DNA from: Colwellia sp. M166
Lineage (GTDB): Bacteria; Pseudomonadota; Gammaproteobacteria; Enterobacterales; Alteromonadaceae
Direction of reading: 5' to 3'
Length of the DNA: 64,000 nt
Assembly: GCF_024585285.1 (NCBI RefSeq)
Contig: NZ_CP040755.1
Location: forward strand, 1,860,001-1,924,000
Below the pieces are notes generated by a model. It did not search any database, had not been told where the DNA came from, and saw only the letters and a program-made list of their open reading frames with translations. Of this stretch, positions 1-64,000 are shown in pieces. Each line of letters opens with the position of its first letter. The stretch's first letter is position 1. The position numbers and the translations under genes were made by a program.

Positions 1-516
1 AGTATTTTATAAACAGAAATTCGTTAATAAATAAAGCTGACTATTGTCACTTTTTGCTGAACTACATTAATAGCAACATTTGCATCAGCACATGAAAAAT
101 TTACGCTTGGTGTGAAATCACACCACGACTTTAAGCCTGATGTTTCACTTCCTGCAAGCAGTTATTTGAGGCTAATATTGCCCTAAAGATGATTATAACT
201 ATTAGTTAACAAAACCGCCATAACCGCTAAAAGCTTATGGTTTATAGTTGCCAGTGGTATTTTATCTCGGCCCCCTAACTTTTGCCACTCAGGAACCTTT
301 AGCAGCGGTAAATTTCGAACGCATTTTCTAGTCACTGTTGATGCGAAATAAGACGTTAATAAAAATGCTATTTTAGGGGCTGTTATTTTCAGCACAACTG
401 ATTATACCAATTCGAATAAGTTTGGTATTAGTTCAAGCAAAGTGCAGCTTTCGAGCATAAAGCAGGCATAAACTCCATTTTATGATGACTTAAAGAACAA
501 AAAGTAGAATAGAACT
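1..516. other. Intergenic region, no supported gene
   Basis: I find no gene I can support here. A 70-codon open frame exists on the minus strand (183-395), with Arg/Lys-rich text that could be the tail of a decayed transposase, but I cannot name a family and see no ribosome binding site. At 404-428 the inverted pair ATACCAA/TTGGTAT, only 11 bases apart, looks like a minimal remnant of the dispersed repeat described elsewhere in this window. Confidence 0.4.
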
Positions 517-1320
517 TTAGCTTCTATTTATAATAGTCTCTATCACTCCTACAACCTCAGCTGACTTTTTTAGATTTAATCCGTCTGGATGTGGTTGAGA
601 AAATTGACCACTGTCGTTATCAAAATATTGACCAGAATGTTCAGAAATACCGCCTTCTAGTGCCATACGTGTTAATATTTTAGCGCCTATACTTAAATCA
701 TGTCCTGCAACACCAAAGCCCTCTTTTACCATTTTTGAGGCGAGTAAAGATCCAGGATTAACGGCAATAATTGTTGGCCCTTTGTCGTCAATTTTATCGG
801 CAAGCACTTTGCTCCACATAGTAATGGCCAATTTGCTTTGAGCATAAGCTTCGATATCACTCAGTTTTGTTTTTCCAAGTAATGCTTGAATATTTACAGG
901 CGCTTGAGCGGCCGAAGAAAGGTTGATAATTCGCCCTGAATTCCCAAGCAAAGGTAAAAGTTCTTGGGTCAAGATATATGGTGAAATAGTATTAACAACA
1001 AATCGGACATCTAAGCCATCAGATGTCATGGTGTTATTTATCTTAAATACACCTGCGTTATTGATAAGTACATCTAGATTTTTATGTTCATTCTTAATAT
1101 TACTTACAAGTTTTGCTACATCAGAAAAGACAGATAAATCCGCTAAATAACCGTTGATTCTGCCGGCATTGGCTATTGCAGTCAATAGCTTTTTTACAGA
1201 GTTTAACTTTTCAATATTACGTCCATGTATTAATAAATCATGCCCATTAGAAGCTAAAAGTTTCGCTGTTTCTAAGCCAATACCGTCAGTTGCACCTGTG
1301 ATCAGGATCATTTTTTTCAT
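517..1320 (-). CDS. Short-chain dehydrogenase/reductase (SDR)
   Basis: Classical SDR-fold NAD(P)-dependent oxidoreductase of 267 residues. The cofactor motif TGATDGIG lies at residues 8-15, NNAG at 87-90, the catalytic Ser in the NLSSAA stretch near 135, and the YxxxK pair is Y159/K163, so all active-site elements are present. The length is on the long side of classical SDRs and fits the retinol-dehydrogenase/WWOX-like subgroup, but the substrate cannot be told from sequence. It reads away from the quinone-oxidoreductase-like gene upstream, with a decayed oxidoreductase between them. It is probably cytoplasmic; no signal peptide or membrane segment is seen. Confidence 0.88.
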   Translation of the reverse strand: MKKMILITGATDGIGLETAKLLASNGHDLLIHGRNIEKLNSVKKLLTAIANAGRINGYLADLSVFSDVAKLVSNIKNEHKNLDVLINNAGVFKINNTMTSDGLDVRFVVNTISPYILTQELLPLLGNSGRIINLSSAAQAPVNIQALLGKTKLSDIEAYAQSKLAITMWSKVLADKIDDKGPTIIAVNPGSLLASKMVKEGFGVAGHDLSIGAKILTRMALEGGISEHSGQYFDNDSGQFSQPHPDGLNLKKSAEVVGVIETIINRS

Positions 1321-1359
1321 GTTGTTTTTCCTTAAAATAGTAAAAGTTATGCCGTAAAG

Positions 1360-1557
1360 TTACGTAGTAAAATCAGGTAGCACTTCATCCGCAATACGTT
1401 TAATGTTGCTGGAATATTCAATTGATTAAATCGTAAGTTAAGTGCAACCTGATTTATCCCTATGCTTTCTAACGGGTTTAAATAGCTAATAAGATGCCTA
1501 GTGCCAATCCTAAAATCTAGGTGAATAAGTGTTGGAGGAAAGTCTAGATCATCAACT
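1360..1557 (-). pseudogene. C-terminal remnant of an LLM-class (luciferase-like) oxidoreductase
   Basis: The minus-strand translation gives a text typical of the C-terminus of flavin-dependent LLM-class oxidoreductases: PTLIHLDFRIG, then SYLNPLESIGINQVALNLRF, then ADEVLPDF before a stop at 1360. Two lesions are visible. A one-base frameshift near 1390 separates the NVL and ADEVLPDF segments. The 5' side is cut at 1557 exactly where a copy of the dispersed inverted-repeat element (1559-1721) begins. The N-terminal flavin-binding barrel is absent from the window, so this is a relic and not a short functional gene. A 34-residue open stretch on the other side of the element (1723-1829, minus) may or may not have been part of the same gene. 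Confidence 0.6.
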
Positions 1558-1558
1558 A

Positions 1559-1721
1559 ATACCAAGTTTATTAAGTTTGTTCCCACTCAGTGAAATTTAA
1601 AAGCTTTAGAGGCAAGGCATTGATTGAAGATAATACTTATTCCCTTATCGAAATCAATAACACGGCCTATAAGGCTTTTAATTCTCGCTAAGTGGTGTAT
1701 TCATTAATTCAATTGGTATAA
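1559..1721. repeat. Dispersed inverted-terminal repeat element, copy C (163 bp)
   Basis: It begins ATACCAAGTTTATTAAG and runs through a CCCACTCAG block. It ends with TTAATTCAATTGGTATA, an inverted match to the start. The interior (AAGGCATTGATTGAAGATAA and ATCAATAAC) matches the interior of the larger copy at 14767-15126. It abuts the LLM oxidoreductase remnant, so it probably inserted into that gene. No open frame for a transposase is present, as expected for a MITE-like element moved in trans. Confidence 0.7.
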
Positions 1722-1722
1722 T

Positions 1723-1829
1723 ACTGCATGGCGTTCACGTAAATCGTCATGCAGATCGCCTAAGTAAAGCATACGTGTTGGCTTAGCCGCCGCAATCCAA
1801 GCAATATCTTCAAATGTTGTATCTAACAT
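1723..1829 (-). pseudogene. Short open stretch interrupted by the repeat, unrecognised
   Basis: An ATG at 1829 opens a frame (MLDTTFEDIAWIAAAKPTR...) directly downstream of the quinone-oxidoreductase-like gene. The frame runs into the dispersed repeat after about 35 codons and stops inside it. I do not recognise the product. It could be the 5' end of the gene whose 3' end is the LLM-type remnant at 1360-1557, but that family needs about 300 residues, so a deletion would also be required. It is recorded because it is clearly cut by the element. Confidence 0.35.
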
Positions 1830-1839
1830 GAATAATTCC

Positions 1840-2826
1840 TTAAATATCTACCACGACTTTCCCCATGCCTTGGCCACTTGCAAGACGATCGTGTGCTTTA
1901 CCTGCTTCTGCTAAACTAAAGCTTTGCTCATCTAACACTGGGCGTAAAGCACCAGCTTCGGCTATTTCAGTTAAGGTGTTAAGAATCTGAGCATGGGCTT
2001 CACGTTTATAGTTATGCAACATAGGGATCAACATAAAGACAACATGCAATGAAAGTCCTTTAAAGTGCGCTACGCTTAAATCTAATTCCACCATAGCAAC
2101 CGTTGAAGCAACATGGCCGTTTAACGATGCTGCGTTAAACGAATTGGTCATATTTTCGCCACCAACAGAATCAAATATCACATCAAAACCATTACCAGCG
2201 GTATGTTTAGCAACGTACTCTTCAACGGTTTCGCTTTTGTAATTTATGCCTGTTGCACCAAGCGCTTCAATTAAAGCTAGTTGCTTATCACCACCACCAG
2301 TAGCAAAAACATTAGCCCCCATGTAGTTAGCGAGTTGAATAGCGATATGTCCAACGCCTCCTGAGCCACCATGTACTAATACATTTTGACCTTTGCTGGT
2401 ATTTGCACGGGTTAATCCTTCATAAGCGGTAATACCTACCAAAGGCATTGCAGCCGCTTCACGCATGGTTAAGTTTTTCGCTTTTCTAGCGATTAAATTA
2501 GCATCCGCCACTATGTACTCTGCCAAGGTGCCTGGTAAATCGCCTAAGCCACCAGCACAACCATAAACTTCATCTCCCACTGAAAACTGAGTAACACCTG
2601 TACCTACCGCTTCAACGATTCCGGCAAAGTCCATTCCTAATACTGCAGGTAATGGTGGCGCAAGCGGTAAATCATCCCCTATTAGGCGTATCATAGTATC
2701 TACCGTGTTTACACTGCTTGCTTTAATATTAACTAAAACATGGCCCGATTTAATTTCAGGCTTTGTTATCTCGGCCATTTCAAATACTTCTGAAGCGCCA
2801 AAACTTTTTATGATCATTGCTTTCAT
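1840..2826 (-). CDS. Zinc-independent quinone oxidoreductase-like MDR enzyme
   Basis: Medium-chain dehydrogenase/reductase of 328 residues, of the NADPH:quinone oxidoreductase (QOR) type. The N-terminal GroES-like domain is followed by a Rossmann fold with GGSGGVG at residues 153-159. The position that carries the catalytic-zinc Cys in alcohol dehydrogenases is in the text SVNTVDT and has no Cys, so a zinc-independent reductase is likelier than an alcohol dehydrogenase. It is transcribed divergently from the LysR gene at 2954, with about 125 bp between them, which is the usual arrangement of a LysR regulator and its target. The natural substrate is unknown. Confidence 0.87.
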   Translation of the reverse strand: MKAMIIKSFGASEVFEMAEITKPEIKSGHVLVNIKASSVNTVDTMIRLIGDDLPLAPPLPAVLGMDFAGIVEAVGTGVTQFSVGDEVYGCAGGLGDLPGTLAEYIVADANLIARKAKNLTMREAAAMPLVGITAYEGLTRANTSKGQNVLVHGGSGGVGHIAIQLANYMGANVFATGGGDKQLALIEALGATGINYKSETVEEYVAKHTAGNGFDVIFDSVGGENMTNSFNAASLNGHVASTVAMVELDLSVAHFKGLSLHVVFMLIPMLHNYKREAHAQILNTLTEIAEAGALRPVLDEQSFSLAEAGKAHDRLASGQGMGKVVVDI

Positions 2827-2953
2827 CAGCTTTATCCTTTTTGATTAAGTCATTAACTAATAGACGTTATTTAATAAAATAAGTATATTTACTATTAATT
2901 AATTTGATAATAGCTTTAAATAAAGAATCACTTTATAGTTTCTATTGATAATC

Positions 2954-3844
2954 ATGAATATTCAACATCTTAAACTTTTTATTAGAATCGCAACCACTCA
3001 TAACATTAGCTTAGCGGGCAGTGAATTAAGATTATCTCCAGCCGTTGCTAGTGCTCACATCAATAAATTAGAAGCCGAATTGGGGGTAAGGTTAATTCAT
3101 CGCACCACTCGAAAAGTGTCACTTACTGAAGAAGGCAAAGCCTTTCTTCCACATGCTGAAGATGTGATCTCAAGTATTGAAGCAGCACGAGCTTCAGTTG
3201 GTGCGGGTAACGCATTTCCCAGAGGAACACTACGTGTTGCAGCGCCAGCTTCTTTTGGACGAATGCATATACTGCCTGCGTTAACAAGTTTTCTAGCCTT
3301 ATACCCTGATTTACATGTTGATTTAAAGCTTTCTGATACTATTGTTGATCTAGTTGAAGGTGGCTTTGATATCGCCATTCGCAACTCTGCATTGAAGGAT
3401 TCGAGTTTAATTGCACGAAAGTTAGCTCCAGATAGTAGAATATTATGCTCATCACCAACCTATTTAGCTAAAAATGGCGAGCCTAAATCTCCAGAAGCGC
3501 TAAATTCTCATCAATGCATTACCTTAATCGGCTTGGATGACTGGCCGTTTCATACGCCAAAAGGACAAGTAAATATTAAGGTTAAAGGCGCTTTAAGAAC
3601 CGATAATGGGGAAGCTGTAAGAGATGCTTGTATTAATGGTTTAGGTATTACCATCAGCTCTAAATGGAGTGTTTATAAACACCTGCAAAATGGCGAACTC
3701 ATACAAATACTGAGCGAATATCCTATTGCTACTAATACCGCCATTTGGGCTGTTTATCCTAGCTCTAGGCTACTTGCCCCAAAAGTGAGAGCCTTTATTG
3801 ATTACTTTACCGAATATTTTGGCGATATCCCTTACTGGGAGTGA
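2954..3844 (+). CDS. LysR-family transcriptional regulator
   Basis: DNA-binding regulator of 296 residues when started at the ATG at 2954; a TTG three codons upstream is less likely because family members start at MNIQHLKLF. Residues 1-60 form the winged helix-turn-helix (SLAGSELRLSPAVASAHINKLE, then RLIHRTTRKVSLTEEG), and a type-2 periplasmic-binding-protein-like effector domain follows from about residue 90. Adjacent divergent transcription suggests it controls the quinone-oxidoreductase-like gene at 1840-2826 and possibly the SDR beyond. It belongs to the AaeR/DsdC-like broad group often annotated only as LysR, and the inducer cannot be predicted. Confidence 0.9.
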   Translation: MNIQHLKLFIRIATTHNISLAGSELRLSPAVASAHINKLEAELGVRLIHRTTRKVSLTEEGKAFLPHAEDVISSIEAARASVGAGNAFPRGTLRVAAPASFGRMHILPALTSFLALYPDLHVDLKLSDTIVDLVEGGFDIAIRNSALKDSSLIARKLAPDSRILCSSPTYLAKNGEPKSPEALNSHQCITLIGLDDWPFHTPKGQVNIKVKGALRTDNGEAVRDACINGLGITISSKWSVYKHLQNGELIQILSEYPIATNTAIWAVYPSSRLLAPKVRAFIDYFTEYFGDIPYWE

Positions 3845-4150
3845 ACTATTTAGAAGTATTTCTCTTCCAGTTAATATGCTTTTAAAACTGACCTGAATTT
3901 ACAAAATAAGAGGGTTAGTGCTAGAGAAAAGTACTTGCAATATAGCTAGCCTTGGCACAGAAGACATAAACATGAGGATAGCTATTCTCACAATACCGTT
4001 AGTAAGCAAAATAAAATATCAATATCAGCTACTAGCTATAATAGTTTTCGACTGCTGCGTTAAGTGAAACTTACAGCGAAAACAAATAAGTAGTGGCCAA
4101 TATTGGGAAGAGCAAGAGGCTAAAATTTATTTACCTCTTGCTTACCTTCA
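3845..4150. other. Intergenic region, no gene seen
   Basis: Gap between the convergent LysR and lipoprotein genes. Apart from the inverted repeat at 4109-4142, I see no coding frame, repeat copy or RNA signal. Confidence 0.5.
4109..4142 (-). terminator. Inverted repeat after lipoprotein gene, possible terminator
   Basis: AGCAAGAGG and CCTCTTGCT form a stem with an AT-rich loop just after the stop codon of the minus-strand lipoprotein gene. There is no T-run on the minus side, so it may only stabilise the mRNA end. Confidence 0.35.
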
Positions 4151-4774
4151 TTAGTCACCAAAAAACAACCGCCACAACCAACCATGATTTAATTCTTCTT
4201 CGCAACTTTTCAGCTGACTACTATAACGTTTAGCTCTATTATCAACTTTGCGAGCTACCTTGACCAACCAAGCCTTTTTCTTATAACTTTTACGTTTAAA
4301 GCCACCCCAACCTTCGTGGTAGTTTAAATACTGCCCGTAGGCATCCCATTTAGAGACTTTATTAATTTTTTGAGTTTTAAAAATAAACCAACCCATAAAG
4401 TCGATAGCATCTTCAAAGTCATCACGATCGGCTCCAGAGTTACCTGTTTCTCTAACGTAATCTTTCCAAGTCATAGTTTTTGCTTGTGAATAGCCATAAG
4501 CACTACTAACACGTCCCCAAGGAATAAACCCTAGCAAATAGTCCTTAGGTGGTAATGCGCCAGCTTTAAATGAGCTTTCTTGATACATCATACTCATTGG
4601 CACATGAATTGGCACTCCCCAACGTTCTCGCACCTCTTTGGCAGCAAAATACCAACTTCGATGTTCACGAAAAATTTCACATAAATTTTCAGGGTTTTTC
4701 GGAGGACTGGTTGCACAACTCGATAACGTTAAGCAAATTAACATTGAAATAATAAGGGTTTTAAAAAAAGTCAT
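4151..4774 (-). CDS. Lipoprotein with lytic-transglycosylase-like (SLT) features
   Basis: Protein of 207 residues with a lipoprotein signal peptide: a hydrophobic stretch, then LSSC with the lipidated Cys at residue 20. The text MMYQESSFKAG (Glu at 66) matches the QESxF catalytic-Glu motif of soluble lytic transglycosylases, and AYGYSQAK occupies the place of the family's GLMQ-type motif. It probably acts on peptidoglycan from the outer or inner membrane. It is shorter than MltC or MltF, and the middle and C-terminal part is rich in aromatic and basic residues, so it may be a distinct subfamily. It lies alone, transcribed towards the LysR gene. Confidence 0.72.
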   Translation of the reverse strand: MTFFKTLIISMLICLTLSSCATSPPKNPENLCEIFREHRSWYFAAKEVRERWGVPIHVPMSMMYQESSFKAGALPPKDYLLGFIPWGRVSSAYGYSQAKTMTWKDYVRETGNSGADRDDFEDAIDFMGWFIFKTQKINKVSKWDAYGQYLNYHEGWGGFKRKSYKKKAWLVKVARKVDNRAKRYSSQLKSCEEELNHGWLWRLFFGD

Positions 4775-4948
4775 GGACGCCGTCAGTTAATTTTGAGTAG
4801 CAATATCATGCCAGAATATTTACAAATTTTCAGGTTAAAGTCGTAATTTATTACACATTTTATCGCAATGTTTACTCTATTTACGCCCAACTCAATCACC
4901 AAAGTTTCGCTACGATTAAAATGAAAGTACTACTCCAATCACGGACTA

Positions 4949-5139
4949 TTGTGACAAAACGGATATTAATTAATACTCACAGCATCTCAGAGAGTGTATT
5001 TCCTTCAAATAGATAAAAATATATTACTGTGCTGGGAACTAATTTTACTCTCTGTACTCATAGTATGTGAGAGAGTTGTTCCCCTGTAGTGTTTTATATT
5101 GTAAAGCCCATTTATTATTAAATAAATGGGCTTTTTTTT
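4949..5139 (+). ncRNA. Candidate small RNA 1 with own terminator
   Basis: No protein frame is present, yet a strong plus-strand Rho-independent terminator (5103-5139) closes the region, and both flanking genes lie on the minus strand. A plausible promoter is TTGTGA at about 4950 and AATACT 17 bases further on, giving a transcript of about 160 nt. Inside it, GGGAAC (5034-5039) can pair with GTTCCC (5078-5083), and CTCTCT (5048-5053) with AGAGAG (5070-5075). The limits are a guess. It matches no RNA family I know by eye: it has no 6S-like bulge, CsrB GGA repeats or RyhB core. Confidence 0.4.
5103..5139 (+). terminator. Rho-independent terminator, plus strand
   Basis: A 13-bp stem AAGCCCATTTATT/AATAAATGGGCTT with loop ATTA is followed by a run of T. 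No plus-strand protein gene precedes it within 1 kb, so it supports an RNA gene. Confidence 0.8.
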
Positions 5140-5283
5140 ACAAGAATTTCTTTTGTTGCGCTAATAAATTTAAGGTTTTTAAAGACCAGAAAATCACTTA
5201 TCTGAAGGCTAATTGCCATTAAAGTCATAACAAAAGTAAAATTATAATTTATGAGAATAAAAAAACCGCATAAAAAATGAACT

Positions 5284-5378
5284 ATAAAAACAAATACCGG
5301 TCAGATAACTTGAAAGCAAAACCTCCCTGGACTGCTTTCTTATTATTTGCAGCGCGTTGCCCTAACGCGCTTTTTTTT
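5284..5378 (+). ncRNA. Candidate small RNA 2 with own terminator
   Basis: A second plus-strand terminator (5352-5378) lies only 240 bp after the first, again with no coding frame. Upstream of it, GAAAGCA and TGCTTTC (about 5313-5340) form a stem around the loop AAACCTCCCTGGAC, an exposed C-rich loop as in many Hfq-dependent RNAs. TATAAA at 5284 could be a -10 element, giving an RNA of about 80-90 nt. The overall layout (5' hairpin, AU-rich linker, GC-rich terminator) recalls RyhB, but the conserved RyhB core is absent. The assignment is an inference from structure only. Confidence 0.4.
5352..5378 (+). terminator. Rho-independent terminator, plus strand
   Basis: GCGCGTT/AACGCGC with a five-base loop is followed by eight T. 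On the minus strand there is no T-run after the stem, so it does not serve gshA. Confidence 0.8.
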
Positions 5379-5433
5379 GCTTAGTGTTTACTAAATACTA
5401 GCAAATACTCACTCTATTACCTTAAAAGATTAA

Positions 5434-7002
5434 TTAGGCAAAATAGTCTTGCAAAAATGCATCAAAGTCTAACGTATCGCTTAGCTCAATGTCAGATTGC
5501 TTTTGTAATGACTCTGCCACCGTATTGGTGAAATATTCATCACTAAATTCTTGGTAGTCCTGAGCCAAAAGCTGTTGGCGATAATCAGTTGCTTTGCTTA
5601 GGGCTGATTTTGTTAACGATTGATTGTTATTAACAACACCCGCGAGAATTTTTGCCGACGGCGTTAAACTACTATCATTAATCTTTGCCGCTTCAGCCGC
5701 TAAAACTTTACTGTAAAGCTGACTTTCATTGGCTTGATCCAATAAAGTGGCAATATCAGTCATTTTAGCAAAAATTTCACCACCCCATTGCTGTACAGAT
5801 TTATCCTCAGCATTATCACGTAACAGCAACTTAGGATCGCGGCCGCGGATCACAATAGCATCCATGTTCTCTTCACTAATACCTTGTTCTTCACAGCTAA
5901 GTCTCGGGCTATCTTCGAGCATACAGAAAGTAAGAAACGTATCTAAAAATCGAATTTGTTCAACATTAATCCCGGTAGCAGAAAAAGGATTCACATCTAA
6001 CGCTCTAACTTCAACATATTCAACGCCACGATTTTTTAACGCTTGCGATGGTTTTTCGCCGGCTTTGGCAACACATTTAGGACGAACCGGTGCATATAGT
6101 TCATTTTCTATTTGTAAAACATTACTATTCAGTTGCTGGTACTTACCATTAACTTTAAGGCCTATTTTTTCAAATTTTTTCGATGGTAAGTTTATCGCAC
6201 TTCTCACGCCATCTAAGTAACCGGATAAGTTGTTATAACAAATCTGTAAAGACGACTGTTCACTATTGGTATAACCCAAATCACTCATTCGTAGCGAAGT
6301 CGCATATTCCAAGTACATATAACCTTTATCGGTTCTTTTAAACGGTAAATCTGTCGGTTTATTTTTTAAAAACGATCCACAAATAGCAGGTGAACTGCCA
6401 TACAAGTATGGGATAAGCCAACAAAAGCGTTTGTAGTTTCTTAATAATGCAAAATATTTATCCGAAATATAATCATCTAACGCATCGGTATTTTGCTCAA
6501 TAGTTTGCAACGATTGAAAAAAGCTTTGTGGAAAGGAAAAGTTAAAATGAATACCTGAAATAACTTGCATCATACTGCCATAGCGATTTTTCAAACCTTG
6601 ACGATAAACCGTTTTCATTTTGCCAATATTAGATTTACCGAACTGCGCGAGTGGTATTTTATCATCATCATCAACAAAGCACGGCATACTCATAGGCCAT
6701 AATAGCTCGCCATCAAGCTGGCTTAAGGTAAATTTTTGCACATCTTCTAATTGCGCAATAGCAGTTTCAGGGCTATGGCTCACTGGGGTAATAAACTCCA
6801 GCAAGGTTTCTGAATAATCAGTGGTTATATTAGGGTGCGTTAACGCAGCACCTAAGCGCTCACTGTGTGGTCGTTCCGATAAGCGACCTTCTGGTAAAAC
6901 TCGCAGCGCTTCACGCTCTATACCCCGACCAAACTGGCTCAAAGAAGTGATATGCTTTTCTTGAGCAAAAGCCGCGATATATTCGTTTAATGATAATGTC
7001 AA
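5434..7002 (-). CDS. gshA: Glutamate-cysteine ligase
   Basis: First enzyme of glutathione synthesis: ATP-dependent joining of Glu through its gamma-carboxyl to Cys in the cytoplasm. At 522 residues it has the length of the E. coli proteobacterial-type enzyme (518) and is collinear with it. Recognisable blocks are GIEREALRV near residue 24, TDYSETLLEFITP near 60-72, the GIHFNFSFP segment near 150, and EVRALDVNPFSATGI near 330. It stands alone in its operon, with an apparently independent promoter in the 412-bp gap upstream. gshB is not in the window. Its presence argues that glutathione coexists with ovothiol, whose operon lies 25 kb away. Confidence 0.95.
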   Translation of the reverse strand: MTLSLNEYIAAFAQEKHITSLSQFGRGIEREALRVLPEGRLSERPHSERLGAALTHPNITTDYSETLLEFITPVSHSPETAIAQLEDVQKFTLSQLDGELLWPMSMPCFVDDDDKIPLAQFGKSNIGKMKTVYRQGLKNRYGSMMQVISGIHFNFSFPQSFFQSLQTIEQNTDALDDYISDKYFALLRNYKRFCWLIPYLYGSSPAICGSFLKNKPTDLPFKRTDKGYMYLEYATSLRMSDLGYTNSEQSSLQICYNNLSGYLDGVRSAINLPSKKFEKIGLKVNGKYQQLNSNVLQIENELYAPVRPKCVAKAGEKPSQALKNRGVEYVEVRALDVNPFSATGINVEQIRFLDTFLTFCMLEDSPRLSCEEQGISEENMDAIVIRGRDPKLLLRDNAEDKSVQQWGGEIFAKMTDIATLLDQANESQLYSKVLAAEAAKINDSSLTPSAKILAGVVNNNQSLTKSALSKATDYRQQLLAQDYQEFSDEYFTNTVAESLQKQSDIELSDTLDFDAFLQDYFA

Positions 7003-7414
7003 AATGATTCCTGATGTTTTACGCCAGTGAGTAACTGTTATTTAAGGGTGAAAGCTGAATTTTCAATGCCTACCATGATTTATTATTATGTAAATATCAG
7101 CTAGGTCAAACAAATAAAGTATAAGCAAAGGTGTCAGCAGTTAAAACTCGCTTTAAATTCGCTACCTTACACTGATAAAATATAGGTGATTTCACGGTAT
7201 TTATCTCTGTTTGTCATCAATATTGCTTTAATTATATAAAGTTGACCCGACTTAAAAGTAGTTTATTTCTTTTATCTTAACCTGCTTCTCTTCGTGTTTG
7301 CGACTAATACAGTTCCTTATTACTTGGGCTTACGGTAAAGTTAAGCGCTTTGAGCTTTTAAGTTGTCGTTAAAAGCCCAGATAATCCTACTTAAAATAAT
7401 AATATAGGTTTCCT
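7003..7414. other. Divergent promoter region gshA / nhaC-like
   Basis: The 412-bp gap separates two divergent genes. Near 7353-7375, GCTTTTAA and TTAAAAGC form a perfect 8-bp inverted repeat with a 7-base loop in the leader of the antiporter gene. It has no T-run and could be an operator or leader hairpin. I see nothing else of note. Confidence 0.4.
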
Positions 7415-8773
7415 ATGCAAGACAGCATCTTCAGCTTACTCCCTCCACTTGTTGCTATTATCATTGCTATTTGGCGAAAAAACGCACTGTTCGCTCTTTT
7501 TTGTGGTGTAGCGCTTTGTTATTTAATGATTGCAAATGGGCAACCTGTTGAAAGTTTAACCGCGACAGTGCTTGGTATTGCTGGCGTATTTAACTCGCTA
7601 GGTAATATTTATATTATCAGTTTCAGCTTATTAATTGGCGCACTAGTAACGCTGATGAATTTATCTGGAGCAGTAAATGGTTTTATTAACCATTTAGCTT
7701 CACTAAATTTAGTAAAAAATAGTCGACAAGCCAGTATGCTACCAACCATTATCGGTACCAGCATTTTTACCGACACTAATCTCAGCATGTTTACCGCCGG
7801 TATGGCGAGCCAAAAGCTATTCGATCATCACAAACTTAGCCGAGCACGCTTAGCTTACATAGTTGATTCAACCTGCGCACCAGTAAGTATTTTATTTTTA
7901 GTAAACGGTTGGGGCGCTTATATTTTAGGCCTGCTTGATGGCTATTCTTTCAGCGATCCTGTTGGGATATTAATTGGTACTATTGGCTATAACATTTATG
8001 CCATCGTTGCGGTTATTTTGGCTTACTACACGGCTTATAGCGGTAAAGTTTTTGGCCCTTTGAAGTACGCTGAATCATTAGTGCAAGAAACACAGCAAAC
8101 AGCAGTCGACCATGTTGCTCCAGCCCGGATTATGTGGTTACCTATGTTAACGCTATTATTAATCACCTTTATTTTACTTTGGTACACTGGTGATGGAGAT
8201 ATACGTCGTGGCTCAGGTGCTTTCTCAGTATTCTGGTCAGTTGTCAGTGCTTTAATATTATTAGTGTTGTTAATTAGTCGTCACAAGCTAATGCCTTTTC
8301 CCCAAATTTTTAACGCCATGATCACGGGTATTAAGTACATGTCGCCAGCCGTTGCCATTCTGGTATTATCATTTGCTTTTGGTGATGCGATAAAAGCGCT
8401 TGGTACCGGCGTTTATGTTAGCCAATTAATTAATATTGAAGTGCCGTTATTTTTAATGGCGCCCATTTTATTTATTGCTGCGGCTGTTATGGCCTTTGCG
8501 ACTGGAACCTCATGGGGAACCTTTGCTATCCTGATTCCGATTGCCGTTCCGATTGCTCAACAAAGTGGTTTGCCTATTGAGTTTTTAGTCGCTGCCGTCC
8601 TTGGCGGTGGCATTTTTGGTGACCACGCCTCGCCAATTTCAGATACTACGGTTGTGGCATCTATTGCCAGTGGTTGTGATCACTTTGAGCATGTAAAAAC
8701 ACAATTACCTTATGCTTTAGTGGGCGCGGCCATTACCCTTGTGACTTATGTATTTATTGGGCTAAGCTTTTAA
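7415..8773 (+). CDS. Na+/H+ antiporter, NhaC family
   Basis: Polytopic inner-membrane protein of 452 residues with about eleven hydrophobic segments, typical of the NhaC family (often 450-500). Family hallmarks are visible: GTSIFTDTNLSMF (near 113-125), the VDSTCAPVS segment (near 150), FATGTSWGTF (near 368) and GGGIFGDHASPISDTT (near 394). It likely exchanges Na+ for H+ or transports a related amine or acid; some NhaC-type proteins are malate/lactate antiporters, so the substrate is not certain. Sodium cycling fits a marine cell that also has a sodium-type flagellar stator. Its stop overlaps the start of the next gene (TAATG), so the two are translationally coupled. Confidence 0.88.
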   Translation: MQDSIFSLLPPLVAIIIAIWRKNALFALFCGVALCYLMIANGQPVESLTATVLGIAGVFNSLGNIYIISFSLLIGALVTLMNLSGAVNGFINHLASLNLVKNSRQASMLPTIIGTSIFTDTNLSMFTAGMASQKLFDHHKLSRARLAYIVDSTCAPVSILFLVNGWGAYILGLLDGYSFSDPVGILIGTIGYNIYAIVAVILAYYTAYSGKVFGPLKYAESLVQETQQTAVDHVAPARIMWLPMLTLLLITFILLWYTGDGDIRRGSGAFSVFWSVVSALILLVLLISRHKLMPFPQIFNAMITGIKYMSPAVAILVLSFAFGDAIKALGTGVYVSQLINIEVPLFLMAPILFIAAAVMAFATGTSWGTFAILIPIAVPIAQQSGLPIEFLVAAVLGGGIFGDHASPISDTTVVASIASGCDHFEHVKTQLPYALVGAAITLVTYVFIGLSF

Positions 8774-9477
8774 TGATTGAACAAGCGCTAACAATTATCG
8801 ATCATCAGGACGACTTTCTCGTCATTGATAAACCACATGGCCTCAGTTTTCATGATGAAGGTAATATTGGCTGCGGTTTTTTTTCGCAGATAAAAACACA
8901 ACTCAAGTCACAATATGGTTTAACTGAACTTTATCCTGTTCATCGTTTAGACAAAATGACATCGGGGTTAATACTTGTCGCTAAGAATAGTGCGACAGCA
9001 AGAACGTTTCAGCAACAGTTTCAACAACACCAAATACAGAAGTACTACCTTGCGATTGCAGAAGGTAAGCCGAAGAAAAAGCAAGGTATTATTAAAGGTG
9101 ATATGGAAAAGAGCCGTAGAGGCATGTGGAAATTGCTACGAACGATGGACAATCCAGCTGTTAGTCAGTTTTTTTCTTACACCCTTGCCCCAAAGCAGCG
9201 ACTTTACTTAATCAAACCTCATTCAGGTAAAACCCATCAAATTAGAGTGGCATTGAATAGCATTGGCGTTCCTATACTTGGCGATGCGCTTTACAACAAT
9301 GCTGTGAATGCTGACCGAGGTTATTTGCATGCCTTTGCCTTAAGTTTTAGTTTGAACAAGCAACAATACCAATATTGCTTGGCGCCGAGTAATGGCAGTG
9401 TTTTTAATACCCCATCAACGCTTGATGTCATCAATAAACTAACACCACCTTGGCAACAACCATGGCCCACACTTTAA
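8773..9477 (+). CDS. RluA-family pseudouridine synthase
   Basis: RNA modification enzyme of 234 residues, converting uridine to pseudouridine in rRNA or tRNA. The catalytic motif HRLDKMTSGL places the nucleophilic Asp at residue 60; the second family block is HQIRVALNSIGVPILGDALY near 155-175. There is no S4 domain and the protein is short, as in the TIGR01621-type RluA relatives of marine gammaproteobacteria. The target base is unknown. It overlaps the stop of the antiporter gene by one base and is followed by a strong terminator, so the two form a bicistronic unit. Confidence 0.88.
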   Translation: MIEQALTIIDHQDDFLVIDKPHGLSFHDEGNIGCGFFSQIKTQLKSQYGLTELYPVHRLDKMTSGLILVAKNSATARTFQQQFQQHQIQKYYLAIAEGKPKKKQGIIKGDMEKSRRGMWKLLRTMDNPAVSQFFSYTLAPKQRLYLIKPHSGKTHQIRVALNSIGVPILGDALYNNAVNADRGYLHAFALSFSLNKQQYQYCLAPSNGSVFNTPSTLDVINKLTPPWQQPWPTL

Positions 9478-9532
9478 TGTTGCTCCGCTAAAGCACAACA
9501 TTGTATCAGTACGCTAAGTCGACATATCAAAC

Positions 9533-9560
9533 AAAAAGGCAGCTAAATAGCTGCCTTTTC
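9533..9560. terminator. Bidirectional terminator between convergent genes
   Basis: AAAAGGCAGCTA/TAGCTGCCTTTT is a nearly perfect 12-bp stem with flanking A and T runs, serving both the pseudouridine synthase and the NSS transporter. Confidence 0.88.
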
Positions 9561-9586
9561 AATGACTAAACTGTAACTTTATTCGC

Positions 9587-10933
9587 TTACAGTGAATGCC
9601 AGAACACGATAGCAATTGCCGTTGGACAAACAAATTTAGTATACCAAGGCCAAATCTTCCAAAACAATGAATGCTCAACCATATCATTACCTTGTTTTAG
9701 CTCAGTTAAAATATCATTACGAAACCAAATCCAGCCAACAAAAACACAACACAGCATGGCAATAATTGGCTGACCATATTGGGTGGCTAATATCGCGACA
9801 AAGTCGAGCATAAAACTAATGTTAGCAATAATAATAGCGCTTAACATAAAAATACCAATACCAATATAAGTGGTGACTTTTTTACGCTGCAAGTTATGGC
9901 GCTCAACAGCATAAGAAACCGGTCCTTCTAACATGGAAATAGAAGACGTTAGTGCAGCAACTGACATCAAAATAAAAAATGCTAACGCGACATATAAGCC
10001 GATATTGCCCATGCTATTAAATAAACTCGGTAACACCGTAAACACTAAGCTTGAACCTGAAATTAAACTACCATCTTCAGCAAAAATAGCGACTCCTTGG
10101 GCTTGCGCCACATACATTGATGGAATAATTAATAAGCCTGCTAAAAAAGCAATTGAGACATCAATTAAGGTTACTTGCGCACCTAAAGTCACAAGGTTTT
10201 CTTTCTTGGAAATATACGAGCCGTATATCACCATAACACTGGTACCTAACGACAGAGAGAAAAATGCTTGTCCTAATGCACTAATCAATAAATCAGGCTC
10301 TAATACACGACTAATATCTGGGTTTAAATAAGCACTAACACCTTCTCTAGCGCCTTTTAAGGTCATGACGTAAGAGATCAAACCAATAAGTAAGAAAATC
10401 AGCACGGGCATAAGGCGCTTCGACCACTTTTCAATACCGTCTTCTACACCACGACGAATAATAAAAATAGTGAGAAACATAAATAAAGCACAAAACAATA
10501 GGTTACGCGGCAATGACTGCGTTATTACCCAGTCAGCTGTTGATTCCATGCCGATTATGCGAGTAAAAGGTTCTACCGCATACGACATCATCCAACCGGC
10601 TAAAATGCCATAGAAACTTAAGATTAGAGCTGCACAAATAATACCGCCAAAACCGACAATAAAAGCAAAGCGTTTATGGAAGATATTACGGGAAATTTTT
10701 TGTAGTGACGTTACCGCATTAGCTTGACCGTATCGCCCGATAAGCAATTCGGCCATAAAAGCAGGATACGCTAGACAGAAGGCAAGTACTAAGTAGACAA
10801 GCACAAAAGCTGCACCACCATTACTTGCTGTTTGTGTTGGAAAACCCCATATATTACCTAACCCTACAGCAGAACCCGCAGCAGCCATGATAAAACCTAT
10901 ACGAGAACTGAACGCACCTCTAGAAGCAGCCAT
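9587..10933 (-). CDS. Sodium-dependent transporter, NSS/SNF family
   Basis: Neurotransmitter:sodium symporter family member (LeuT fold) of 448 residues with eleven to twelve membrane segments. The signature of TM1, GSAVGLGNIWGFPTQT (near 16-31), with the unwound Na+/substrate site, is intact. Bacterial members usually import amino acids such as Leu, Trp, Tyr or Ala with Na+. The text NGGAAFVLVYLVLAF (TM2) and the later SLGTSVMVIYGSYI (TM6) also match. It is monocistronic and ends at the shared terminator. The substrate cannot be read from sequence. Together with NhaC and PomAB it shows use of a sodium gradient. Confidence 0.92.
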   Translation of the reverse strand: MAASRGAFSSRIGFIMAAAGSAVGLGNIWGFPTQTASNGGAAFVLVYLVLAFCLAYPAFMAELLIGRYGQANAVTSLQKISRNIFHKRFAFIVGFGGIICAALILSFYGILAGWMMSYAVEPFTRIIGMESTADWVITQSLPRNLLFCALFMFLTIFIIRRGVEDGIEKWSKRLMPVLIFLLIGLISYVMTLKGAREGVSAYLNPDISRVLEPDLLISALGQAFFSLSLGTSVMVIYGSYISKKENLVTLGAQVTLIDVSIAFLAGLLIIPSMYVAQAQGVAIFAEDGSLISGSSLVFTVLPSLFNSMGNIGLYVALAFFILMSVAALTSSISMLEGPVSYAVERHNLQRKKVTTYIGIGIFMLSAIIIANISFMLDFVAILATQYGQPIIAMLCCVFVGWIWFRNDILTELKQGNDMVEHSLFWKIWPWYTKFVCPTAIAIVFWHSL

Positions 10934-11130
10934 TTAAAACCATCTTATTATTATTTCAATGAAGCTTAATTTACTTAAACTACTGACAAAAAAACAGCTC
11001 TTATTAGTAAAAACCGTCATCAAAGCTGTTTTAATGAATATTTACAGCGTAAAGGTTTAATTACTGCTCAAATTACAATCAGTATACAGTTGGTTATGTC
11101 ACTGCCTATTAAGCATGATTGATAGATAGG

Positions 11131-11151
11131 AAAAAAGAGGCCACAGCCTCT
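11131..11151 (-). terminator. Rho-independent terminator of yajQ
   Basis: On the minus strand AGAGGC/GCCTCT with a short loop is followed by a T-run, 35 bases after the yajQ stop. Confidence 0.8.
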
Positions 11152-11185
11152 GCTCTCAAAAATGCAGATTATATAACTACAGATA

Positions 11186-11668
11186 TTAATCTTTAAAGTT
11201 ATTAAATTGAAATGACTGCTCTAAGTCTGTTTCTCTTAGTAATTGCATCACCGCTTGCAAGTCATCACGCTTTTTACCTGTCACACGTACTTGTTCACCT
11301 TGAATAGACGCCTGCACTTTTAACTTACTGTCTTTTATAAGTTTAACAACTTTTTTAGCAACCGGCTGTTCAATACCTTCTTTGAAGGTCGCGACTTGGT
11401 TGAAGTTTCTGCCTGAACTTTCAACGCTACCTAAAGTTAATGCTTTAGCATCCACTTTTCTTTTCACTAATTGTCCACGTAACATTTCAGCCATTTGTTT
11501 TAACTGAGCGTCAGAGTCCCCTTTCATTGTTACCGCAGGGCTTTTCCACTCAAAACTAGCATTGGTACCACGAAAATCGAAACGAGTGGCCAATTCACGA
11601 ACGGCATTTTCAGTCGCATTTTTTACTTCTTCCAAATTAATTTCGGAAACGATATCCATTGAAGGCAT
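11186..11668 (-). CDS. yajQ: YajQ family nucleotide/c-di-GMP-binding protein
   Basis: Cytoplasmic protein of 160 residues, almost exactly the family length (E. coli 163), beginning [18 protein letters not shown] as is typical. Members have two ferredoxin-like halves. A Xanthomonas homologue binds cyclic di-GMP and acts as a transcription co-factor, and in E. coli the protein binds nucleotides. Family blocks are TRFDFRGT near 28-35, KRKVDAKAL near 94 and the C-terminal [15 protein letters not shown]. It stands alone with its own terminator. The window holds two diguanylate cyclases that could supply the ligand, but no functional link is shown. Confidence 0.94.
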
Positions 11669-11861
11669 TATAATTCTCTATCTAACAAACATTGACGATA
11701 TATTATCAATATCTCTCATTAATACCAATACAGAAGATATAAATTAAGCACTTAATCACTACAGAAGTCCCTTAACAAAATTAACAATGATAGTTTTCAT
11801 TACTTAGCCCTGATATGATGAATAGCATCTAACTTCGTGCAATACAATAACTAACATCTTA

Positions 11862-12224
11862 ATGAAAAGTCGCTATCACTTATCAATTCTCGCCATTATT
11901 GCGCTACTATTTTTCTGTCTCTATTTTAGTTCTCCTGATTTTAGACGCGTGGTATTTCGCAGTACAGAAATAGACTCTATTGGTCACATTATTAGCTTTT
12001 TTTGCTTAACTTGGGTGCTACATAGTATTTTAAAACTGCCACTATTTAATACCATGTTAACCATAGCGTTTTATGGCGCATTGACCGAGATAGGACAATA
12101 TTATCTCGGTTTTCGCAGCGCACAGTTGAGTGATTTTATCTCTGATTTAATCGGTATTGCATTGTTTGCTATTATAAGGTGGTCAATTTTAATGTACCGC
12201 AATAGATCAAGTAGAAGACTGTAA
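11862..12224 (+). CDS. VanZ-like family membrane protein
   Basis: Small inner-membrane protein of 120 residues with four hydrophobic segments. The motif FWxLxW-like stretch is replaced by IGHIISFFCLTWVLHSIL, followed by ALTEIGQYYLGFRSAQLSDF; the (E/T)xxQ and DxxxN-like acidic pattern SDFISDLIG is the recurrent VanZ-like signature. VanZ confers low teicoplanin resistance in enterococci, but for most family members no function is known. It is followed after two bases by panE and is likely co-transcribed with it. Confidence 0.78.
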   Translation: MKSRYHLSILAIIALLFFCLYFSSPDFRRVVFRSTEIDSIGHIISFFCLTWVLHSILKLPLFNTMLTIAFYGALTEIGQYYLGFRSAQLSDFISDLIGIALFAIIRWSILMYRNRSSRRL

Positions 12225-12226
12225 CG

Positions 12227-13126
12227 ATGAATATTACGGTTATCGGACAAGGTGCAATAGGTTTACTTTGGTATCATCGTTTAGCACAAAACCTAAACAA
12301 TCATGTCAGCCTCCTTTGTTCTGCCCGTATAACGTCTGTTCCACAAGCAACTAAGTTTACCGATATTGACGACAACACCAGCAGCAAAGCATTAATACCG
12401 GCAAATAATCAAATATTACGGCATGCAGAATTAATTCTCTGCTGTGTTAAGTCTTATCATGTTGTAGAAGCGATCGCATCCTTGAAAAATCGTATTGATG
12501 TCAATGCCATAGTCATTTATTGTCACAACGGTATGGTAGATTTCAATCAGCTGCCCGATTTATCACAAGCTTGCTACACATTACTCACAACTCATGGCAG
12601 TAAAATCATTCAGCCATTTCATGTTCAACATACGGGCTTAGGACATAATGATTTAGGATTAATCTATGGAAGCATTCAACAAAAAAAGCAAGCGCAAGTT
12701 GTAAAAGCTTTAGCCACAGCACTACCATCGCTGACATTAAGCCATCATATTAAAGAGAAACAATGGTTAAAGTTGGCAATTAATTGTGTGATCAACCCGC
12801 TCACTGCCATTGATAATATTGAAAATGGTCAGTTGTTGCAGCAAAAATACAGCATAATAATCGATAAGTTACTGGCTGAAATCATCAGCGTTGCCAACAA
12901 GGAAGATATTATATTTTCTTTCGAAGACTTAAAAAATCAAGTGTTGGATGTGGCAGAAAAAACAGCGAAAAATTGTTCTTCAATGCGAAGCGATATTTTA
13001 AAAAAACGTAAAACTGAAATTGACTATATCAACGGCTACATAGCCAATACGGCTAAAAAAATAGGCATTTCGGTCCCCGAACATGAAAAATTAATTCAAC
13101 AAGTAAGAGCACTAGAGGTAAAGTAA
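12227..13126 (+). CDS. panE: 2-dehydropantoate 2-reductase
   Basis: NADPH-dependent reductase of ketopantoate to pantoate in pantothenate/CoA synthesis, cytoplasmic, 299 residues (E. coli 303). The Rossmann motif GQGAIG is at residues 7-12. The C-terminal ApbA domain carries KQWLKLAINCVINPLTA, which includes the catalytic Lys and the Asn of the family, and the late ENTAKNCSSMRSD-like block with substrate-binding Ser. Paralogous ApbA-like reductases exist, so panE is the likeliest but not certain identity. It lies two bases after the VanZ-like gene and converges on thiI. Confidence 0.85.
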   Translation: MNITVIGQGAIGLLWYHRLAQNLNNHVSLLCSARITSVPQATKFTDIDDNTSSKALIPANNQILRHAELILCCVKSYHVVEAIASLKNRIDVNAIVIYCHNGMVDFNQLPDLSQACYTLLTTHGSKIIQPFHVQHTGLGHNDLGLIYGSIQQKKQAQVVKALATALPSLTLSHHIKEKQWLKLAINCVINPLTAIDNIENGQLLQQKYSIIIDKLLAEIISVANKEDIIFSFEDLKNQVLDVAEKTAKNCSSMRSDILKKRKTEIDYINGYIANTAKKIGISVPEHEKLIQQVRALEVK

Positions 13127-13143
13127 AAACTCGTGCTTGCATT

Positions 13144-13176
13144 AAAAAAGCCTTTAAACAGCTAGTGTTTAAAGGC
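13144..13176 (-). terminator. Terminator between panE and thiI
   Basis: GCCTTTAAAC/GTTTAAAGGC is a perfect 10-bp stem. The minus strand continues with a T-run (thiI side); the plus side has only a loose T-rich tail. Confidence 0.8.
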
Positions 13177-13205
13177 TTGTTGGTATTTAAGGCGATCAGC
13201 CTGAC

Positions 13206-14660
13206 TTATGGACGATAAACTTTCACATTAGTAAAGCCTGTGCCTAATAAATACAAGGCTTGTAGTTTACTCATCACACCTTGGTCGCAGTAAAGCAAGT
13301 AGTCTTTAGACTTGTCTAAGTCGCCAAATTGCGTTGCGAGTTTATAGAAAGGTAAGTGCATAATTTCAACACCGTCGAGTGCTAACGGGTTTTCATCTTC
13401 TTCATCTGGACTACGAATATCTAACACCACTGAGTTTTCAGGTATATTATCTAAGGTATCAACAGCATGAATTTCTGCTTCGCTTTCATTACCGATATCT
13501 CTAATATCAAAAACACGCGTTTCAGCAACCACTTTATCTAAAATAGCAAAGTCGAAGTTTTCTTCTTCAGCTTCTACTTTTGATAATATCGCTTTAACTG
13601 TTGGTTTTTTAGAAATAACACCACAGTATTCCGGAATAGTTTTGGCAAAATCTTCGGTGCCAATGGTACGAGCAATATTAATAATGTCTTGTTTATCGTA
13701 AGCGGTTAAAGGACGCAGGATCAAAGTTTCTGTTACGCGATCAATTACATTAAGATTAGTCAGCGTTTGACTTGAGACTTGTCCTAGTGCTTCCCCGGTT
13801 ACTAAGGCCTGAATACCCATTTTTTCCGCCACTTGAGCAGCAGCACGCATCATCATACGTTTAAGCACAACGCCCATTTGTCCATTTTCAATATTTTCTA
13901 ATATTTCGGCGACAACAGGTTCGAAGTCAACAGCAAAAAATTTCACACGATGTGAGGCGCCATACTTATTCCATAAGTAGTGACTCACTTGTTTTACGCC
14001 TACTTCATGTGCTGCGCCACCTAAATTGAAGAAACAATAATGTGTACGTGCACCTTTCCTGATCATTTGATAGCTGGCAACACCCGAGTCAAAACCACCA
14101 GACATTAACGATAATACATCTTCTTGAGTCGCAATTGGGAAGCCACCTAGACCGGTATGACGCTCGGTAACAATAAATAAGTTTTCGTTTTTAATTTCTA
14201 AATATACAGTGACATCAGGTTTGGTCAATTTAACCCGAGCTGATTCAACGTGTTGATTTAAGCCACCACCAACGTATTGCTCTACCTTGATCGAATTAAA
14301 GTCATGTGTACCTGTACGTTTAACTCGAACACAAAAAGTTTTGTTCTCGATATTTTCAGCATGAACCGCTAAGGTTTTCTCAAAGATATCATGTAAATCA
14401 GTAAATGTTGTCTGTTGCACTTCAAGAAACTGCGGAATGCCGGGGATACACTTTAATGCTTCAATTAATTTTGAACGATTTTCTGCTGTGTTATTTTTAG
14501 TATTAACTTCAATATTGTCCCAGTTCATTCGCGTTGTCACTTCTTCATCAACACGACGTAAAACATTTTTAACGCTCGACTCTAATATCTTAGTAAAACG
14601 TTTACGCACCGGACGGCTTTTAATGGTAATTTCAGCCTGCAACTTAACAATAAATTTCAT
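13206..14660 (-). CDS. thiI: tRNA 4-thiouridine synthase / thiamine sulfurtransferase ThiI
   Basis: 484-residue enzyme (E. coli 482) that puts sulfur on U8 of tRNA and in many gammaproteobacteria on ThiS. The order is N-terminal ferredoxin-like and THUMP domain (1-165), PP-loop ATP pyrophosphatase with [15 protein letters not shown] (near 183-197), then a C-terminal rhodanese domain with active Cys at about residue 458 ([11 protein letters not shown]). The partner Cys of E. coli ThiI is also present (IPEYCGVIS). The rhodanese fusion means it can serve both tRNA thiolation and thiazole synthesis; the thiS-thiG operon lies at 47-53 kb. It has its own terminator. Confidence 0.95.
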
Positions 14661-14766
14661 TTAACTATAATACTCACACTTAGAATGGCGCGCATTATAT
14701 ACCCGTTATACTACAAGATGCAATTTCGCCAGCGACTAAGCACCAGAGCTAGGCTTGATATAATTA

Positions 14767-15126
14767 ATACCAAATTGATTAAGTTCTTTCGCACTCAGCG
14801 AGAATTTAAAGGCTTAGCGGCACAGGTTCATAGTTCCAGACTGAACCTAAGTACCTAGATGCAGGCAAGGTATTGATTGAAGATAAGGGTTATTCTCGAC
14901 AACTGCTCCAGCGTTGTTCTAATGACTCACATCCTTGTGAGCACCTTGTCAAAATCAATAACGCAGCAGGTAAACCTTTTAAAATCGAGCTCTGGGAGCT
15001 TTCTCGATATTCACTAGCTTCGTTAAATTTATTTGATTTAGAGTGACTAAACCGAAACAAATTCGCCTTGTTTTTGCACATAAGAGAAGCGCTCTGAATT
15101 GAGAAAAAATTTAATCAAATTGGTAT
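14767..15126. repeat. Dispersed inverted-terminal repeat element, copy A (360 bp)
   Basis: The longest copy in the window. The ends ATACCAAATTGATTAA and TTAATCAAATTGGTAT are inverted repeats with one mismatch. The left 215 bp, including CACTCAG, GCGGCACAGGTTCATAG and AAGGTATTGATTGAAGA, match the reverse complement of the copy at 38509-38743. A 63-codon open frame inside (14890-15081, minus) has no likeness to a transposase and is best explained by chance. The element fills the thiI-pomB gap without damaging either gene. The rest of the 14661-15255 gap holds only the pomB terminator. Confidence 0.75.
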
Positions 15127-15195
15127 AAGACTATATACCCATGACACTGCTAGATTCAGCTGAAGTTCGCATCTTGAGGTAGTATGGCTATAAAA

Positions 15196-15226
15196 ATAAA
15201 AAAGGAGTACAGCGTTTGTACCCCTT
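15196..15226 (-). terminator. Rho-independent terminator of pomA-pomB
   Basis: On the minus strand AAGGGGTACA pairs with TGTACTCCTT and is followed by T-rich sequence, just after the pomB stop. Confidence 0.8.
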
Positions 15227-15255
15227 AAAGGTTAATTAATAATCAGCAACATTTA

Positions 15256-16194
15256 TTATTGGCTAATTGAAATAGGAGCCGTTTCCTTCGCTTTACCTTG
15301 GTTAATAGCAATTTCTACACGACGGTTTCGACGACGATTAAATCTATTCGTATTCGGCACTAAGGGTCGAGTATCCGCATGTCCTACAACCAATAAACGA
15401 GATTGATCAAAGCCAGGTACTTTGATAATTTCATGGGCAATTGCCACCGCACGTTTACTGGATAAATCCCAATTAGAAGTGAACAATTCTGAATTTATAC
15501 CTTGATTATCAGTATTACCCGATATCATTATTTCACCTGGCACTGTGTTCAAGAGTAAACCTATTTCACGCATGATCGGCTTAAACTGCGGTTGTAAAAA
15601 GGCCGAACCAGAAGGAAAGGAACCATTTTCACGAATACGAATGATAACTTGCTGCCCTAAAGACTCTAACTCAATAGCACCATCTTGAATTTGCTGCTCC
15701 ATTTGTTCAGCAATTTTCTTTACTAACTCATTAACTTGTTCTTGTGAGGCTTGCTCTAAGTCATCTTTCGCTTTTTGCATGGCTTGTGCTGACATTTCAT
15801 CAGCAGTACTTTGTGATTGTCCGCCACGTTCAGTACCACGTTGCTCTTGACGACCACCCGCAGAGGTTTCATCACCGGCTTGAAATTCCAACATTTGCTG
15901 GGTCATTTCCATGGTTTGCTGTTGAATAACTTCAATCGGTGTTGGCTCAGGTTTACCTGGACGAAACTCCTGAGCAATAATACTGGTACCTTTGGGAATA
16001 TCTTTAACTTCAATTTTATTCTGTACACCAAAAGCAAATTTCATTGAACCCGCAATTTGCTTGAACTTTAAGACATCCATTTCAGAAAATGATAAAAGCA
16101 AGACGAAAAAACACATCAATAGCGACATTAAGTCGGCGAATGTTCCCATCCATGCCGGTAGCCCTGGAGGTGGACACTTACATTTATCTGCCAT
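15256..16194 (-). CDS. pomB: Flagellar stator protein PomB (MotB family)
   Basis: Stator subunit of 312 residues that couples ion flow to flagellar rotation. There is one N-terminal membrane helix with the ion-carrying Asp at residue 21 in WMGTFADLMSLLMCFFVLLL, then a linker rich in Gln/Glu, and a C-terminal OmpA-like peptidoglycan-binding domain (SGNTDNQGINSELF, then LVVGHADTRPLVPN and NRRNRRVEIAI). The helix text with Cys and FSEMD resembles Vibrio PomB rather than proton-type MotB, so sodium coupling is likely. The gene follows pomA by 12 bases. The C-terminus carries the usual short tail after the OmpA-like domain. Confidence 0.93.
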   Translation of the reverse strand: MADKCKCPPPGLPAWMGTFADLMSLLMCFFVLLLSFSEMDVLKFKQIAGSMKFAFGVQNKIEVKDIPKGTSIIAQEFRPGKPEPTPIEVIQQQTMEMTQQMLEFQAGDETSAGGRQEQRGTERGGQSQSTADEMSAQAMQKAKDDLEQASQEQVNELVKKIAEQMEQQIQDGAIELESLGQQVIIRIRENGSFPSGSAFLQPQFKPIMREIGLLLNTVPGEIMISGNTDNQGINSELFTSNWDLSSKRAVAIAHEIIKVPGFDQSRLLVVGHADTRPLVPNTNRFNRRRNRRVEIAINQGKAKETAPISISQ

Positions 16195-16206
16195 AATTAA
16201 CTCCCG

Positions 16207-16971
16207 CTATTCTTCGGTGGTATCCACAGCTCGCTTACCTTCAGCAAGATAGTTCTTCAACAAGCCCTCAATTACCCGCGGATTTTGCCCATCCTGAATT
16301 CCTAATACGGCATCAAGCACTAACTCTTGATTCAGTTTCTCTTCTGCCATGCGTAATTTTAATTTATTGGCGATGGGAATGGCAATAACGTTGGCTAAAA
16401 AGGCACCATATAATGTGGTTAGTAGTGCCACCGCCATAGCTGGACCAATGGCCTTGGGATCATCCATATTTGATAACATCGCCACTAGACCAATCAGAGT
16501 ACCAATCATCCCCATAGCTGGAGCAACATCGGCTAATGCCATCATCATGTTAGAACCTGACTCATGACGCTCTGTTGTCAGATCAATATCCTTCTGCATG
16601 GTAGCTCGCACAACATCGGCATCATGGCCATCAACTAGCATATCAACACCCTTTTGCATAAAAGCATTAGATATTTCAGCCTCTTCTAGCGCTAAAAAAC
16701 CGCCTTTACGTGCAGCGTCAGCCATTTCAACTGCTCTCTCGATTAACTCTTCAGGTCTCTCCAATTTAAACATGAAAGATTTAGCGACAATTTTCCCAAT
16801 ACCGAAAAACTGACCTAAATTGTAATTTGCTAAAACAACAAAGATTGAGCCGCCAAATACAATGATCACTGATTGCACATCGGCAAACATGCTAATGTCA
16901 CCAGCGAGTAACATTGCCATAATCAGTAAACTTATAGCCCCGACTATGCCTATTAACGTTGCTAAATCCAC
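16207..16971 (-). CDS. pomA: Flagellar stator protein PomA (MotA family), GTG start
   Basis: Four-helix stator subunit forming the Na+ channel with PomB. I start it at the GTG at 16971 (VDLATLIGIVGAISLL), giving 254 residues as in Vibrio PomA (253). CCGGAGG lies seven bases upstream, an excellent ribosome binding site, while the longer reading frame that begins at 17088 has no such signal and adds 39 residues unlike any PomA. Conserved blocks are AARKGGFLALEE, VDGHDADVVRA, DVAPAMGMIGTLIGLVAML and NMDDPKAIGPAMAVALLTTLYG. It forms an operon with pomB. Confidence 0.93.
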   Translation of the reverse strand: MDLATLIGIVGAISLLIMAMLLAGDISMFADVQSVIIVFGGSIFVVLANYNLGQFFGIGKIVAKSFMFKLERPEELIERAVEMADAARKGGFLALEEAEISNAFMQKGVDMLVDGHDADVVRATMQKDIDLTTERHESGSNMMMALADVAPAMGMIGTLIGLVAMLSNMDDPKAIGPAMAVALLTTLYGAFLANVIAIPIANKLKLRMAEEKLNQELVLDAVLGIQDGQNPRVIEGLLKNYLAEGKRAVDTTEE

Positions 16972-17205
16972 AAATGCCTCCGGTAAATTTTCTTGAATAT
17001 ATCCGCTGTGTTGATAATACCTGATGAATTGATGTTTCGCGAATACTAATATTTTTCGTATTACGACTATTATCGCTCTTATTGTCAATAACTTAAGAAG
17101 ATAATGTCAATATTTTACTCTTCAGCTTAAATTCATCATTAATTGACCCAGCGCGCCAGCTAAGGTAAGTTTGCGCCTAGAGTTCATATCACGCTAAAAA
17201 AGTCC

Positions 17206-17460
17206 ATGGCCAGAAAAAAAATTGAAAATTTAAGCTTTGAAGAATCATTAGATGAATTAGACACCATAGTGCAAAATTTAGAGCAAGGCGATCTTGCTCT
17301 TGAAGAGTCAATGGCTTTATTTGAGCGCGGTTTGCACCTAAGTCAACATAATCAAGAAAAGCTAAAAAGTGCTGAGCAGCAAATTAATATTTTGCTAGAA
17401 AAAAATGGCCAAAGCCAATTATCACCATTCAATACTGACGAGACTATCAGCAGTGACTAA
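17206..17460 (+). CDS. xseB: Exodeoxyribonuclease VII small subunit
   Basis: Small subunit (84 residues; E. coli 80) that binds the large subunit XseA; the complex degrades single-stranded DNA to short oligonucleotides. The coiled-coil text SFEESLDELDTIVQNLEQG and the following EESMALFERGLHL are diagnostic. The last bases overlap the beginning of ispA, as in E. coli and Vibrio where xseB-ispA-dxs is a conserved cluster. Divergent from pomA with a 230-bp gap. Confidence 0.95.
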   Translation: MARKKIENLSFEESLDELDTIVQNLEQGDLALEESMALFERGLHLSQHNQEKLKSAEQQINILLEKNGQSQLSPFNTDETISSD

Positions 17461-18343
17461 ACTTAAAAACCTTGATAATGTGCAAGCGCGTATTGACACT
17501 TATTTAACTGCTAAACTTGACAGCTTAGCGCGCAATGATGAAAAACTATTGGCTGCTATGCGTTATGGTTTACTCATTGGTGGTAAGCGTATGCGTCCCT
17601 ACTTAGCCTATATTACCGGCGAAGCTTTAGCTGCTGAGCAACATGACATTGACGGTGTTGCCGCAGCAATTGAGTGCATTCATGCCTATTCCTTATTGCA
17701 CGATGACCTACCGGCAATGGATGACGATGACTTACGTCGTGGTCAACCGACTTGTCACAAAGCCTTTGATGAAGCGACCGCTATTCTCGCTGGTGATAGT
17801 TTACAAACCTTAGCTTTTGATATTATTGCCAATCATGATTTCTCTGAAGCTGTTACTAGTAAACGTATTATTTTATTACGTTACTTAGTCAATGCCGCAG
17901 GTTATCAAGGTATGTGTGGCGGTCAAGCGTTAGATTTAGCTGGCACAGATAAAAGCATTACACTTGCAGAATTAGAGCACTTACATTCTTTAAAAACCGG
18001 CGCTTTACTTGAGGCATCGGTTATGATGGCTGCTGAATGCAGTCAACAAGCGACAGAAAATGATAAAAAACAATTAGTACAATATGCTAAATTAATTGGT
18101 TTAGCTTACCAAGTGCGAGATGATATTATCGATATCACATCAACGGAAGAAGAGTTAGGCAAACCAACAGGCTCTGACCTTGCTGCTAACAAAAGTACCT
18201 ACCCTGCACTGTTGGGTTTATCTGGCGCACAAGAGAAAGCAGAAAACTTATATCAACAAGCGCTTCAAGCTTTAAGCACTTTGCCTTACAATACCCAGAG
18301 CTTGTCCGATTTTGCGACTTTCATTGTTAGTCGCAAACATTAA
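17453..18343 (+). CDS. ispA: (2E,6E)-Farnesyl diphosphate synthase
   Basis: Isoprenoid chain-elongation enzyme, condensing IPP with DMAPP and GPP to FPP. The GTG at 17453, overlapping the xseB stop by eight bases, gives 296 residues (E. coli 299) and is preferred to the ATG at 17405, which would lie deep inside xseB. First Asp-rich motif DDLPAMDDDD with the preceding SLLHDD, second motif QVRDDIIDI, and GGKRMRPYL near the N-terminus are all intact. It sits between xseB and dxs, which makes the FPP precursor through the MEP pathway. Confidence 0.94.
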   Translation: MTKLKNLDNVQARIDTYLTAKLDSLARNDEKLLAAMRYGLLIGGKRMRPYLAYITGEALAAEQHDIDGVAAAIECIHAYSLLHDDLPAMDDDDLRRGQPTCHKAFDEATAILAGDSLQTLAFDIIANHDFSEAVTSKRIILLRYLVNAAGYQGMCGGQALDLAGTDKSITLAELEHLHSLKTGALLEASVMMAAECSQQATENDKKQLVQYAKLIGLAYQVRDDIIDITSTEEELGKPTGSDLAANKSTYPALLGLSGAQEKAENLYQQALQALSTLPYNTQSLSDFATFIVSRKH

Positions 18344-18366
18344 TATAAAAAATTTAATTGAATAAT

Positions 18367-20253
18367 ATGACTATAAACCTAACTGAATATCCTTTACTGG
18401 CCAATATTGACAGGCCTGAAGATTTGCGAAAAATAAATAAAAATAAATTAACGCAAGCCAGTGAAGAATTAAGGCGTTACCTCTTAAACTCAGTCAGTAA
18501 AAGTAGTGGCCACTTTGCTTCAGGGCTAGGCACTATTGAGCTAACGGTTGCCTTACATTATGTTTATAACACACCATTTGATCACTTAATTTGGGATGTA
18601 GGCCATCAAGCCTATCCACATAAAATATTGACTGGTCGTCGCGATCAACTGCACACTATTCGTCAAAAAGATGGTTTACACCCTTTCCCATGGCGCGAAG
18701 AAAGCGAATATGACGTGCTGAGTGTCGGACATTCAAGCACTTCAATTTCTGCTGCTTTAGGTTTGGCGGTTGCTGCAGAGCAAGAAGCGAAAAACCGTAA
18801 AGTGGTTGCCGTTATTGGTGATGGTGCTATGACTGCGGGTATGGCATTTGAAGCATTAAATCATGCCGGTGATATCAATAAAGATATGCTCGTCATATTA
18901 AATGATAATGAAATGTCGATTTCAGAAAATGTTGGCGCTTTAAATAATCATTTAGCAAAACTACTTTCAGGCAGCATATATACCGGCATTCGTGAAGGTA
19001 GTAAGCGGATACTTAAAAACATTCCTCCTATTAAAGAACTTGCTAGTCGCGCTGAAGAGCACTTAAAAGGCATGGTAGTGCCAAGTACTTTCTTCGAAGA
19101 ATTGGGCTTTAATTATATTGGCCCTATTGATGGTCATGATGTTAACGGTTTAGTAAATACTATTTCCAATATGCGCAACCTAAAAGGCCCTCAGTTATTA
19201 CATATTGCCACTAAAAAAGGTAAAGGTTATCAACAGGCTGAGCAAGATCCAATCAAGTATCATGCTGTACCTAAGTTTGATCACACAGAAACAACATTAC
19301 CTAAAAGTGCACCAAGCTTGCCAAGCTATTCAGCCATATTCGGCGATTGGCTCTGCAAAACAGCCGAGCAAGACAGTAAACTAGCCGCGATCACTCCAGC
19401 CATGCGAGAAGGCTCTGGTATGGTGCAATTTAGCCAGCGCTTTCCAGAACAATATTTTGATGTCGCTATTGCCGAACAACATGCGGTAACCTTTGCTGCC
19501 GGTTTAGCTATTGGTGGACGCAAGCCTGTTGTCGCTATTTACTCAAGCTTTTTACAGCGTGGCTATGACCAATTTATTCATGATGTTGCTATTCAAAACT
19601 TACCGGTTTTGTTTGCTATTGATCGCGCCGGTATTGTTGGTGCTGATGGCCCTACACATCAAGGTTCATTTGATTTAAGCTTTATGCGTTGCATACCTAA
19701 CTTAACGATTATGGCGCCATCTGATGAGCGTGAATGCCAATTAATGCTCAACACGGGCTATCAATTAACTACCCCAGCTGCTGTACGTTACCCACGCGGC
19801 TGTGGCAATGGTGCTGAATTACCTACACTCAATGAAACTATTGAGCTTGGTAAAGCTAATACCATACGTGCAATAGATGACAGCACTACAACCACTAAAG
19901 TGGCGATACTTAACTTTGGTACAACACTGAGCCAAGCGAAAATAGCCGCAGAAGATATTAATGCCACGTTAGTTGATATGCGTTTCGTTAAACCGTTAGA
20001 CCAAGATATCATCAAAACATTATGTGCTAACCACGACTGTATCGTCACCGTTGAAGATAATGCCATTGCCGGTGGTGCAGGCTCGGGTGTTAATGAGTTT
20101 ATTTTAAGCCAAGGTATAGCGAAAAAGATCCTCAATATAGGACTACCTGATAGTTTTATTAAGCACGGCACACAGGCTGAAATTCACCAAGAGCTTGGTT
20201 TGGATAGTGAAGGTATACTTGAGAAGATAAAGCAGTTTACCGCTTTAAATTAA
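18367..20253 (+). CDS. dxs: 1-deoxy-D-xylulose-5-phosphate synthase
   Basis: Thiamine-diphosphate enzyme that condenses pyruvate and glyceraldehyde 3-phosphate in the first step of the MEP isoprenoid route. It has 628 residues from the ATG at 18367 (E. coli 620); a TTG three codons upstream is possible but unlikely. Visible are [13 protein letters not shown] near 80, the ThDP motif [18 protein letters not shown] near 150, the catalytic Glu in [14 protein letters not shown] near 365, and [14 protein letters not shown] near 425. It follows ispA by 23 bases and ends with a bidirectional terminator. Its need for ThDP links it to the thiamine genes in this window. Confidence 0.95.
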
Positions 20254-20280
20254 ACCTTTAAAACATATTCAAAGATAATA

Positions 20281-20316
20281 AAAAAGCTATTTGAATTTAA
20301 TCAAATAGCTTTTTTA
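20281..20316. terminator. Bidirectional terminator between dxs and ribBX
   Basis: AAAAAGCTATTTGA/TCAAATAGCTTTTT is a long stem with A and T tracts on both sides, between convergent operons. Confidence 0.85.
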
Positions 20317-20406
20317 TTGAGCTGCTAAAAGTTATTCTAGTGATAAGTAATTACAACGCACTCAATTGAATAACAAGTACGTTGATTTCGCTTAACAAAA
20401 CCGTTT

Positions 20407-21516
20407 TTAATCAGCAATATACTCAACCACTTCTAGACCAAAGCCTGAAAGTGAATGATATTTAGTCTGTGAGCTTAATAAACGCATTTTACTGACTCCT
20501 AGATTAGCTAAAATTTGTGAGCCAACACCAACGTTGCGAGAGCCAACATGACGTTTAACTTCTTTAACAGCTCCACCGGCGTCTAATTTTGCATATTTTT
20601 GTACTTGCGCAATAAGCTCCATAGGTGACTCATGTTTGCCTAATAGGACTAACACACCGCCTTCTTTGGCAATTTTTTCTAACGCATCAGCCATTGGCCA
20701 TTTAGCGACACTTTCGCGTTGACTAAATAATAAATCTCTAAAGGTGTTTTCTAAGTGTACACGCACTAAAGTGGGCTCTTCTGGATTAATTTCACCTTTC
20801 GTTAAGGCAAAATGTGCTTGGCCGTCAATAGTGTCTTTAAATACCGTAAGATCAAAATCACCAAACGCGGTTGGTAGCTTACATTGAGAAACACGTTCAA
20901 TGGTGGTTTCGTTAGCATTACGGTATTCAATTAAATCGGCAATAGTGCCCATTTTAACGCCGTGTTTTTCAGCAATAACTTCAAGATCAGGACGACGCGC
21001 CATGGTGCCGTCTTCATTGAGTATTTCAACAATAACAGCGGCCGCTTCAAGACCAGCTAAACGTGCTAAATCAACACTTGCTTCAGTATGGCCAGCACGA
21101 TTTAAAACACCACCATCTTTAGCAATCAGCGGGAAAATATGGCCTGGTTGTACGATCGAGTTATGATCAGCATCCTTGCCGACTGCCGCTAATACGGTTG
21201 TCGCTCGATCAGCAGCAGAAATACCTGTGGTAACACCTTCAGCAGCTTCAATAGAAACCGTAAAGTTAGTGGTAAATTGTGCGTCATTTTTATCAACCAT
21301 CAAAGGTAATTTTAACAATTCACAGCGTTCTGCTGACATTGGCATACAAATAAGGCCACGGCCATGAGTTGCCATAAAGTTAATCGCTTCTGGCGTAACT
21401 TTTTCTGCTGCCATAATGAAGTCACCTTCATTTTCGCGATCTTCGTCATCCATTAGGATGACCATTTTACCTTGAGCTATATCGTCGATAATCTCTTGTG
21501 GCGTGTTTAAATTCAT
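20407..21516 (-). CDS. ribB: 3,4-dihydroxy-2-butanone-4-phosphate synthase with degenerate GTP cyclohydrolase II domain (RibBX type)
   Basis: 369 residues from ATG 21516, which has AGAGG eight bases upstream; an in-frame upstream start would overlap ribE. Residues 1-205 are a complete DHBP synthase ([10 protein letters not shown] at 23-32, [25 protein letters not shown]), making the four-carbon riboflavin precursor. The C-terminal part aligns with GTP cyclohydrolase II but lacks the zinc Cys residues: where that enzyme reads RVHSEC...CDC, this reads [18 protein letters not shown]. It is therefore probably not a cyclohydrolase and matches the RibBX variant described in Shewanella and other Proteobacteria. 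A separate ribA is expected elsewhere. It is the last gene of nrdR-ribD-ribE-ribBX. Confidence 0.88.
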
Positions 21517-21526
21517 GACAACCTCT

Positions 21527-22186
21527 TTATTTAATAAAACCACTGCGCGCTAATAACGCGTGTGTAACACCTGAAGCTTCTGGCTTGTCAGCTGTTTGCT
21601 TGGTAAGTAATCTTTCAATGTATCGGGCGATTAAATCAACTTCTAGGTTAACTTTAGTGCCCACTTGATATTGATTGATAATAGTTTGTTGTGTGGTATG
21701 TGGCACAATCGTTAAACGAAACTTATCTGCTGTTAAGCTGTTAACGGTTAAGCTTGTACCATCAATAGTAATTGAACCTTTTTCGGCAATATAGGCGGCT
21801 AGTTCTGTTGGCATAGTCAGCCAGTAATCAATACTATTACCTTGATGCTCAATGCTGGTAATTTCACTCACCGAATCAACATGCCCTGAAACCATATGGC
21901 CGCCAAAACGCGTGGTTGGTAGCATGGCTTTTTCAAGATTAACGCTATCACCTATTTGATAATAAGCTAAAGCTGTGCGTGCTAATGTTTCACTCGAAAC
22001 ATCAGCGCTAAAGCTAGCACTGTCTATCGCAACAACCGTTAAGCAAATGCCATTAGTGGCAATTGAGTCGCCTAATTTAACATCTGACAAGTCTAATGTT
22101 GCAGTATCAATAGTAACGCGTGCGCCACCACCGGAGGTATTAATTGCTCTCAAACGCCCTACGGCTTCTATGATCCCTGTAAACAT
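21527..22186 (-). CDS. ribE: Riboflavin synthase alpha chain
   Basis: Enzyme of 219 residues (E. coli RibC/RibE 213) that dismutates two 6,7-dimethyl-8-ribityllumazine molecules to riboflavin. It shows the internal duplication of two lumazine-binding barrels: [12 protein letters not shown], then GICLTVVAI and, in the second half, [11 protein letters not shown] and [10 protein letters not shown]. It lies between ribD and ribBX, ten bases from the latter. ribH, usually next in the operon of relatives, is not in this window because the operon is followed by convergent dxs. Confidence 0.94.
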
Positions 22187-22250
22187 TGTTTATCTCGTCA
22201 CTTATTTATCTGTTTATACTGAAAAGAATACTCTTGTCAGCCTATCGATA

Positions 22251-23378
22251 TTAACGACTAAATTTTGCCGTTAATCTAATATCTTTGCCTATCATGCGAA
22301 TATCGGTAACATCAAGATTTTTCGCTGCTGATAACTGCTTAACGTCGGGCATATTAACTAAGCTTTTTCCGTCAGCGCCCATAAGTTTAGGCGCTTGGTA
22401 AAGTACTAATTCGTCAACTAAATTTTCGCTAATAAATGCGCCAGCTAACTGAGCACCTGACTCAATTAAAATATCGTTCAAACCTTGTTTAGCTAAATAA
22501 GCCAATAATGCACGAAGATCAATATGATCACTATTTTTCGCCTTAACCATAGGCACTTGTTCTACGAAATGAGGCCAAGTTAGGTCATTTTCAATAGTAT
22601 GTCGAATTAATAATATTTTACTCTCGCTTTGGAAGATAGCGAGATCAGGTGTTAAGCGGTTTTTGCCATCAATAATAATACGCACAGGTTGTCTAACATC
22701 GGCTTGTGCATAGCTATTTTTTAACTCACCTAAGTCATGCCAACGTACAGTCATCTTGGCAGCATCAAAAATGACCGAATCGGCGCCACAAACAACCGCA
22801 CAACTTTGCGCTCTTAGGCGTTGCACATCAGTGCGCGCTTCACTCGAGGTTATCCATTGACTTTCACCGCTGGCCATTGCGGTTTTACCATCAAGGCTTG
22901 CGGCAAGCTTAACGCGAACATAAGGCAGTTTAGTGGTCATTAATTGAATAAAGCCCGGATTTAAAGCCCGGGCATCTTGCTCAAGTAGCCCAAATTGTGT
23001 CGTTATACCTGCAGCATTTAAAAGTTCAAGGCCGCGGCCCGATACTTTCGGATTAGGATCCACCATAGCGGCAATAACATGGCCTACTTGCGCTTTAATT
23101 AACGCTTCTGCACACGGTGGTGTTAAACCATAATGACTACAAGGCTCTAATGTAACATAGGCAGTAGCGCCCTTCGCCTTGTTGCCCGCTTGTTTTAACG
23201 CATGAACTTCAGCATGCCCCTGCCCAGCTTTTTGATGATAACCTTCGCCGACAATTTCATCATTGAGCACGATCACGCAACCAACCCGTGGGTTAGGCGA
23301 AGTGGTAAAGTGGCCACGCTTTGCCAAATTAATGGCACCTTGCATAAACTTATAATCTGCTAAAGAAAAATCACTCAT
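22251..23378 (-). CDS. ribD: Bifunctional diaminohydroxyphosphoribosylaminopyrimidine deaminase / 5-amino-6-(5-phosphoribosylamino)uracil reductase
   Basis: 375-residue riboflavin enzyme (E. coli 367). The N-terminal deaminase half has the zinc motif HAEVHALKQAG and PCSHYGLTPPC near 75-88. The C-terminal reductase half (RibD_C) includes RVKLAASLDGKTAMASGESQ near 150-170 and DILIESGAQLAGAF near 310. It is second in the operon after nrdR, 38 bases downstream. Confidence 0.95.
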   Translation of the reverse strand: MSDFSLADYKFMQGAINLAKRGHFTTSPNPRVGCVIVLNDEIVGEGYHQKAGQGHAEVHALKQAGNKAKGATAYVTLEPCSHYGLTPPCAEALIKAQVGHVIAAMVDPNPKVSGRGLELLNAAGITTQFGLLEQDARALNPGFIQLMTTKLPYVRVKLAASLDGKTAMASGESQWITSSEARTDVQRLRAQSCAVVCGADSVIFDAAKMTVRWHDLGELKNSYAQADVRQPVRIIIDGKNRLTPDLAIFQSESKILLIRHTIENDLTWPHFVEQVPMVKAKNSDHIDLRALLAYLAKQGLNDILIESGAQLAGAFISENLVDELVLYQAPKLMGADGKSLVNMPDVKQLSAAKNLDVTDIRMIGKDIRLTAKFSR

Positions 23379-23416
23379 TATTGCACTCGAGGTTAAGCCT
23401 AATTATGTTTAACTCG

Positions 23417-23872
23417 TTAGTCATCATCGCCTAAACGGGCAATTTCTTCACCAAATTCTTTGATATCTTCAAACGAACGATAAACTGAAGCAAAACGAAT
23501 ATAAGCAACTTTATCTAAGCTTTTTAGTTGCTTCATAATAATAGTTCCCAACATTTCACTCGATACTTCCCGCTCACCAGTAGCTCGTAGTTGCGATTTA
23601 AGTTTATTAATCGACAATTCCATTTCTTCGGTGCTAACCGGTCTTTTTTCTAAGGCTCGTAATAAGCCACTGCGCATTTTATCTTCGTTGAAAGGTTCAC
23701 GAGAACCATCACGTTTTATAATGCGCGGCATCACTAACTCAGCACTTTCAAAGGTAGTATACCTTTCATGGCACGCTAAACATTCGCGACGACGGCGGAC
23801 TTGATGACCATCAGAAACTAAACGAGAGTCGATAACTTTAGTATCGGTGGCTGAACAAAAAGGGCAATACAT
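23417..23872 (-). CDS. nrdR: Transcriptional repressor NrdR
   Basis: Regulator of ribonucleotide reductase genes, 151 residues (E. coli 149). The N-terminal zinc ribbon CPFC...CLAC with [20 protein letters not shown] is followed by an ATP-cone (residues 49-139) that senses ATP/dATP. It binds NrdR boxes before nrd operons, none of which is in this window. It is first in an operon with ribD, ribE and ribB, the usual neighbours in gammaproteobacteria. Confidence 0.96.
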
Positions 23873-23962
23873 GGATTAGTTCCACAGTCGTGAGAATTTA
23901 ATCTCGCTATTTTAATTGAAAATCATTCATTAAGCTAAAAATCTTGCCATTAAAGCGAATTT

Positions 23963-24014
23963 ATACCAAGTTTATTAAGTTTGTTCCCACTCAGAAACTT
24001 AGTAAAATTGGTAT
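23963..24014. repeat. Dispersed repeat, minimal copy D (52 bp)
   Basis: The left terminal sequence ATACCAAGTTTATTAAG with TTGTTCCCACTCAG is joined almost directly to the right end (AACTTAGTAAAATTGGTAT), so the interior is deleted. It would fold as one hairpin. It lies in the nrdR-glyA gap. Confidence 0.7.
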
Positions 24015-24026
24015 TAAACCGTTAAA

Positions 24027-24058
24027 TAAAAAATGGCCACTACTGTGGCCATTTTTTA
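24027..24058. terminator. Terminator downstream of glyA
   Basis: AAAATGGCCAC/GTGGCCATTTT with a four-base loop is flanked by A and T runs, 57 bases after the glyA stop. It can work in both directions. Confidence 0.82.
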
Positions 24059-24114
24059 TGACTTGCCTTACGTTTAGTAAAGAAGTCGTGATTTATTCAC
24101 TTTGTTATAACGAA

Positions 24115-25371
24115 TTACTTATAAACAGGAAAACGTGCACAAAGTTCACTTACACCTGCTTGCACTTTAGCAATCACAGCGTCATTGTTAATATCGTCTA
24201 AAATATCACAAATCCAACCCGTGATCATTTGAGTTTCTTCAACACCAAAGCCACGACGCGTAATCGCTGGGGTACCTAAACGTAAGCCAGACGTTACAAA
24301 CGGTGAACGTGGGTCATTTGGTACAGAGTTTTTATTAACGGTGATATGAGCACGACCTAATGCTGCATCAGCATCTTTACCGGTAATGTCTTTATCAATT
24401 AGATCAAGTAGTAATAAATGGTTTTCAGTGCCATTTGACACAACTTTATAACCACGCTCTTGTAACACTGCCACCATAGCTTTGGCATTATCTAACACGT
24501 TTTGTTGGTAAACTTTAAATTCCGGTGCTAACGCTTCTTTAAATGCTACCGCTTTCGCCGCGATAATGTGCATTAATGGGCCACCTTGGCCACCAGGAAA
24601 TACCGCACTGTCTAATTTTTTGTAAATTGCTGCGTCGTCACAACCAGAAACAATTAAACCACCACGTGGGCCTGCTAATGTTTTATGAGTTGTTGTCGAT
24701 ACTACGTGTGCGTGTGGCACTGGATTTGGGTATAAACCTGCAGCAACTAAACCGGCAACGTGCGCCATATCAACGAAGAAGTAGGCATCAACTTTATCGG
24801 CGATTTCACGCATACGAGCCCAGTCAACTATGCCAGAGAATGCAGAAAAACCACCAATGATCATTTCTGGTTTATGCTCTAATGCTAAACGTTCTAATTC
24901 AACATAATCAATATCGCCCGTTTCAGGGTGTAAACCATATTGAATCGCTTCATATGACTTACCAGAAAAGTTGACATGCGAACCATGTGTTAAGTGACCA
25001 CCGTGAGCCAAGCTCATACCGAGCACTTTGCCGCCAGGCGATACTAACGCTTGGAAAACGGCTGCGTTTGCTTGTGAGCCTGCGTGTGGTTGTACGTTAG
25101 CGTAAGTTGCACCAAATAATTCTTTTGCACGGTCAATCGCTAGTTGCTCAGCAACATCAACATATTCACAACCACCGTAATAACGTTTGCCAGGGTAGCC
25201 CTCAGCATATTTATTGGTTAGTTGTGAGCCTTGAGCTTCAAGTACACGTGGGCTACAGTAGTTTTCAGAAGCAATAAGTTCAATGTGTTCTTCTTGGCGA
25301 ACAACTTCATTACTCATTGCTTGATAAAGTTCTGGATCAAAATCAGCAATATTCATATCACGTGTAAACAT
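24115..25371 (-). CDS. glyA: Serine hydroxymethyltransferase
   Basis: PLP enzyme that interconverts serine and glycine with tetrahydrofolate as carbon carrier; 418 residues, close to E. coli (417). It keeps the start [14 protein letters not shown], the block [25 protein letters not shown] and the PLP Lys at about 229 in [13 protein letters not shown]. It is monocistronic with its own promoter region and terminator. In relatives it also precedes nrdR, so the placement is conserved. It feeds one-carbon units to purine and thiamine synthesis. Confidence 0.97.
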
Positions 25372-25661
25372 GTTATATCCTCAAGTAGTCTGCCAATAGC
25401 AAGACTTTGGTTGGCGTTAATGCAAAATTAATTGCGGCATATTTTGCCTGAACTTGTAAAGCTTGTACACGGTAAAACCCCGCTCTTTTAGTTCATTTTG
25501 CAATCAAATAGTCGTAAAAGTGAGTGAAATAAGTTTTATTATCAGCTTAAATCAACAATTAAAACCAATATACGTTCTAAAAAAAGCAAAAACAACAAAT
25601 TTAAAACGACATATAGCTGAATATCAAAATTAAATGCTACTTATTTTAAATTAACCGTTCT

Positions 25662-26339
25662 TTATGCTAATTTAACTTTCACAAGTTGCTGATGCTCTTT
25701 CTTACGTTTTCGGTATAAATAATCGACAACAATATAGACAACAAACATCAAGCCATTTGCAATAAGGTAAGCCGGTAAAACGGCTTTAGTACTGGTTTGA
25801 GCTAGCGTATAAATAAACCAATTAACTAGCGGCAGAAAAGGTAATAACGAAATTTGGGTAATCCTCATATATTTCATTGACGATTCACAACTGCTAATAG
25901 CATTATCAATTGCCTTTTCAGGACTGTCACATAACTGTGACCACGCCGCTACACGAACTTTCATTTCAAAATAAACAAAAGCAACTGACAATAAGCTACC
26001 AAAGCCGAGATAAATATTAACTGGCTCGCCCCATTCACCCTGATAAATACCATAAAAAAAGGCAATAAAGATTGCTAAAGTGGCGAGGATATTTAAGACA
26101 AAACAAAGTTTCGCACCATAAGTTCTACGACGGGTGCGCTTGACCAAAGTGGCAATATCCGTTTTAGCTGTTGGTTGTGCTTGCCAATCTTGTGTTAATT
26201 CAGCCCAGGTATCATCAAGCACTTTATTTGATTCAGGGCGGCTGTCTTTTTTTCGCATAATCAGTGTTGTAGACTCAAGTTTGTCTTGTATTTGCTCACT
26301 TTCAGTTGCCATCTTAATTTTATCATTCTCTTCGCTCAT
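25662..26339 (-). CDS. Membrane protein next to ECF sigma factor, possible anti-sigma factor
   Basis: Protein of 225 residues without a family I can name. Residues 1-78 are hydrophilic and charged and contain DDTWAELTQDWQAQP; then four hydrophobic segments follow (about 80-100, 108-126, 160-178, 188-208), and the tail is basic. Its ATG overlaps the stop of the ECF sigma gene by four bases, the usual arrangement for a sigma and its membrane-bound anti-sigma. A cytoplasmic N-terminal domain before membrane helices fits that role, but I see no zinc-binding HxxxCxxC motif. The function is an inference from context. Confidence 0.55.
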   Translation of the reverse strand: MSEENDKIKMATESEQIQDKLESTTLIMRKKDSRPESNKVLDDTWAELTQDWQAQPTAKTDIATLVKRTRRRTYGAKLCFVLNILATLAIFIAFFYGIYQGEWGEPVNIYLGFGSLLSVAFVYFEMKVRVAAWSQLCDSPEKAIDNAISSCESSMKYMRITQISLLPFLPLVNWFIYTLAQTSTKAVLPAYLIANGLMFVVYIVVDYLYRKRKKEHQQLVKVKLA

Positions 26340-26923
26340 ACGGCCTCCAATAACTGCATTAACGCAGTTTTTGCTCGTTGTAACCTTACGCCGACTAAAT
26401 TTACTGTAATCGCTAACACATCAGCTATTTCTTGATAACTCATGCCTTCTAGTGCCAAAGTGATCACTTGTTGCTGTTCAAGTGTTAAACGACGAATAGC
26501 TTGAGCAAGTCGCTGTTGCCTTTGTTGTTGATCTAATGACTGATAAGGGTTAGGTTGCTGGCATTGCTGTTCATCTTGAAGAGGCGATAATTCTTGCTCT
26601 GACTCTGTTTTCACTGTTTTTACCGCCTTAGCAACATGTGTTGCTAATACGTTATGGGCGATACGTGCAATGAAAGTTTTAACCGCAGCATCAGCTCTAA
26701 AGCTTGGTAATGCTTGCCAAATATTTAATGCTATTTCTTGAAATAGCTCTTCTTGAATCGCAGGTTTAGCTTCAAAGCCATTAATAATATGACGTAACAG
26801 TTTCTCATGTTCAGAAACCCATTTGATAAATAGTTTTTGATTGCTCAATGAATAACCCAGTTGATGTTGAGCTGTTTTAAAAACAGTCTTTTTTGAGTCG
26901 CTCAATTCTACTGAGTTATTCAT
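26336..26923 (-). CDS. ECF-type RNA polymerase sigma factor
   Basis: Extracytoplasmic-function sigma-70 family protein, about 195 residues from the ATG at 26923, which has AGGA nine bases upstream; an upstream ATG at 26941 would add six residues. Region 2 is seen in ELFQEIALNIWQALPSF and FIARIAHNVLATHVAK; region 4 in LTLEQQQVITLALEGMSYQE followed by IADVLAITVNLVGVRLQRAK. It lacks regions 1 and 3. It lies 13-30 bases after the ABC permease gene and overlaps the membrane-protein gene, so it may be transcribed with the exporter and control it. Confidence 0.88.
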   Translation of the reverse strand: MNNSVELSDSKKTVFKTAQHQLGYSLSNQKLFIKWVSEHEKLLRHIINGFEAKPAIQEELFQEIALNIWQALPSFRADAAVKTFIARIAHNVLATHVAKAVKTVKTESEQELSPLQDEQQCQQPNPYQSLDQQQRQQRLAQAIRRLTLEQQQVITLALEGMSYQEIADVLAITVNLVGVRLQRAKTALMQLLEAV

Positions 26924-26954
26924 TTTATTCAATCCTAGCATTCATTCACTATTG

Positions 26955-28118
26955 CTAACTTAACGACATCACTACTTTTTCAGAGGTTAAACGTTTTGCC
27001 AAAATTAACACTAACGCCACTGTTAAGACGATGGTAGCAACACTGGTAAATAACAAGGCACTCCAATCGATAGGTAAACCTTTAAAAACATCTTCCATTA
27101 ATAATGATTGGCCGGAAATCGGCAACCATTCAACCCAAGCAGGTTTATCATCCATCATCATCAGTGCAAAAGGAATAAAGCTTGGTGCCATAATCAACAT
27201 AGTTACCGTTGATTGCGCCTCTTTAAAACTCTTCGCCTGAAAGGCAAACAGAAGCTGTAATGAAGCAGCAAGGAAGCAAATAGGCACTAACAGCAATAAT
27301 AAAATCGCAAAAGTACTGGCATCAATACTGAAAGTGGCACCTATTTTTGTCAGATCAACAAAGTTCATCGCAACCGAAGTTAACACCAACATTAAAATAA
27401 TAGAGATAATCGCAATAGAGCTGGCACAACTGAGTTTAGCAAGCACTATTTTTAAGGTACTTACCGGCTGGCACAGTAACATTTCCAGCACATTACGTTC
27501 ACGCTCACCGGCACTAGAGTCAATAGCAACCGGTAAACCCGACATAAATGCTGCCATCATGAGATAAACACCTAAAATTAATGAGATCATTACCGCATTA
27601 CTACTTGGTAAAGAGGTATCTTGTTCAAGCAGTTTGATCGGTTGCAGCAACTTGATATCAACCCCACGCACCAATAAGCGCTTATAGCCAATGGTGAGTG
27701 AGTGCTCTCTAATAATGTCTTTAATGCGACGAATAGGTGACGATAACGACTTCTCGTTATAATCGGCTCGTAAGGTTAGCTCTATCGGTTTACCTGCCGC
27801 CATATCAGCAACAAAAGTATCAGGAATGGAGAGCGCAATATTGCGCTCATTCCAGTTACGTTCTTCATCTTCAGGTACATCAGCAAAAGAGAGAATATTT
27901 TCATCTTGCAACGCTTTGATAAGCTTGGGGGCATGTTGCTCACCGGTATATTTCACATATACCGCAGGGTTATCAACCGCCTCTTTAATGGCTACTTTTA
28001 ACATCACCATGATCATCACTGGCATTAATAACGCCATGCTCATTGCCACCATTAACGCACGTCGATCACGAAAGGCTTCTTTAAACTCTTTTACCATTAA
28101 GGCTTGTAATTGCATCAT
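26955..28118 (-). CDS. ABC-2 type transporter permease (NatB-like)
   Basis: Inner-membrane permease of 387 residues. One N-terminal helix (about 22-42) is followed by a large extracytoplasmic domain (about 50-175) and five to six C-terminal helices, the layout of NatB/YhaP-type ABC-2 permeases. The FKEAFRDRRALMVAM start and SSAGERERNVLEMLLCQPVS loop are typical of the family. NatAB of Bacillus exports Na+; other members export lipids or peptides, so the substrate is open. Its start overlaps the end of the ATPase gene by four bases. Confidence 0.87.
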   Translation of the reverse strand: MMQLQALMVKEFKEAFRDRRALMVAMSMALLMPVMIMVMLKVAIKEAVDNPAVYVKYTGEQHAPKLIKALQDENILSFADVPEDEERNWNERNIALSIPDTFVADMAAGKPIELTLRADYNEKSLSSPIRRIKDIIREHSLTIGYKRLLVRGVDIKLLQPIKLLEQDTSLPSSNAVMISLILGVYLMMAAFMSGLPVAIDSSAGERERNVLEMLLCQPVSTLKIVLAKLSCASSIAIISIILMLVLTSVAMNFVDLTKIGATFSIDASTFAILLLLLVPICFLAASLQLLFAFQAKSFKEAQSTVTMLIMAPSFIPFALMMMDDKPAWVEWLPISGQSLLMEDVFKGLPIDWSALLFTSVATIVLTVALVLILAKRLTSEKVVMSLS

Positions 28119-28861
28119 GCCGCTACTCCTTCATCTGAGCCGATCAATTTAACGAAGGCTTCTTCCAATAACTTCTCTCCGGCTAGATCACATAATTCTT
28201 GTGGTGTTCCTTGCGCAGCTAACTTGCCATTAGAGACAATAATCACGCGATCACAAAGTGCTGCCACTTCTTGCATAACATGTGAGGAAAATAAAATGCA
28301 GTGGCCTTTTGCTTTGAATTTAGCTAAATGATTACGCAAAATTCGTGTGCTCATCACGTCTAAACCACGTGTTGGTTCATCCAAAACAAAGTTTTTTGGT
28401 TGATGTACCAACGCTTGGGCTAGTGTCACTTTCATGCGCTGCCCCTGAGAAAAACCTACTGTTTTACGATGCGCTAACTCAGTCATCTCAAGATCATTGA
28501 GAATTTGCTCAATAGCTGCATGTTTATTGGCGCCTTTCATACCATGAATACTGGCAAAATAATCAATTTGTTCATAAGCGGTTAACCGCTCGTATAAGCC
28601 AAATTTATCAGGAAAAATACCTAATAATTTTCTCGCTTTAATCGGTTCTTCAGTGACTTTAATACCGTCAATAGTGGCGTAACCTTCATCAGCACGTAGT
28701 AAGCCATAGAGTGTGCGTAAACAAGTGGTTTTTCCGGCACCGTTTGGGCCTAATATGCCGGTAATTTCGCCATCTTTTGCGGTAAATGATAAGCCATCTA
28801 GCGCTTTAACAGTGTTTTTCTTGCTGACAAAACTTTTATGTAAATTATTAACTTCAATCAT
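28115..28861 (-). CDS. ABC transporter ATP-binding protein (NatA-like)
   Basis: ATPase of 248 residues. It has Walker A GPNGAGKTT (near 38-46), signature FSQGQRMKV, Walker B FVLDEPTRGLDV and the switch His in SSHVMQE. Together with the overlapping permease gene it forms an ABC-2 exporter. It starts three bases after the stop of the alpha/beta hydrolase gene, so all three are one transcript. The text resembles NatA/YhaQ-type proteins. Confidence 0.92.
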   Translation of the reverse strand: MIEVNNLHKSFVSKKNTVKALDGLSFTAKDGEITGILGPNGAGKTTCLRTLYGLLRADEGYATIDGIKVTEEPIKARKLLGIFPDKFGLYERLTAYEQIDYFASIHGMKGANKHAAIEQILNDLEMTELAHRKTVGFSQGQRMKVTLAQALVHQPKNFVLDEPTRGLDVMSTRILRNHLAKFKAKGHCILFSSHVMQEVAALCDRVIIVSNGKLAAQGTPQELCDLAGEKLLEEAFVKLIGSDEGVAA

Positions 28862-28864
28862 TAT

Positions 28865-30361
28865 CTATTCCTTTACTTTTACTGGCGTAGTTACCGGTGC
28901 TGCTCCACCATTTAAGCCCAGCATAAATGATTCATCAGGAATGTCTGCTAAGCACGATTCATCAAGATCTTTTGGTGTTTGTAGCGCTAAAAATTCATTT
29001 ACAATGCTGATGCCACAAGTTGTTGAAGCAACAATATGAGCATTATTTTTAGCAATAATATGATGGCTATTCGGTAAATTTTTATCGGATTTTTCGCCAT
29101 TACTTGCTGGCGTAACAGGATCTAAAGCACCTGACATGATCAGTGTTGGAATATCGGCCGTTACTGTCTGATAAAAATTAGCACTGGGTTGATACTTTGG
29201 CCAAGCAGCACAAGCTTTACCAACCATGTCTAAACTCATGCCTTTCGCAAAGTTATTTTCGGCATCTGCGGCTCTCATACTACCAGTGATTTTAGGAAAA
29301 TCTTCATTACAAACAATATTAAAGTGCAAACCAATATAGATACCCATGCCACCTTCGCCTTGAGCAATAAGCCCCGCCAACGGCTTATAATCACCTAAAT
29401 AAGCCTGATGAATTAACAGCGGTACCAAACTACGTGTTTGCATGGAATACAATTGCATTTGTATGGTTGAGATAAACTTTTCTTTACTGATGGTAAATTC
29501 AATATCAGTACCGAGTCTGGGGTGCGCAATGTTTACTGTCACAGGCGCAAGTGACAACTTAGCACTGACCTTGGCAAACTCTTTTGCCAAGTCAGGATAT
29601 TGTTTGGCACACTTATCATCATTTTGACAATTGTTAAGTAATTTAACAAAAGATTGCTCTGCACTTTTCCCAAATAAGCCAATAGGTACTTCAATAGGAC
29701 CAACACTATCAAGCACGACACTTTTTATTGATGTTGGAAACATGCGCATATAAACCAAGCCCGCACGTGTACCATAAGAGCCGCCATAGATATGCACCTG
29801 TTCGTGACCTAAAGCTTGACGAACTGCGTCGAAATCTCGAATAGAGTTTTCTGAGGTATATTGGCTAAGGTCACCACTAAGTTGCGATAAGCATTCTTCG
29901 ATATCTGTTACTGAAAAGTCTTCAGGAATACTGGTGTAGGGGTCAATGTCTAACGGTTCTTCGCATTGTAACGGATGCGATTTACCCGTGCCTCGCTGAT
30001 CAATCAATAATAAATCACGGGTTTTTCTAATCTCGTTAAAGCCGGTATAGATTTGCCCAGAAAGCTCTGTTGCAGCTTGACCTGGCCCACCAGCTAAAAA
30101 CATTAGCGGCTGTTTTTCTTTGCTATTATCTATCGCCGGTAATACAACAAAATTAATATTAATTTTTGCACCATCGGCTTTTGCATAATTTTCTGGCACG
30201 ACTAAAGTGCCGCACTGCACTTGTTGACGAATGCCTTTTACATGGCAACTTTCTAAGGTGAGTTGTTGATTTAAAGCACTTTCAGCAAGGCTACTATGGC
30301 TGAGCCCCGCTACTGAAATAAATAAACTCGTGGTAAATAAATTTTTCCAAGCTATTTTCAT
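28865..30361 (-). CDS. Secreted alpha/beta hydrolase (peptidase S33 / TAP-like)
   Basis: Exported hydrolase of 498 residues with an N-terminal signal peptide (MKIAWKN, hydrophobic core, cut near SLAES). The nucleophile is in HIYGGSYGTRAGL at about residue 195; oxyanion region FLAGGPGQAATE near 88. The Asp and His are likely in SGALDPVTPA and NAHIVASTTCG; the latter part matches the TAP-like C-terminal domain of SlpD/E and tripeptidyl aminopeptidases. It would act on peptides or esters outside the inner membrane. It is first in the unit with an ABC-2 exporter and ECF sigma gene, a grouping that suggests defence against, or use of, an external compound. Confidence 0.85.
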   Translation of the reverse strand: MKIAWKNLFTTSLFISVAGLSHSSLAESALNQQLTLESCHVKGIRQQVQCGTLVVPENYAKADGAKININFVVLPAIDNSKEKQPLMFLAGGPGQAATELSGQIYTGFNEIRKTRDLLLIDQRGTGKSHPLQCEEPLDIDPYTSIPEDFSVTDIEECLSQLSGDLSQYTSENSIRDFDAVRQALGHEQVHIYGGSYGTRAGLVYMRMFPTSIKSVVLDSVGPIEVPIGLFGKSAEQSFVKLLNNCQNDDKCAKQYPDLAKEFAKVSAKLSLAPVTVNIAHPRLGTDIEFTISKEKFISTIQMQLYSMQTRSLVPLLIHQAYLGDYKPLAGLIAQGEGGMGIYIGLHFNIVCNEDFPKITGSMRAADAENNFAKGMSLDMVGKACAAWPKYQPSANFYQTVTADIPTLIMSGALDPVTPASNGEKSDKNLPNSHHIIAKNNAHIVASTTCGISIVNEFLALQTPKDLDESCLADIPDESFMLGLNGGAAPVTTPVKVKE

Positions 30362-30736
30362 TTTATCCTCCTTTTAAAACATTGATTGCTTAGTCTCAAC
30401 ATTTACAAATTTATTACATTTATTTTTAAACTATTTAGAATCGACTTGTTTTAGTAGCTAACTAATTGAAATAACGCAAGCTATTGATAAATTATACTAA
30501 GTCTTTTTTTGTTAAAGTTAACCTTGCTAAGCCTATGATGTAGTGGTGAATAGCTACTTTTATCATCAGTGTTGATACCGTTAAATATCAGCTAACTAAA
30601 GCCTTAGCTAGCAAAAAACTCGTGTTAGGCTGTAAAAAGCTATATTTACGCCAAATAACATAATTAATCATTCACATATGCTGCAAATAACGATAAAGTC
30701 AGCAGTAGATATATTTCGCCAAAAAGAGGATAACTG
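30362..30736. other. Divergent intergenic region, no further gene seen
   Basis: AT-rich 375-bp gap between the hydrolase gene (minus) and the small EF-hand gene (plus). It must hold promoters for both. GAGGA at 30726-30730 is the ribosome binding site of the EF-hand gene. No repeat copy or terminator is seen. Confidence 0.4.
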
Positions 30737-30955
30737 ATGGAATTAAATCAGTGGGTTGATGAACTATTTGAAGTTTTTGATGAAGACAAAGATGGCGTAA
30801 TCAATAGAAGTGAATTCGTAGAATTGATTGACTGCTTATTGCAAGACAAAGGCATTCGTATGTGTGAAACCATTTTTAATCGTTTTGATAAAAATCATGA
30901 TAACTCGATCTCCAAAGATGAATTACGTGAAATGGTTATTGATCTCGCCTTGTAA
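30737..30955 (+). CDS. Small EF-hand calcium-binding protein
   Basis: A 72-residue protein that consists of almost nothing but two EF-hands. Loop one is residues 15-26 (DEDKDGVINRSE) and loop two 51-62 (DKNHDNSISKDE), each 12 residues with acidic residues at positions 1, 3, 5 and Glu at 12; loop two has Asn instead of Gly at position 6. It has no signal peptide, so it is probably cytoplasmic, a calmodulin-like single lobe. Its ribosome binding site (GAGGA) is good. Such proteins recur in Colwellia and Shewanella relatives, but their targets are unknown. Confidence 0.85.
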   Translation: MELNQWVDELFEVFDEDKDGVINRSEFVELIDCLLQDKGIRMCETIFNRFDKNHDNSISKDELREMVIDLAL

Positions 30956-31310
30956 TCATACAAACACAGTTAGCGTGCCCTTATTTGCGTTTATATCCGG
31001 TAAAATCTCACCGTTTTATAAACGCAAAAATTATTTCTACTTTAGGAATAAACCATCATCAAGGCTAGCTATTAGCTTCAGTGGCTAATATTCACTACCG
31101 TATTCCCAATGCAACACTTCTTTTATTATTCCCCAGCAAGCCATTGCTAAAGCAATTCTATAGCTGCAAAAGTTTACTCACAGAAACTGATTGACCTAGA
31201 CTCCTGCTAGGTCAGCTTACCAAAGTACAAAGGTCAGACCTCTAGTATTCTAATGCACAGTTTGCTACCATAAACAGCGTACACATGTACACTGAAATAG
31301 GAATCTTAAG
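30956..31310. other. Intergenic region with an inverted repeat
   Basis: TGACCTAG and CTAGGTCA form a perfect 8-bp inverted repeat (31192-31214) about 100 bp before the TrhA-like gene, and GTACA/TGTAC lies at 31279-31290. Neither has a T-run; both may be operators. No coding frame beyond chance length is seen. Confidence 0.35.
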
Positions 31311-31946
31311 GTGCAAACTCAAGACTACGGCTTAGCAGAAGAAATTATCAATGCGATCAGTCACGGATTAGCAGCATTACTTAGTGTTGCCGGCTTAACG
31401 CTTTTAGTTACTTTAGCTTGGTTACAAGCTGATATCACTAAAGTGATCAGTTTTAGTATCTATGGCGCTAGTTTAGTTTTACTGTTTAGCGCTTCAACCC
31501 TTTATCATGCTTTATTACATGACAAAGCCAAAAGAATATTTAAGCTACTTGATCATTGCGCAATTTATTTATTAATTGCCGGTACATACACACCACTGAT
31601 GCTAGTTACATTAGCTGATGACGTTGGCTATATAATATTGAGCATTATCTGGGGCCTTGCTCTGTCAGGCATTGCTTTTAAAATTAAATTTGGCAATAAG
31701 TATAAAAAATTGTCATTAGCTACCTATCTTGGCTTGGGCTTAATTTCTTTAATATTTATTGATAAGCTCAATGTTAAGCTTGCTGCTGAGGGGATATTCT
31801 TACTCGCCTTAGGCGGTATTATTTATGGTTTAGGGACGATTTTTTATATCAGAAAGAATAAACAATATAGCCATGCTATTTGGCACTTATTTGTTTTTAT
31901 GGCCGCTCTTTGTCACTTTTTCATGATGTTTTTCTACGTGCTTTAA
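31311..31946 (+). CDS. TrhA/hemolysin III family membrane protein (PAQR-like)
   Basis: Inner-membrane protein of 211 residues with seven predicted helices, starting at GTG with AGGA twelve bases upstream. Family features are EEIINAISHGLAALL at the N-terminus (conserved Glu, Ser-His), STLYHALLHDKAKRIFKLLDH near 63-84 with the first His set, and the late YSHAIWHLFVFMAALCHFF with the HxxxH metal-like residues. E. coli TrhA is linked to membrane-energetics and fatty-acid homeostasis; the name hemolysin III comes from a Bacillus cereus protein and does not imply haemolysis. Monocistronic. Confidence 0.9.
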   Translation: MQTQDYGLAEEIINAISHGLAALLSVAGLTLLVTLAWLQADITKVISFSIYGASLVLLFSASTLYHALLHDKAKRIFKLLDHCAIYLLIAGTYTPLMLVTLADDVGYIILSIIWGLALSGIAFKIKFGNKYKKLSLATYLGLGLISLIFIDKLNVKLAAEGIFLLALGGIIYGLGTIFYIRKNKQYSHAIWHLFVFMAALCHFFMMFFYVL

Positions 31947-31977
31947 TATACTTAACCCCAGTTTGGCTTAAGCTACT

Positions 31978-33116
31978 TTACTCACTTTTTATCTGCTGAT
32001 TAACATAATGCTCGAATATCGCCAGTGTTTGAGCAAAGCTTTTTTGTCCTAAACCTAAACGAAAATAATTTCCCTGCAAGCCGAACAACTCACTTGGCAA
32101 GGCTAATATACCGGTTTTTTTTTTACCAGCCTATTTGACCAAGCCATCATAGAAGCAATATTTTTAACTTCAACTAACGCTAATATGCCCGCTTGCGGTG
32201 GATGCCAACTGAATGCTTGCTTATAGCGGTTGATAAAAGCAGAAAACAAAGCAATATTATCGCGAATAATAACATTGTTAGTCGCTATAATTTCATGGCT
32301 ATATTGTAGTGCTATGCTGGCTAAATTTTCATCTATTTTTGAGCAACAAATAGAGCTCATGGCTTTAATTGCCAGTAAACTATTCAGTAAAGTGTCATCG
32401 GGTGTTACTGCCCAACCAATGCGCACACCGGCTAAGCCTAAGCTTTTTGACATAACACCAACAATGATACTTTTTGAGTAATCAAGATAGCGATGAGCCA
32501 AGGCTAAATCATGGTAATTACTGGCTTGGGATACATCATCACTCAATAAATAGCATTGATATTGCTCAGCCAGTTGTAATACTTGCTCAGCCAATGCACT
32601 ATCAATAATGCTACCGGTTGGATTATGTGGTGAGTTAAGGACGATCAAACGAGTTTTTTCCGTCATCAAGCGGCTAAAATCTTCAATATGAACTTGCCAA
32701 TGATTATCAGCACACAGTGCTATTTCTTTAACAACCACGCCCATGGTTTTTGCCATAGTAACCAAAGATGGGTAACTCGGTGTCAGTACGATAATTTCAT
32801 CATCAGCATCTAACAACGCTTGATAAACCGCCGACAATGCTTCTTGTGCTCCACAGAAAGTTACCGCATTATCAGCCTCAAGTGTTTGGCGATGACAATT
32901 TAACCCTTGATGAAAATTAATAATTAATTGGCGCAGCAATACATCACCTTGTACCGGAGAGTAACTTAGCAGTATGCTATTCAGCTCATCCACTGAGAAT
33001 GCGCATAATTGCTCATAAGTCAAAGCGTGCGCAGTCGAATCACTGAAATTAAATTTGATGTGATCTGCCAAACCTCGAGTATAAGCAATATGCTTGGGCA
33101 ATAAATATTTCGGCAT
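31978..33116 (-). CDS. ovoB: 5-histidylcysteine sulfoxide lyase OvoB, with frameshift in A10 tract
   Basis: PLP-dependent C-S lyase of aminotransferase fold I that releases 5-thiohistidine from 5-histidylcysteine sulfoxide in ovothiol synthesis. It has NSPHNPTG (161-168), SDDV near 192 and the PLP Lys at 224 in VMSKSLGLAGVRIGW. As read, the protein stops at 32103 after 337 residues. However, a run of ten A (32115-32124, minus strand) precedes that stop. With one extra A or two fewer, the frame continues ILALPSELFGLQGNYFRLGL to a stop at 31978, about 379 residues in all. The FRLG Arg is the usual carboxylate-binding Arg of this fold, so the extension belongs to the gene. It starts three bases after ovoA. 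Confidence 0.82.
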
Positions 33117-33119
33117 AAG

Positions 33120-35228
33120 CTATTTTGCTCGCCATGCCGTAAGCTGGCAGTGTGATAAATTAAAGCTACGTACTGAATCAGCTAATACACGAGAGAGTTC
33201 TTGCTGACTAACCAAGTCAAAATCGCTGCTAAGTTGCTGGTTCAAAGCATCAAAGCCAGATAAATTTTCACCATTAACTTTTATACCGCTCAGCCATTTA
33301 CTTTTTTCTGTTATCTTTGCTTGATAATAGTAATCAGAAATAACGATCAATAAGCCTGACGGGTTAAGTCGACTAACCGCATTCGATAATAAACGTTTAG
33401 GATCATAGCTTTGCTCTAGTGCATGCTGAACTAAAACCACATCGTAGTGATTAAAGTGCTGTTTTAGATTACCTCCATCGCCTTGGCTAAATAATATCCG
33501 CTCGCCCTTAACTTGTTCGACGAAATCTGCCAATGTAACTTCATGGTATTGACAAATTTCACCTTCAATGGTGCTGGTATAGCGCACACTAGCACCCGTT
33601 TGTAATTGCACACCATGTTGAATAGTGCGAGCCGAAAAATCAACAGCATCTATATGTTGAAAATACTGACTAAGCTCAAATGCCACTCGGCCAACACTGC
33701 AACCTAAATTAAGTAAACGTTCAGTCATTAAACCTTGGCTGACAATTAAATTTACCACCTGTTTTGCTATTTGCTGTCCGTAGTTCTCATAACCCAATAA
33801 CTCCTGACCAAAGTAGCAAGCAAGTTGTTGGCAAATATCTTGACTAGTTTCAAACTTATTAAACGCTACCTCTGGCAATGCAGAGTCTTTACTCTCGATA
33901 TATCTAAAGCCGGCATGTTGATAAAAATGTCGACGAAAAGCGTAGCGCGAAGCCGCTAAGGTTTCATTTCCAGTTGAGATCCAAGAGCCACCTTTGATCA
34001 AGTTATGTTTACCATCAAAGGTCGGCGTAGAAAAATCATCGTACAATGGATGGACGCTAAAACCTTCAAAACCATCAATCGCTGACTCAGTCCACTGCCA
34101 AACATTACCGATAACATCAAAAAAATCACCTTGCTGATGACGATTTACCGGACATGATGACGCATTATAGGCTAAATCAATATTACCTGGCACTTCTGGC
34201 CATTGGTGTTGATCACCACTGACATGATCGCGAAGACAGTACCATTCAGCTTCGGTAGGTAAGCGGATAAAGCCAGTTGTACTCGCTTGTCGCCATTGAC
34301 AAAATGCCTTAGCTTCCAAGCAATTTACTTCTACTGGCCAATCTAACGGTAATGGCATTTCGTGGAGTAAATTTCGCTGATAGTATTTACCGTCATGTTG
34401 ACGCCAAAATTTAGGCATAGCCGCTTTGGTAAACGCTAACCATGCTTGTCCTTCTTGACACCAAAACTCTGTTAACTGATAACCACCAGCCTCGACAAAG
34501 CCAAGATACTCTTGATTCGAGACTAAATATTTAGCAGCACTAAAATCATCGATGTCAACTACCTGCTGGCCATATTCATTATCCCAACCATAGGTATTAT
34601 CTTGAGGCTTTTTACCTAATGTTAAGTTACGTGCTCTTACTGGTACTAATGCATTTTCAGGCGCAGCGGTTGACTGTAAACAAGGTTGCCATTGTTCATC
34701 GGCACTTAACAAGTTCAGCGGTAGCATGCGCATGATAACTGATGAGGTTTCAAGGTGAATCCGTTCGTGTTCACAACCCATTAAAATAATCCAAGCTAGT
34801 GAGTCTTGCGTTATCGGTAAACTCAACTCCATAGTTTCAATCAAGCTTAATACTAAGTGATAAACTTCTTGTCGGTAATCACGCACCTCATCAACACTGG
34901 GCCAGTCATAATGCTCACTATCAAGATCATCCCAGCTCATTTCATCAACACCAACGGCACAAATAGCTTCTAACCTACTGTTAATGCGTTGCTTGATATA
35001 TTTACCAAGAATAAGTTTATTGACATAAAAGGTTGCAGTATGGCCAAAGTAAAACACCAACGGGTGCCGTAAAGGCTCAGGACGGAGAAAATAAGCATCG
35101 TCGTGGTTAATCAAGGAAAATAAGGACTGATAAGTCGACCACGTATTTTTAAAATATGCGATGAGCTCTTGTCGCTTTTCTGCTACCGAGTTGCCATCAA
35201 GTGTTGGCGTATTTAATTGCTTTATCAT
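33120..35228 (-). CDS. ovoA: 5-histidylcysteine sulfoxide synthase / mercaptohistidine N-methyltransferase OvoA
   Basis: Bifunctional ovothiol enzyme of 702 residues, full family length. The N-terminal DinB-like region supplies the iron ligands GH at 62-63 and HERIHLE at 154-160. A formylglycine-generating-enzyme-like sulfoxide synthase domain follows (about 200-450; GGSWISTGNE and ASRYAFRRHFYQHAGFR near its end). A C-terminal SAM methyltransferase begins with LLNLGCSVGR at 505-514. The enzyme joins Cys to the imidazole of His with O2, then methylates 5-thiohistidine after OvoB has acted. It is second of three genes in one operon. The dual domain and the adjacent lyase separate it from ergothioneine EgtB. 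Confidence 0.93.
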   Translation of the reverse strand: MIKQLNTPTLDGNSVAEKRQELIAYFKNTWSTYQSLFSLINHDDAYFLRPEPLRHPLVFYFGHTATFYVNKLILGKYIKQRINSRLEAICAVGVDEMSWDDLDSEHYDWPSVDEVRDYRQEVYHLVLSLIETMELSLPITQDSLAWIILMGCEHERIHLETSSVIMRMLPLNLLSADEQWQPCLQSTAAPENALVPVRARNLTLGKKPQDNTYGWDNEYGQQVVDIDDFSAAKYLVSNQEYLGFVEAGGYQLTEFWCQEGQAWLAFTKAAMPKFWRQHDGKYYQRNLLHEMPLPLDWPVEVNCLEAKAFCQWRQASTTGFIRLPTEAEWYCLRDHVSGDQHQWPEVPGNIDLAYNASSCPVNRHQQGDFFDVIGNVWQWTESAIDGFEGFSVHPLYDDFSTPTFDGKHNLIKGGSWISTGNETLAASRYAFRRHFYQHAGFRYIESKDSALPEVAFNKFETSQDICQQLACYFGQELLGYENYGQQIAKQVVNLIVSQGLMTERLLNLGCSVGRVAFELSQYFQHIDAVDFSARTIQHGVQLQTGASVRYTSTIEGEICQYHEVTLADFVEQVKGERILFSQGDGGNLKQHFNHYDVVLVQHALEQSYDPKRLLSNAVSRLNPSGLLIVISDYYYQAKITEKSKWLSGIKVNGENLSGFDALNQQLSSDFDLVSQQELSRVLADSVRSFNLSHCQLTAWRAK

Positions 35229-35282
35229 CTACTTTTCACTAGCTATTATTGTGATCTGAATTTCATTTCAACTTTAGCTGTA

Positions 35283-36386
35283 TTAAATAATAATACTAGG
35301 CTGTTGAAATTGTGTTAAATAATTTTGTTTTACTTGTTGGCCAATGCTTAATTCTGCTGCCATGTCAGTATCAGTTTGTACCCTGTTCAGAGTTCTATCT
35401 ATGCTTTCGCTGAACCAGTTATTATTAGCAAACAATGTTATTGCCCCCTGTTCAGTTTGCTGATCATAGAGCGAGCGAGGCAATTGGTTACTTAGCTCCT
35501 GCGCTGATGGCTGGTCATGTTTTATCTCATCAATAGTGTCAATGACATTTAATAAAGTATAAATAACATTCAAGTAAGGATTATAATGCTCACTCGATGC
35601 GCCAAGCCTGTGTTCTATACGCGCTGTTTTATGCCAATTCTCATGACTGACGATAACATTATTTTTATCATCATAAATCACTGGCTCCATACCCATTTTT
35701 TGATTGTGCTTACCGATATCTCGATAAAGTGCAATACTGCCTTGATGACCACCAGAAATATCTACAGGTGAGCATAATTCATCTGCCAAACCATATTTTG
35801 ATTTTAACAGTAAACGCTCAAAAGCCTCTTCTTCAGGTAAATATAGTAAGCAGCACGCCAAACTTGTCTGCAATAAAGCTTGCTGCAACCGTTCAGCAAA
35901 ATCACCAGCAACCAGTAAATTATTCCCTGCTAGATCTTGCACGCTAACGTTGATTTGCACCGCATTAGGTATATGAACAGCACGGTTATCGGCACTAAAA
36001 ACATTTTCGCACCCTAAGGCTAACTTACCGTAATCGCCAGCCCAAACTACGGGTTTGATCAAAGTATTTGTCACCCCCTGGGTGGCAAAAATTTTAGGTA
36101 ATAAGTACAGCGCTTGCTTGAGGTTATGCGCTTCTTTTAATGGACTTTGACCATTAAAAAGTGAAACATACTCCCACTGGTTACTCCAATACTCTGCAAC
36201 GACTTCACCATCAACACCAAGGCTTAGTAATTTCTGGTTGACCTTTTTATAATCTATACGTTTACCTAGTGGTATTTGATAACAACCTTCTAATTCAAAG
36301 TGAATTAATGCCCGAAATCCTCGCTGATGAATGTAATCTTGCAACTGAGAAATTACAGTGATTTCGAGCTGAGTAAAACTAGTCAT
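35283..36386 (-). CDS. Glutamine synthetase-like protein, first gene of the ovothiol operon
   Basis: Protein of 367 residues (ATG 36386; a GTG at 36395 is also possible). It carries the C-terminal catalytic fold of glutamine synthetase but not the N-terminal beta-grasp domain of about 100 residues. Residues matching metal and substrate sites are E31/E33 (HFELEGC), E65 and E72 (AEYWSNQWE), E258 and R260 (ARIEHRLG) and the NPYLNVIYTLLNVIDTI block at 269. The HxH of GMHxHMS is replaced by QINVS near 144, so ammonia/ATP handling may differ. It may ligate glutamate or another acid to an amine or thiol compound. It is 54 bases upstream of ovoA on the same strand. Function unproven. Confidence 0.6.
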   Translation of the reverse strand: MTSFTQLEITVISQLQDYIHQRGFRALIHFELEGCYQIPLGKRIDYKKVNQKLLSLGVDGEVVAEYWSNQWEYVSLFNGQSPLKEAHNLKQALYLLPKIFATQGVTNTLIKPVVWAGDYGKLALGCENVFSADNRAVHIPNAVQINVSVQDLAGNNLLVAGDFAERLQQALLQTSLACCLLYLPEEEAFERLLLKSKYGLADELCSPVDISGGHQGSIALYRDIGKHNQKMGMEPVIYDDKNNVIVSHENWHKTARIEHRLGASSEHYNPYLNVIYTLLNVIDTIDEIKHDQPSAQELSNQLPRSLYDQQTEQGAITLFANNNWFSESIDRTLNRVQTDTDMAAELSIGQQVKQNYLTQFQQPSIII

Positions 36387-36547
36387 AATAAGCACGTGCT
36401 TGAATTTTTATCTTGGGTGTAATGCTGAATAATAACAGACCTTGTATCTTGATTATTAATTTCTAGTTACTGTCATAGGATTAATTTATTAAGCGATTAA
36501 GCAAAATTTATCTATTTGTCTATATACGCAACTAAGAGCATTTAGGA

Positions 36548-38431
36548 TTAAAAAATTTTAATTTGATTTTTACCGAAGTGCTTGGCTTGATATAGTGCTT
36601 GATCAGCATTGATATAGAGTTGATTAATATCACGACATTGTGCTGATAGCGTCGCGATGCCAATACTAACAGTTACGTTATCTTGATGACCTTTGACCAC
36701 TGTAGACTGGTTAATTGCAGATAAAAAACGTTCCGCAATTTTCTTTGCAGTGGTAACGTCTGTTCGGGGTAGAATACACATAAACTCTTCACCGCCAATA
36801 CGGCCGAAAATATCATCCTGACGAAAAATTTCACTACCGATTTCTGCCACCTGACAAATAACATCATCACCAACAGGATGGCCATATTTATCATTTATTT
36901 TTTTGAAATCATCAATATCGATTAAAATAATCGACATTTGGATTTTTTCTGATGCATCGGCTAGTGCCGCCTTATCTAGATAATCAAAAATATAACGACG
37001 ATTAAACAAACCAGATAAGGGATCCTTTATCGTTAATAAGTGCATTTTTCTATTACTACGGTATTGTGCAATAATTACAATCAGCACAATTAAGCTGCCG
37101 CAAGTAATAAAAACGGTAAAATAAATATCTTGAGTTGTGTTACTTTGCTGCTTTTCTAGCTCGAGTGATTCTACTTGTAGGTGTTCTGCTGTCAATGCTT
37201 GCGCAATTTTTTGGCGCTCAACTTCCAAGCTAGCTCTTACTTTTAGCAACCTTTTCGAGGAGTTTTTTAATAATAGCTCAGTGTACTGGCGATAATACTG
37301 CTCAAGCATACTATAACCAATATCATACTCGCCGCGAGCATGGGTTAATTCAGCTGATATTTTTAGCACTTCTAGTTGCCAGTTTGTTCCTATAAGTTCA
37401 GGAATATCAGCAAAAATTAGAGCCGCGCTATCAAGTGCCTTTTCCGCTTCTTCAAAGCGGCCTAGGGTAATTAAGCAACTCGCTTTACGTTTATATAACT
37501 CCGCGTTGTAGTCAACAATACCTTTTAAGGTCAAGGCCTTATCTATAACGTTAATAGCAGCAAGACAGTCACCTTGCTCTGCCAACGTCATACCTATGCC
37601 ATAAGCAGAAAAGAAACTAATATTTGAGTTAGGAGTATAAGCAATCTGCTGTTGATATTTTTCAAAATACTCTATGGCTAATTGATATTTCCCCCAGTAA
37701 CGATACGTTGATGCCAAGCCATAAATAGCCTCTGCTATATGTGCTGGATATTGCAAGTTTTGATAAGCCTCAAGTGCTCTTTGATAATACTCAATTGACT
37801 TTTTATAGTCCTGTAAATAACCATAAATAGCACCATAGGTTTCATTTATTGAGGCGATTAAAAACTGATCTTTCAACGCGAAGGCTTCAACATAAGCTTC
37901 TTGGATATCAATTAAGGAAGTCTCAAATAGCTCTGTCAGGGTTTTTGTATAGGCAAGCTCTTGTTTTCCATAAACATATAAACTACTTAACTGAGCTTCC
38001 TTAGCTTGTATTAAGGCTTTAGCAAGTGATTCTTGAGAACGATTATAATCTCCTTGTCGTCGCTCAATAAGACCTTGAAATAAACTTAGACGCGCTTGAA
38101 TAGCTAAAGGAGTACTTGTGGTCACTAAATTGTTAGCCTGCTTAACTGAGCGGCTAAAATCATCATAAAAGTAAATTAAATTTTCGGCTTGAGCTTTACG
38201 TAATAACCACCATAAGTAATGCAACTCATCGTAAGATTTAGCTTCTAACTGCAAACCAATCAATTTTTGGTAGGACAACCATGGCTCAAGATAGATCTCA
38301 TGATCCATGTCGATGAAATTTACGTGCTTATCCGCCAGTGTTGTTAGAGGAAAACTTAACAAGAGTATGATTAAAGTTACATAACAGGCTTGTAAAGCTT
38401 TTGTCATAGTGTATCCGTAGTGGGAATCCAT
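36548..38431 (-). CDS. TPR-containing membrane diguanylate cyclase
   Basis: 627 residues (an internal ATG at 38407 would start MTKALQACYV and may be the real start). There is an N-terminal signal sequence ending near LADK, then about eight TPR-like repeats (residues 110-390; YNRSQESLAKALIQA and YKKSIEYYQRALEAYQ are clear), a coiled coil, one membrane helix (about 430-452) and a cytoplasmic GGDEF domain. The active site is GGEEF with ILIDIDDFKKINDKYGHPVGDD, and the inhibitory RxxD site (RQDD) lies five residues before it, so product inhibition is likely. It probably makes c-di-GMP in response to a periplasmic signal bound by the TPRs. Confidence 0.88.
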   Translation of the reverse strand: MDSHYGYTMTKALQACYVTLIILLLSFPLTTLADKHVNFIDMDHEIYLEPWLSYQKLIGLQLEAKSYDELHYLWWLLRKAQAENLIYFYDDFSRSVKQANNLVTTSTPLAIQARLSLFQGLIERRQGDYNRSQESLAKALIQAKEAQLSSLYVYGKQELAYTKTLTELFETSLIDIQEAYVEAFALKDQFLIASINETYGAIYGYLQDYKKSIEYYQRALEAYQNLQYPAHIAEAIYGLASTYRYWGKYQLAIEYFEKYQQQIAYTPNSNISFFSAYGIGMTLAEQGDCLAAINVIDKALTLKGIVDYNAELYKRKASCLITLGRFEEAEKALDSAALIFADIPELIGTNWQLEVLKISAELTHARGEYDIGYSMLEQYYRQYTELLLKNSSKRLLKVRASLEVERQKIAQALTAEHLQVESLELEKQQSNTTQDIYFTVFITCGSLIVLIVIIAQYRSNRKMHLLTIKDPLSGLFNRRYIFDYLDKAALADASEKIQMSIILIDIDDFKKINDKYGHPVGDDVICQVAEIGSEIFRQDDIFGRIGGEEFMCILPRTDVTTAKKIAERFLSAINQSTVVKGHQDNVTVSIGIATLSAQCRDINQLYINADQALYQAKHFGKNQIKIF

Positions 38432-38774
38432 TCAAACTTAGTCTTACGCTAGCACAAAAAAAATCAAGAAACGACTAAAAATCATCTACCTGCTCAAAAA
38501 CATAATTAGCACCAAACCTATTAAGTTTGTTCCCACTTCAGCGCTTACAAGTGTTTTGATAAGGTTCTCACAGGGGTGTGAGTCATTAGAACAACGCAGG
38601 AGCAGTTGTCGAGAACAACCCTTATCTTCAATCAATGCCTTGCGCATGGATGTAGGTACTTAGGTTCAGTCTGGAACTATGAACCTGTGCCGCTAAAGCT
38701 TTTAAATCTTACTGAGTGGGAAGAAACTTAGTAGCATTGGTATTATTAGGCTAACCAGCCATGAAGAGATAGCT
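38432..38774. other. Intergenic region filled by a repeat copy
   Basis: Gap upstream of the diguanylate cyclase gene and downstream of the glutaredoxin-like gene. It holds copy B of the dispersed repeat and nothing else recognisable. Confidence 0.4.
38509..38743. repeat. Dispersed inverted-terminal repeat element, copy B (235 bp)
   Basis: Its reverse complement reads ATACCAATGCTACTAAG, CCCACTCAG, then GCGGCACAGGTTCATAG, AAGGCATTGATTGAAGA and the rest of the left 200 bp of copy A, with few differences. Both ends carry the 30-bp terminal repeat in inverted orientation (CACCAAACCTATTAAG...CTTAGTAGCATTGGTAT). Confidence 0.75.
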
Positions 38775-39005
38775 CTAGTAGCCTTTATACAGTTGATTGA
38801 AGTTTTTTATATTGAAACCATTCAGTACTTGATCTCCGATTTTCAATACAGGTACGCCGCGTAAGTTTAATTTAGAAAATTCTTTTTGCCCAGCCGCGGT
38901 TTTAATATTACATAAACGAAAAGGGATATTCTTCTCTTCGAGGTAGCGCTTGGCCGTTTGACAATGAGGGCAATTACTCATGGTATAGAGAATGACACGT
39001 TTCAT
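38775..39005 (-). CDS. Glutaredoxin-family protein (CPHC)
   Basis: 76-residue thioredoxin-fold protein. The redox motif is C12-P-H-C15, between those of glutaredoxins (CPYC) and NrdH-like proteins (CxxC with V/T-P later). The cis-Pro block is RGVPVLKIGDQVLNGFN near 50-66. It is cytoplasmic and likely reduces protein disulfides or mixed disulfides with glutathione or another thiol. It follows the fumarylacetoacetate-hydrolase-like gene by about 95 bp. The CPHC site is that of thiol-disulfide isomerase-like enzymes, so the redox potential may be unusual. Confidence 0.82.
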   Translation of the reverse strand: MKRVILYTMSNCPHCQTAKRYLEEKNIPFRLCNIKTAAGQKEFSKLNLRGVPVLKIGDQVLNGFNIKNFNQLYKGY

Positions 39006-39067
39006 AAGATGGAGCTTGGGTTGTTAACTTTATTTGATTATCGCACAGCCCAAAGCATAAATAACTA

Positions 39068-39100
39068 TTGTCATAGCTTATTTTTAATAAGCTATGACAA
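39068..39100. other. Perfect hairpin between glutaredoxin and hydrolase genes
   Basis: TTGTCATAGCTTATT and AATAAGCTATGACAA form a 15-bp perfect stem with a three-base loop, abutting the hydrolase stop codon. Without a T-run on either side it is a weak terminator candidate or an mRNA-end stabiliser. Confidence 0.5.
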
Positions 39101-39727
39101 CTAAATGGCTTGCCATTGTTGGCTTACTAAAACACTATCACCAGTTCGTACTTGTCCTTCAAAAACATCACCAGCGACTACTTCACCAACACCTGCTGGC
39201 GTACCTGTCATAATGATATCGCCATCTTCTAATTCAATAAAAGATTGTATTTCTTTTAATATCGCTTGTGGTGAATACAGCATCATGGCAACAGTCCCTG
39301 TTTGTCGAGACTCACCATTAATAGATAGCTCTAGTGCCAACTCATCATCAATAGTAGCTAGCGTGACAAAATGACTAAAAAGCGCAGAATCTGTGAAAGC
39401 CTTAGCACGCTCCCACGGCAAGCCTTTTGCTTTCAACTGAGACTGCAATGCCCGCTTAGTAAGATCTAAACCGATAGCAACAGCAGAGAAACAGCCTTGC
39501 TGATAGAGAAAACAAAGTTCGGCTTCATAATGTAATGTCTCTTGGTGATACGAGCGTAGTTGATGGCCTATGGCGCTATTAGGCTTAAGAAATATCACCA
39601 TATCATCAGGCACTTCATTGCCTAATTCACTGATATGATTAACATAATTCCTCCCAACACAAATAATCTTTGAGGGAATGGTATAACCGCTATCAACTTT
39701 AACCGACTTCATCATTACGCCTTGCAA
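39101..39727 (-). CDS. Fumarylacetoacetate hydrolase (FAH) family protein
   Basis: 208-residue FAH-fold metal-dependent enzyme. ICVGRNYVNHISELG near 21-35 and ELCFLYQQG near 70 supply the metal-binding E..E pattern; TGTPAGVGEVVAGD near 176-189 is the family end block. Small bacterial members act as acylpyruvases, 2-hydroxyhepta-2,4-diene-dioate isomerases or oxaloacetate decarboxylases (FAHD1), and this one resembles the YcgM/acylpyruvase group. It is likely cytoplasmic. The start could be two codons later (MMKSVKVD). No pathway neighbour is seen. Confidence 0.82.
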   Translation of the reverse strand: MQGVMMKSVKVDSGYTIPSKIICVGRNYVNHISELGNEVPDDMVIFLKPNSAIGHQLRSYHQETLHYEAELCFLYQQGCFSAVAIGLDLTKRALQSQLKAKGLPWERAKAFTDSALFSHFVTLATIDDELALELSINGESRQTGTVAMMLYSPQAILKEIQSFIELEDGDIIMTGTPAGVGEVVAGDVFEGQVRTGDSVLVSQQWQAI

Positions 39728-39769
39728 ATAAGTGAAGTAAATATTCTAAAACAAAATAAGCTTCATTTG

Positions 39770-40120
39770 CTACGCTTTCACTAACTTTAATTCTGGTTTA
39801 GTGCAATTCATTGCTGGCACTTTCACTGTATCAGAGACTTTACGTTGTTGCTTAAAACGGTCGAAACTTACATTTTTCAAGCCTAATTGTTGAGTCATCT
39901 TGACAAATGTTTGGTAGTCTTCACGAGTAAAATCATCATCTTCTCTGGTAAGTAAACCGTCGATATAAGCACTATCACCATTTAAGGAAAAATTAGCGAT
40001 AGCTGAATAAGGTTTACCAAAATCATCAACACGGATTGCGCGTACAGATTTAACTTCAAAAATCCATTTATCAATTTGAACATAGCGAGATAGAGTGTCA
40101 TTAGATGATTGATTATTCAT
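39770..40120 (-). CDS. Hypothetical protein, 116 residues
   Basis: I do not recognise it. It is soluble with no signal peptide. The first 60 residues read as alternating beta-strands (YVQIDKWIFEVKSVRAIRV, YSAIANFSLNGDSAYIDG) and then an acidic-amphipathic helix (TREDYQTFVKMTQQLG). The C-terminus is Lys-rich with one Cys. The gene has AGGGG-like bases upstream (CCCCCTCAT on plus reads as ATGAGGGGG) and is separate from the FAH-like gene by 42 bases, so they may be co-transcribed. Relatives in marine gammaproteobacteria would be needed to say more. Confidence 0.6.
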   Translation of the reverse strand: MNNQSSNDTLSRYVQIDKWIFEVKSVRAIRVDDFGKPYSAIANFSLNGDSAYIDGLLTREDDDFTREDYQTFVKMTQQLGLKNVSFDRFKQQRKVSDTVKVPAMNCTKPELKLVKA

Positions 40121-40142
40121 GAGGGGGCCTTAAATTCAGTAT

Positions 40143-40186
40143 AAAAAGGCCGACTGTTTGGCTGGGAACGAATGCTTACAGTCGGC
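40143..40186 (-). terminator. Terminator of EF-hand gene
   Basis: GCCGACTGT/ACAGTCGGC with a 20-base loop is followed on the minus strand by CTTTTTAT, some 40 bases after the EF-hand gene. Confidence 0.7.
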
Positions 40187-40226
40187 AATAAATGGTGCGA
40201 TTAATTCGCAAAGTTTAATATCTAGG

Positions 40227-40526
40227 TTAATGATTTTTCATTGTTTTTAGGTACAAGTTGTATTCTTGCTCGCTAATTTCTTTATCACCATTAGCATCAA
40301 GTTGAGCAAAAATTTGGCTTAATTTTTCATTTTTAGCTAACTCTTTATCACTTAAAGTATTATTTTTATCGGCATCATAATCGGTGATTAATTGAGAAAA
40401 AGAAGACATTGGCTGCTCTACTTTTGGTAGCGCTTCATTCATATCACTGTTAGCAAAAACAAGGTTTGATGCCAGTGATGCAACAACAACAGTAATTGAT
40501 AGTTTTTTTAAGCTAATATTTTTCAT
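40227..40526 (-). CDS. Exported EF-hand protein
   Basis: 99 residues from the ATG at 40526, with AGGA ten bases upstream; an upstream extension to 40610 lacks a binding site and would spoil the signal peptide. Residues 1-26 are a Sec signal (KKLSITVVVASLASNLVFA), so the protein is periplasmic or secreted. Two EF-hand loops follow: 51-62 (DADKNNTLSDKE) and 77-88 (DANGDKEISEQE). It thus binds calcium outside the cytoplasm, in contrast to the cytoplasmic EF-hand protein at 30737. Function beyond that is unknown. Confidence 0.82.
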   Translation of the reverse strand: MKNISLKKLSITVVVASLASNLVFANSDMNEALPKVEQPMSSFSQLITDYDADKNNTLSDKELAKNEKLSQIFAQLDANGDKEISEQEYNLYLKTMKNH

Positions 40527-40887
40527 GTTTGAATCCTTCAGATTAATTAAATAGCACATCAACAAATATGCCGACCATGGCGAGTGCCACATACAATCAG
40601 GATATAGCACAGGTCATGCCAATAACATAAGCCGTTGATTAAAAAGAATTAATTTAAAACACCACACCAAAAAGTGTCTCCTATTAACTACAATTTATAG
40701 CGTTAATAATTTATTACTGGCAAGCAGGAACATAAAAATCTTATAATTTACCTATAAAACAAAAGACTACAATAAAAAAATCTTTACCATCAACCTGTCT
40801 CCATATTGAGACATCATTGTTTTTTACCTAATTTTAGCTAACACTACACTGGTATACTATCAACAGAATAAGGCCATACAGCAGATT

Positions 40888-42396
40888 GTGAGTAATTCAA
40901 AAGTACCAAAAATCAAAACAACTCATAACAGTTTTTCGATTAAGAGTTTATCAATAAAATCATTAACTTTATTAGGTTTTGGCTTAGTCGCTTTACCACT
41001 GGTTATTGCGTTAATTTTTGGCGCTTCACAGGTTAATACTCTTGCTAAACAAAGCGAGGGAGCAATTATCGATATAGCAAAAGTATTAGATAGCCAGCAG
41101 TTATTAAAAAGTAACCAAATAAAAATGGAACGCAGCGCCGCACAATATTTAGTGCTGCGAGATCAAGCTTTAGCAACAAGCTATCATGAGCAAAGTCAGC
41201 AAATACTACAGCTGACTAAACAGTTAATTATTACCAGCCAAGACCATAGCTTACAACAGCTAGTTATTGAGTACGCTGAAACTATCACTACGCTCATTGA
41301 GCAAACCATGCCATCAGCAGTAAAAAAGTCACCAACCGACAGCACAATTATCAAACCGATCCAAAGCAAATTTAATGCACTAACACAAATTTATGAACAA
41401 ATTACGCAACGCAGTAACGAGCTAAATACCCTGCATATCACTAATATTAAGCAAGCCGCCCAAGCCACTCGCGATATTATGATCCAGAGCTTAATTATTA
41501 TTCCGGTCAGTTTACTGATCGCGGCAATATTCATTTTTTTAATCACCAGCCCATTAAAAATATTAACGCAAAAGATTTTTCGCCTACAGCAAGGTGATTT
41601 TGACCAGGAGATTAAAGTAACCGGCTCACCCGAAATTCAAGAAATAGCACTGGCATTAGAGAATATGCGGACGCGTTTACAAGCCTTAGAGTTACAAAAA
41701 TCAAGTTTCATTCGACATATTTCACATGAACTAAAAACCCCGCTTGCTGCAATTAGAGAGGGTACTGAGCTACTTTACGATAATAGTGTCGGTGAGTTGA
41801 ATGCCGAGCAGCAGGAAATATCTCAAATCATTAAAGACAGCGTATTTCGCTTACAAAAACATATTGAAGATTTACTCGACTTTAATATTGTCCTCGACTC
41901 AACAAGCTTACAAGACTGCGAGTCAATGCCGATTGATAATGTTATATCTCAGGTACTAGCAGAGCGAAAACTGGACATAAAAAGAAAAAAAATCAATTTA
42001 AAGAAAACCAGTAACAATGTATTTCTTGTCAGTAACCGTAAACAAGTAGCAGTAATTATCGATAATATATTATCCAATGCGATAAAGTATTCTCCAGATG
42101 AAGGCGTCATCGAGATTACAACTGTACTTGTTGATGAGCAATTACAAATTTTTATTAGCGATCAGGGCATAGGAATTACCCAAGAAAACCAAGACAAAAT
42201 ATTTGATGCCTTTTATCAAGGAATAGCACCTGAAAATAACGCGATCAAAGGCAGCGGTCTTGGTTTAACAATAGTAAAAGAGCTATTATTACGTCTCAAT
42301 GGCAACATTGAACTGATGTATCCACAAGGCGAGCAAGTTGGAACTAAAATGAAAATCACTTTGCCACGCGCTTTTCGTCAAGAGGAAAAAATATAA
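40888..42396 (+). CDS. glrK: Sensor histidine kinase GlrK/QseE-like
   Basis: Membrane histidine kinase of 502 residues, GTG start. Two membrane helices (about 28-52 and 200-223) flank a periplasmic sensor of about 150 residues, then come HAMP (about 223-275), HisKA with FIRHISHELKTPLAAIREG (His near 280) and HATPase (N box NAIKYSP, G1 GIGITQENQDKIF, G2 GSGLGLTIV). With the lipoprotein and sigma54-type regulator that follow it forms the GlrK-QseG-GlrR set of Enterobacteria and relatives, which senses envelope stress and drives sRNA GlmY in E. coli. The stop overlaps the lipoprotein start. Confidence 0.88.
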   Translation: MSNSKVPKIKTTHNSFSIKSLSIKSLTLLGFGLVALPLVIALIFGASQVNTLAKQSEGAIIDIAKVLDSQQLLKSNQIKMERSAAQYLVLRDQALATSYHEQSQQILQLTKQLIITSQDHSLQQLVIEYAETITTLIEQTMPSAVKKSPTDSTIIKPIQSKFNALTQIYEQITQRSNELNTLHITNIKQAAQATRDIMIQSLIIIPVSLLIAAIFIFLITSPLKILTQKIFRLQQGDFDQEIKVTGSPEIQEIALALENMRTRLQALELQKSSFIRHISHELKTPLAAIREGTELLYDNSVGELNAEQQEISQIIKDSVFRLQKHIEDLLDFNIVLDSTSLQDCESMPIDNVISQVLAERKLDIKRKKINLKKTSNNVFLVSNRKQVAVIIDNILSNAIKYSPDEGVIEITTVLVDEQLQIFISDQGIGITQENQDKIFDAFYQGIAPENNAIKGSGLGLTIVKELLLRLNGNIELMYPQGEQVGTKMKITLPRAFRQEEKI

Positions 42397-42956
42397 TGCT
42401 TAGTCTTCAGCAGCTTACAAAAAAAACATTACTTTTGTGTCTAACATTACTGTTGTTACTTGGTTGCCAACTCACCGCCGTAAACTCGAACAACAATGAA
42501 ACTTATGGCGAGTATTACTTAACTCTACAGCAACTTAATCCACAGCAATTAGCTGAAGAGGTCGAACAACAGCAAGCATTAGTGGCACAACAAACGCAAA
42601 CGAACGAGTATAGTGCACATGATCCACAGATAAAGTTACTGTTACTTTATAGCCTGCCTAAGTCTCCTATCTATAATAGTTTCAATGCTAAAGCACTACT
42701 AAATCGACTTAGAACTGAAGGAGATAATGCCGCGTTTGCCCAGATAAATCCCAGTGAACAAGCCTTTATTACCTTATTGCGTGATCAATTAAATCAACGT
42801 TTACTGATGCGAAATCGCCTGCTAGCACAACAGCAAGAGCAGAAAAAAAAAGCACTCGAACAACAGCAACAATTAGTTGAGCAAGTGCAATTATTAGAAC
42901 AAATCATTAAACAATTGAAAAATATTGAACAAGCCATTGATAAAAGAGATCAATAA
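42396..42956 (+). CDS. QseG-like lipoprotein
   Basis: 186 residues; its ATG overlaps the kinase stop. The signal ends at LLLLGCQLTAV with the lipidated Cys near residue 24. The rest is largely alpha-helical and very rich in Gln, with a C-terminal coiled coil (QQEQKKKALEQQQQLVEQ) that ends in acidic and basic residues. In E. coli QseG (YfhG) is an outer-membrane lipoprotein that links the sensor kinase to its regulator, and its place between glrK and glrR here is the same. Sequence similarity alone would be weak, so the call rests on context. Confidence 0.72.
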   Translation: MLSLQQLTKKTLLLCLTLLLLLGCQLTAVNSNNNETYGEYYLTLQQLNPQQLAEEVEQQQALVAQQTQTNEYSAHDPQIKLLLLYSLPKSPIYNSFNAKALLNRLRTEGDNAAFAQINPSEQAFITLLRDQLNQRLLMRNRLLAQQQEQKKKALEQQQQLVEQVQLLEQIIKQLKNIEQAIDKRDQ

Positions 42957-43044
42957 CAAAGGTATGAGCTGCTAACTTCATCAGGTCACTAGCAATAAAT
43001 AATCAATTTTAGTTTTAGTTTTAGAAATGTATCGAGAGTAAACC

Positions 43045-44418
43045 ATGAACAACCCAAACCCGCCTAAAGTGATAATCGACAGTAAAGTTCTTATCGTCGA
43101 TGACGATCCTAGTTTGTTGCGCTTACTCGGTATTCGTTTATCAGCAGCTGGCTATCAAGTTGAGTCAGCAAAAAATGCTAAAATAGCTTTAGGGCGATTA
43201 GAAAGCTTTCATCCACAATTGGTGATCAGCGACCTGAAAATGGAAGGTATGGACGGTATGGCACTGTTTGAGCAAATTCGCGCCAAGCATCCTCATATTC
43301 CCGTCATTATTATGACCGCACACGGCACGATTCCCGATGCCATAAATGCCACAAAACAAGGCGTTTTTAGCTTTCTCACTAAGCCATTTGAAAGTAAAGA
43401 ATTACTAGAAATAGTACAACAAGCTATTCGGCTACAACCGGCAGAGCTAAACCATAGCCAGACTGATAATCAATGGCGTGACAAAATTATTAGCCGTAGT
43501 ACGGTTATGGAGTCACTTTTACAGCAAAGTAAACAGGTGGCAAAAAGCGACTTCAGTTTACTTATTCATAGCCAAAGTGGTACCGGCAAAGAACTATTAG
43601 CAAAAGCTATTCACTTAGCTAGCCCGCGACATCAAGAAAAATTTACCGCAATTAATTGCGCCGCGATTCCTGAACAATTACTTGAGTCTGAGTTATTTGG
43701 CCATAACAAAGGCGCATTTACCGGTGCGGAAAGAAACCACATTGGCTTATTTCAGGCCACTGATGGTGGGACACTATTTTTAGATGAAATTGGTGATATG
43801 CCGATGAGCTTTCAAGTCAAACTTCTGCGAGTATTACAAGAACGAGAAGTTCGCCCTGTCGGCAGTACACAATCGATTAAAGTCGATGTTCGGATCATTT
43901 CAGCTACCCATAAAAACTTGCAACAAGCCATCATCGATAAAACCTTTCGTGAAGATTTATATTATCGCTTGAATGTTGTTGAACTTGAGTTACCCCCGCT
44001 ATCTGAGCGCCGAGAAGATATTCCCTTACTTGCTCAGTATTTTTTGAGTAAATCAACAGAGCAATCACAGATTAATATTTCCGGTTTTTCCCAAGAAGCC
44101 ATGGAGATGCTGATCAGCGCCGCTTGGCCCGGCAATATTAGGCAACTACAAAATGTTGTTGAGCAAACAGTCGCACTATCGACTGAACCGTTAATCAGTG
44201 AAATGTTAGTGAGAAATGCCTTACGCGATAAAACCACAATATTGCCATCATTTGTCCAAGCCAGAGATAAATTTGAACGCGATTATCTCGCCAAATTATT
44301 AAGAATTACCGCCGGAAATGTTTCACAAGCGGCTAAAATAGCACAAAGAAATCGTACCGAATTTTACAAATTGCTCAACCGTCATCACCTTTCAGCAGAG
44401 GCATTTAGAGAGGAATAA
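43045..44418 (+). CDS. glrR: Sigma54-dependent response regulator GlrR/QseF
   Basis: 457-residue NtrC-type activator. The receiver domain (1-125) has VDDDPSLL, phospho-Asp in LVISDLKMEGMDG near 60 and TKPFES near 112. The AAA+ domain has Walker A HSQSGTGKELLA, sigma54 loop GAFTGAERN, LFLDEIGDMP and FREDLYYRLNVVELELP. The C-terminal Fis-like helix-turn-helix is GNVSQAAKIAQRNRTEFYKL. It is the partner of the upstream kinase. Its targets would have UAS sites near sigma54 promoters, none of which I could find in the window. Confidence 0.93.
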   Translation: MNNPNPPKVIIDSKVLIVDDDPSLLRLLGIRLSAAGYQVESAKNAKIALGRLESFHPQLVISDLKMEGMDGMALFEQIRAKHPHIPVIIMTAHGTIPDAINATKQGVFSFLTKPFESKELLEIVQQAIRLQPAELNHSQTDNQWRDKIISRSTVMESLLQQSKQVAKSDFSLLIHSQSGTGKELLAKAIHLASPRHQEKFTAINCAAIPEQLLESELFGHNKGAFTGAERNHIGLFQATDGGTLFLDEIGDMPMSFQVKLLRVLQEREVRPVGSTQSIKVDVRIISATHKNLQQAIIDKTFREDLYYRLNVVELELPPLSERREDIPLLAQYFLSKSTEQSQINISGFSQEAMEMLISAAWPGNIRQLQNVVEQTVALSTEPLISEMLVRNALRDKTTILPSFVQARDKFERDYLAKLLRITAGNVSQAAKIAQRNRTEFYKLLNRHHLSAEAFREE

Positions 44419-44425
44419 TACTAGC

Positions 44426-44474
44426 GTTGAATGTTGAATGTTGAATGTTGAATGTTGAATGTTGAATGTTGAAT
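44426..44474. repeat. Tandem heptamer repeat, seven copies of GTTGAAT
   Basis: Seven perfect consecutive 7-bp units lie seven bases after the glrR stop. It is a short VNTR outside a coding region, followed by GGCTTAAA/TTTAAGCC (44483-44514), a stem that may end the glr transcript. Confidence 0.95.
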
Positions 44475-44558
44475 AGTATCGAGGCTTAAACGCTTTATTC
44501 AAAGCCTTTAAGCCCTAATTCAGTTGTTAATCATGCCCTGCCAATAAAGAGTTCTTGG

Positions 44559-45032
44559 CTATTTTATAGCAAGTAACTCAACATCAAAAATCAATAAAGC
44601 ACCTGGTGGAATTTTACCTGCCGCACTATTACCATAGCCTAGGTTTGCTGGAATAAATAAACGCGTTTTCTCACCAATAACCATCAGTTGTAGTCCTTCA
44701 GTCCAACCTTTTATAACTTGGTTTAAAGCAAAGCTTATTGGCTCATTTCTGTCAACTGAGCTATCAAATACGGTGCCATCGAGCAAAGTACCATGATAAT
44801 GCACGGTTACTTTTGATCTCGCGGTAGGATGAGCATCATCGTCACCTGCGGTTAAAACTTTATATTGCAAACCAGAGGCGGTTTCAATCACCCCCTCTTT
44901 ATGTTTATTCTCTTGTAAAAATTTAGCCGCTTGTGCTGCATTAACCTTAGCCGCTTCACGATTGGCATTATTACGCACGAAAAAGCATACAATTAAGCCC
45001 AGTACAATGATGAGAATAATAGCTTTAGTCAT
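44559..45032 (-). CDS. FKBP-type peptidyl-prolyl isomerase
   Basis: 157-residue isomerase. There is an N-terminal membrane anchor (IILIIVLGLIVCFFV), a short helical spacer, and a single FKBP domain from about residue 50: VHYHGTLLDGTVFDSSVDR, ISFALNQVIKGWTEGLQLM, FIPANLGYG and IPPGALLIFDVELL. It resembles FkpA/FklB-like small FKBPs; the anchor suggests a periplasmic membrane-bound foldase. Monocistronic. Confidence in the domain is high, in the exact role moderate. Confidence 0.9.
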   Translation of the reverse strand: MTKAIILIIVLGLIVCFFVRNNANREAAKVNAAQAAKFLQENKHKEGVIETASGLQYKVLTAGDDDAHPTARSKVTVHYHGTLLDGTVFDSSVDRNEPISFALNQVIKGWTEGLQLMVIGEKTRLFIPANLGYGNSAAGKIPPGALLIFDVELLAIK

Positions 45033-45067
45033 TTTTGATCCTTTTTATTATATTAGTGGCTATATTG

Positions 45068-45120
45068 TACCAAACCTATTAAGTTTGTTCTCTCTCAGCG
45101 CTTACTAGCGGTTTGAGAAC
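45068..45120. repeat. Dispersed repeat, one-ended copy E
   Basis: ACCAAACCTATTAAGTTTG and CTCAGCGCTTAC repeat the right-end sequence of copy B. The interior is lost and no second end is visible, so it is a truncated copy. It lies 35 bp upstream of the FKBP gene start, possibly within its promoter. Confidence 0.6.
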
Positions 45121-45215
45121 AACAAACATTTTTTGAATATAGTTATTCTATAGGAAAGAAATTATCGGCGGTTATCAAATCGCTGGCAACTCATTAAAAA
45201 TCCTCCGCATTATGG

Positions 45216-45926
45216 TTATTTTCCAATATTATTCACCTCTACGGAGGTTAATATTCTACTTTGCCCAGCGGACAACTCACTATCCAGTGGTAAGTTGCCA
45301 ATAGATGCACGATGCAAAGCAGTAACAGCATTTTGAAAACGGCCAAACATACGTTTAATTTGATGGTAGCGCCCTTCAATTAACTCCACTTCAGCCTGAT
45401 AGTCATTAATAATGGTTAATTTTGCCGGTTTTGTTGTGATATCTTCAAAACCAAAATACATACCTTCAGCAAAAGCGCTAATATATTCTGTATGAAGTTT
45501 ATTTTTCAAGCTGACAATATAACGCTTACTGACTTTATGCTCAGGTAAAGTTAAGCGCTCAGACCAACGACTATCATTGGTCAATAACACTAGACCTGAG
45601 GTATTAAGGTCAAGCCGACCAACAATGTGTAGCTCATTTTTAAACGGTTGTTCCAGTAGGTCAATCACGGTTTTATGCTGACTATCTTGGGTAGCGCTCA
45701 CCACGCCAACCGGCTTATTCAGCATTATATAATGCGCTGAGTTAGCTTGAATGACCTGACCATCTAATGTGATATGGCTGAACGTATCGATAATCTCATC
45801 TATATCATGGGCAAGAACACCATTAATTTTCACTCTATTTTTCGCCAGCATCAGCCGCACATCTTTGCGACTGATTTGACAGTATTGTGCTAGAAAGCGA
45901 TCCAGTCTTGCCTTATTTAGTGCCAT
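45216..45926 (-). CDS. RsuA-type pseudouridine synthase
   Basis: 236 residues from ATG 45926 (a longer frame would begin MSCFF without gain). The N-terminal S4 RNA-binding domain (MALNKARLDRFLAQYCQISRKD) is followed by the RsuA/RluB/E/F catalytic domain with GRLDLNTSGLVLLTNDS (Asp near 103) and the end block GRYHQIKRMFGRFQNAVTAL. By length and S4 start it fits RsuA, which modifies U516 of 16S rRNA, better than RluB, which has a long basic tail. Cytoplasmic. It ends 27 bases after the MscS-like gene. Confidence 0.85.
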   Translation of the reverse strand: MALNKARLDRFLAQYCQISRKDVRLMLAKNRVKINGVLAHDIDEIIDTFSHITLDGQVIQANSAHYIMLNKPVGVVSATQDSQHKTVIDLLEQPFKNELHIVGRLDLNTSGLVLLTNDSRWSERLTLPEHKVSKRYIVSLKNKLHTEYISAFAEGMYFGFEDITTKPAKLTIINDYQAEVELIEGRYHQIKRMFGRFQNAVTALHRASIGNLPLDSELSAGQSRILTSVEVNNIGK

Positions 45927-45953
45927 AAAGAAACAACTCAAACGGCATAAAAA

Positions 45954-46847
45954 TTAAGCCGAACCCTTAATAAAATGAACATCACGTTGTGGAAATGGAA
46001 TTTTAATATTGGCGTTATCTAATGCCTGATAAATTTCTTTGTAGGCAGTGTATTTTGCACTATATAAATGCTCTGTTGGCGTCCATAAGCGTATGGCGAT
46101 ATTAATAGCACTATCAGCAAAAGCATCAATACCAATAAGCGGCTTACGTACTTCACTAACGATATCCAATTTGCCTATTACTTCTTCGAGCATAGCAACA
46201 ACTTCTAACGGGTTTTCACTATAATCAATACCAACACTTAGCTCTAACAACGAATCATGGCGCGAATTGTGTAAAATCTCACCAACAATATGTTTATTTG
46301 GAATGGTAATTTCGACGTTATCTTCATCCGATAAAATAGTATAAGCCAGTAGCACTTCTTTCACTAGCCCGGTAACACCTTGTACTGTAATGGTATCACC
46401 AACAACAAAAGGACGAATGATGATGATATTGAAACCAGCGGCATAGTTAGCTAATAAGCCTTGTAACGCTAAACCAGCACCTAATGAAATAGCACCAATA
46501 GCGGCAATAAATGGCGTAACACTGATACCTAACTTACCTAAAGCCACTATCGTGATCATCACCACAATCAGCATTTTACTGGTGTTAGCTAAAAAGCGGC
46601 TTAAGGTGACATCAAGCTTATGTCGCTCACATAACTTCAACACAACGTTGGCGATTTTACCGGCAAACATGTAGCCAATAATGAAAATTATAAAGGCACC
46701 AATTAATTGGAAGCTGTAGTTAGTAAAAAACTCGACAATAATATTATAAATACGGCCAACTTGGTCCAGTTCATCTTTCAGTAACAGGGTGGGATCTAAA
46801 GTTCTAGTTATTTGCTCAGTGTTGCTAGCGGTGCTCGATTCGGCCAT
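45954..46847 (-). CDS. mscS: Small-conductance mechanosensitive channel (MscS)
   Basis: Inner-membrane channel of 297 residues (E. coli MscS 286), three N-terminal helices then a cytoplasmic beta domain. The pore helix has GAISLGAGLALQGLLANYAAG with the Gly/Ala pattern of TM3, and FNIIIIRPFVVGDTI marks the beta domain. It opens in hypo-osmotic shock to release solutes. The end PFPQRDVHFI is the family's usual C-terminal block. It is upstream of the pseudouridine synthase on the same strand. Confidence 0.92.
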   Translation of the reverse strand: MAESSTASNTEQITRTLDPTLLLKDELDQVGRIYNIIVEFFTNYSFQLIGAFIIFIIGYMFAGKIANVVLKLCERHKLDVTLSRFLANTSKMLIVVMITIVALGKLGISVTPFIAAIGAISLGAGLALQGLLANYAAGFNIIIIRPFVVGDTITVQGVTGLVKEVLLAYTILSDEDNVEITIPNKHIVGEILHNSRHDSLLELSVGIDYSENPLEVVAMLEEVIGKLDIVSEVRKPLIGIDAFADSAINIAIRLWTPTEHLYSAKYTAYKEIYQALDNANIKIPFPQRDVHFIKGSA

Positions 46848-47101
46848 AAATTAATTCCATATAGTTTGCGTTGCTCTGTTGCGCTATATTACGACAATTT
46901 GGCGCCAAATTTATCATATAATTCACCGTTAACCGATAAAACAACGCTTTTTTAGGCTGTAACTTCTGGTGGAACATGCTCGCTTATCATGAGAATAAAA
47001 TAGTCGCTTGTGAATTAATTTATTAAAAACCTTTGCTTAACCAACAAAATACACGTTAGAATCTAGCCACGTTTAATACCTAGACCGTATTAAACGTATT
47101 G

Positions 47102-47185
47102 ACTTGTCGGAGTGCCAAAGGGCTGAGATCGCGAAAGCGGGATCCGTAGAACCTGATTAGATTAACATCTGCGAAGGGAACAAGT
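47102..47185 (+). promoter_or_regulatory. TPP riboswitch (THI element) of the thi operon
   Basis: The conserved blocks GGAGTGCC, GGCTGAGATCGCG, GGATCCGTAGAACCTGAT and CTGCGAAGGGAACAAG are all present in order. CTTGT (47103-47107) and ACAAG (47180-47184) close the P1 stem. TPP binding should reduce thiC expression. The sequence AACTTGCTCC at 47223-47232 is complementary, with one G-U pair, to GGAACAAGT at the 3' side of P1 and may form the alternative stem. The rest of the 46848-47289 gap carries the promoter and RBS (GGCGAGAG) for thiC. Confidence 0.93.
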
Positions 47186-47250
47186 GAGTGACTCCAATAG
47201 CTATTGTTAAATATTGCTCTTGAACTTGCTCCTCGTTACTACCCCAATAA

Positions 47251-49257
<2,007 letters not shown>

Positions 49258-49265
49258 GTAGCCAG

Positions 49266-50441
49266 ATGCCAACTATTGCTATTATTGGCGCCGGCCTAAT
49301 GGGTCGCTTGCTAGCCTTGTCGTTAAATCGACAAGGCTACCAAGTCACGCTATTCGATAAAGACCAAAAAAACGGTCAGCAAAGTGCCGCTTATGCCGCC
49401 GCGGGGCTATTAACGCCACTTGGTGAAGCGATGCACAGCCCTGCCAATATTGTGGCGATGGGCTTTGCTGCTCTCCCCTTATGGCCGAAATTACTAACAA
49501 CACTTAGCGGTTATAGCTTTTTTCAACAGTCAGGTTCGCTAGTTGTTAGCCATGAACAAGATAAAGCTGACCGTCAAAGGCTCGGCAGGTTTTTAGCCAA
49601 TCATTACCCAAACCATGAACAACATCAGTTAAACCGAGAGCAACTTGCGGCACTAGAGCCGGAGCTAGCGTATAAATTTTCACAGGCGCTTTATTTACCC
49701 AGCGAAGGACAAATCGGTAATCGAAAACTACTGATTGCTTTACATCAGCAACTCACTGACGAAGGGGTTGAATGGCGCAGCAAAACGACTGTGATTAGAA
49801 TGAAAAGTGACCATTTCACGCATGGTTGTCAATTACATTTTCACGATAGCCAACAGTCCAAAAACGTTCAGCAGCAATCATTTGACCTCGCTATTGATTG
49901 CCGTGGCATTGGTGCAAAAAAATCGACAAAAAACGAGCTAGATAACAACGCAGAGCTCAGCGATTTACGCGCCGTGCGCGGTGAACTTTTTCAACTTTTT
50001 GCGCCTCAAGTTAATATTTCACGACCCGTCAGGCTAATGCACCCTCGCTATCAACTTTATATTGCACCAAAAGGCAAAGGCCATTATGTCATCGGCGCCA
50101 CGGAAATTGAAAGTGATGATATTTCCCCTATGACGGTGCGTTCCGCGATGGAGTTACTCAGCGCGGCTTTCAGTGTACATCCGGGTTTCGCCGAGGCTAA
50201 TATCCGTCAGCATATCAGCCAAGTTCGGCCCGCGTTTAGCGACAATCAACCAAAAATCATTGCCAACAATGCCTTAATGCAAGTGAACGGTCTTTACCGC
50301 CATGGTTTTTTGATTGCCCCTATCGTGCTATCACAAGTACTCGAGCATGTTGACAATTTAATGCGGCAACAACACCGCCATATTGATGATTATCGATACA
50401 CTAGTTTACTTTCAATTTATCAAACTGAGCCATGTTATTAA
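49266..50441 (+). CDS. thiO: FAD-dependent glycine oxidase ThiO-like
   Basis: 391-residue flavoprotein of the DAO family. The FAD motif GAGLMGRLLALSLNRQGYQV is at 7-26, and GHYVIGATEIESDD near 275 is the family's second FAD block. It would oxidise glycine to the imine needed by ThiG for the thiazole ring, in place of ThiH. It follows thiC by eight bases and is followed by thiS and thiG. Confidence 0.87.
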   Translation: MPTIAIIGAGLMGRLLALSLNRQGYQVTLFDKDQKNGQQSAAYAAAGLLTPLGEAMHSPANIVAMGFAALPLWPKLLTTLSGYSFFQQSGSLVVSHEQDKADRQRLGRFLANHYPNHEQHQLNREQLAALEPELAYKFSQALYLPSEGQIGNRKLLIALHQQLTDEGVEWRSKTTVIRMKSDHFTHGCQLHFHDSQQSKNVQQQSFDLAIDCRGIGAKKSTKNELDNNAELSDLRAVRGELFQLFAPQVNISRPVRLMHPRYQLYIAPKGKGHYVIGATEIESDDISPMTVRSAMELLSAAFSVHPGFAEANIRQHISQVRPAFSDNQPKIIANNALMQVNGLYRHGFLIAPIVLSQVLEHVDNLMRQQHRHIDDYRYTSLLSIYQTEPCY

Positions 50442-50468
50442 CGCACAGTTCATGAGAAGTGAGAAAAA

Positions 50469-50687
50469 ATGAAAATTTATATTAATGGTCAAGTGTTTAA
50501 GCTTTCTCACTTACCAAGTCCCATCAATATCACATCCGTGCTGACAGCAACTTTACCTGATAGTCAGCAACAACAAAGCTTTGCTTTAGCACTTAATGGT
50601 AACTTTATTGGCCGCGAAGATTATTGCGCTACCTTCATTCAAAGCAATGACAGTATTGATGTACTTTTCCCCATTGTTGGAGGTTAA
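50469..50687 (+). CDS. thiS: Sulfur carrier protein ThiS
   Basis: 72-residue ubiquitin-like protein ending in the required Gly-Gly (PIVGG). Sulfur is carried as a C-terminal thiocarboxylate to ThiG. The start MKIYINGQVFKL is normal for the family. thiF, the activating enzyme, is not in this operon, so another adenylyltransferase, or MoeB, must be used from elsewhere; ThiI at 13-14.6 kb may supply sulfur. Confidence 0.92.
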   Translation: MKIYINGQVFKLSHLPSPINITSVLTATLPDSQQQQSFALALNGNFIGREDYCATFIQSNDSIDVLFPIVGG

Positions 50688-50690
50688 CCC

Positions 50691-51494
50691 ATGTCCTTAA
50701 GCATTTATGGCCAACAACTTGATAGCCGTTTACTGATTGGCTCAGCGCTCTATCCTTCTCCAGAAGTGATGAAACAGGCCATTCTTGCCAGTGGCTCCCA
50801 AGTTGTCACTTTGTCACTAAAACGGCAAAACCCCTTGGCGCAATCCGGCGAAAAAATTTGGCGTTATATTCAAGATACGGTTCAGCAAAGCCAAGGATTT
50901 TTGCTACCGAATACTGCCGGTTGCAAAAATGCGAAAGAAGCCATCACTTTAGCTAAAATGAGTCGTGAGTTATTTAAAACCGATTGGATAAAACTCGAAG
51001 TTATCGGCGATGATTATAACTTGCAACCGGATCCAATAGCGCTATTAATTGCCACTGAACAATTACTGGCTGATGGCTTCAAAGTACTGCCTTATTGCAC
51101 CGATGACTTAGTTATTTGCCAACGTTTATATGAGCTTGGTTGCAAAGTTATTATGCCTTGGGCATCGCCTATCGGCACAGGAAAAGGCTTAATGAATCCT
51201 TATAACTTAGCCAGCATTCGTCAGCGTCTACCAAACGCAACACTCATTCTTGATGCCGGTATTGGCAAACCTTCTGATGCCTGTATAGCCATGGAAATGG
51301 GCTTTGATGGCGTACTATTAAATAGTGCTATTGCCCTTGCTGATAATCCGGTAATGATGGCAAAGGCCTTTGCCACAGCGATTACCGCCGGAGAATCAGC
51401 CTACATTGCCGGTACAATGCCAGAACGACAAACCGCGCACCCTAGCACCCCCACACTCGACAGCCCTTTTTGGCACAACTCAGAGCATAAATAA
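50691..51494 (+). CDS. thiG: Thiazole synthase ThiG
   Basis: 267-residue TIM-barrel enzyme building the thiazole phosphate from dehydroglycine, DXP and ThiS thiocarboxylate. The Schiff-base Lys is in [11 protein letters not shown] near 102-112; [14 protein letters not shown] and [15 protein letters not shown] are typical. DXP comes from the dxs of this same window. Its last base pair overlaps the start of the next gene (51494). Confidence 0.95.
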
Positions 51495-53080
51495 TGACGT
51501 TTCAGACTCCCTTACCGATAAATAAACTAAACCGTAAGGCTATTATTTGGACTATATCCGGTGCTGACTGCTCAGGTGGTGCAGGCATTGCCGCCGATAT
51601 TAAAACTGGTCATAAGCTTAAGGTTGAAGTTTGCCATCTACTCACCGCTAATACTGTGCAAAATTCTCAGCAGTTAATAGCGATTAATCCAACAGCGGTC
51701 GATATTTTAGACGCACAAGCGCAAGCGCTGCGCTTTGACAAGCCACCAAGCGTGATCAAAATAGGTTTAATTGCCAATAGCGCACAAGTTACTTGGCTAG
51801 TAACGCTGTTAATGGCGCTTAAACAACAATTAACTAATTTAATAGTTATTTACGATCCGGTCGGCCAAGCCAGTGTTGGCGGAAGTTTATCAAGCGTAAC
51901 AGCAATAGCATTACGCGCTTTATTACCTTTGATTGATATTATTACTCCCAATTTAATTGAGGCGCAGCAATTAAATGTTTTATCAACACACAAGGTTAAA
52001 CATAACCCTTTGCAGCTAGCCGAGCAGTTATTAACTTTAGGCTGCAAAGCCGTTATCATCAAAGGCGGACATACTGAAAGTACAGAGTCGAGTAAATTAT
52101 CAGCTCATTGTACGGATTTATGTTTACAGCGTTTAAACTCAACATCAAGCTCAATATCAACACAAACAATCGAATTACGCTCACCAAGAATTACAACAAG
52201 TTACAGTCACGGTGGTGGCTGTAGTTTTGCCAGTGCCTTAGCAAGTTTTCTTGCTCATGGTTACCTACTACGTGATGCTTTCACCCTAACTAAAGCCTTT
52301 ATTAATCAAGGCTTATCATTATCAAGTCAGCGAGAAAACAACCATAGTAATCAATCATATTATGGTGCCTTTGAACAAGGCTCGTGGCCGAGCCAGCCAG
52401 AGCACTTCCCACAAGTTATCAGTCCCTTGGCTCAGCGGCATCAAATATCAGCAAAGTTCCCTTCCCTTGACTTAAAGACAAATGAAAAGCTTGGTCTTTA
52501 CCCCGTTATTGATTCTCTAGAATGGTTAGAGCGTTTATTACCACTGAATTTAAATATTATTCAACTACGGATTAAAAATAAAAACAGCGAAGAATTAGAC
52601 TCGATTATAGAAAAAGCAGTGACTTTGGCACGGTTGCACTCTTGTCGACTGTTTATAAATGACTATTGGCAACTAGCGATAAAACATGGTGCATACGGTA
52701 TTCATATCGGCCAAGAAGACCTTGCCAAGGCCGATTTAAGCGCAATTGCGAATGCAGGATTACGTCTAGGCATAAGTACTCATGGCTGTTACGAATTTTT
52801 ATTAGCCAAGCAATTGCAACCTTCTTACCTCGCCATTGGCGCTATATTTCCAACCAAAACAAAAGACATGACAGGACAAATTCAAGGCTTGGAAAACTTA
52901 ATGCAGATATTGTCACTGGCCGAGCATATTCCTGTCATCGCTATTGGCGGCATCAACCAACAACGTATTGAACGGGTATGGCGTACTAACGTAAGTGCAG
53001 TTGCAGTAGTGACTGCCATAACAGAAGCTAAACAGCCAATTGCTGCAACTCAAAGCATGCAAGCTATATTGAAAAATTGA
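51494..53080 (+). CDS. thiDE: ThiD-ThiE fusion: HMP(-P) kinase and thiamine-phosphate synthase
   Basis: 528-residue fusion. The N-terminal half (about 15-275) is the HMP/HMP-P kinase ThiD: SGADCSGGAGIAADIKT near 22 and VIIKGGHTEST near 190, with GGGCSFASALASFLAHG near 240 as the catalytic anion hole. The C-terminal half (about 325-528) is ThiE: QLRIKNK, FINDYWQLAIKHGAYGIHIG, GISTHGCYE and GAIFPTKTKDMTGQIQG. Joining pyrimidine and thiazole phosphates gives thiamine phosphate. Such fusions exist in other gammaproteobacteria. Last gene of the thi operon. Confidence 0.93.
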   Translation: MTFQTPLPINKLNRKAIIWTISGADCSGGAGIAADIKTGHKLKVEVCHLLTANTVQNSQQLIAINPTAVDILDAQAQALRFDKPPSVIKIGLIANSAQVTWLVTLLMALKQQLTNLIVIYDPVGQASVGGSLSSVTAIALRALLPLIDIITPNLIEAQQLNVLSTHKVKHNPLQLAEQLLTLGCKAVIIKGGHTESTESSKLSAHCTDLCLQRLNSTSSSISTQTIELRSPRITTSYSHGGGCSFASALASFLAHGYLLRDAFTLTKAFINQGLSLSSQRENNHSNQSYYGAFEQGSWPSQPEHFPQVISPLAQRHQISAKFPSLDLKTNEKLGLYPVIDSLEWLERLLPLNLNIIQLRIKNKNSEELDSIIEKAVTLARLHSCRLFINDYWQLAIKHGAYGIHIGQEDLAKADLSAIANAGLRLGISTHGCYEFLLAKQLQPSYLAIGAIFPTKTKDMTGQIQGLENLMQILSLAEHIPVIAIGGINQQRIERVWRTNVSAVAVVTAITEAKQPIAATQSMQAILKN

Positions 53081-53607
53081 TACTTTAGCTGCACATTTTA
53101 ACTAACTTATACCAATCCTACTGTTGCATTGGCTCAAGGCTTAACCTGTCTCTGAAACTAAAACAGCTAGTTGGCTATTAATAACCAAATTAGCTGATAA
53201 ACGCTAAAAAACAAGCTTGAAGTACCACTAAGATATTGCTCACTGTCAAAGAACACCATACAAAAATCACAGCAAGTAAGCCGATAAAAACATCAAAAAC
53301 CTCAAAGAGTTAGGCGCTAGCTTGTGAACAGATAATAAATAGACGATACTCAGTAAAACTTGAAGAGTAGCTTAAAATTTCTTATATTAAAGCATGACTT
53401 TTTTAAATACTTAAAATTAAAACCGTATGTTACGGCTTGATGCTATATAGCTAAAAGCATCAATACTTATACTTGTGCATAAAGTCAGTATTTATATGAC
53501 TTTTGTACAGCTTGTTGTTTTTAAATAACATCATCATTTGTTATCATACATAAGATCTAAACTTCACTATTTCAGCTAATAAATAGCTACCTTTATCTTA
53601 ATATATT
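53081..53607. other. Intergenic region, no gene seen
   Basis: 527 AT-rich bases between the thi operon and the hybrid kinase gene. ATACCAATCCTACTG at 53109 resembles the dispersed repeat end, but no partner end or interior follows, so I do not count it as a copy. No terminator or open frame of note is seen. Confidence 0.4.
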
Positions 53608-56600
53608 GTGAGTTACCTAATGCCTACTAATGTTCGTATTTTACGTTCTTTTTCTTCTCTATTTCGTACAAAAGCTATAAAAAAAGTATTCTTAATCGCC
53701 GTAGGTATTGGGATCATTTTTTCTTCATTAATAAGTTGGTATTTATACCAACATAACCAAAACCTTGTGCAATCTTATATTGAGTCATTATCTGTTGATA
53801 CTGAAGAGCTAGTTAAAAAACGTTTTGAGCATTATGAGTATGGCTTAGGTGGAGCTAAGGGAGTAATTTTCGGCGCGGGCATTGAGCATTTAAATCGTAC
53901 CATATTTGAACGTTATGTTACCTCTCGTAACCTAGCGAGTGAATTTCCTGGTGCTAGAGGCTTTGGCTTTATTAGGCGAGTTCCCCTGACGATGGAAAAT
54001 CAGTTTATTCAACAGGCAAGAGCTGATAACGCTAAAGATTTTAATATTAGAACAATCAACCCACATTATAATGATCGTTTCATTATTCAGTATATTTACC
54101 CGCAAAAAAATAATGAAGGTGCAACAGGATTAGATATAGCATCAGAGAAAAACAGAAGAGTTGCTGCTTTAAAAGCCGCTAGAGAAGGCAAAGCAAAACT
54201 GACTGCCCCGATAACCTTAGTACAAGCAGAGGGAAAAAAACGCCGCGGCTTTTTAGTATTATTACCTATTTATGATCCTGTTTTACCGACCCAAACAACA
54301 GAAAATAGAATAGAGGCCTTACTCGGTTGGACTTTTGCCCCACTCGTCGTTGATGAAGTATTAGCTGATTTAGGTATGTCGAAAAAAGGCGTAAAACTGA
54401 CACTGACTGATGAAGTTGAAAGTGCGCCTTTTTATGAAAATATTAAAAATATTAATTCCGACTTTATTTATACTGCCGCCACTGAACGAACAATTCAATT
54501 TATGGGCCGAAAATGGATCTTAAATACCTATAGCTTACCGACCATACCGGCTATATTAGGCTTGTGGTCGCCAGTTTGGGTTGGGCTTTTATCTTTATTA
54601 CTGTCCAGTTTATTAGGCTTTATTATTTGGGCTGGGTTTATAAATAATAAAAGTGAGTATCAAATCAAATCGGCTGTAGATATACGTTCATTTTTAAACA
54701 GTCCTGCGATTAAAAAATTACTATTATCCTATCTATCATTAATAATTATATTTTTGATAATTATAGCTTTTCTAAGACTTCCGGAGCAAATACAAGCAAA
54801 AAGCGAAAAGCTTATTAATCTCGCACAGCGCAGCCAGGCTATCTTAGTGCGCAATAGTCAAGAACACAAAGAAGACTTACTTTTTTTAGCTTCTACTCCC
54901 CCGATAAATGGTTTAATTAATGCTATTAAAAATCAAGAAAATGGCATAGATGACCCTTTATTAACTGATTGGAAAGTGCGCCTAATTGAGATATTTAAGG
55001 CCTATATCATCTCTTCACCCAATGTTTATCAAGTAAGGTTAATACAATATGCCCGTAATGGTTATGAAATAGTCAGAGTAGAAAGACGTGATGACGGCAT
55101 ATACGTAGTACCGGATTCAGCATTACAATTTAAGGGCGACAGGCCTTATATTAAACAAGCAGTTGAGCTAGACAATGGCGAAGTATGGTTATCTGATATT
55201 GAACTCAATAAAGAAAACAATACGCTTGAGCTTCCTTATCGACCTACTTATCGCTATTTATCACCAGTATTTGATAAACAAAAAGAGCTTTTTGGCGTCG
55301 TTGTTATAAATATCGATGCTAACCCGCTATTAAATGACTTAAAAAAACTGCCTTCATCCGGTGAAGCTTTATATGTCACTAACTCTGAAGGTGATTTTAT
55401 TCTCCACCCTCAAGCTACTAAGCTATTTGGAACCGATGTTGGAACACCATACAAATGGGAACAGGAGTTTACAGCAAGCTCTTTACCATTTCAGCTAAAA
55501 CACATAAACACAAGTACTTGGCAAGGTACTCAGGGTGATATATTAGTAGCTGAGCATGAGTTTATTCCCAACAGCCAACGAGCTATCGGTAAAATACAAT
55601 TTAAAGCAACATCATTAGTTTCTGATTTATATAAAAAAAATCTAATAATGCTAACAACCTACCTTGCAATATTAGTTTTCATTGGGCTACTTGCAACAAT
55701 ATTTATATATTTTAACTGGGCTCAACTTCAAAGAACAAGAATAGAACAGCAACAATCAACCCAGCGCAAAAAAGATAAAATGTTTGAAAGCCTAATTGAG
55801 CTATCACCTGAAGCACTTATCATTTGTGATGCCAAAGGTACTATTGAAATAATCAACACCCAAACAGAGAAACTCTTTAGGTATCATAGAACTGACATGC
55901 TTGGTCGACATATTAATATTTTTATACCCAATTTGGATAGCCAGTTACATGATACGATATTGGTTAATAATGTTCATAAGACAAAACTTAAACATTTAGC
56001 TGACGACCTAGAAATACATGGCTTGAACTTTGAGGGCAATAAATTTCCTGTAGAAATCAGTATCAGCCCAGTACAAGTTGAAGATAAGTTATTATTTGCC
56101 GCATCGATCAGAGATATTTCAGAAAGAATGCGCATTGAAGACACTTTGCGTGCCGCCTCTTATGAAGCAGAGCGTGCAAACAAAGCAAAAAGCTCATTTT
56201 TAGCAAATATGAGCCATGAAATCCGCACACCTTTAAATGCAGTGATCGGCTTAACCTACCTACTCAGAGATGAGAAACTAACCAAAGCACAAATGGATTT
56301 AGTCATTAAAGTGCAATTATCTGGCCGTTCACTCCTCGGTATTGTTAATGATGTTTTAGACCTAGCTAAAATTGAAGCAAACGAAGTCAATGTTATCTTA
56401 GAACCTTGTAAAATAAAAATACTACTTAGAGAGTTAATCAGTGTTTTTTCATCTCAAGCTGAATCAAAGGGACTCACATTAAACGTTGAGATTAGTCCTG
56501 AAGTGCCTCCTTGGATCATGACAGATGAGAAGTTGATGCGCCAAATGCTGACTAATTTATTGGGTAACGCGATAAAATTCACTAAACAAGGGCATATTTT

Positions 56601-58410
56601 ACTGAAAGTAAGCTGTAATGAACCTAAGGCTGCGAACATAAATAAAGTCAAAGTCGTTGTTTTTGAAGTCTCAGATACCGGCATAGGTATTCCTATTGAA
56701 GCACAAAGAAAATTATTTCAACCCTTTAGCCAAGTAGATGAAAGCGCCAACAGGCAGTTTGGAGGTACGGGTTTAGGGTTATCTATTGTCAGCAATATGA
56801 TTGAGCTACTTGGTGGTGAAGTAAAGTTAAAAAGCGTGCCTAATCAAGGGAGTAGCTTTTCACTTTATTTGCCTGTAGTAGAGCCTTCTGAAGACGAGCT
56901 AGAAGCTCATGACACACAAGACGTAACCTTAAGTGTCTTAATCGCTGAAGATGATATTAATCAACAATTAAAATTGGTTAATGACTGTAAAGCACTTGGC
57001 TGGCGCGTGACGGCTGTCAGTAATGGCACTCAGCTGATCGCTAAAATTAAAGAATATTTTGACTCTGGGCAAGCACTTCCTGATGTTTTACTGGTTGACT
57101 GGCAAATGCCAGAATTAGATGGACTACAAGCGTTATCGCTATTAACAGAAGAAATAGGCATTAAAAATTTACCTGCAGTATTAGTAATATCAGCCTTTGA
57201 AAAAGAGCGTATAGCAAAATTAGACTCTAAAAGTTTAATCGACATTATTTTGCATAAACCGGTTAATATCCCACAATTATTCAATGCTGTTAATGATGTG
57301 GTAGTAAAGCACACCGGCAATTCAGAGCGAGTTTTCAAATCAACTAAAACTGAAACAATTAAAGCAAAATGGTTACTGAATGTGAACATACTCGTTGTTG
57401 ATGATAGCGAAATAAACTTAGAAGTTGTTGGCAATATACTGGAACGCAATGGTGCCATAGCAAATAAAGTTAGCAGTGGCGCTGCCGCGATTGAGTATTT
57501 AAAATCAACAGATACTGTGGATGTCGTACTTATGGATATTCAAATGCCAGAAATGGATGGTTTAGAGACCACGCAACATATACGAAACGAGCTTAAACTC
57601 CACTCCCTACCTATTATTGCCCTAACAGCTGGAACATTAATGGAAGAAAGAAGAAAGTCGCTAGCAGCCGGTATGAATGACTTTCTTACTAAGCCTGTTG
57701 AACCCACTAACCTTATTCGTTCAATACGTAAATTAGTTGAAGCTTACCGAAGCCGTACCGTCAAATTACAAGGTATTAATACTGAAGTCACATACGATGC
57801 CGATGACTGGCCTGTTATCAATGGTTTAGTGCACGACAAGAACTTATTAGACGGTGATTTGCCATTTTTTATCTCGATCATCCAACGAATATTTAGTGAA
57901 CATGAAAACTTACTATTACTCAGTAATAGTGAGATTCATCAAGTTATCACAGAAGAAGATAAAACCAGTTTAGCCAATCAGATACACAAATTAAGAGGCT
58001 CTTTAGGCTTAATTGGTGCGCAAAAGCTATTTCAAACCGCCGGCGAGGCTGAAATTTCATTACGTTCAAGTAATGAAAACACCATGTTATTACTGAAGGC
58101 TTTTCGCCAAGAGTTTATTGATTTACGTGATAGCTGCCAAGCTTTATTATTACAGCACCAAATAAAAGATCTCAGCTCAGATGATGTAGTATCTCAAGAT
58201 ATTACCCTTATGGATCCTATTAAAATCAAGGAACTAGAGTTAATGTTAAAGAGTAATGATATTGCGGCACTGCAATTTTTAAATAACAATACCCCAGAGC
58301 TTAAAGCTTTAATGGTTAATGATGATTTTGCAATTTTTCATGATTACATTACTAACCTTAAATTTAAGGATGCTTTAACTTTATTACAATCAAATGTGAG
58401 GAATCAATAA
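53608..58410 (+). CDS. Hybrid sensor histidine kinase, CHASE and dCache sensors, PAS, two receivers, HPt
   Basis: 1600-residue membrane kinase (GTG start, or ATG four codons later). In order: helix about 24-45, CHASE-type periplasmic domain (about 75-300), helix about 324-346, helix about 370-392, a second periplasmic domain of double-Cache type (about 395-675; LPYRPTYRYLSPVFDKQKELFGVVVI), helix about 680-703, PAS (about 730-850), HisKA with NMSHEIRTPLNAVIG (His near 870), HATPase (about 970-1095; GTGLGLSIV), receiver 1 (Asp in LLVDWQMPELDG near 1163), receiver 2 (VLMDIQMPEMDG near 1307) and a C-terminal HPt with His in IHKLRGSLGLIG near 1460. Four bases ahead of its partner response regulator. 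Confidence 0.9.
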   Translation: MSYLMPTNVRILRSFSSLFRTKAIKKVFLIAVGIGIIFSSLISWYLYQHNQNLVQSYIESLSVDTEELVKKRFEHYEYGLGGAKGVIFGAGIEHLNRTIFERYVTSRNLASEFPGARGFGFIRRVPLTMENQFIQQARADNAKDFNIRTINPHYNDRFIIQYIYPQKNNEGATGLDIASEKNRRVAALKAAREGKAKLTAPITLVQAEGKKRRGFLVLLPIYDPVLPTQTTENRIEALLGWTFAPLVVDEVLADLGMSKKGVKLTLTDEVESAPFYENIKNINSDFIYTAATERTIQFMGRKWILNTYSLPTIPAILGLWSPVWVGLLSLLLSSLLGFIIWAGFINNKSEYQIKSAVDIRSFLNSPAIKKLLLSYLSLIIIFLIIIAFLRLPEQIQAKSEKLINLAQRSQAILVRNSQEHKEDLLFLASTPPINGLINAIKNQENGIDDPLLTDWKVRLIEIFKAYIISSPNVYQVRLIQYARNGYEIVRVERRDDGIYVVPDSALQFKGDRPYIKQAVELDNGEVWLSDIELNKENNTLELPYRPTYRYLSPVFDKQKELFGVVVINIDANPLLNDLKKLPSSGEALYVTNSEGDFILHPQATKLFGTDVGTPYKWEQEFTASSLPFQLKHINTSTWQGTQGDILVAEHEFIPNSQRAIGKIQFKATSLVSDLYKKNLIMLTTYLAILVFIGLLATIFIYFNWAQLQRTRIEQQQSTQRKKDKMFESLIELSPEALIICDAKGTIEIINTQTEKLFRYHRTDMLGRHINIFIPNLDSQLHDTILVNNVHKTKLKHLADDLEIHGLNFEGNKFPVEISISPVQVEDKLLFAASIRDISERMRIEDTLRAASYEAERANKAKSSFLANMSHEIRTPLNAVIGLTYLLRDEKLTKAQMDLVIKVQLSGRSLLGIVNDVLDLAKIEANEVNVILEPCKIKILLRELISVFSSQAESKGLTLNVEISPEVPPWIMTDEKLMRQMLTNLLGNAIKFTKQGHILLKVSCNEPKAANINKVKVVVFEVSDTGIGIPIEAQRKLFQPFSQVDESANRQFGGTGLGLSIVSNMIELLGGEVKLKSVPNQGSSFSLYLPVVEPSEDELEAHDTQDVTLSVLIAEDDINQQLKLVNDCKALGWRVTAVSNGTQLIAKIKEYFDSGQALPDVLLVDWQMPELDGLQALSLLTEEIGIKNLPAVLVISAFEKERIAKLDSKSLIDIILHKPVNIPQLFNAVNDVVVKHTGNSERVFKSTKTETIKAKWLLNVNILVVDDSEINLEVVGNILERNGAIANKVSSGAAAIEYLKSTDTVDVVLMDIQMPEMDGLETTQHIRNELKLHSLPIIALTAGTLMEERRKSLAAGMNDFLTKPVEPTNLIRSIRKLVEAYRSRTVKLQGINTEVTYDADDWPVINGLVHDKNLLDGDLPFFISIIQRIFSEHENLLLLSNSEIHQVITEEDKTSLANQIHKLRGSLGLIGAQKLFQTAGEAEISLRSSNENTMLLLKAFRQEFIDLRDSCQALLLQHQIKDLSSDDVVSQDITLMDPIKIKELELMLKSNDIAALQFLNNNTPELKALMVNDDFAIFHDYITNLKFKDALTLLQSNVRNQ

Positions 58411-58414
58411 ACAT

Positions 58415-59335
58415 ATGCCATCTACAGAAAAAGAACATTTAGATGTAACTATTTTAATTGTTGATGATGACCCTTCAATTATAGTAACAACGAGTAAAGC
58501 GCTTAATGGCTTAGGGAAAATAATTTTCGCCACCAATGGCTCTGATGCCTTAATGTTAGCAGAAACAAAATTACCGGATGTCATTCTACTTGATGCAGAG
58601 ATGCCCGACATGAATGGTTTTGAAGTTTGTCAGCACCTCAAGAAAAAAGAGCAAACGGCTCATATTCCGATCATTTTTATCACCAGCCACAGCGGCTCTG
58701 ACTTTGAAATGAAAGTCTTCGATGCTGGTGCATCCGACTATATAAATAAACCTTTAAACCCTCGAGTCGTATTGGCTAGAGCAAGTTTGCAGCTTAACTA
58801 TAAACGGGCACTTGAAAGGTTAGAGCACCTAAGCTTAACGGACGGCTTAACCGGTTTATATAATCGCAGAGCATTTGATACAAAATTTTCACTCGAGTTT
58901 ACACGCGCTCAACGCTCCGGCATCCCCATTACATTACTAATGTTAGATATAGATGAGTTTAAAAAATATAACGACCATTTTGGCCATGTAATGGGGGATG
59001 TATGTATTCAACAAACAGCAAGTGCACTGCTAGAAACAGTACAGAGAACGACTGATTTTGTCGCACGATACGGTGGTGAAGAATTTGCAATCGTGCTACC
59101 CGACACAGACTTAGAAGGGGCAAAATATTTTGCAGAAAGTATTTTAAATAATATTTTAAACTTAAATATAAGCCATGCGCCGACAGCTAAACGTAGCAAT
59201 GTTACCTTGTCAATTGGTTACTATTCTTTGATACCAACACATAAGGATTCATACGAAGATTTACTTAAAACAACGGATGCTGCATTATTTAAAGCGAAAG
59301 AAAATGGACGTGCCTGTATTTATACTCCTCAATGA
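58415..59335 (+). CDS. Response-regulator diguanylate cyclase (REC-GGDEF)
   Basis: 306 residues. N-terminal receiver (LIVDDDPSIIVTT, phospho-Asp in VILLDAEMPDMNG near 65), then GGDEF domain from about 140 (LTDGLTGLYNRRAFD, MLDIDEFKKYNDHFGHVMGD, GGEEF near 219). An inhibitory RxxD site (RTTD) lies five residues before GGEEF, so product feedback is likely. It starts four bases after the kinase gene and is the probable output of that phosphorelay: c-di-GMP made on phosphorylation. PleD-type proteins have two receivers; this one has one, like WspR. Confidence 0.92.
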   Translation: MPSTEKEHLDVTILIVDDDPSIIVTTSKALNGLGKIIFATNGSDALMLAETKLPDVILLDAEMPDMNGFEVCQHLKKKEQTAHIPIIFITSHSGSDFEMKVFDAGASDYINKPLNPRVVLARASLQLNYKRALERLEHLSLTDGLTGLYNRRAFDTKFSLEFTRAQRSGIPITLLMLDIDEFKKYNDHFGHVMGDVCIQQTASALLETVQRTTDFVARYGGEEFAIVLPDTDLEGAKYFAESILNNILNLNISHAPTAKRSNVTLSIGYYSLIPTHKDSYEDLLKTTDAALFKAKENGRACIYTPQ

Positions 59336-59658
59336 AGTAAGTAATACCAATTCTACTACGTTTGATATAAATTGATGTTGGAGATAGCAGTGACAAAAAC
59401 CAACATCAACGTATGCGCTAACGGGCTTTATAACCAGTTTATTCATAGTGTTATTGGCTAAATTATTCACGAGTTCTCTTTAAGTAAAGATTAATACCAA
59501 GCCGAAAGGATGAAATTTAGCAGCTTAGCAAAGTATTTTTACCAAGCAATAACGAGCTCTTGAGCGTGAGAATAACGCTGATAGGCCCTTAAATAGCATG
59601 ATTGAGTAAAGTAGCTTAGCCCGAACTGGAGGCAGTATATGAAAAAATCCGTGGTAAA
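59336..59658. other. Intergenic region with repeat-end fragment
   Basis: AATACCAATTCTACTACG at 59343 resembles the end of the dispersed repeat, but no full copy follows. A further ATACCAAGCCG at 59493 is weaker. No open frame, terminator or RNA signal that I can support is seen. Confidence 0.35.
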
Positions 59659-59937
59659 TTAAGTCCTATACAGCACTTTGATAACATGCCAACCAAACTT
59701 GGTTTTAACGAGGTGTGGCTCTAATATTGCACCACTAAATGCTATTTTATCAAATTGAGATACCATTGTACCGCGTTTAAACTCACCTAAATCACCACCT
59801 TTTTTACCAGATGGGCATGACGAATATTTTTTAGCTAAGGTTTGAAATTTAGCTCCTTTGGCTAACTGCTTAATAATATCTTCGGCAATTTCTTTGTGCT
59901 TAACTAATATGTGGAGTGCGTACGCTGTAGTTGCCAT
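59659..59937 (-). CDS. ppiC: Parvulin-type peptidyl-prolyl isomerase, PpiC
   Basis: 92-residue cytoplasmic rotamase from ATG 59937 ([13 protein letters not shown]); a longer frame adds 11 residues that do not fit the family. It matches PpiC (93 residues) from end to end: [43 protein letters not shown] and [10 protein letters not shown]. It accelerates cis-trans isomerisation of prolyl bonds. Monocistronic. Confidence 0.94.
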
Positions 59938-60097
59938 GTAAAAGCCTTTAAAATGTTGTTTAAACCCCAAAAATTAACCAGCGAGAATCACCGGTACACT
60001 GACATTAATTTATACCCCTTGCTTGATAGAAACATAAATCCAACGAATTATAATATTTTAGATAACCTGCTGAGAAATATCAGTAAATTTCAGACAT

Positions 60098-60124
60098 AAA
60101 AAAACCGACATTAACAGTCGGTTT
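60098..60124 (-). terminator. Terminator of tRNA-Leu
   Basis: AAACCGAC/GTCGGTTT is followed by a T-run on the minus strand, 30 bases after the tRNA 3' end. Confidence 0.85.
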
Positions 60125-60153
60125 ATTATAGCCCTTTAAGAACAAGGGAAGAA

Positions 60154-60238
60154 TGGTACCAGCGGTCGGACTCGAACCGACACGTCTTTCGACAGGGGAT
60201 TTTGAATCCCCCATGTATACCAATTTCATCACGCTGGC
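60154..60238 (-). tRNA. tRNA-Leu (anticodon CAA)
   Basis: 85-nt tRNA on the minus strand with encoded CCA. Acceptor GCCAGCG pairs with CGCTGGT (the last pair is G-U), the anticodon loop TTCAAAA gives CAA within the stem GGGGGA...TCCCC, a long variable arm follows (class II), and GGTTCGAGTCC forms the T-arm. It reads UUG codons, and has its own terminator. Confidence 0.93.
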
Positions 60239-60530
60239 ATTTCTTTTCTATCACTTCAAATAACGCATAACATTACGAAGAGGCGAGCATTATACGAAAA
60301 ATTAAACGCTTAGCAATAGTTTTTATTTGATTATCGCTTGAGTGCTGCATATTTGTTCATCAATCTAACAAACAATCGAGTTAAGTTGATTTTCTAACCA
60401 ACATTTTACTACAACGACACTTTACAGCAGCGACATAGTAAAGTACTCGTGGATTATTAATTATGCTCAGTCACTTATACTTTTATTTTCCTTTTGCTAA
60501 ACTAGCGCAAATTTTATCACTGTTCAACAT

Positions 60531-61031
60531 ATGTCATTAGTTAAAAACTCTCCATTTCCACGGGCTGGCTTTCGTCGTCGTATGGCGTCTTGGTTATACG
60601 ATTTATTACTTGCCATTGCAGTTTATATGACTGCAGGTGCTGCTTCGTTTTTAATCATTTCATTACTGGTGCATTTTACTGTTTTTGATTTACAAGGTTA
60701 TGAGCATTTAAGTGACACCATTACAAATACCTACTGGTTGTTGTTACCCAATGAGCTTTGGAAACTAGGCTGGGTAGCTTTTTTCTTTGTTTGGTTTTGG
60801 TCGAAAAGCGGGCAAACCTTAGGCATGAAAGCATGGCGCTTAAAGGTGCAAAATCAAGACGGTAGTTTAATGACTAAAACAACCGCTATGAAGCGCTTAT
60901 TACCAACGTTATTGGGCTTGGGTAACTTTGCAGTACTGGTTGATAGAAAAAACAAGTTGAGCATTCAAGACCGTTTAACGGATACTGAAGTCGTGCTGCT
61001 GACGCTTGAAGCAAATCGTGGCAGGTTATAA
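60531..61031 (+). CDS. RDD family membrane protein
   Basis: 166 residues with three to four hydrophobic helices. The motif RRRMASWLYDLLLAI (Arg and Asp-rich first helix) is the RDD signature, and SGQTLGMKAWRLKV near 103 is the family's second block. Some RDD proteins act in Na+/H+ exchange or stress tolerance, but most have no known function. It is divergent from tRNA-Leu and converges with lptG at a shared terminator. Confidence 0.85.
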   Translation: MSLVKNSPFPRAGFRRRMASWLYDLLLAIAVYMTAGAASFLIISLLVHFTVFDLQGYEHLSDTITNTYWLLLPNELWKLGWVAFFFVWFWSKSGQTLGMKAWRLKVQNQDGSLMTKTTAMKRLLPTLLGLGNFAVLVDRKNKLSIQDRLTDTEVVLLTLEANRGRL

Positions 61032-61052
61032 ATTGCCTAAGGTTAAGTAATT

Positions 61053-61082
61053 AAAACGCGCCGCTAACTGGCGCGTTTTTTC
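61053..61082. terminator. Bidirectional terminator RDD / lptG
   Basis: AAAACGCGCC/GGCGCGTTTT stem with seven-base loop, T-runs on both sides. It includes the stop codon of lptG. Confidence 0.88.
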
Positions 61083-62131
61083 AGAAAATACAGTGCTACC
61101 GTAACAAAAATCAAACTTGGCATGAAAGCGCCAAAAATTGCTGGCAGTTGGTAAACTAAACTCAATGAGCCTAATACCTCATTAACAATAAAGAATAAAA
61201 TTCCGGTTGCTACACCCATCATAATTCTTGCACCCATCGATACCGATCGTAATGGACCAAAAATAAAAGATAAGGCTACCAACAGCATAACGGCTAGGGT
61301 TATTGGCTGCGCTATCTTGCGCCAAAACGCCAATAAATACCGACTGGAATCTTGCTTATTAGCTTCAAGATAATCTAAATAGTCGTTTAAACCTCGTAAC
61401 GATAATGACTCGGGCTTAACAGTTACCACACCTAGTTTATCTGGCGTTAAGGTTGAACTCCATGACATTACTGGTTGGCTAGCTTTAATAATCTCTTTCG
61501 CTGTAATTTGAGTTTCAATAACATCACGTAATTGCCAGGCATTTTTTTGATAAACAGCACTACTAGCCGAGACCCAACTAGATAGTTTAAGTTGCTCATT
61601 AAAACGATAAATTTGGATGTTTTTCAAAGAGCCTTGATCCTGCACTTCACCAATATGAACAAAGTAATCACCGTCTTTCGCCCAAGTGCCACCTGAAGAA
61701 GAAATTAAACTGCCGCCAGAAATCGCTTGAGCACGTACTTGTCGAGCTGCTGCCTCACCTTGTGGTGCAAGCCATTCACCAACCGCCATACTAATGACAA
61801 TTAATAACAAGGCTGATTTCATCACTGATTTAATAATATCAAGCCGTGATAAGCCAGCGGCTTGCATCACCACCAGCTCACTACTGCTTGCCATCATACC
61901 CATACCAATCAAGCCACCAATCAAGGCCGACATAGGGAAAAATAACGACACATCTTGTGGGATAGCATAAAGCACATAAAGTGCAGCGTGCGCTAAATCA
62001 TAATTGCCTTTACCCACTGACTTCATTTGTTCAACAAATTTAATAATACCACTTAGGCTGACAAATACGGTTAAAGTCAAAAAGGTCGTAGAAGCTATCA
62101 CACGCCCTATATACATATCTAAAATGCGCAT
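61064..62131 (-). CDS. lptG: Lipopolysaccharide export permease LptG
   Basis: 355-residue inner-membrane protein (E. coli 360) of the LptB2FG ABC exporter that lifts lipopolysaccharide to the LptC/A bridge. It has two helix groups around a periplasmic beta-jellyroll domain (about 130-265). The start MRILDMYIGRVIASTTFLTL and the C-terminal GARIMMGVATGILFF are typical. It overlaps the end of lptF by one base. Confidence 0.95.
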   Translation of the reverse strand: MRILDMYIGRVIASTTFLTLTVFVSLSGIIKFVEQMKSVGKGNYDLAHAALYVLYAIPQDVSLFFPMSALIGGLIGMGMMASSSELVVMQAAGLSRLDIIKSVMKSALLLIVISMAVGEWLAPQGEAAARQVRAQAISGGSLISSSGGTWAKDGDYFVHIGEVQDQGSLKNIQIYRFNEQLKLSSWVSASSAVYQKNAWQLRDVIETQITAKEIIKASQPVMSWSSTLTPDKLGVVTVKPESLSLRGLNDYLDYLEANKQDSSRYLLAFWRKIAQPITLAVMLLVALSFIFGPLRSVSMGARIMMGVATGILFFIVNEVLGSLSLVYQLPAIFGAFMPSLIFVTVALYFLKKRAS

Positions 62132-63255
62132 TAAACAGCTACCTTATTTTTAGTCAGTTTTGCTTTAAATATTCGGCCGCTTTTACGACCTTTAACTAAC
62201 AAACTGAAACCTAAAATGAGCACAATAACATGTACGGGCCATAAACCGATATACTGTGGAACTGAGCCTTTTTCTATGCCTGAACGAATAGCCGTTAGCA
62301 GTAAGAAGTAGCTTAAAAATAATAATAACGCGGGTAGCATTTTGCCGAATTTACCTTGCCGTGGATTAACCACACTCAAAGGTACTGCCACCAAAGTCAT
62401 AATAATGCAGGCCAATGGAAAAGCGATACGCCATTGGCTTTCTGCACTCGCTTCAGGGGTTTGCTCTTGATAGAGTTCACTGGTTGGAATAGCACTGAGT
62501 TTACGGCGTTTATGAGCCACTTTTTGATCTTGTATTTGGATATAATATTTATCAAACGCGACTTGGCGAAATTCTTTATTTTTTATGTCATTTTGATAAC
62601 GCGTGCCAGCAGAAAGAATTAAACGTTGCGAGCCAGTATCTTCTTCAACAACCTGCCCTGTTGCCGCATAAACCAAGCTAGAATCGATAACGCTAGCGTT
62701 TGGTGTATCTTTATCTGGTAATTGGGCAACAAATACTTTTTCGAAAGTATTGTCGGTACGATTTTTTTCATGAATAAAAACCACCGCTTTTTTGTTACCC
62801 GTGGTCTGAAAACGCCCAGCAATAAGTGAACTTAATCCGGAGTCAGCCGCGATTTGATCTTTAACTTGGTATTCATACTCGGCTGCCATTGGCGATAAAT
62901 AAAGCGTAAATACACCGGTGATAATAGCGGTTACAACACCGAGTATTAAGGTAACTCGCACCACATACCATTCACTGACCCCACAAGCATGCAATACGGT
63001 CATTTCATTTTCAGCATAAATACGACCATAAGCCAACAAAACCCCAAGGAAAAAACTTAACGGTAGAATCATGCCCGCAAGATCAGGTATTTTCAGGCCA
63101 ATAAAGGTCATCACTAAATGCCCGGGAATACCGCCTTCTGATGCATCATCGAGTACACGAACGAATTTATTACTGATAAATATCGTCATGATAACGAGAA
63201 ATACCGCAAGCTGGGTTTTAGCAACTTCTTTGAGCAAATAACGAAATATAATCAC
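62131..63255 (-). CDS. lptF: Lipopolysaccharide export permease LptF
   Basis: 374-residue partner of LptG (E. coli 366). MIIFRYLLKEVAKTQLAVFLV is the standard first helix, PLSFFLGVLLAYGRIYAENEM the coupling-helix region near 76, and the periplasmic domain follows. Its stop overlaps the lptG start (TAATG). It is divergent from pepA, a conserved order in gammaproteobacteria. Confidence 0.95.
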   Translation of the reverse strand: MIIFRYLLKEVAKTQLAVFLVIMTIFISNKFVRVLDDASEGGIPGHLVMTFIGLKIPDLAGMILPLSFFLGVLLAYGRIYAENEMTVLHACGVSEWYVVRVTLILGVVTAIITGVFTLYLSPMAAEYEYQVKDQIAADSGLSSLIAGRFQTTGNKKAVVFIHEKNRTDNTFEKVFVAQLPDKDTPNASVIDSSLVYAATGQVVEEDTGSQRLILSAGTRYQNDIKNKEFRQVAFDKYYIQIQDQKVAHKRRKLSAIPTSELYQEQTPEASAESQWRIAFPLACIIMTLVAVPLSVVNPRQGKFGKMLPALLLFLSYFLLLTAIRSGIEKGSVPQYIGLWPVHVIVLILGFSLLVKGRKSGRIFKAKLTKNKVAV

Positions 63256-63506
63256 AAAGTGATCCTATAAAAACTTTCTATAAAACATGGTTTTTTTCTG
63301 ACATACAGCCATTTTTTCAGTAAACTTGTCATTTTTAGCATTAAATTAAATGTAAGCTTACAGGTAATGCTGTGCAATCCGGCTATAATTATAGCCTTTA
63401 GCCCAATACATTTAAAAGTAAGCTTAGCGATTAATTACTGTTTTTAGCAAGCTAAATAGTATATTTACAATAAAATATACGCATTTGAGTCAAATTAGGA
63501 GACATC

Positions 63507-64000
63507 ATGGAGTTCAGTGTAAAAAGTGGCAGTCCGGAAAAGCAACGTAGCGCCTGTATTGTCGTCGGTGTTTTCGAACCTCGTCGTTTATCAGCTATCG
63601 CTGAGCAACTCGATGAAATTAGTGAAGGCTATATTAGCAATTTACTACGCCGTGGCGATTTAGAAGGCAAATCTGGTCAGATGTTGTTATTACATCATGT
63701 GCCTAATATTCTCAGTGAGCGCGTATTGCTCGTCGGCTGTGGTAAAGAACGTGAGTTAGATGAACGCCAATATCGCCAAATCATCAGCAAAACCATTAAC
63801 ACCTTAAATGAAACTGGTTCAATGGAAGCGGTATGCTTCTTATCTGAATTGCATGTTAAAGGTCGCGATACTTATTGGAAAGTACGTCAAGCTATTGAAG
63901 CAACTCAAGATTGTCTTTATAGCTTTAACAGTTTAAAAACCCGTAAAGAAGAGCCTCGTCGCCCTTTGCGTAAAATTGTTTTTAATGTTCCTACTCGTCG
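63507..64000 (+). CDS. pepA: Leucyl aminopeptidase PepA, 5' part (runs past the window)
   Basis: The first 164 codons of cytosol aminopeptidase (family M17), cut by the window edge. The ATG at 63507 has AGGAG eight bases upstream. The N-terminal (non-catalytic) domain is seen: [33 protein letters not shown] and the linker to the catalytic domain, whose metal residues are beyond the end. In E. coli PepA also acts in Xer recombination and carAB regulation. Divergent from lptFG. Confidence 0.93.

Follow-up and report, generated by a model that had tools for sequence, protein, structure and literature searches.

The window analysed here, a stretch of 64,000 nucleotides from Colwellia sp. M166, contains three closely spaced genes centred on ovoA; all window features described below lie on the minus strand. 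The most upstream of the three (35283..36386, ATG start) encodes a protein of 367 aa, which its open reading frame (ORF), predicted fold and hhalign comparison lead us to describe as a glutamine synthetase (GS)-fold ligase-like protein, abbreviated here to GSL. The first-pass annotation had placed this gene 54 bases upstream of ovoA on the same strand, in agreement with the ORF coordinates, ovoA itself spanning 33120-35228. Judged by its two curated halves, the identity of the second gene as OvoA is unambiguous: the sulfoxide-synthase domain, hereafter the N-domain (residues 1-444; 33897..35228), scores 660.6 bits against TIGR04344, and the diverged methyltransferase (MT, or OvoC) domain (residues 455-702; 33123..33866) scores 231.1 bits against TIGR04345, both above cut-off.

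According to passages of a 2025 study, ovothiol A is made by OvoA, OvoB and OvoC (PMC12631010). The third gene of the window, 3 bases past ovoA, encodes a PLP fold-type I enzyme (32103..33116; PF00155, 135 bits) and occupies the position expected for ovoB; by position, its product is expected to be OvoB, a putative C-S lyase acting on the sulfoxide. The enzyme scores 90 bits against the PatB model, under its cut-off of 340, reaches no cut-off among the 25 best NCBIfam families and is nearest to the GntC/VioD models of NCBIfam. The gene terminates early in the window: its relatives align for about 40 residues further in another frame, from about 32121 to about 31993, which may reflect either a frame change or a sequencing error. 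Beyond GSL on the upstream side, the same strand encodes a TPR-GGDEF diguanylate cyclase (36548-38431).

The GS-fold protein and its active site

The GS catalytic fold is present in GSL according to both fold prediction and hhalign, in which the comparison with PuuA-type GS succeeds and that with GlnA-type GS alone fails (E 0.042). Family models do not recognize the protein. At E<=1 it matched no Pfam family, PF00120 and the PafA/Dop models included, and none of the curated Pfam and NCBIfam models of EgtA/GshA; matches among NCBIfam models and PDB sequences never rose above chance (best E 0.065 and 0.15, respectively). When the window genome was searched with the PF00120 profile, one other gene alone was matched, a GlnA, and GSL was not. 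A protein search at E<=1e-3 returned 540 relatives; the best 120 range from 329 to 421 aa in length and carry database names that include 'GS catalytic domain-containing', 'Glutamine synthetase' and 'ATP-grasp'.

Several features that had been read from the sequence at first pass were borne out by the alignments and the predicted fold. The N-terminal beta-grasp domain is lacking, with the first catalytic strand predicted at residue 24 and the alignment beginning at the catalytic domain. The residues reported as retained (E31/E33, E65, E72, E258 and R260) are invariant in 197 sequences, a set that includes near-copies, as are R191, Q144 and N146. Alignment, together with inspection of motifs, equates the five glutamates with the metal ligands of GS, all five carboxylates being present; the E31-L-E33 motif lies at 36288..36296. 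We take E31, E33, E65, E72 and E258 to be E129, E131, E212, E220 and E357 in GlnA numbering, and R191 and R260 to align with the glutamate-binding Arg-321 and Arg-359 of GS. The reported replacement of the GMHxH histidines also holds, Q144 and N146 presumably standing where GS has H269 and H271. The loop that holds Glu in GS is rebuilt (PNAVQINVS versus NGSGMHVHQS), and clear conservation is absent from the region of Arg-339. Because two active-site histidines are replaced and the Arg-339 region is not clearly kept, the activity of GSL is not certain.

Two inserts specific to the GSL family sit near the active site. The first (residues 113-139; 35970..36050), identified from alignment and conservation, lies after the KP motif and before the strand that carries GMHxH in GS; about 22 of its residues are unaligned with PuuA-type GS, W115, D118 and H138 are invariant in the 197 sequences, and much of it is predicted at low pLDDT. 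The second (residues 222-255; 35622..35723), recognized by its conservation and with boundaries set by eye from motif reading, holds K226-H227-N228-Q229, which is likewise invariant. These inserts may complete within a single chain the active site that in GS is completed by the beta-grasp of a neighbouring subunit, a tentative reading given the low model confidence for insert 1.

GSL can be placed beside three groups of known enzymes. With the GS and gamma-glutamylamine ligases (GlnA, PuuA, GmaS and 1-naphthylamine GS; PF00120) it shares the catalytic fold and the five metal-binding glutamates; it differs from the GlnA/PuuA type in the absence of the beta-grasp, the change of GMHxH to AVQIN, the conserved inserts, the missing PF00120 match and its occurrence only beside ovoA in the sampled genomes. 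The glutamate-cysteine ligases EgtA and GshA belong, like GSL, to the GS superfamily and act in thiol metabolism, but GSL matches none of their models and goes with ovoA, and a separate canonical gshA match exists. Passages of PMC8599861 present PafA and Dop as GS homologues in which a large domain carries the active site and a small one forms the C-terminus. They show that GS-like ligases can diverge and take larger partners, whereas GSL has no Pfam match to them and is found in the context of a small-molecule pathway.

Linkage to ovoA and the phylogeny of OvoA

GSL is strictly linked to ovoA in the sampled genomes. In a sample of 295 genomes from the order, GSL occurs in 9 and ovoA in 53; all 9 GSL genes lie directly upstream of ovoA, and 4 of them come from outside the family of the window genome. 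In a family sample of 246 genomes, GSL is found in 59, including one in which it is split between two frames (G847) and one in which it is cut by a contig end (G762). The first-pass annotation had tied GSL to the ovothiol pathway and had staked this link on how often homologues adjoin ovoA: ovoA is the next gene downstream on the same strand in 59/59, at a spacing of 36-324 bases between matched stretches, and no GSL away from ovoA was found among these genomes, so the pathway link passes that test. The single same-genus genome listed without GSL (G805) also lacks ovoA above cut-off. In a class sample of 369 genomes, ovoA occurs in 19 and GSL in 2, both from the window's family. Carriers of the pair include the marine genera Colwellia and Thalassotalea. 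The models for the two halves of OvoA are exceeded in 59/59 (TIGR04344) and 49/49 (TIGR04345) GSL genomes.

Across 43 GSL loci from several families (42 distinct ones, since L015 and L226 represent one contig, and with contigs L004-L017 possibly overlapping in species with other sampled genomes), the GSL-ovoA pair is the sole constant and the surroundings otherwise vary. The clusters to which the window's PLP gene and its upstream GGDEF gene belong are found within four genes of ovoA in 23/43 and 22/43 of these loci, respectively.

Some further loci deserve mention. In L224 (G847), GSL takes the form of two overlapping ORFs in different frames (147 and 253 aa) next to a full-length ovoA. Distant second ovoA/egtB-like genes with 438-aa frames and E about 1e-35 are present at G826:C1:2961040-2962023 and G909:C85:158894-159877, in a genus that also carries GSL-ovoA. 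Nine ovoA loci without GSL share one PLP-enzyme cluster beside ovoA, downstream in L108 and L110-L114 and upstream in L117, L132 and L137. This cluster differs from the PLP cluster of the GSL loci, and one of its members may, judged by eye, resemble a PatB-type C-S lyase.

A tree of 63 OvoA proteins, which leaves out L128, L141, L147 and the split L145, places the 23 OvoAs with GSL in one group (support 100/97), separate from the 40 without. In a midpoint-rooted tree of the N-domain only, to which 16 outgroups from other families were added, the GSL group is again single and is nested among OvoAs that lack this neighbour, a pattern consistent with a single gain of GSL. L145 (G247) has no GSL, and its ovoA is split between its two domains into ORFs of 521 and 195 codons. 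A remnant of GSL was looked for at this locus, with a best E of 0.52, and its OvoA most resembles OvoAs without GSL.

The methyltransferase domain of GSL-linked OvoAs

No single residues separating the OvoA clades were found at strict thresholds; a contrast between the two domains emerged with relaxed thresholds and then with a count of invariant columns. We called a column changed if the residue common to all 40 OvoAs without GSL is kept by half or fewer of the 23 in the GSL clade. On this definition, 0/109 columns are changed in the N-domain and 26/65 in the MT domain (Fisher 1.6e-13, the 23 sequences being one clade). The 40 OvoAs without GSL keep 26/26 by construction, the positions having been selected on them. 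Further OvoAs without GSL, comprising 16 class-level outgroups from other families and 3 additional members of the order, keep 22-26 of the 26, and the split OvoA of L145 keeps 26/26 along with canonical MT motifs. The 23 GSL-clade proteins keep 0-12, and the range is 0-11 in 20 OvoAs added from GSL loci (19 of them new); the window OvoA keeps 0/26 of this list, which is our own definition of putative methyl-acceptor positions.

Many of the changed columns fall in three motifs, NLIDR, SPYTW and FVIRETxRKFQH. In the window, alignment and column counts place HALEQ at residues 602-606 (33411..33425), where the canonical sequence is NLIDR, and DYYYQ at residues 632-636 (33321..33335), where it is PYTWL; residues 680-691 (33156..33191) likewise depart from the canonical FVIRETxRKFQH. 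The solved chains of OvoA (8khq), OvoM (9bxl) and OvsM (9bxh) retain the three motifs with small variations. The window MT domain aligns with these enzymes over nearly its whole length and the SAM motif is kept in the GSL clade, whereas NLIDR, SPYTW and FVIRETxRKFQH are replaced. Among pairs of equal N-domain identity (0.65-0.70), MT identity is 43% for the GSL clade against 70% for the others. Among the OvoAs compared, then, the aligned sequences indicate that the MT half is rebuilt only in the GSL-linked clade. No second OvoC-type domain above cut-off was found in the 49/49 GSL genomes tested, of 59.

Simple decay of the MT domain is ruled out by its dN/dS of 0.06-0.09 (six pairs, dS 0.2-1.8) together with the retained SAM motif, of which 10-11 of 11 residues are kept in the 20 added OvoAs; the domain is changed but under selection. 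Some replacement residues are themselves conserved in the GSL clade (E605 in 21/23, Q606 in 19/23). Many of the old canonical positions are variable inside the clade, so constraint at the old pocket may have loosened.

The N-domain is not free of clade-specific marks. The count was also run in reverse, starting from columns in which all 23 GSL-clade OvoAs agree: 13/168 of these in the N-domain and 0/31 in the MT domain differ in half or more of the remaining OvoAs, and the relaxed screen gave four N-domain positions (4, 90, 144 and 382). These marks fall at columns that are variable elsewhere, and a changed coupling substrate or altered substrate binding is possible. The gain of GSL and the change in the MT domain share one branch and one evolutionary origin, a coincidence in the tree that does not establish cause.

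Candidate role of GSL in 5-thiohistidine metabolism

On balance, we consider it probable that GSL works as a carboxylate-amine ligase dependent on ATP and Mg and dedicated to thiohistidine metabolism, whose 5-thiohistidine conjugate is then methylated by the altered OvoA MT domain. In this scheme, the OvoA N-domain would form 5-histidylcysteine sulfoxide as usual and the PLP lyase would release 5-thiohistidine. GSL would then activate an acid by phosphorylating its carboxylate (in the simplest case the gamma-carboxylate of Glu) and link it to 5-thiohistidine through the amino group of the latter; methylation by the altered MT domain would act on this conjugate rather than on free 5-thiohistidine. 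We infer the ligase activity itself, and also its place after C-S bond formation and before methylation, while Glu as the acid partner and the alpha-amino group as the nucleophile are guesses. C-S coupling looks unchanged at every N-domain position fixed in other OvoAs, so GSL most likely acts later, and since the ligase arises on the branch where the MT domain loses its canonical motifs, its product is probably the methyl acceptor. The simplest product class would be N-acylated 5-thiohistidine, gamma-glutamyl being the default for the ligase superfamily. The amide ligase role suggested at first pass thus gains from the predicted fold and the invariant metal ligands, with the activity a prediction from sequence.

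The same linkage and the same MT change would also fit a GSL for which 5-thiohistidine or ovothiol is itself the acid partner, its carboxylate being activated and then coupled to an amino acid, some other amine or ammonia to form an amide or dipeptide. Since the Glu-holding loop is rebuilt, the acid partner need not be Glu, but the retention of R191 and R260, both putative glutamate-binding arginines, speaks against this version, which we regard as unlikely. Less credible still is a role ahead of OvoA, also raised in the first-pass annotation, in which GSL would supply a precursor such as gamma-Glu-Cys or an acylated His, as EgtA does in ergothioneine synthesis. The gene does precede ovoA in the operon, EgtA and GshA share the GS superfamily fold, and the 13/168 N-domain columns of the reverse count make the domain contrast less clear-cut; a new donor should nevertheless alter its pocket, while none of the 109 invariant N-domain columns is changed against 26/65 in the MT domain, and a canonical match to gshA is already present elsewhere in the window (5857-6975; PF04262, 548 bits). 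Modification of ovothiol or 5-thiohistidine, the other half of that proposal, fits better.

A catalytically dead GSL, serving its OvoA clade as scaffold or regulator, would account for the one-to-one linkage and for the replacement of His by Gln and by Asn where GS binds metal and ATP. Pseudoenzymes usually lose metal carboxylates and similar residues first, whereas in GSL all five carboxylates and both arginine equivalents are invariant and dN/dS is 0.05-0.10 (six pairs), making this explanation improbable. The MT domain might also have changed independently, through another methylation site or relaxed constraint, with GSL doing a separate job such as removal of an amine by-product. The variability of the old pocket positions agrees with this, and one shared branch cannot part cause from coincidence; given the conservation of E605 and Q606, the low dN/dS of the MT domain and the lack of any GSL without ovoA in 59 genomes, we find it very hard to credit.

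Passages of PMC12631010 describe the enzymes for other 5-thiohistidine derivatives as previously unknown and name OvoA, besides 5THNAT, as the sole known enzyme using such a derivative as substrate; finding such enzymes is called there a critical prerequisite for understanding 5-thiohistidines. 5THNAT, a 5-thiohistidine N-acetyltransferase discovered through ovoA neighbourhoods, N-acetylates 5-thiohistidine and so competes with methylation by OvoC (PMC12631010). It sets a precedent for the role proposed for GSL, which it resembles in being encoded by a bacterial neighbour of ovoA; it differs in being GNAT-type, acetyl-CoA-using and mainly from Bacteroidota. The MT domain is lacking in some ovoAs of that system, whereas in the GSL clade it is kept but rebuilt. 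We found no paper in the open-access literature on a GS-like gene linked to ovoA, although an earlier mention elsewhere is possible. The words 'glutamine', 'ligase' and 'synthetase' are absent from the main text of PMC12631010, and in the portions available of PMC9103826 and PMC10805701 'glutamine synthetase' appears only within a reference on mycobacteria.

By its strict genetic linkage, GSL would be a second candidate enzyme acting on a 5-thiohistidine derivative, besides the OvoA/5THNAT context. If GSL is such a ligase, one would expect a metabolite not yet observed, a methyltransferase that accepts another substrate and a GS-fold ligase of a free-standing type, all in genomes that standard models would label as ordinary ovothiol A producers. 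The most specific form of this reading, that these marine bacteria make an N-acylated (e.g. gamma-glutamyl) 5-thiohistidine whose imidazole is methylated by a re-specialized OvoA MT domain, is a tentative proposal that we hold to be possible rather than probable. Together, GSL and the rebuilt MT domain suggest that the antioxidant ovothiol exists in a chemical variant yet to be described. If the proposal is true, this would be an undescribed low-molecular-weight thiol, a histidine-based counterpart of the glutathione family, made by a free-standing GS-fold ligase without a beta-grasp domain.
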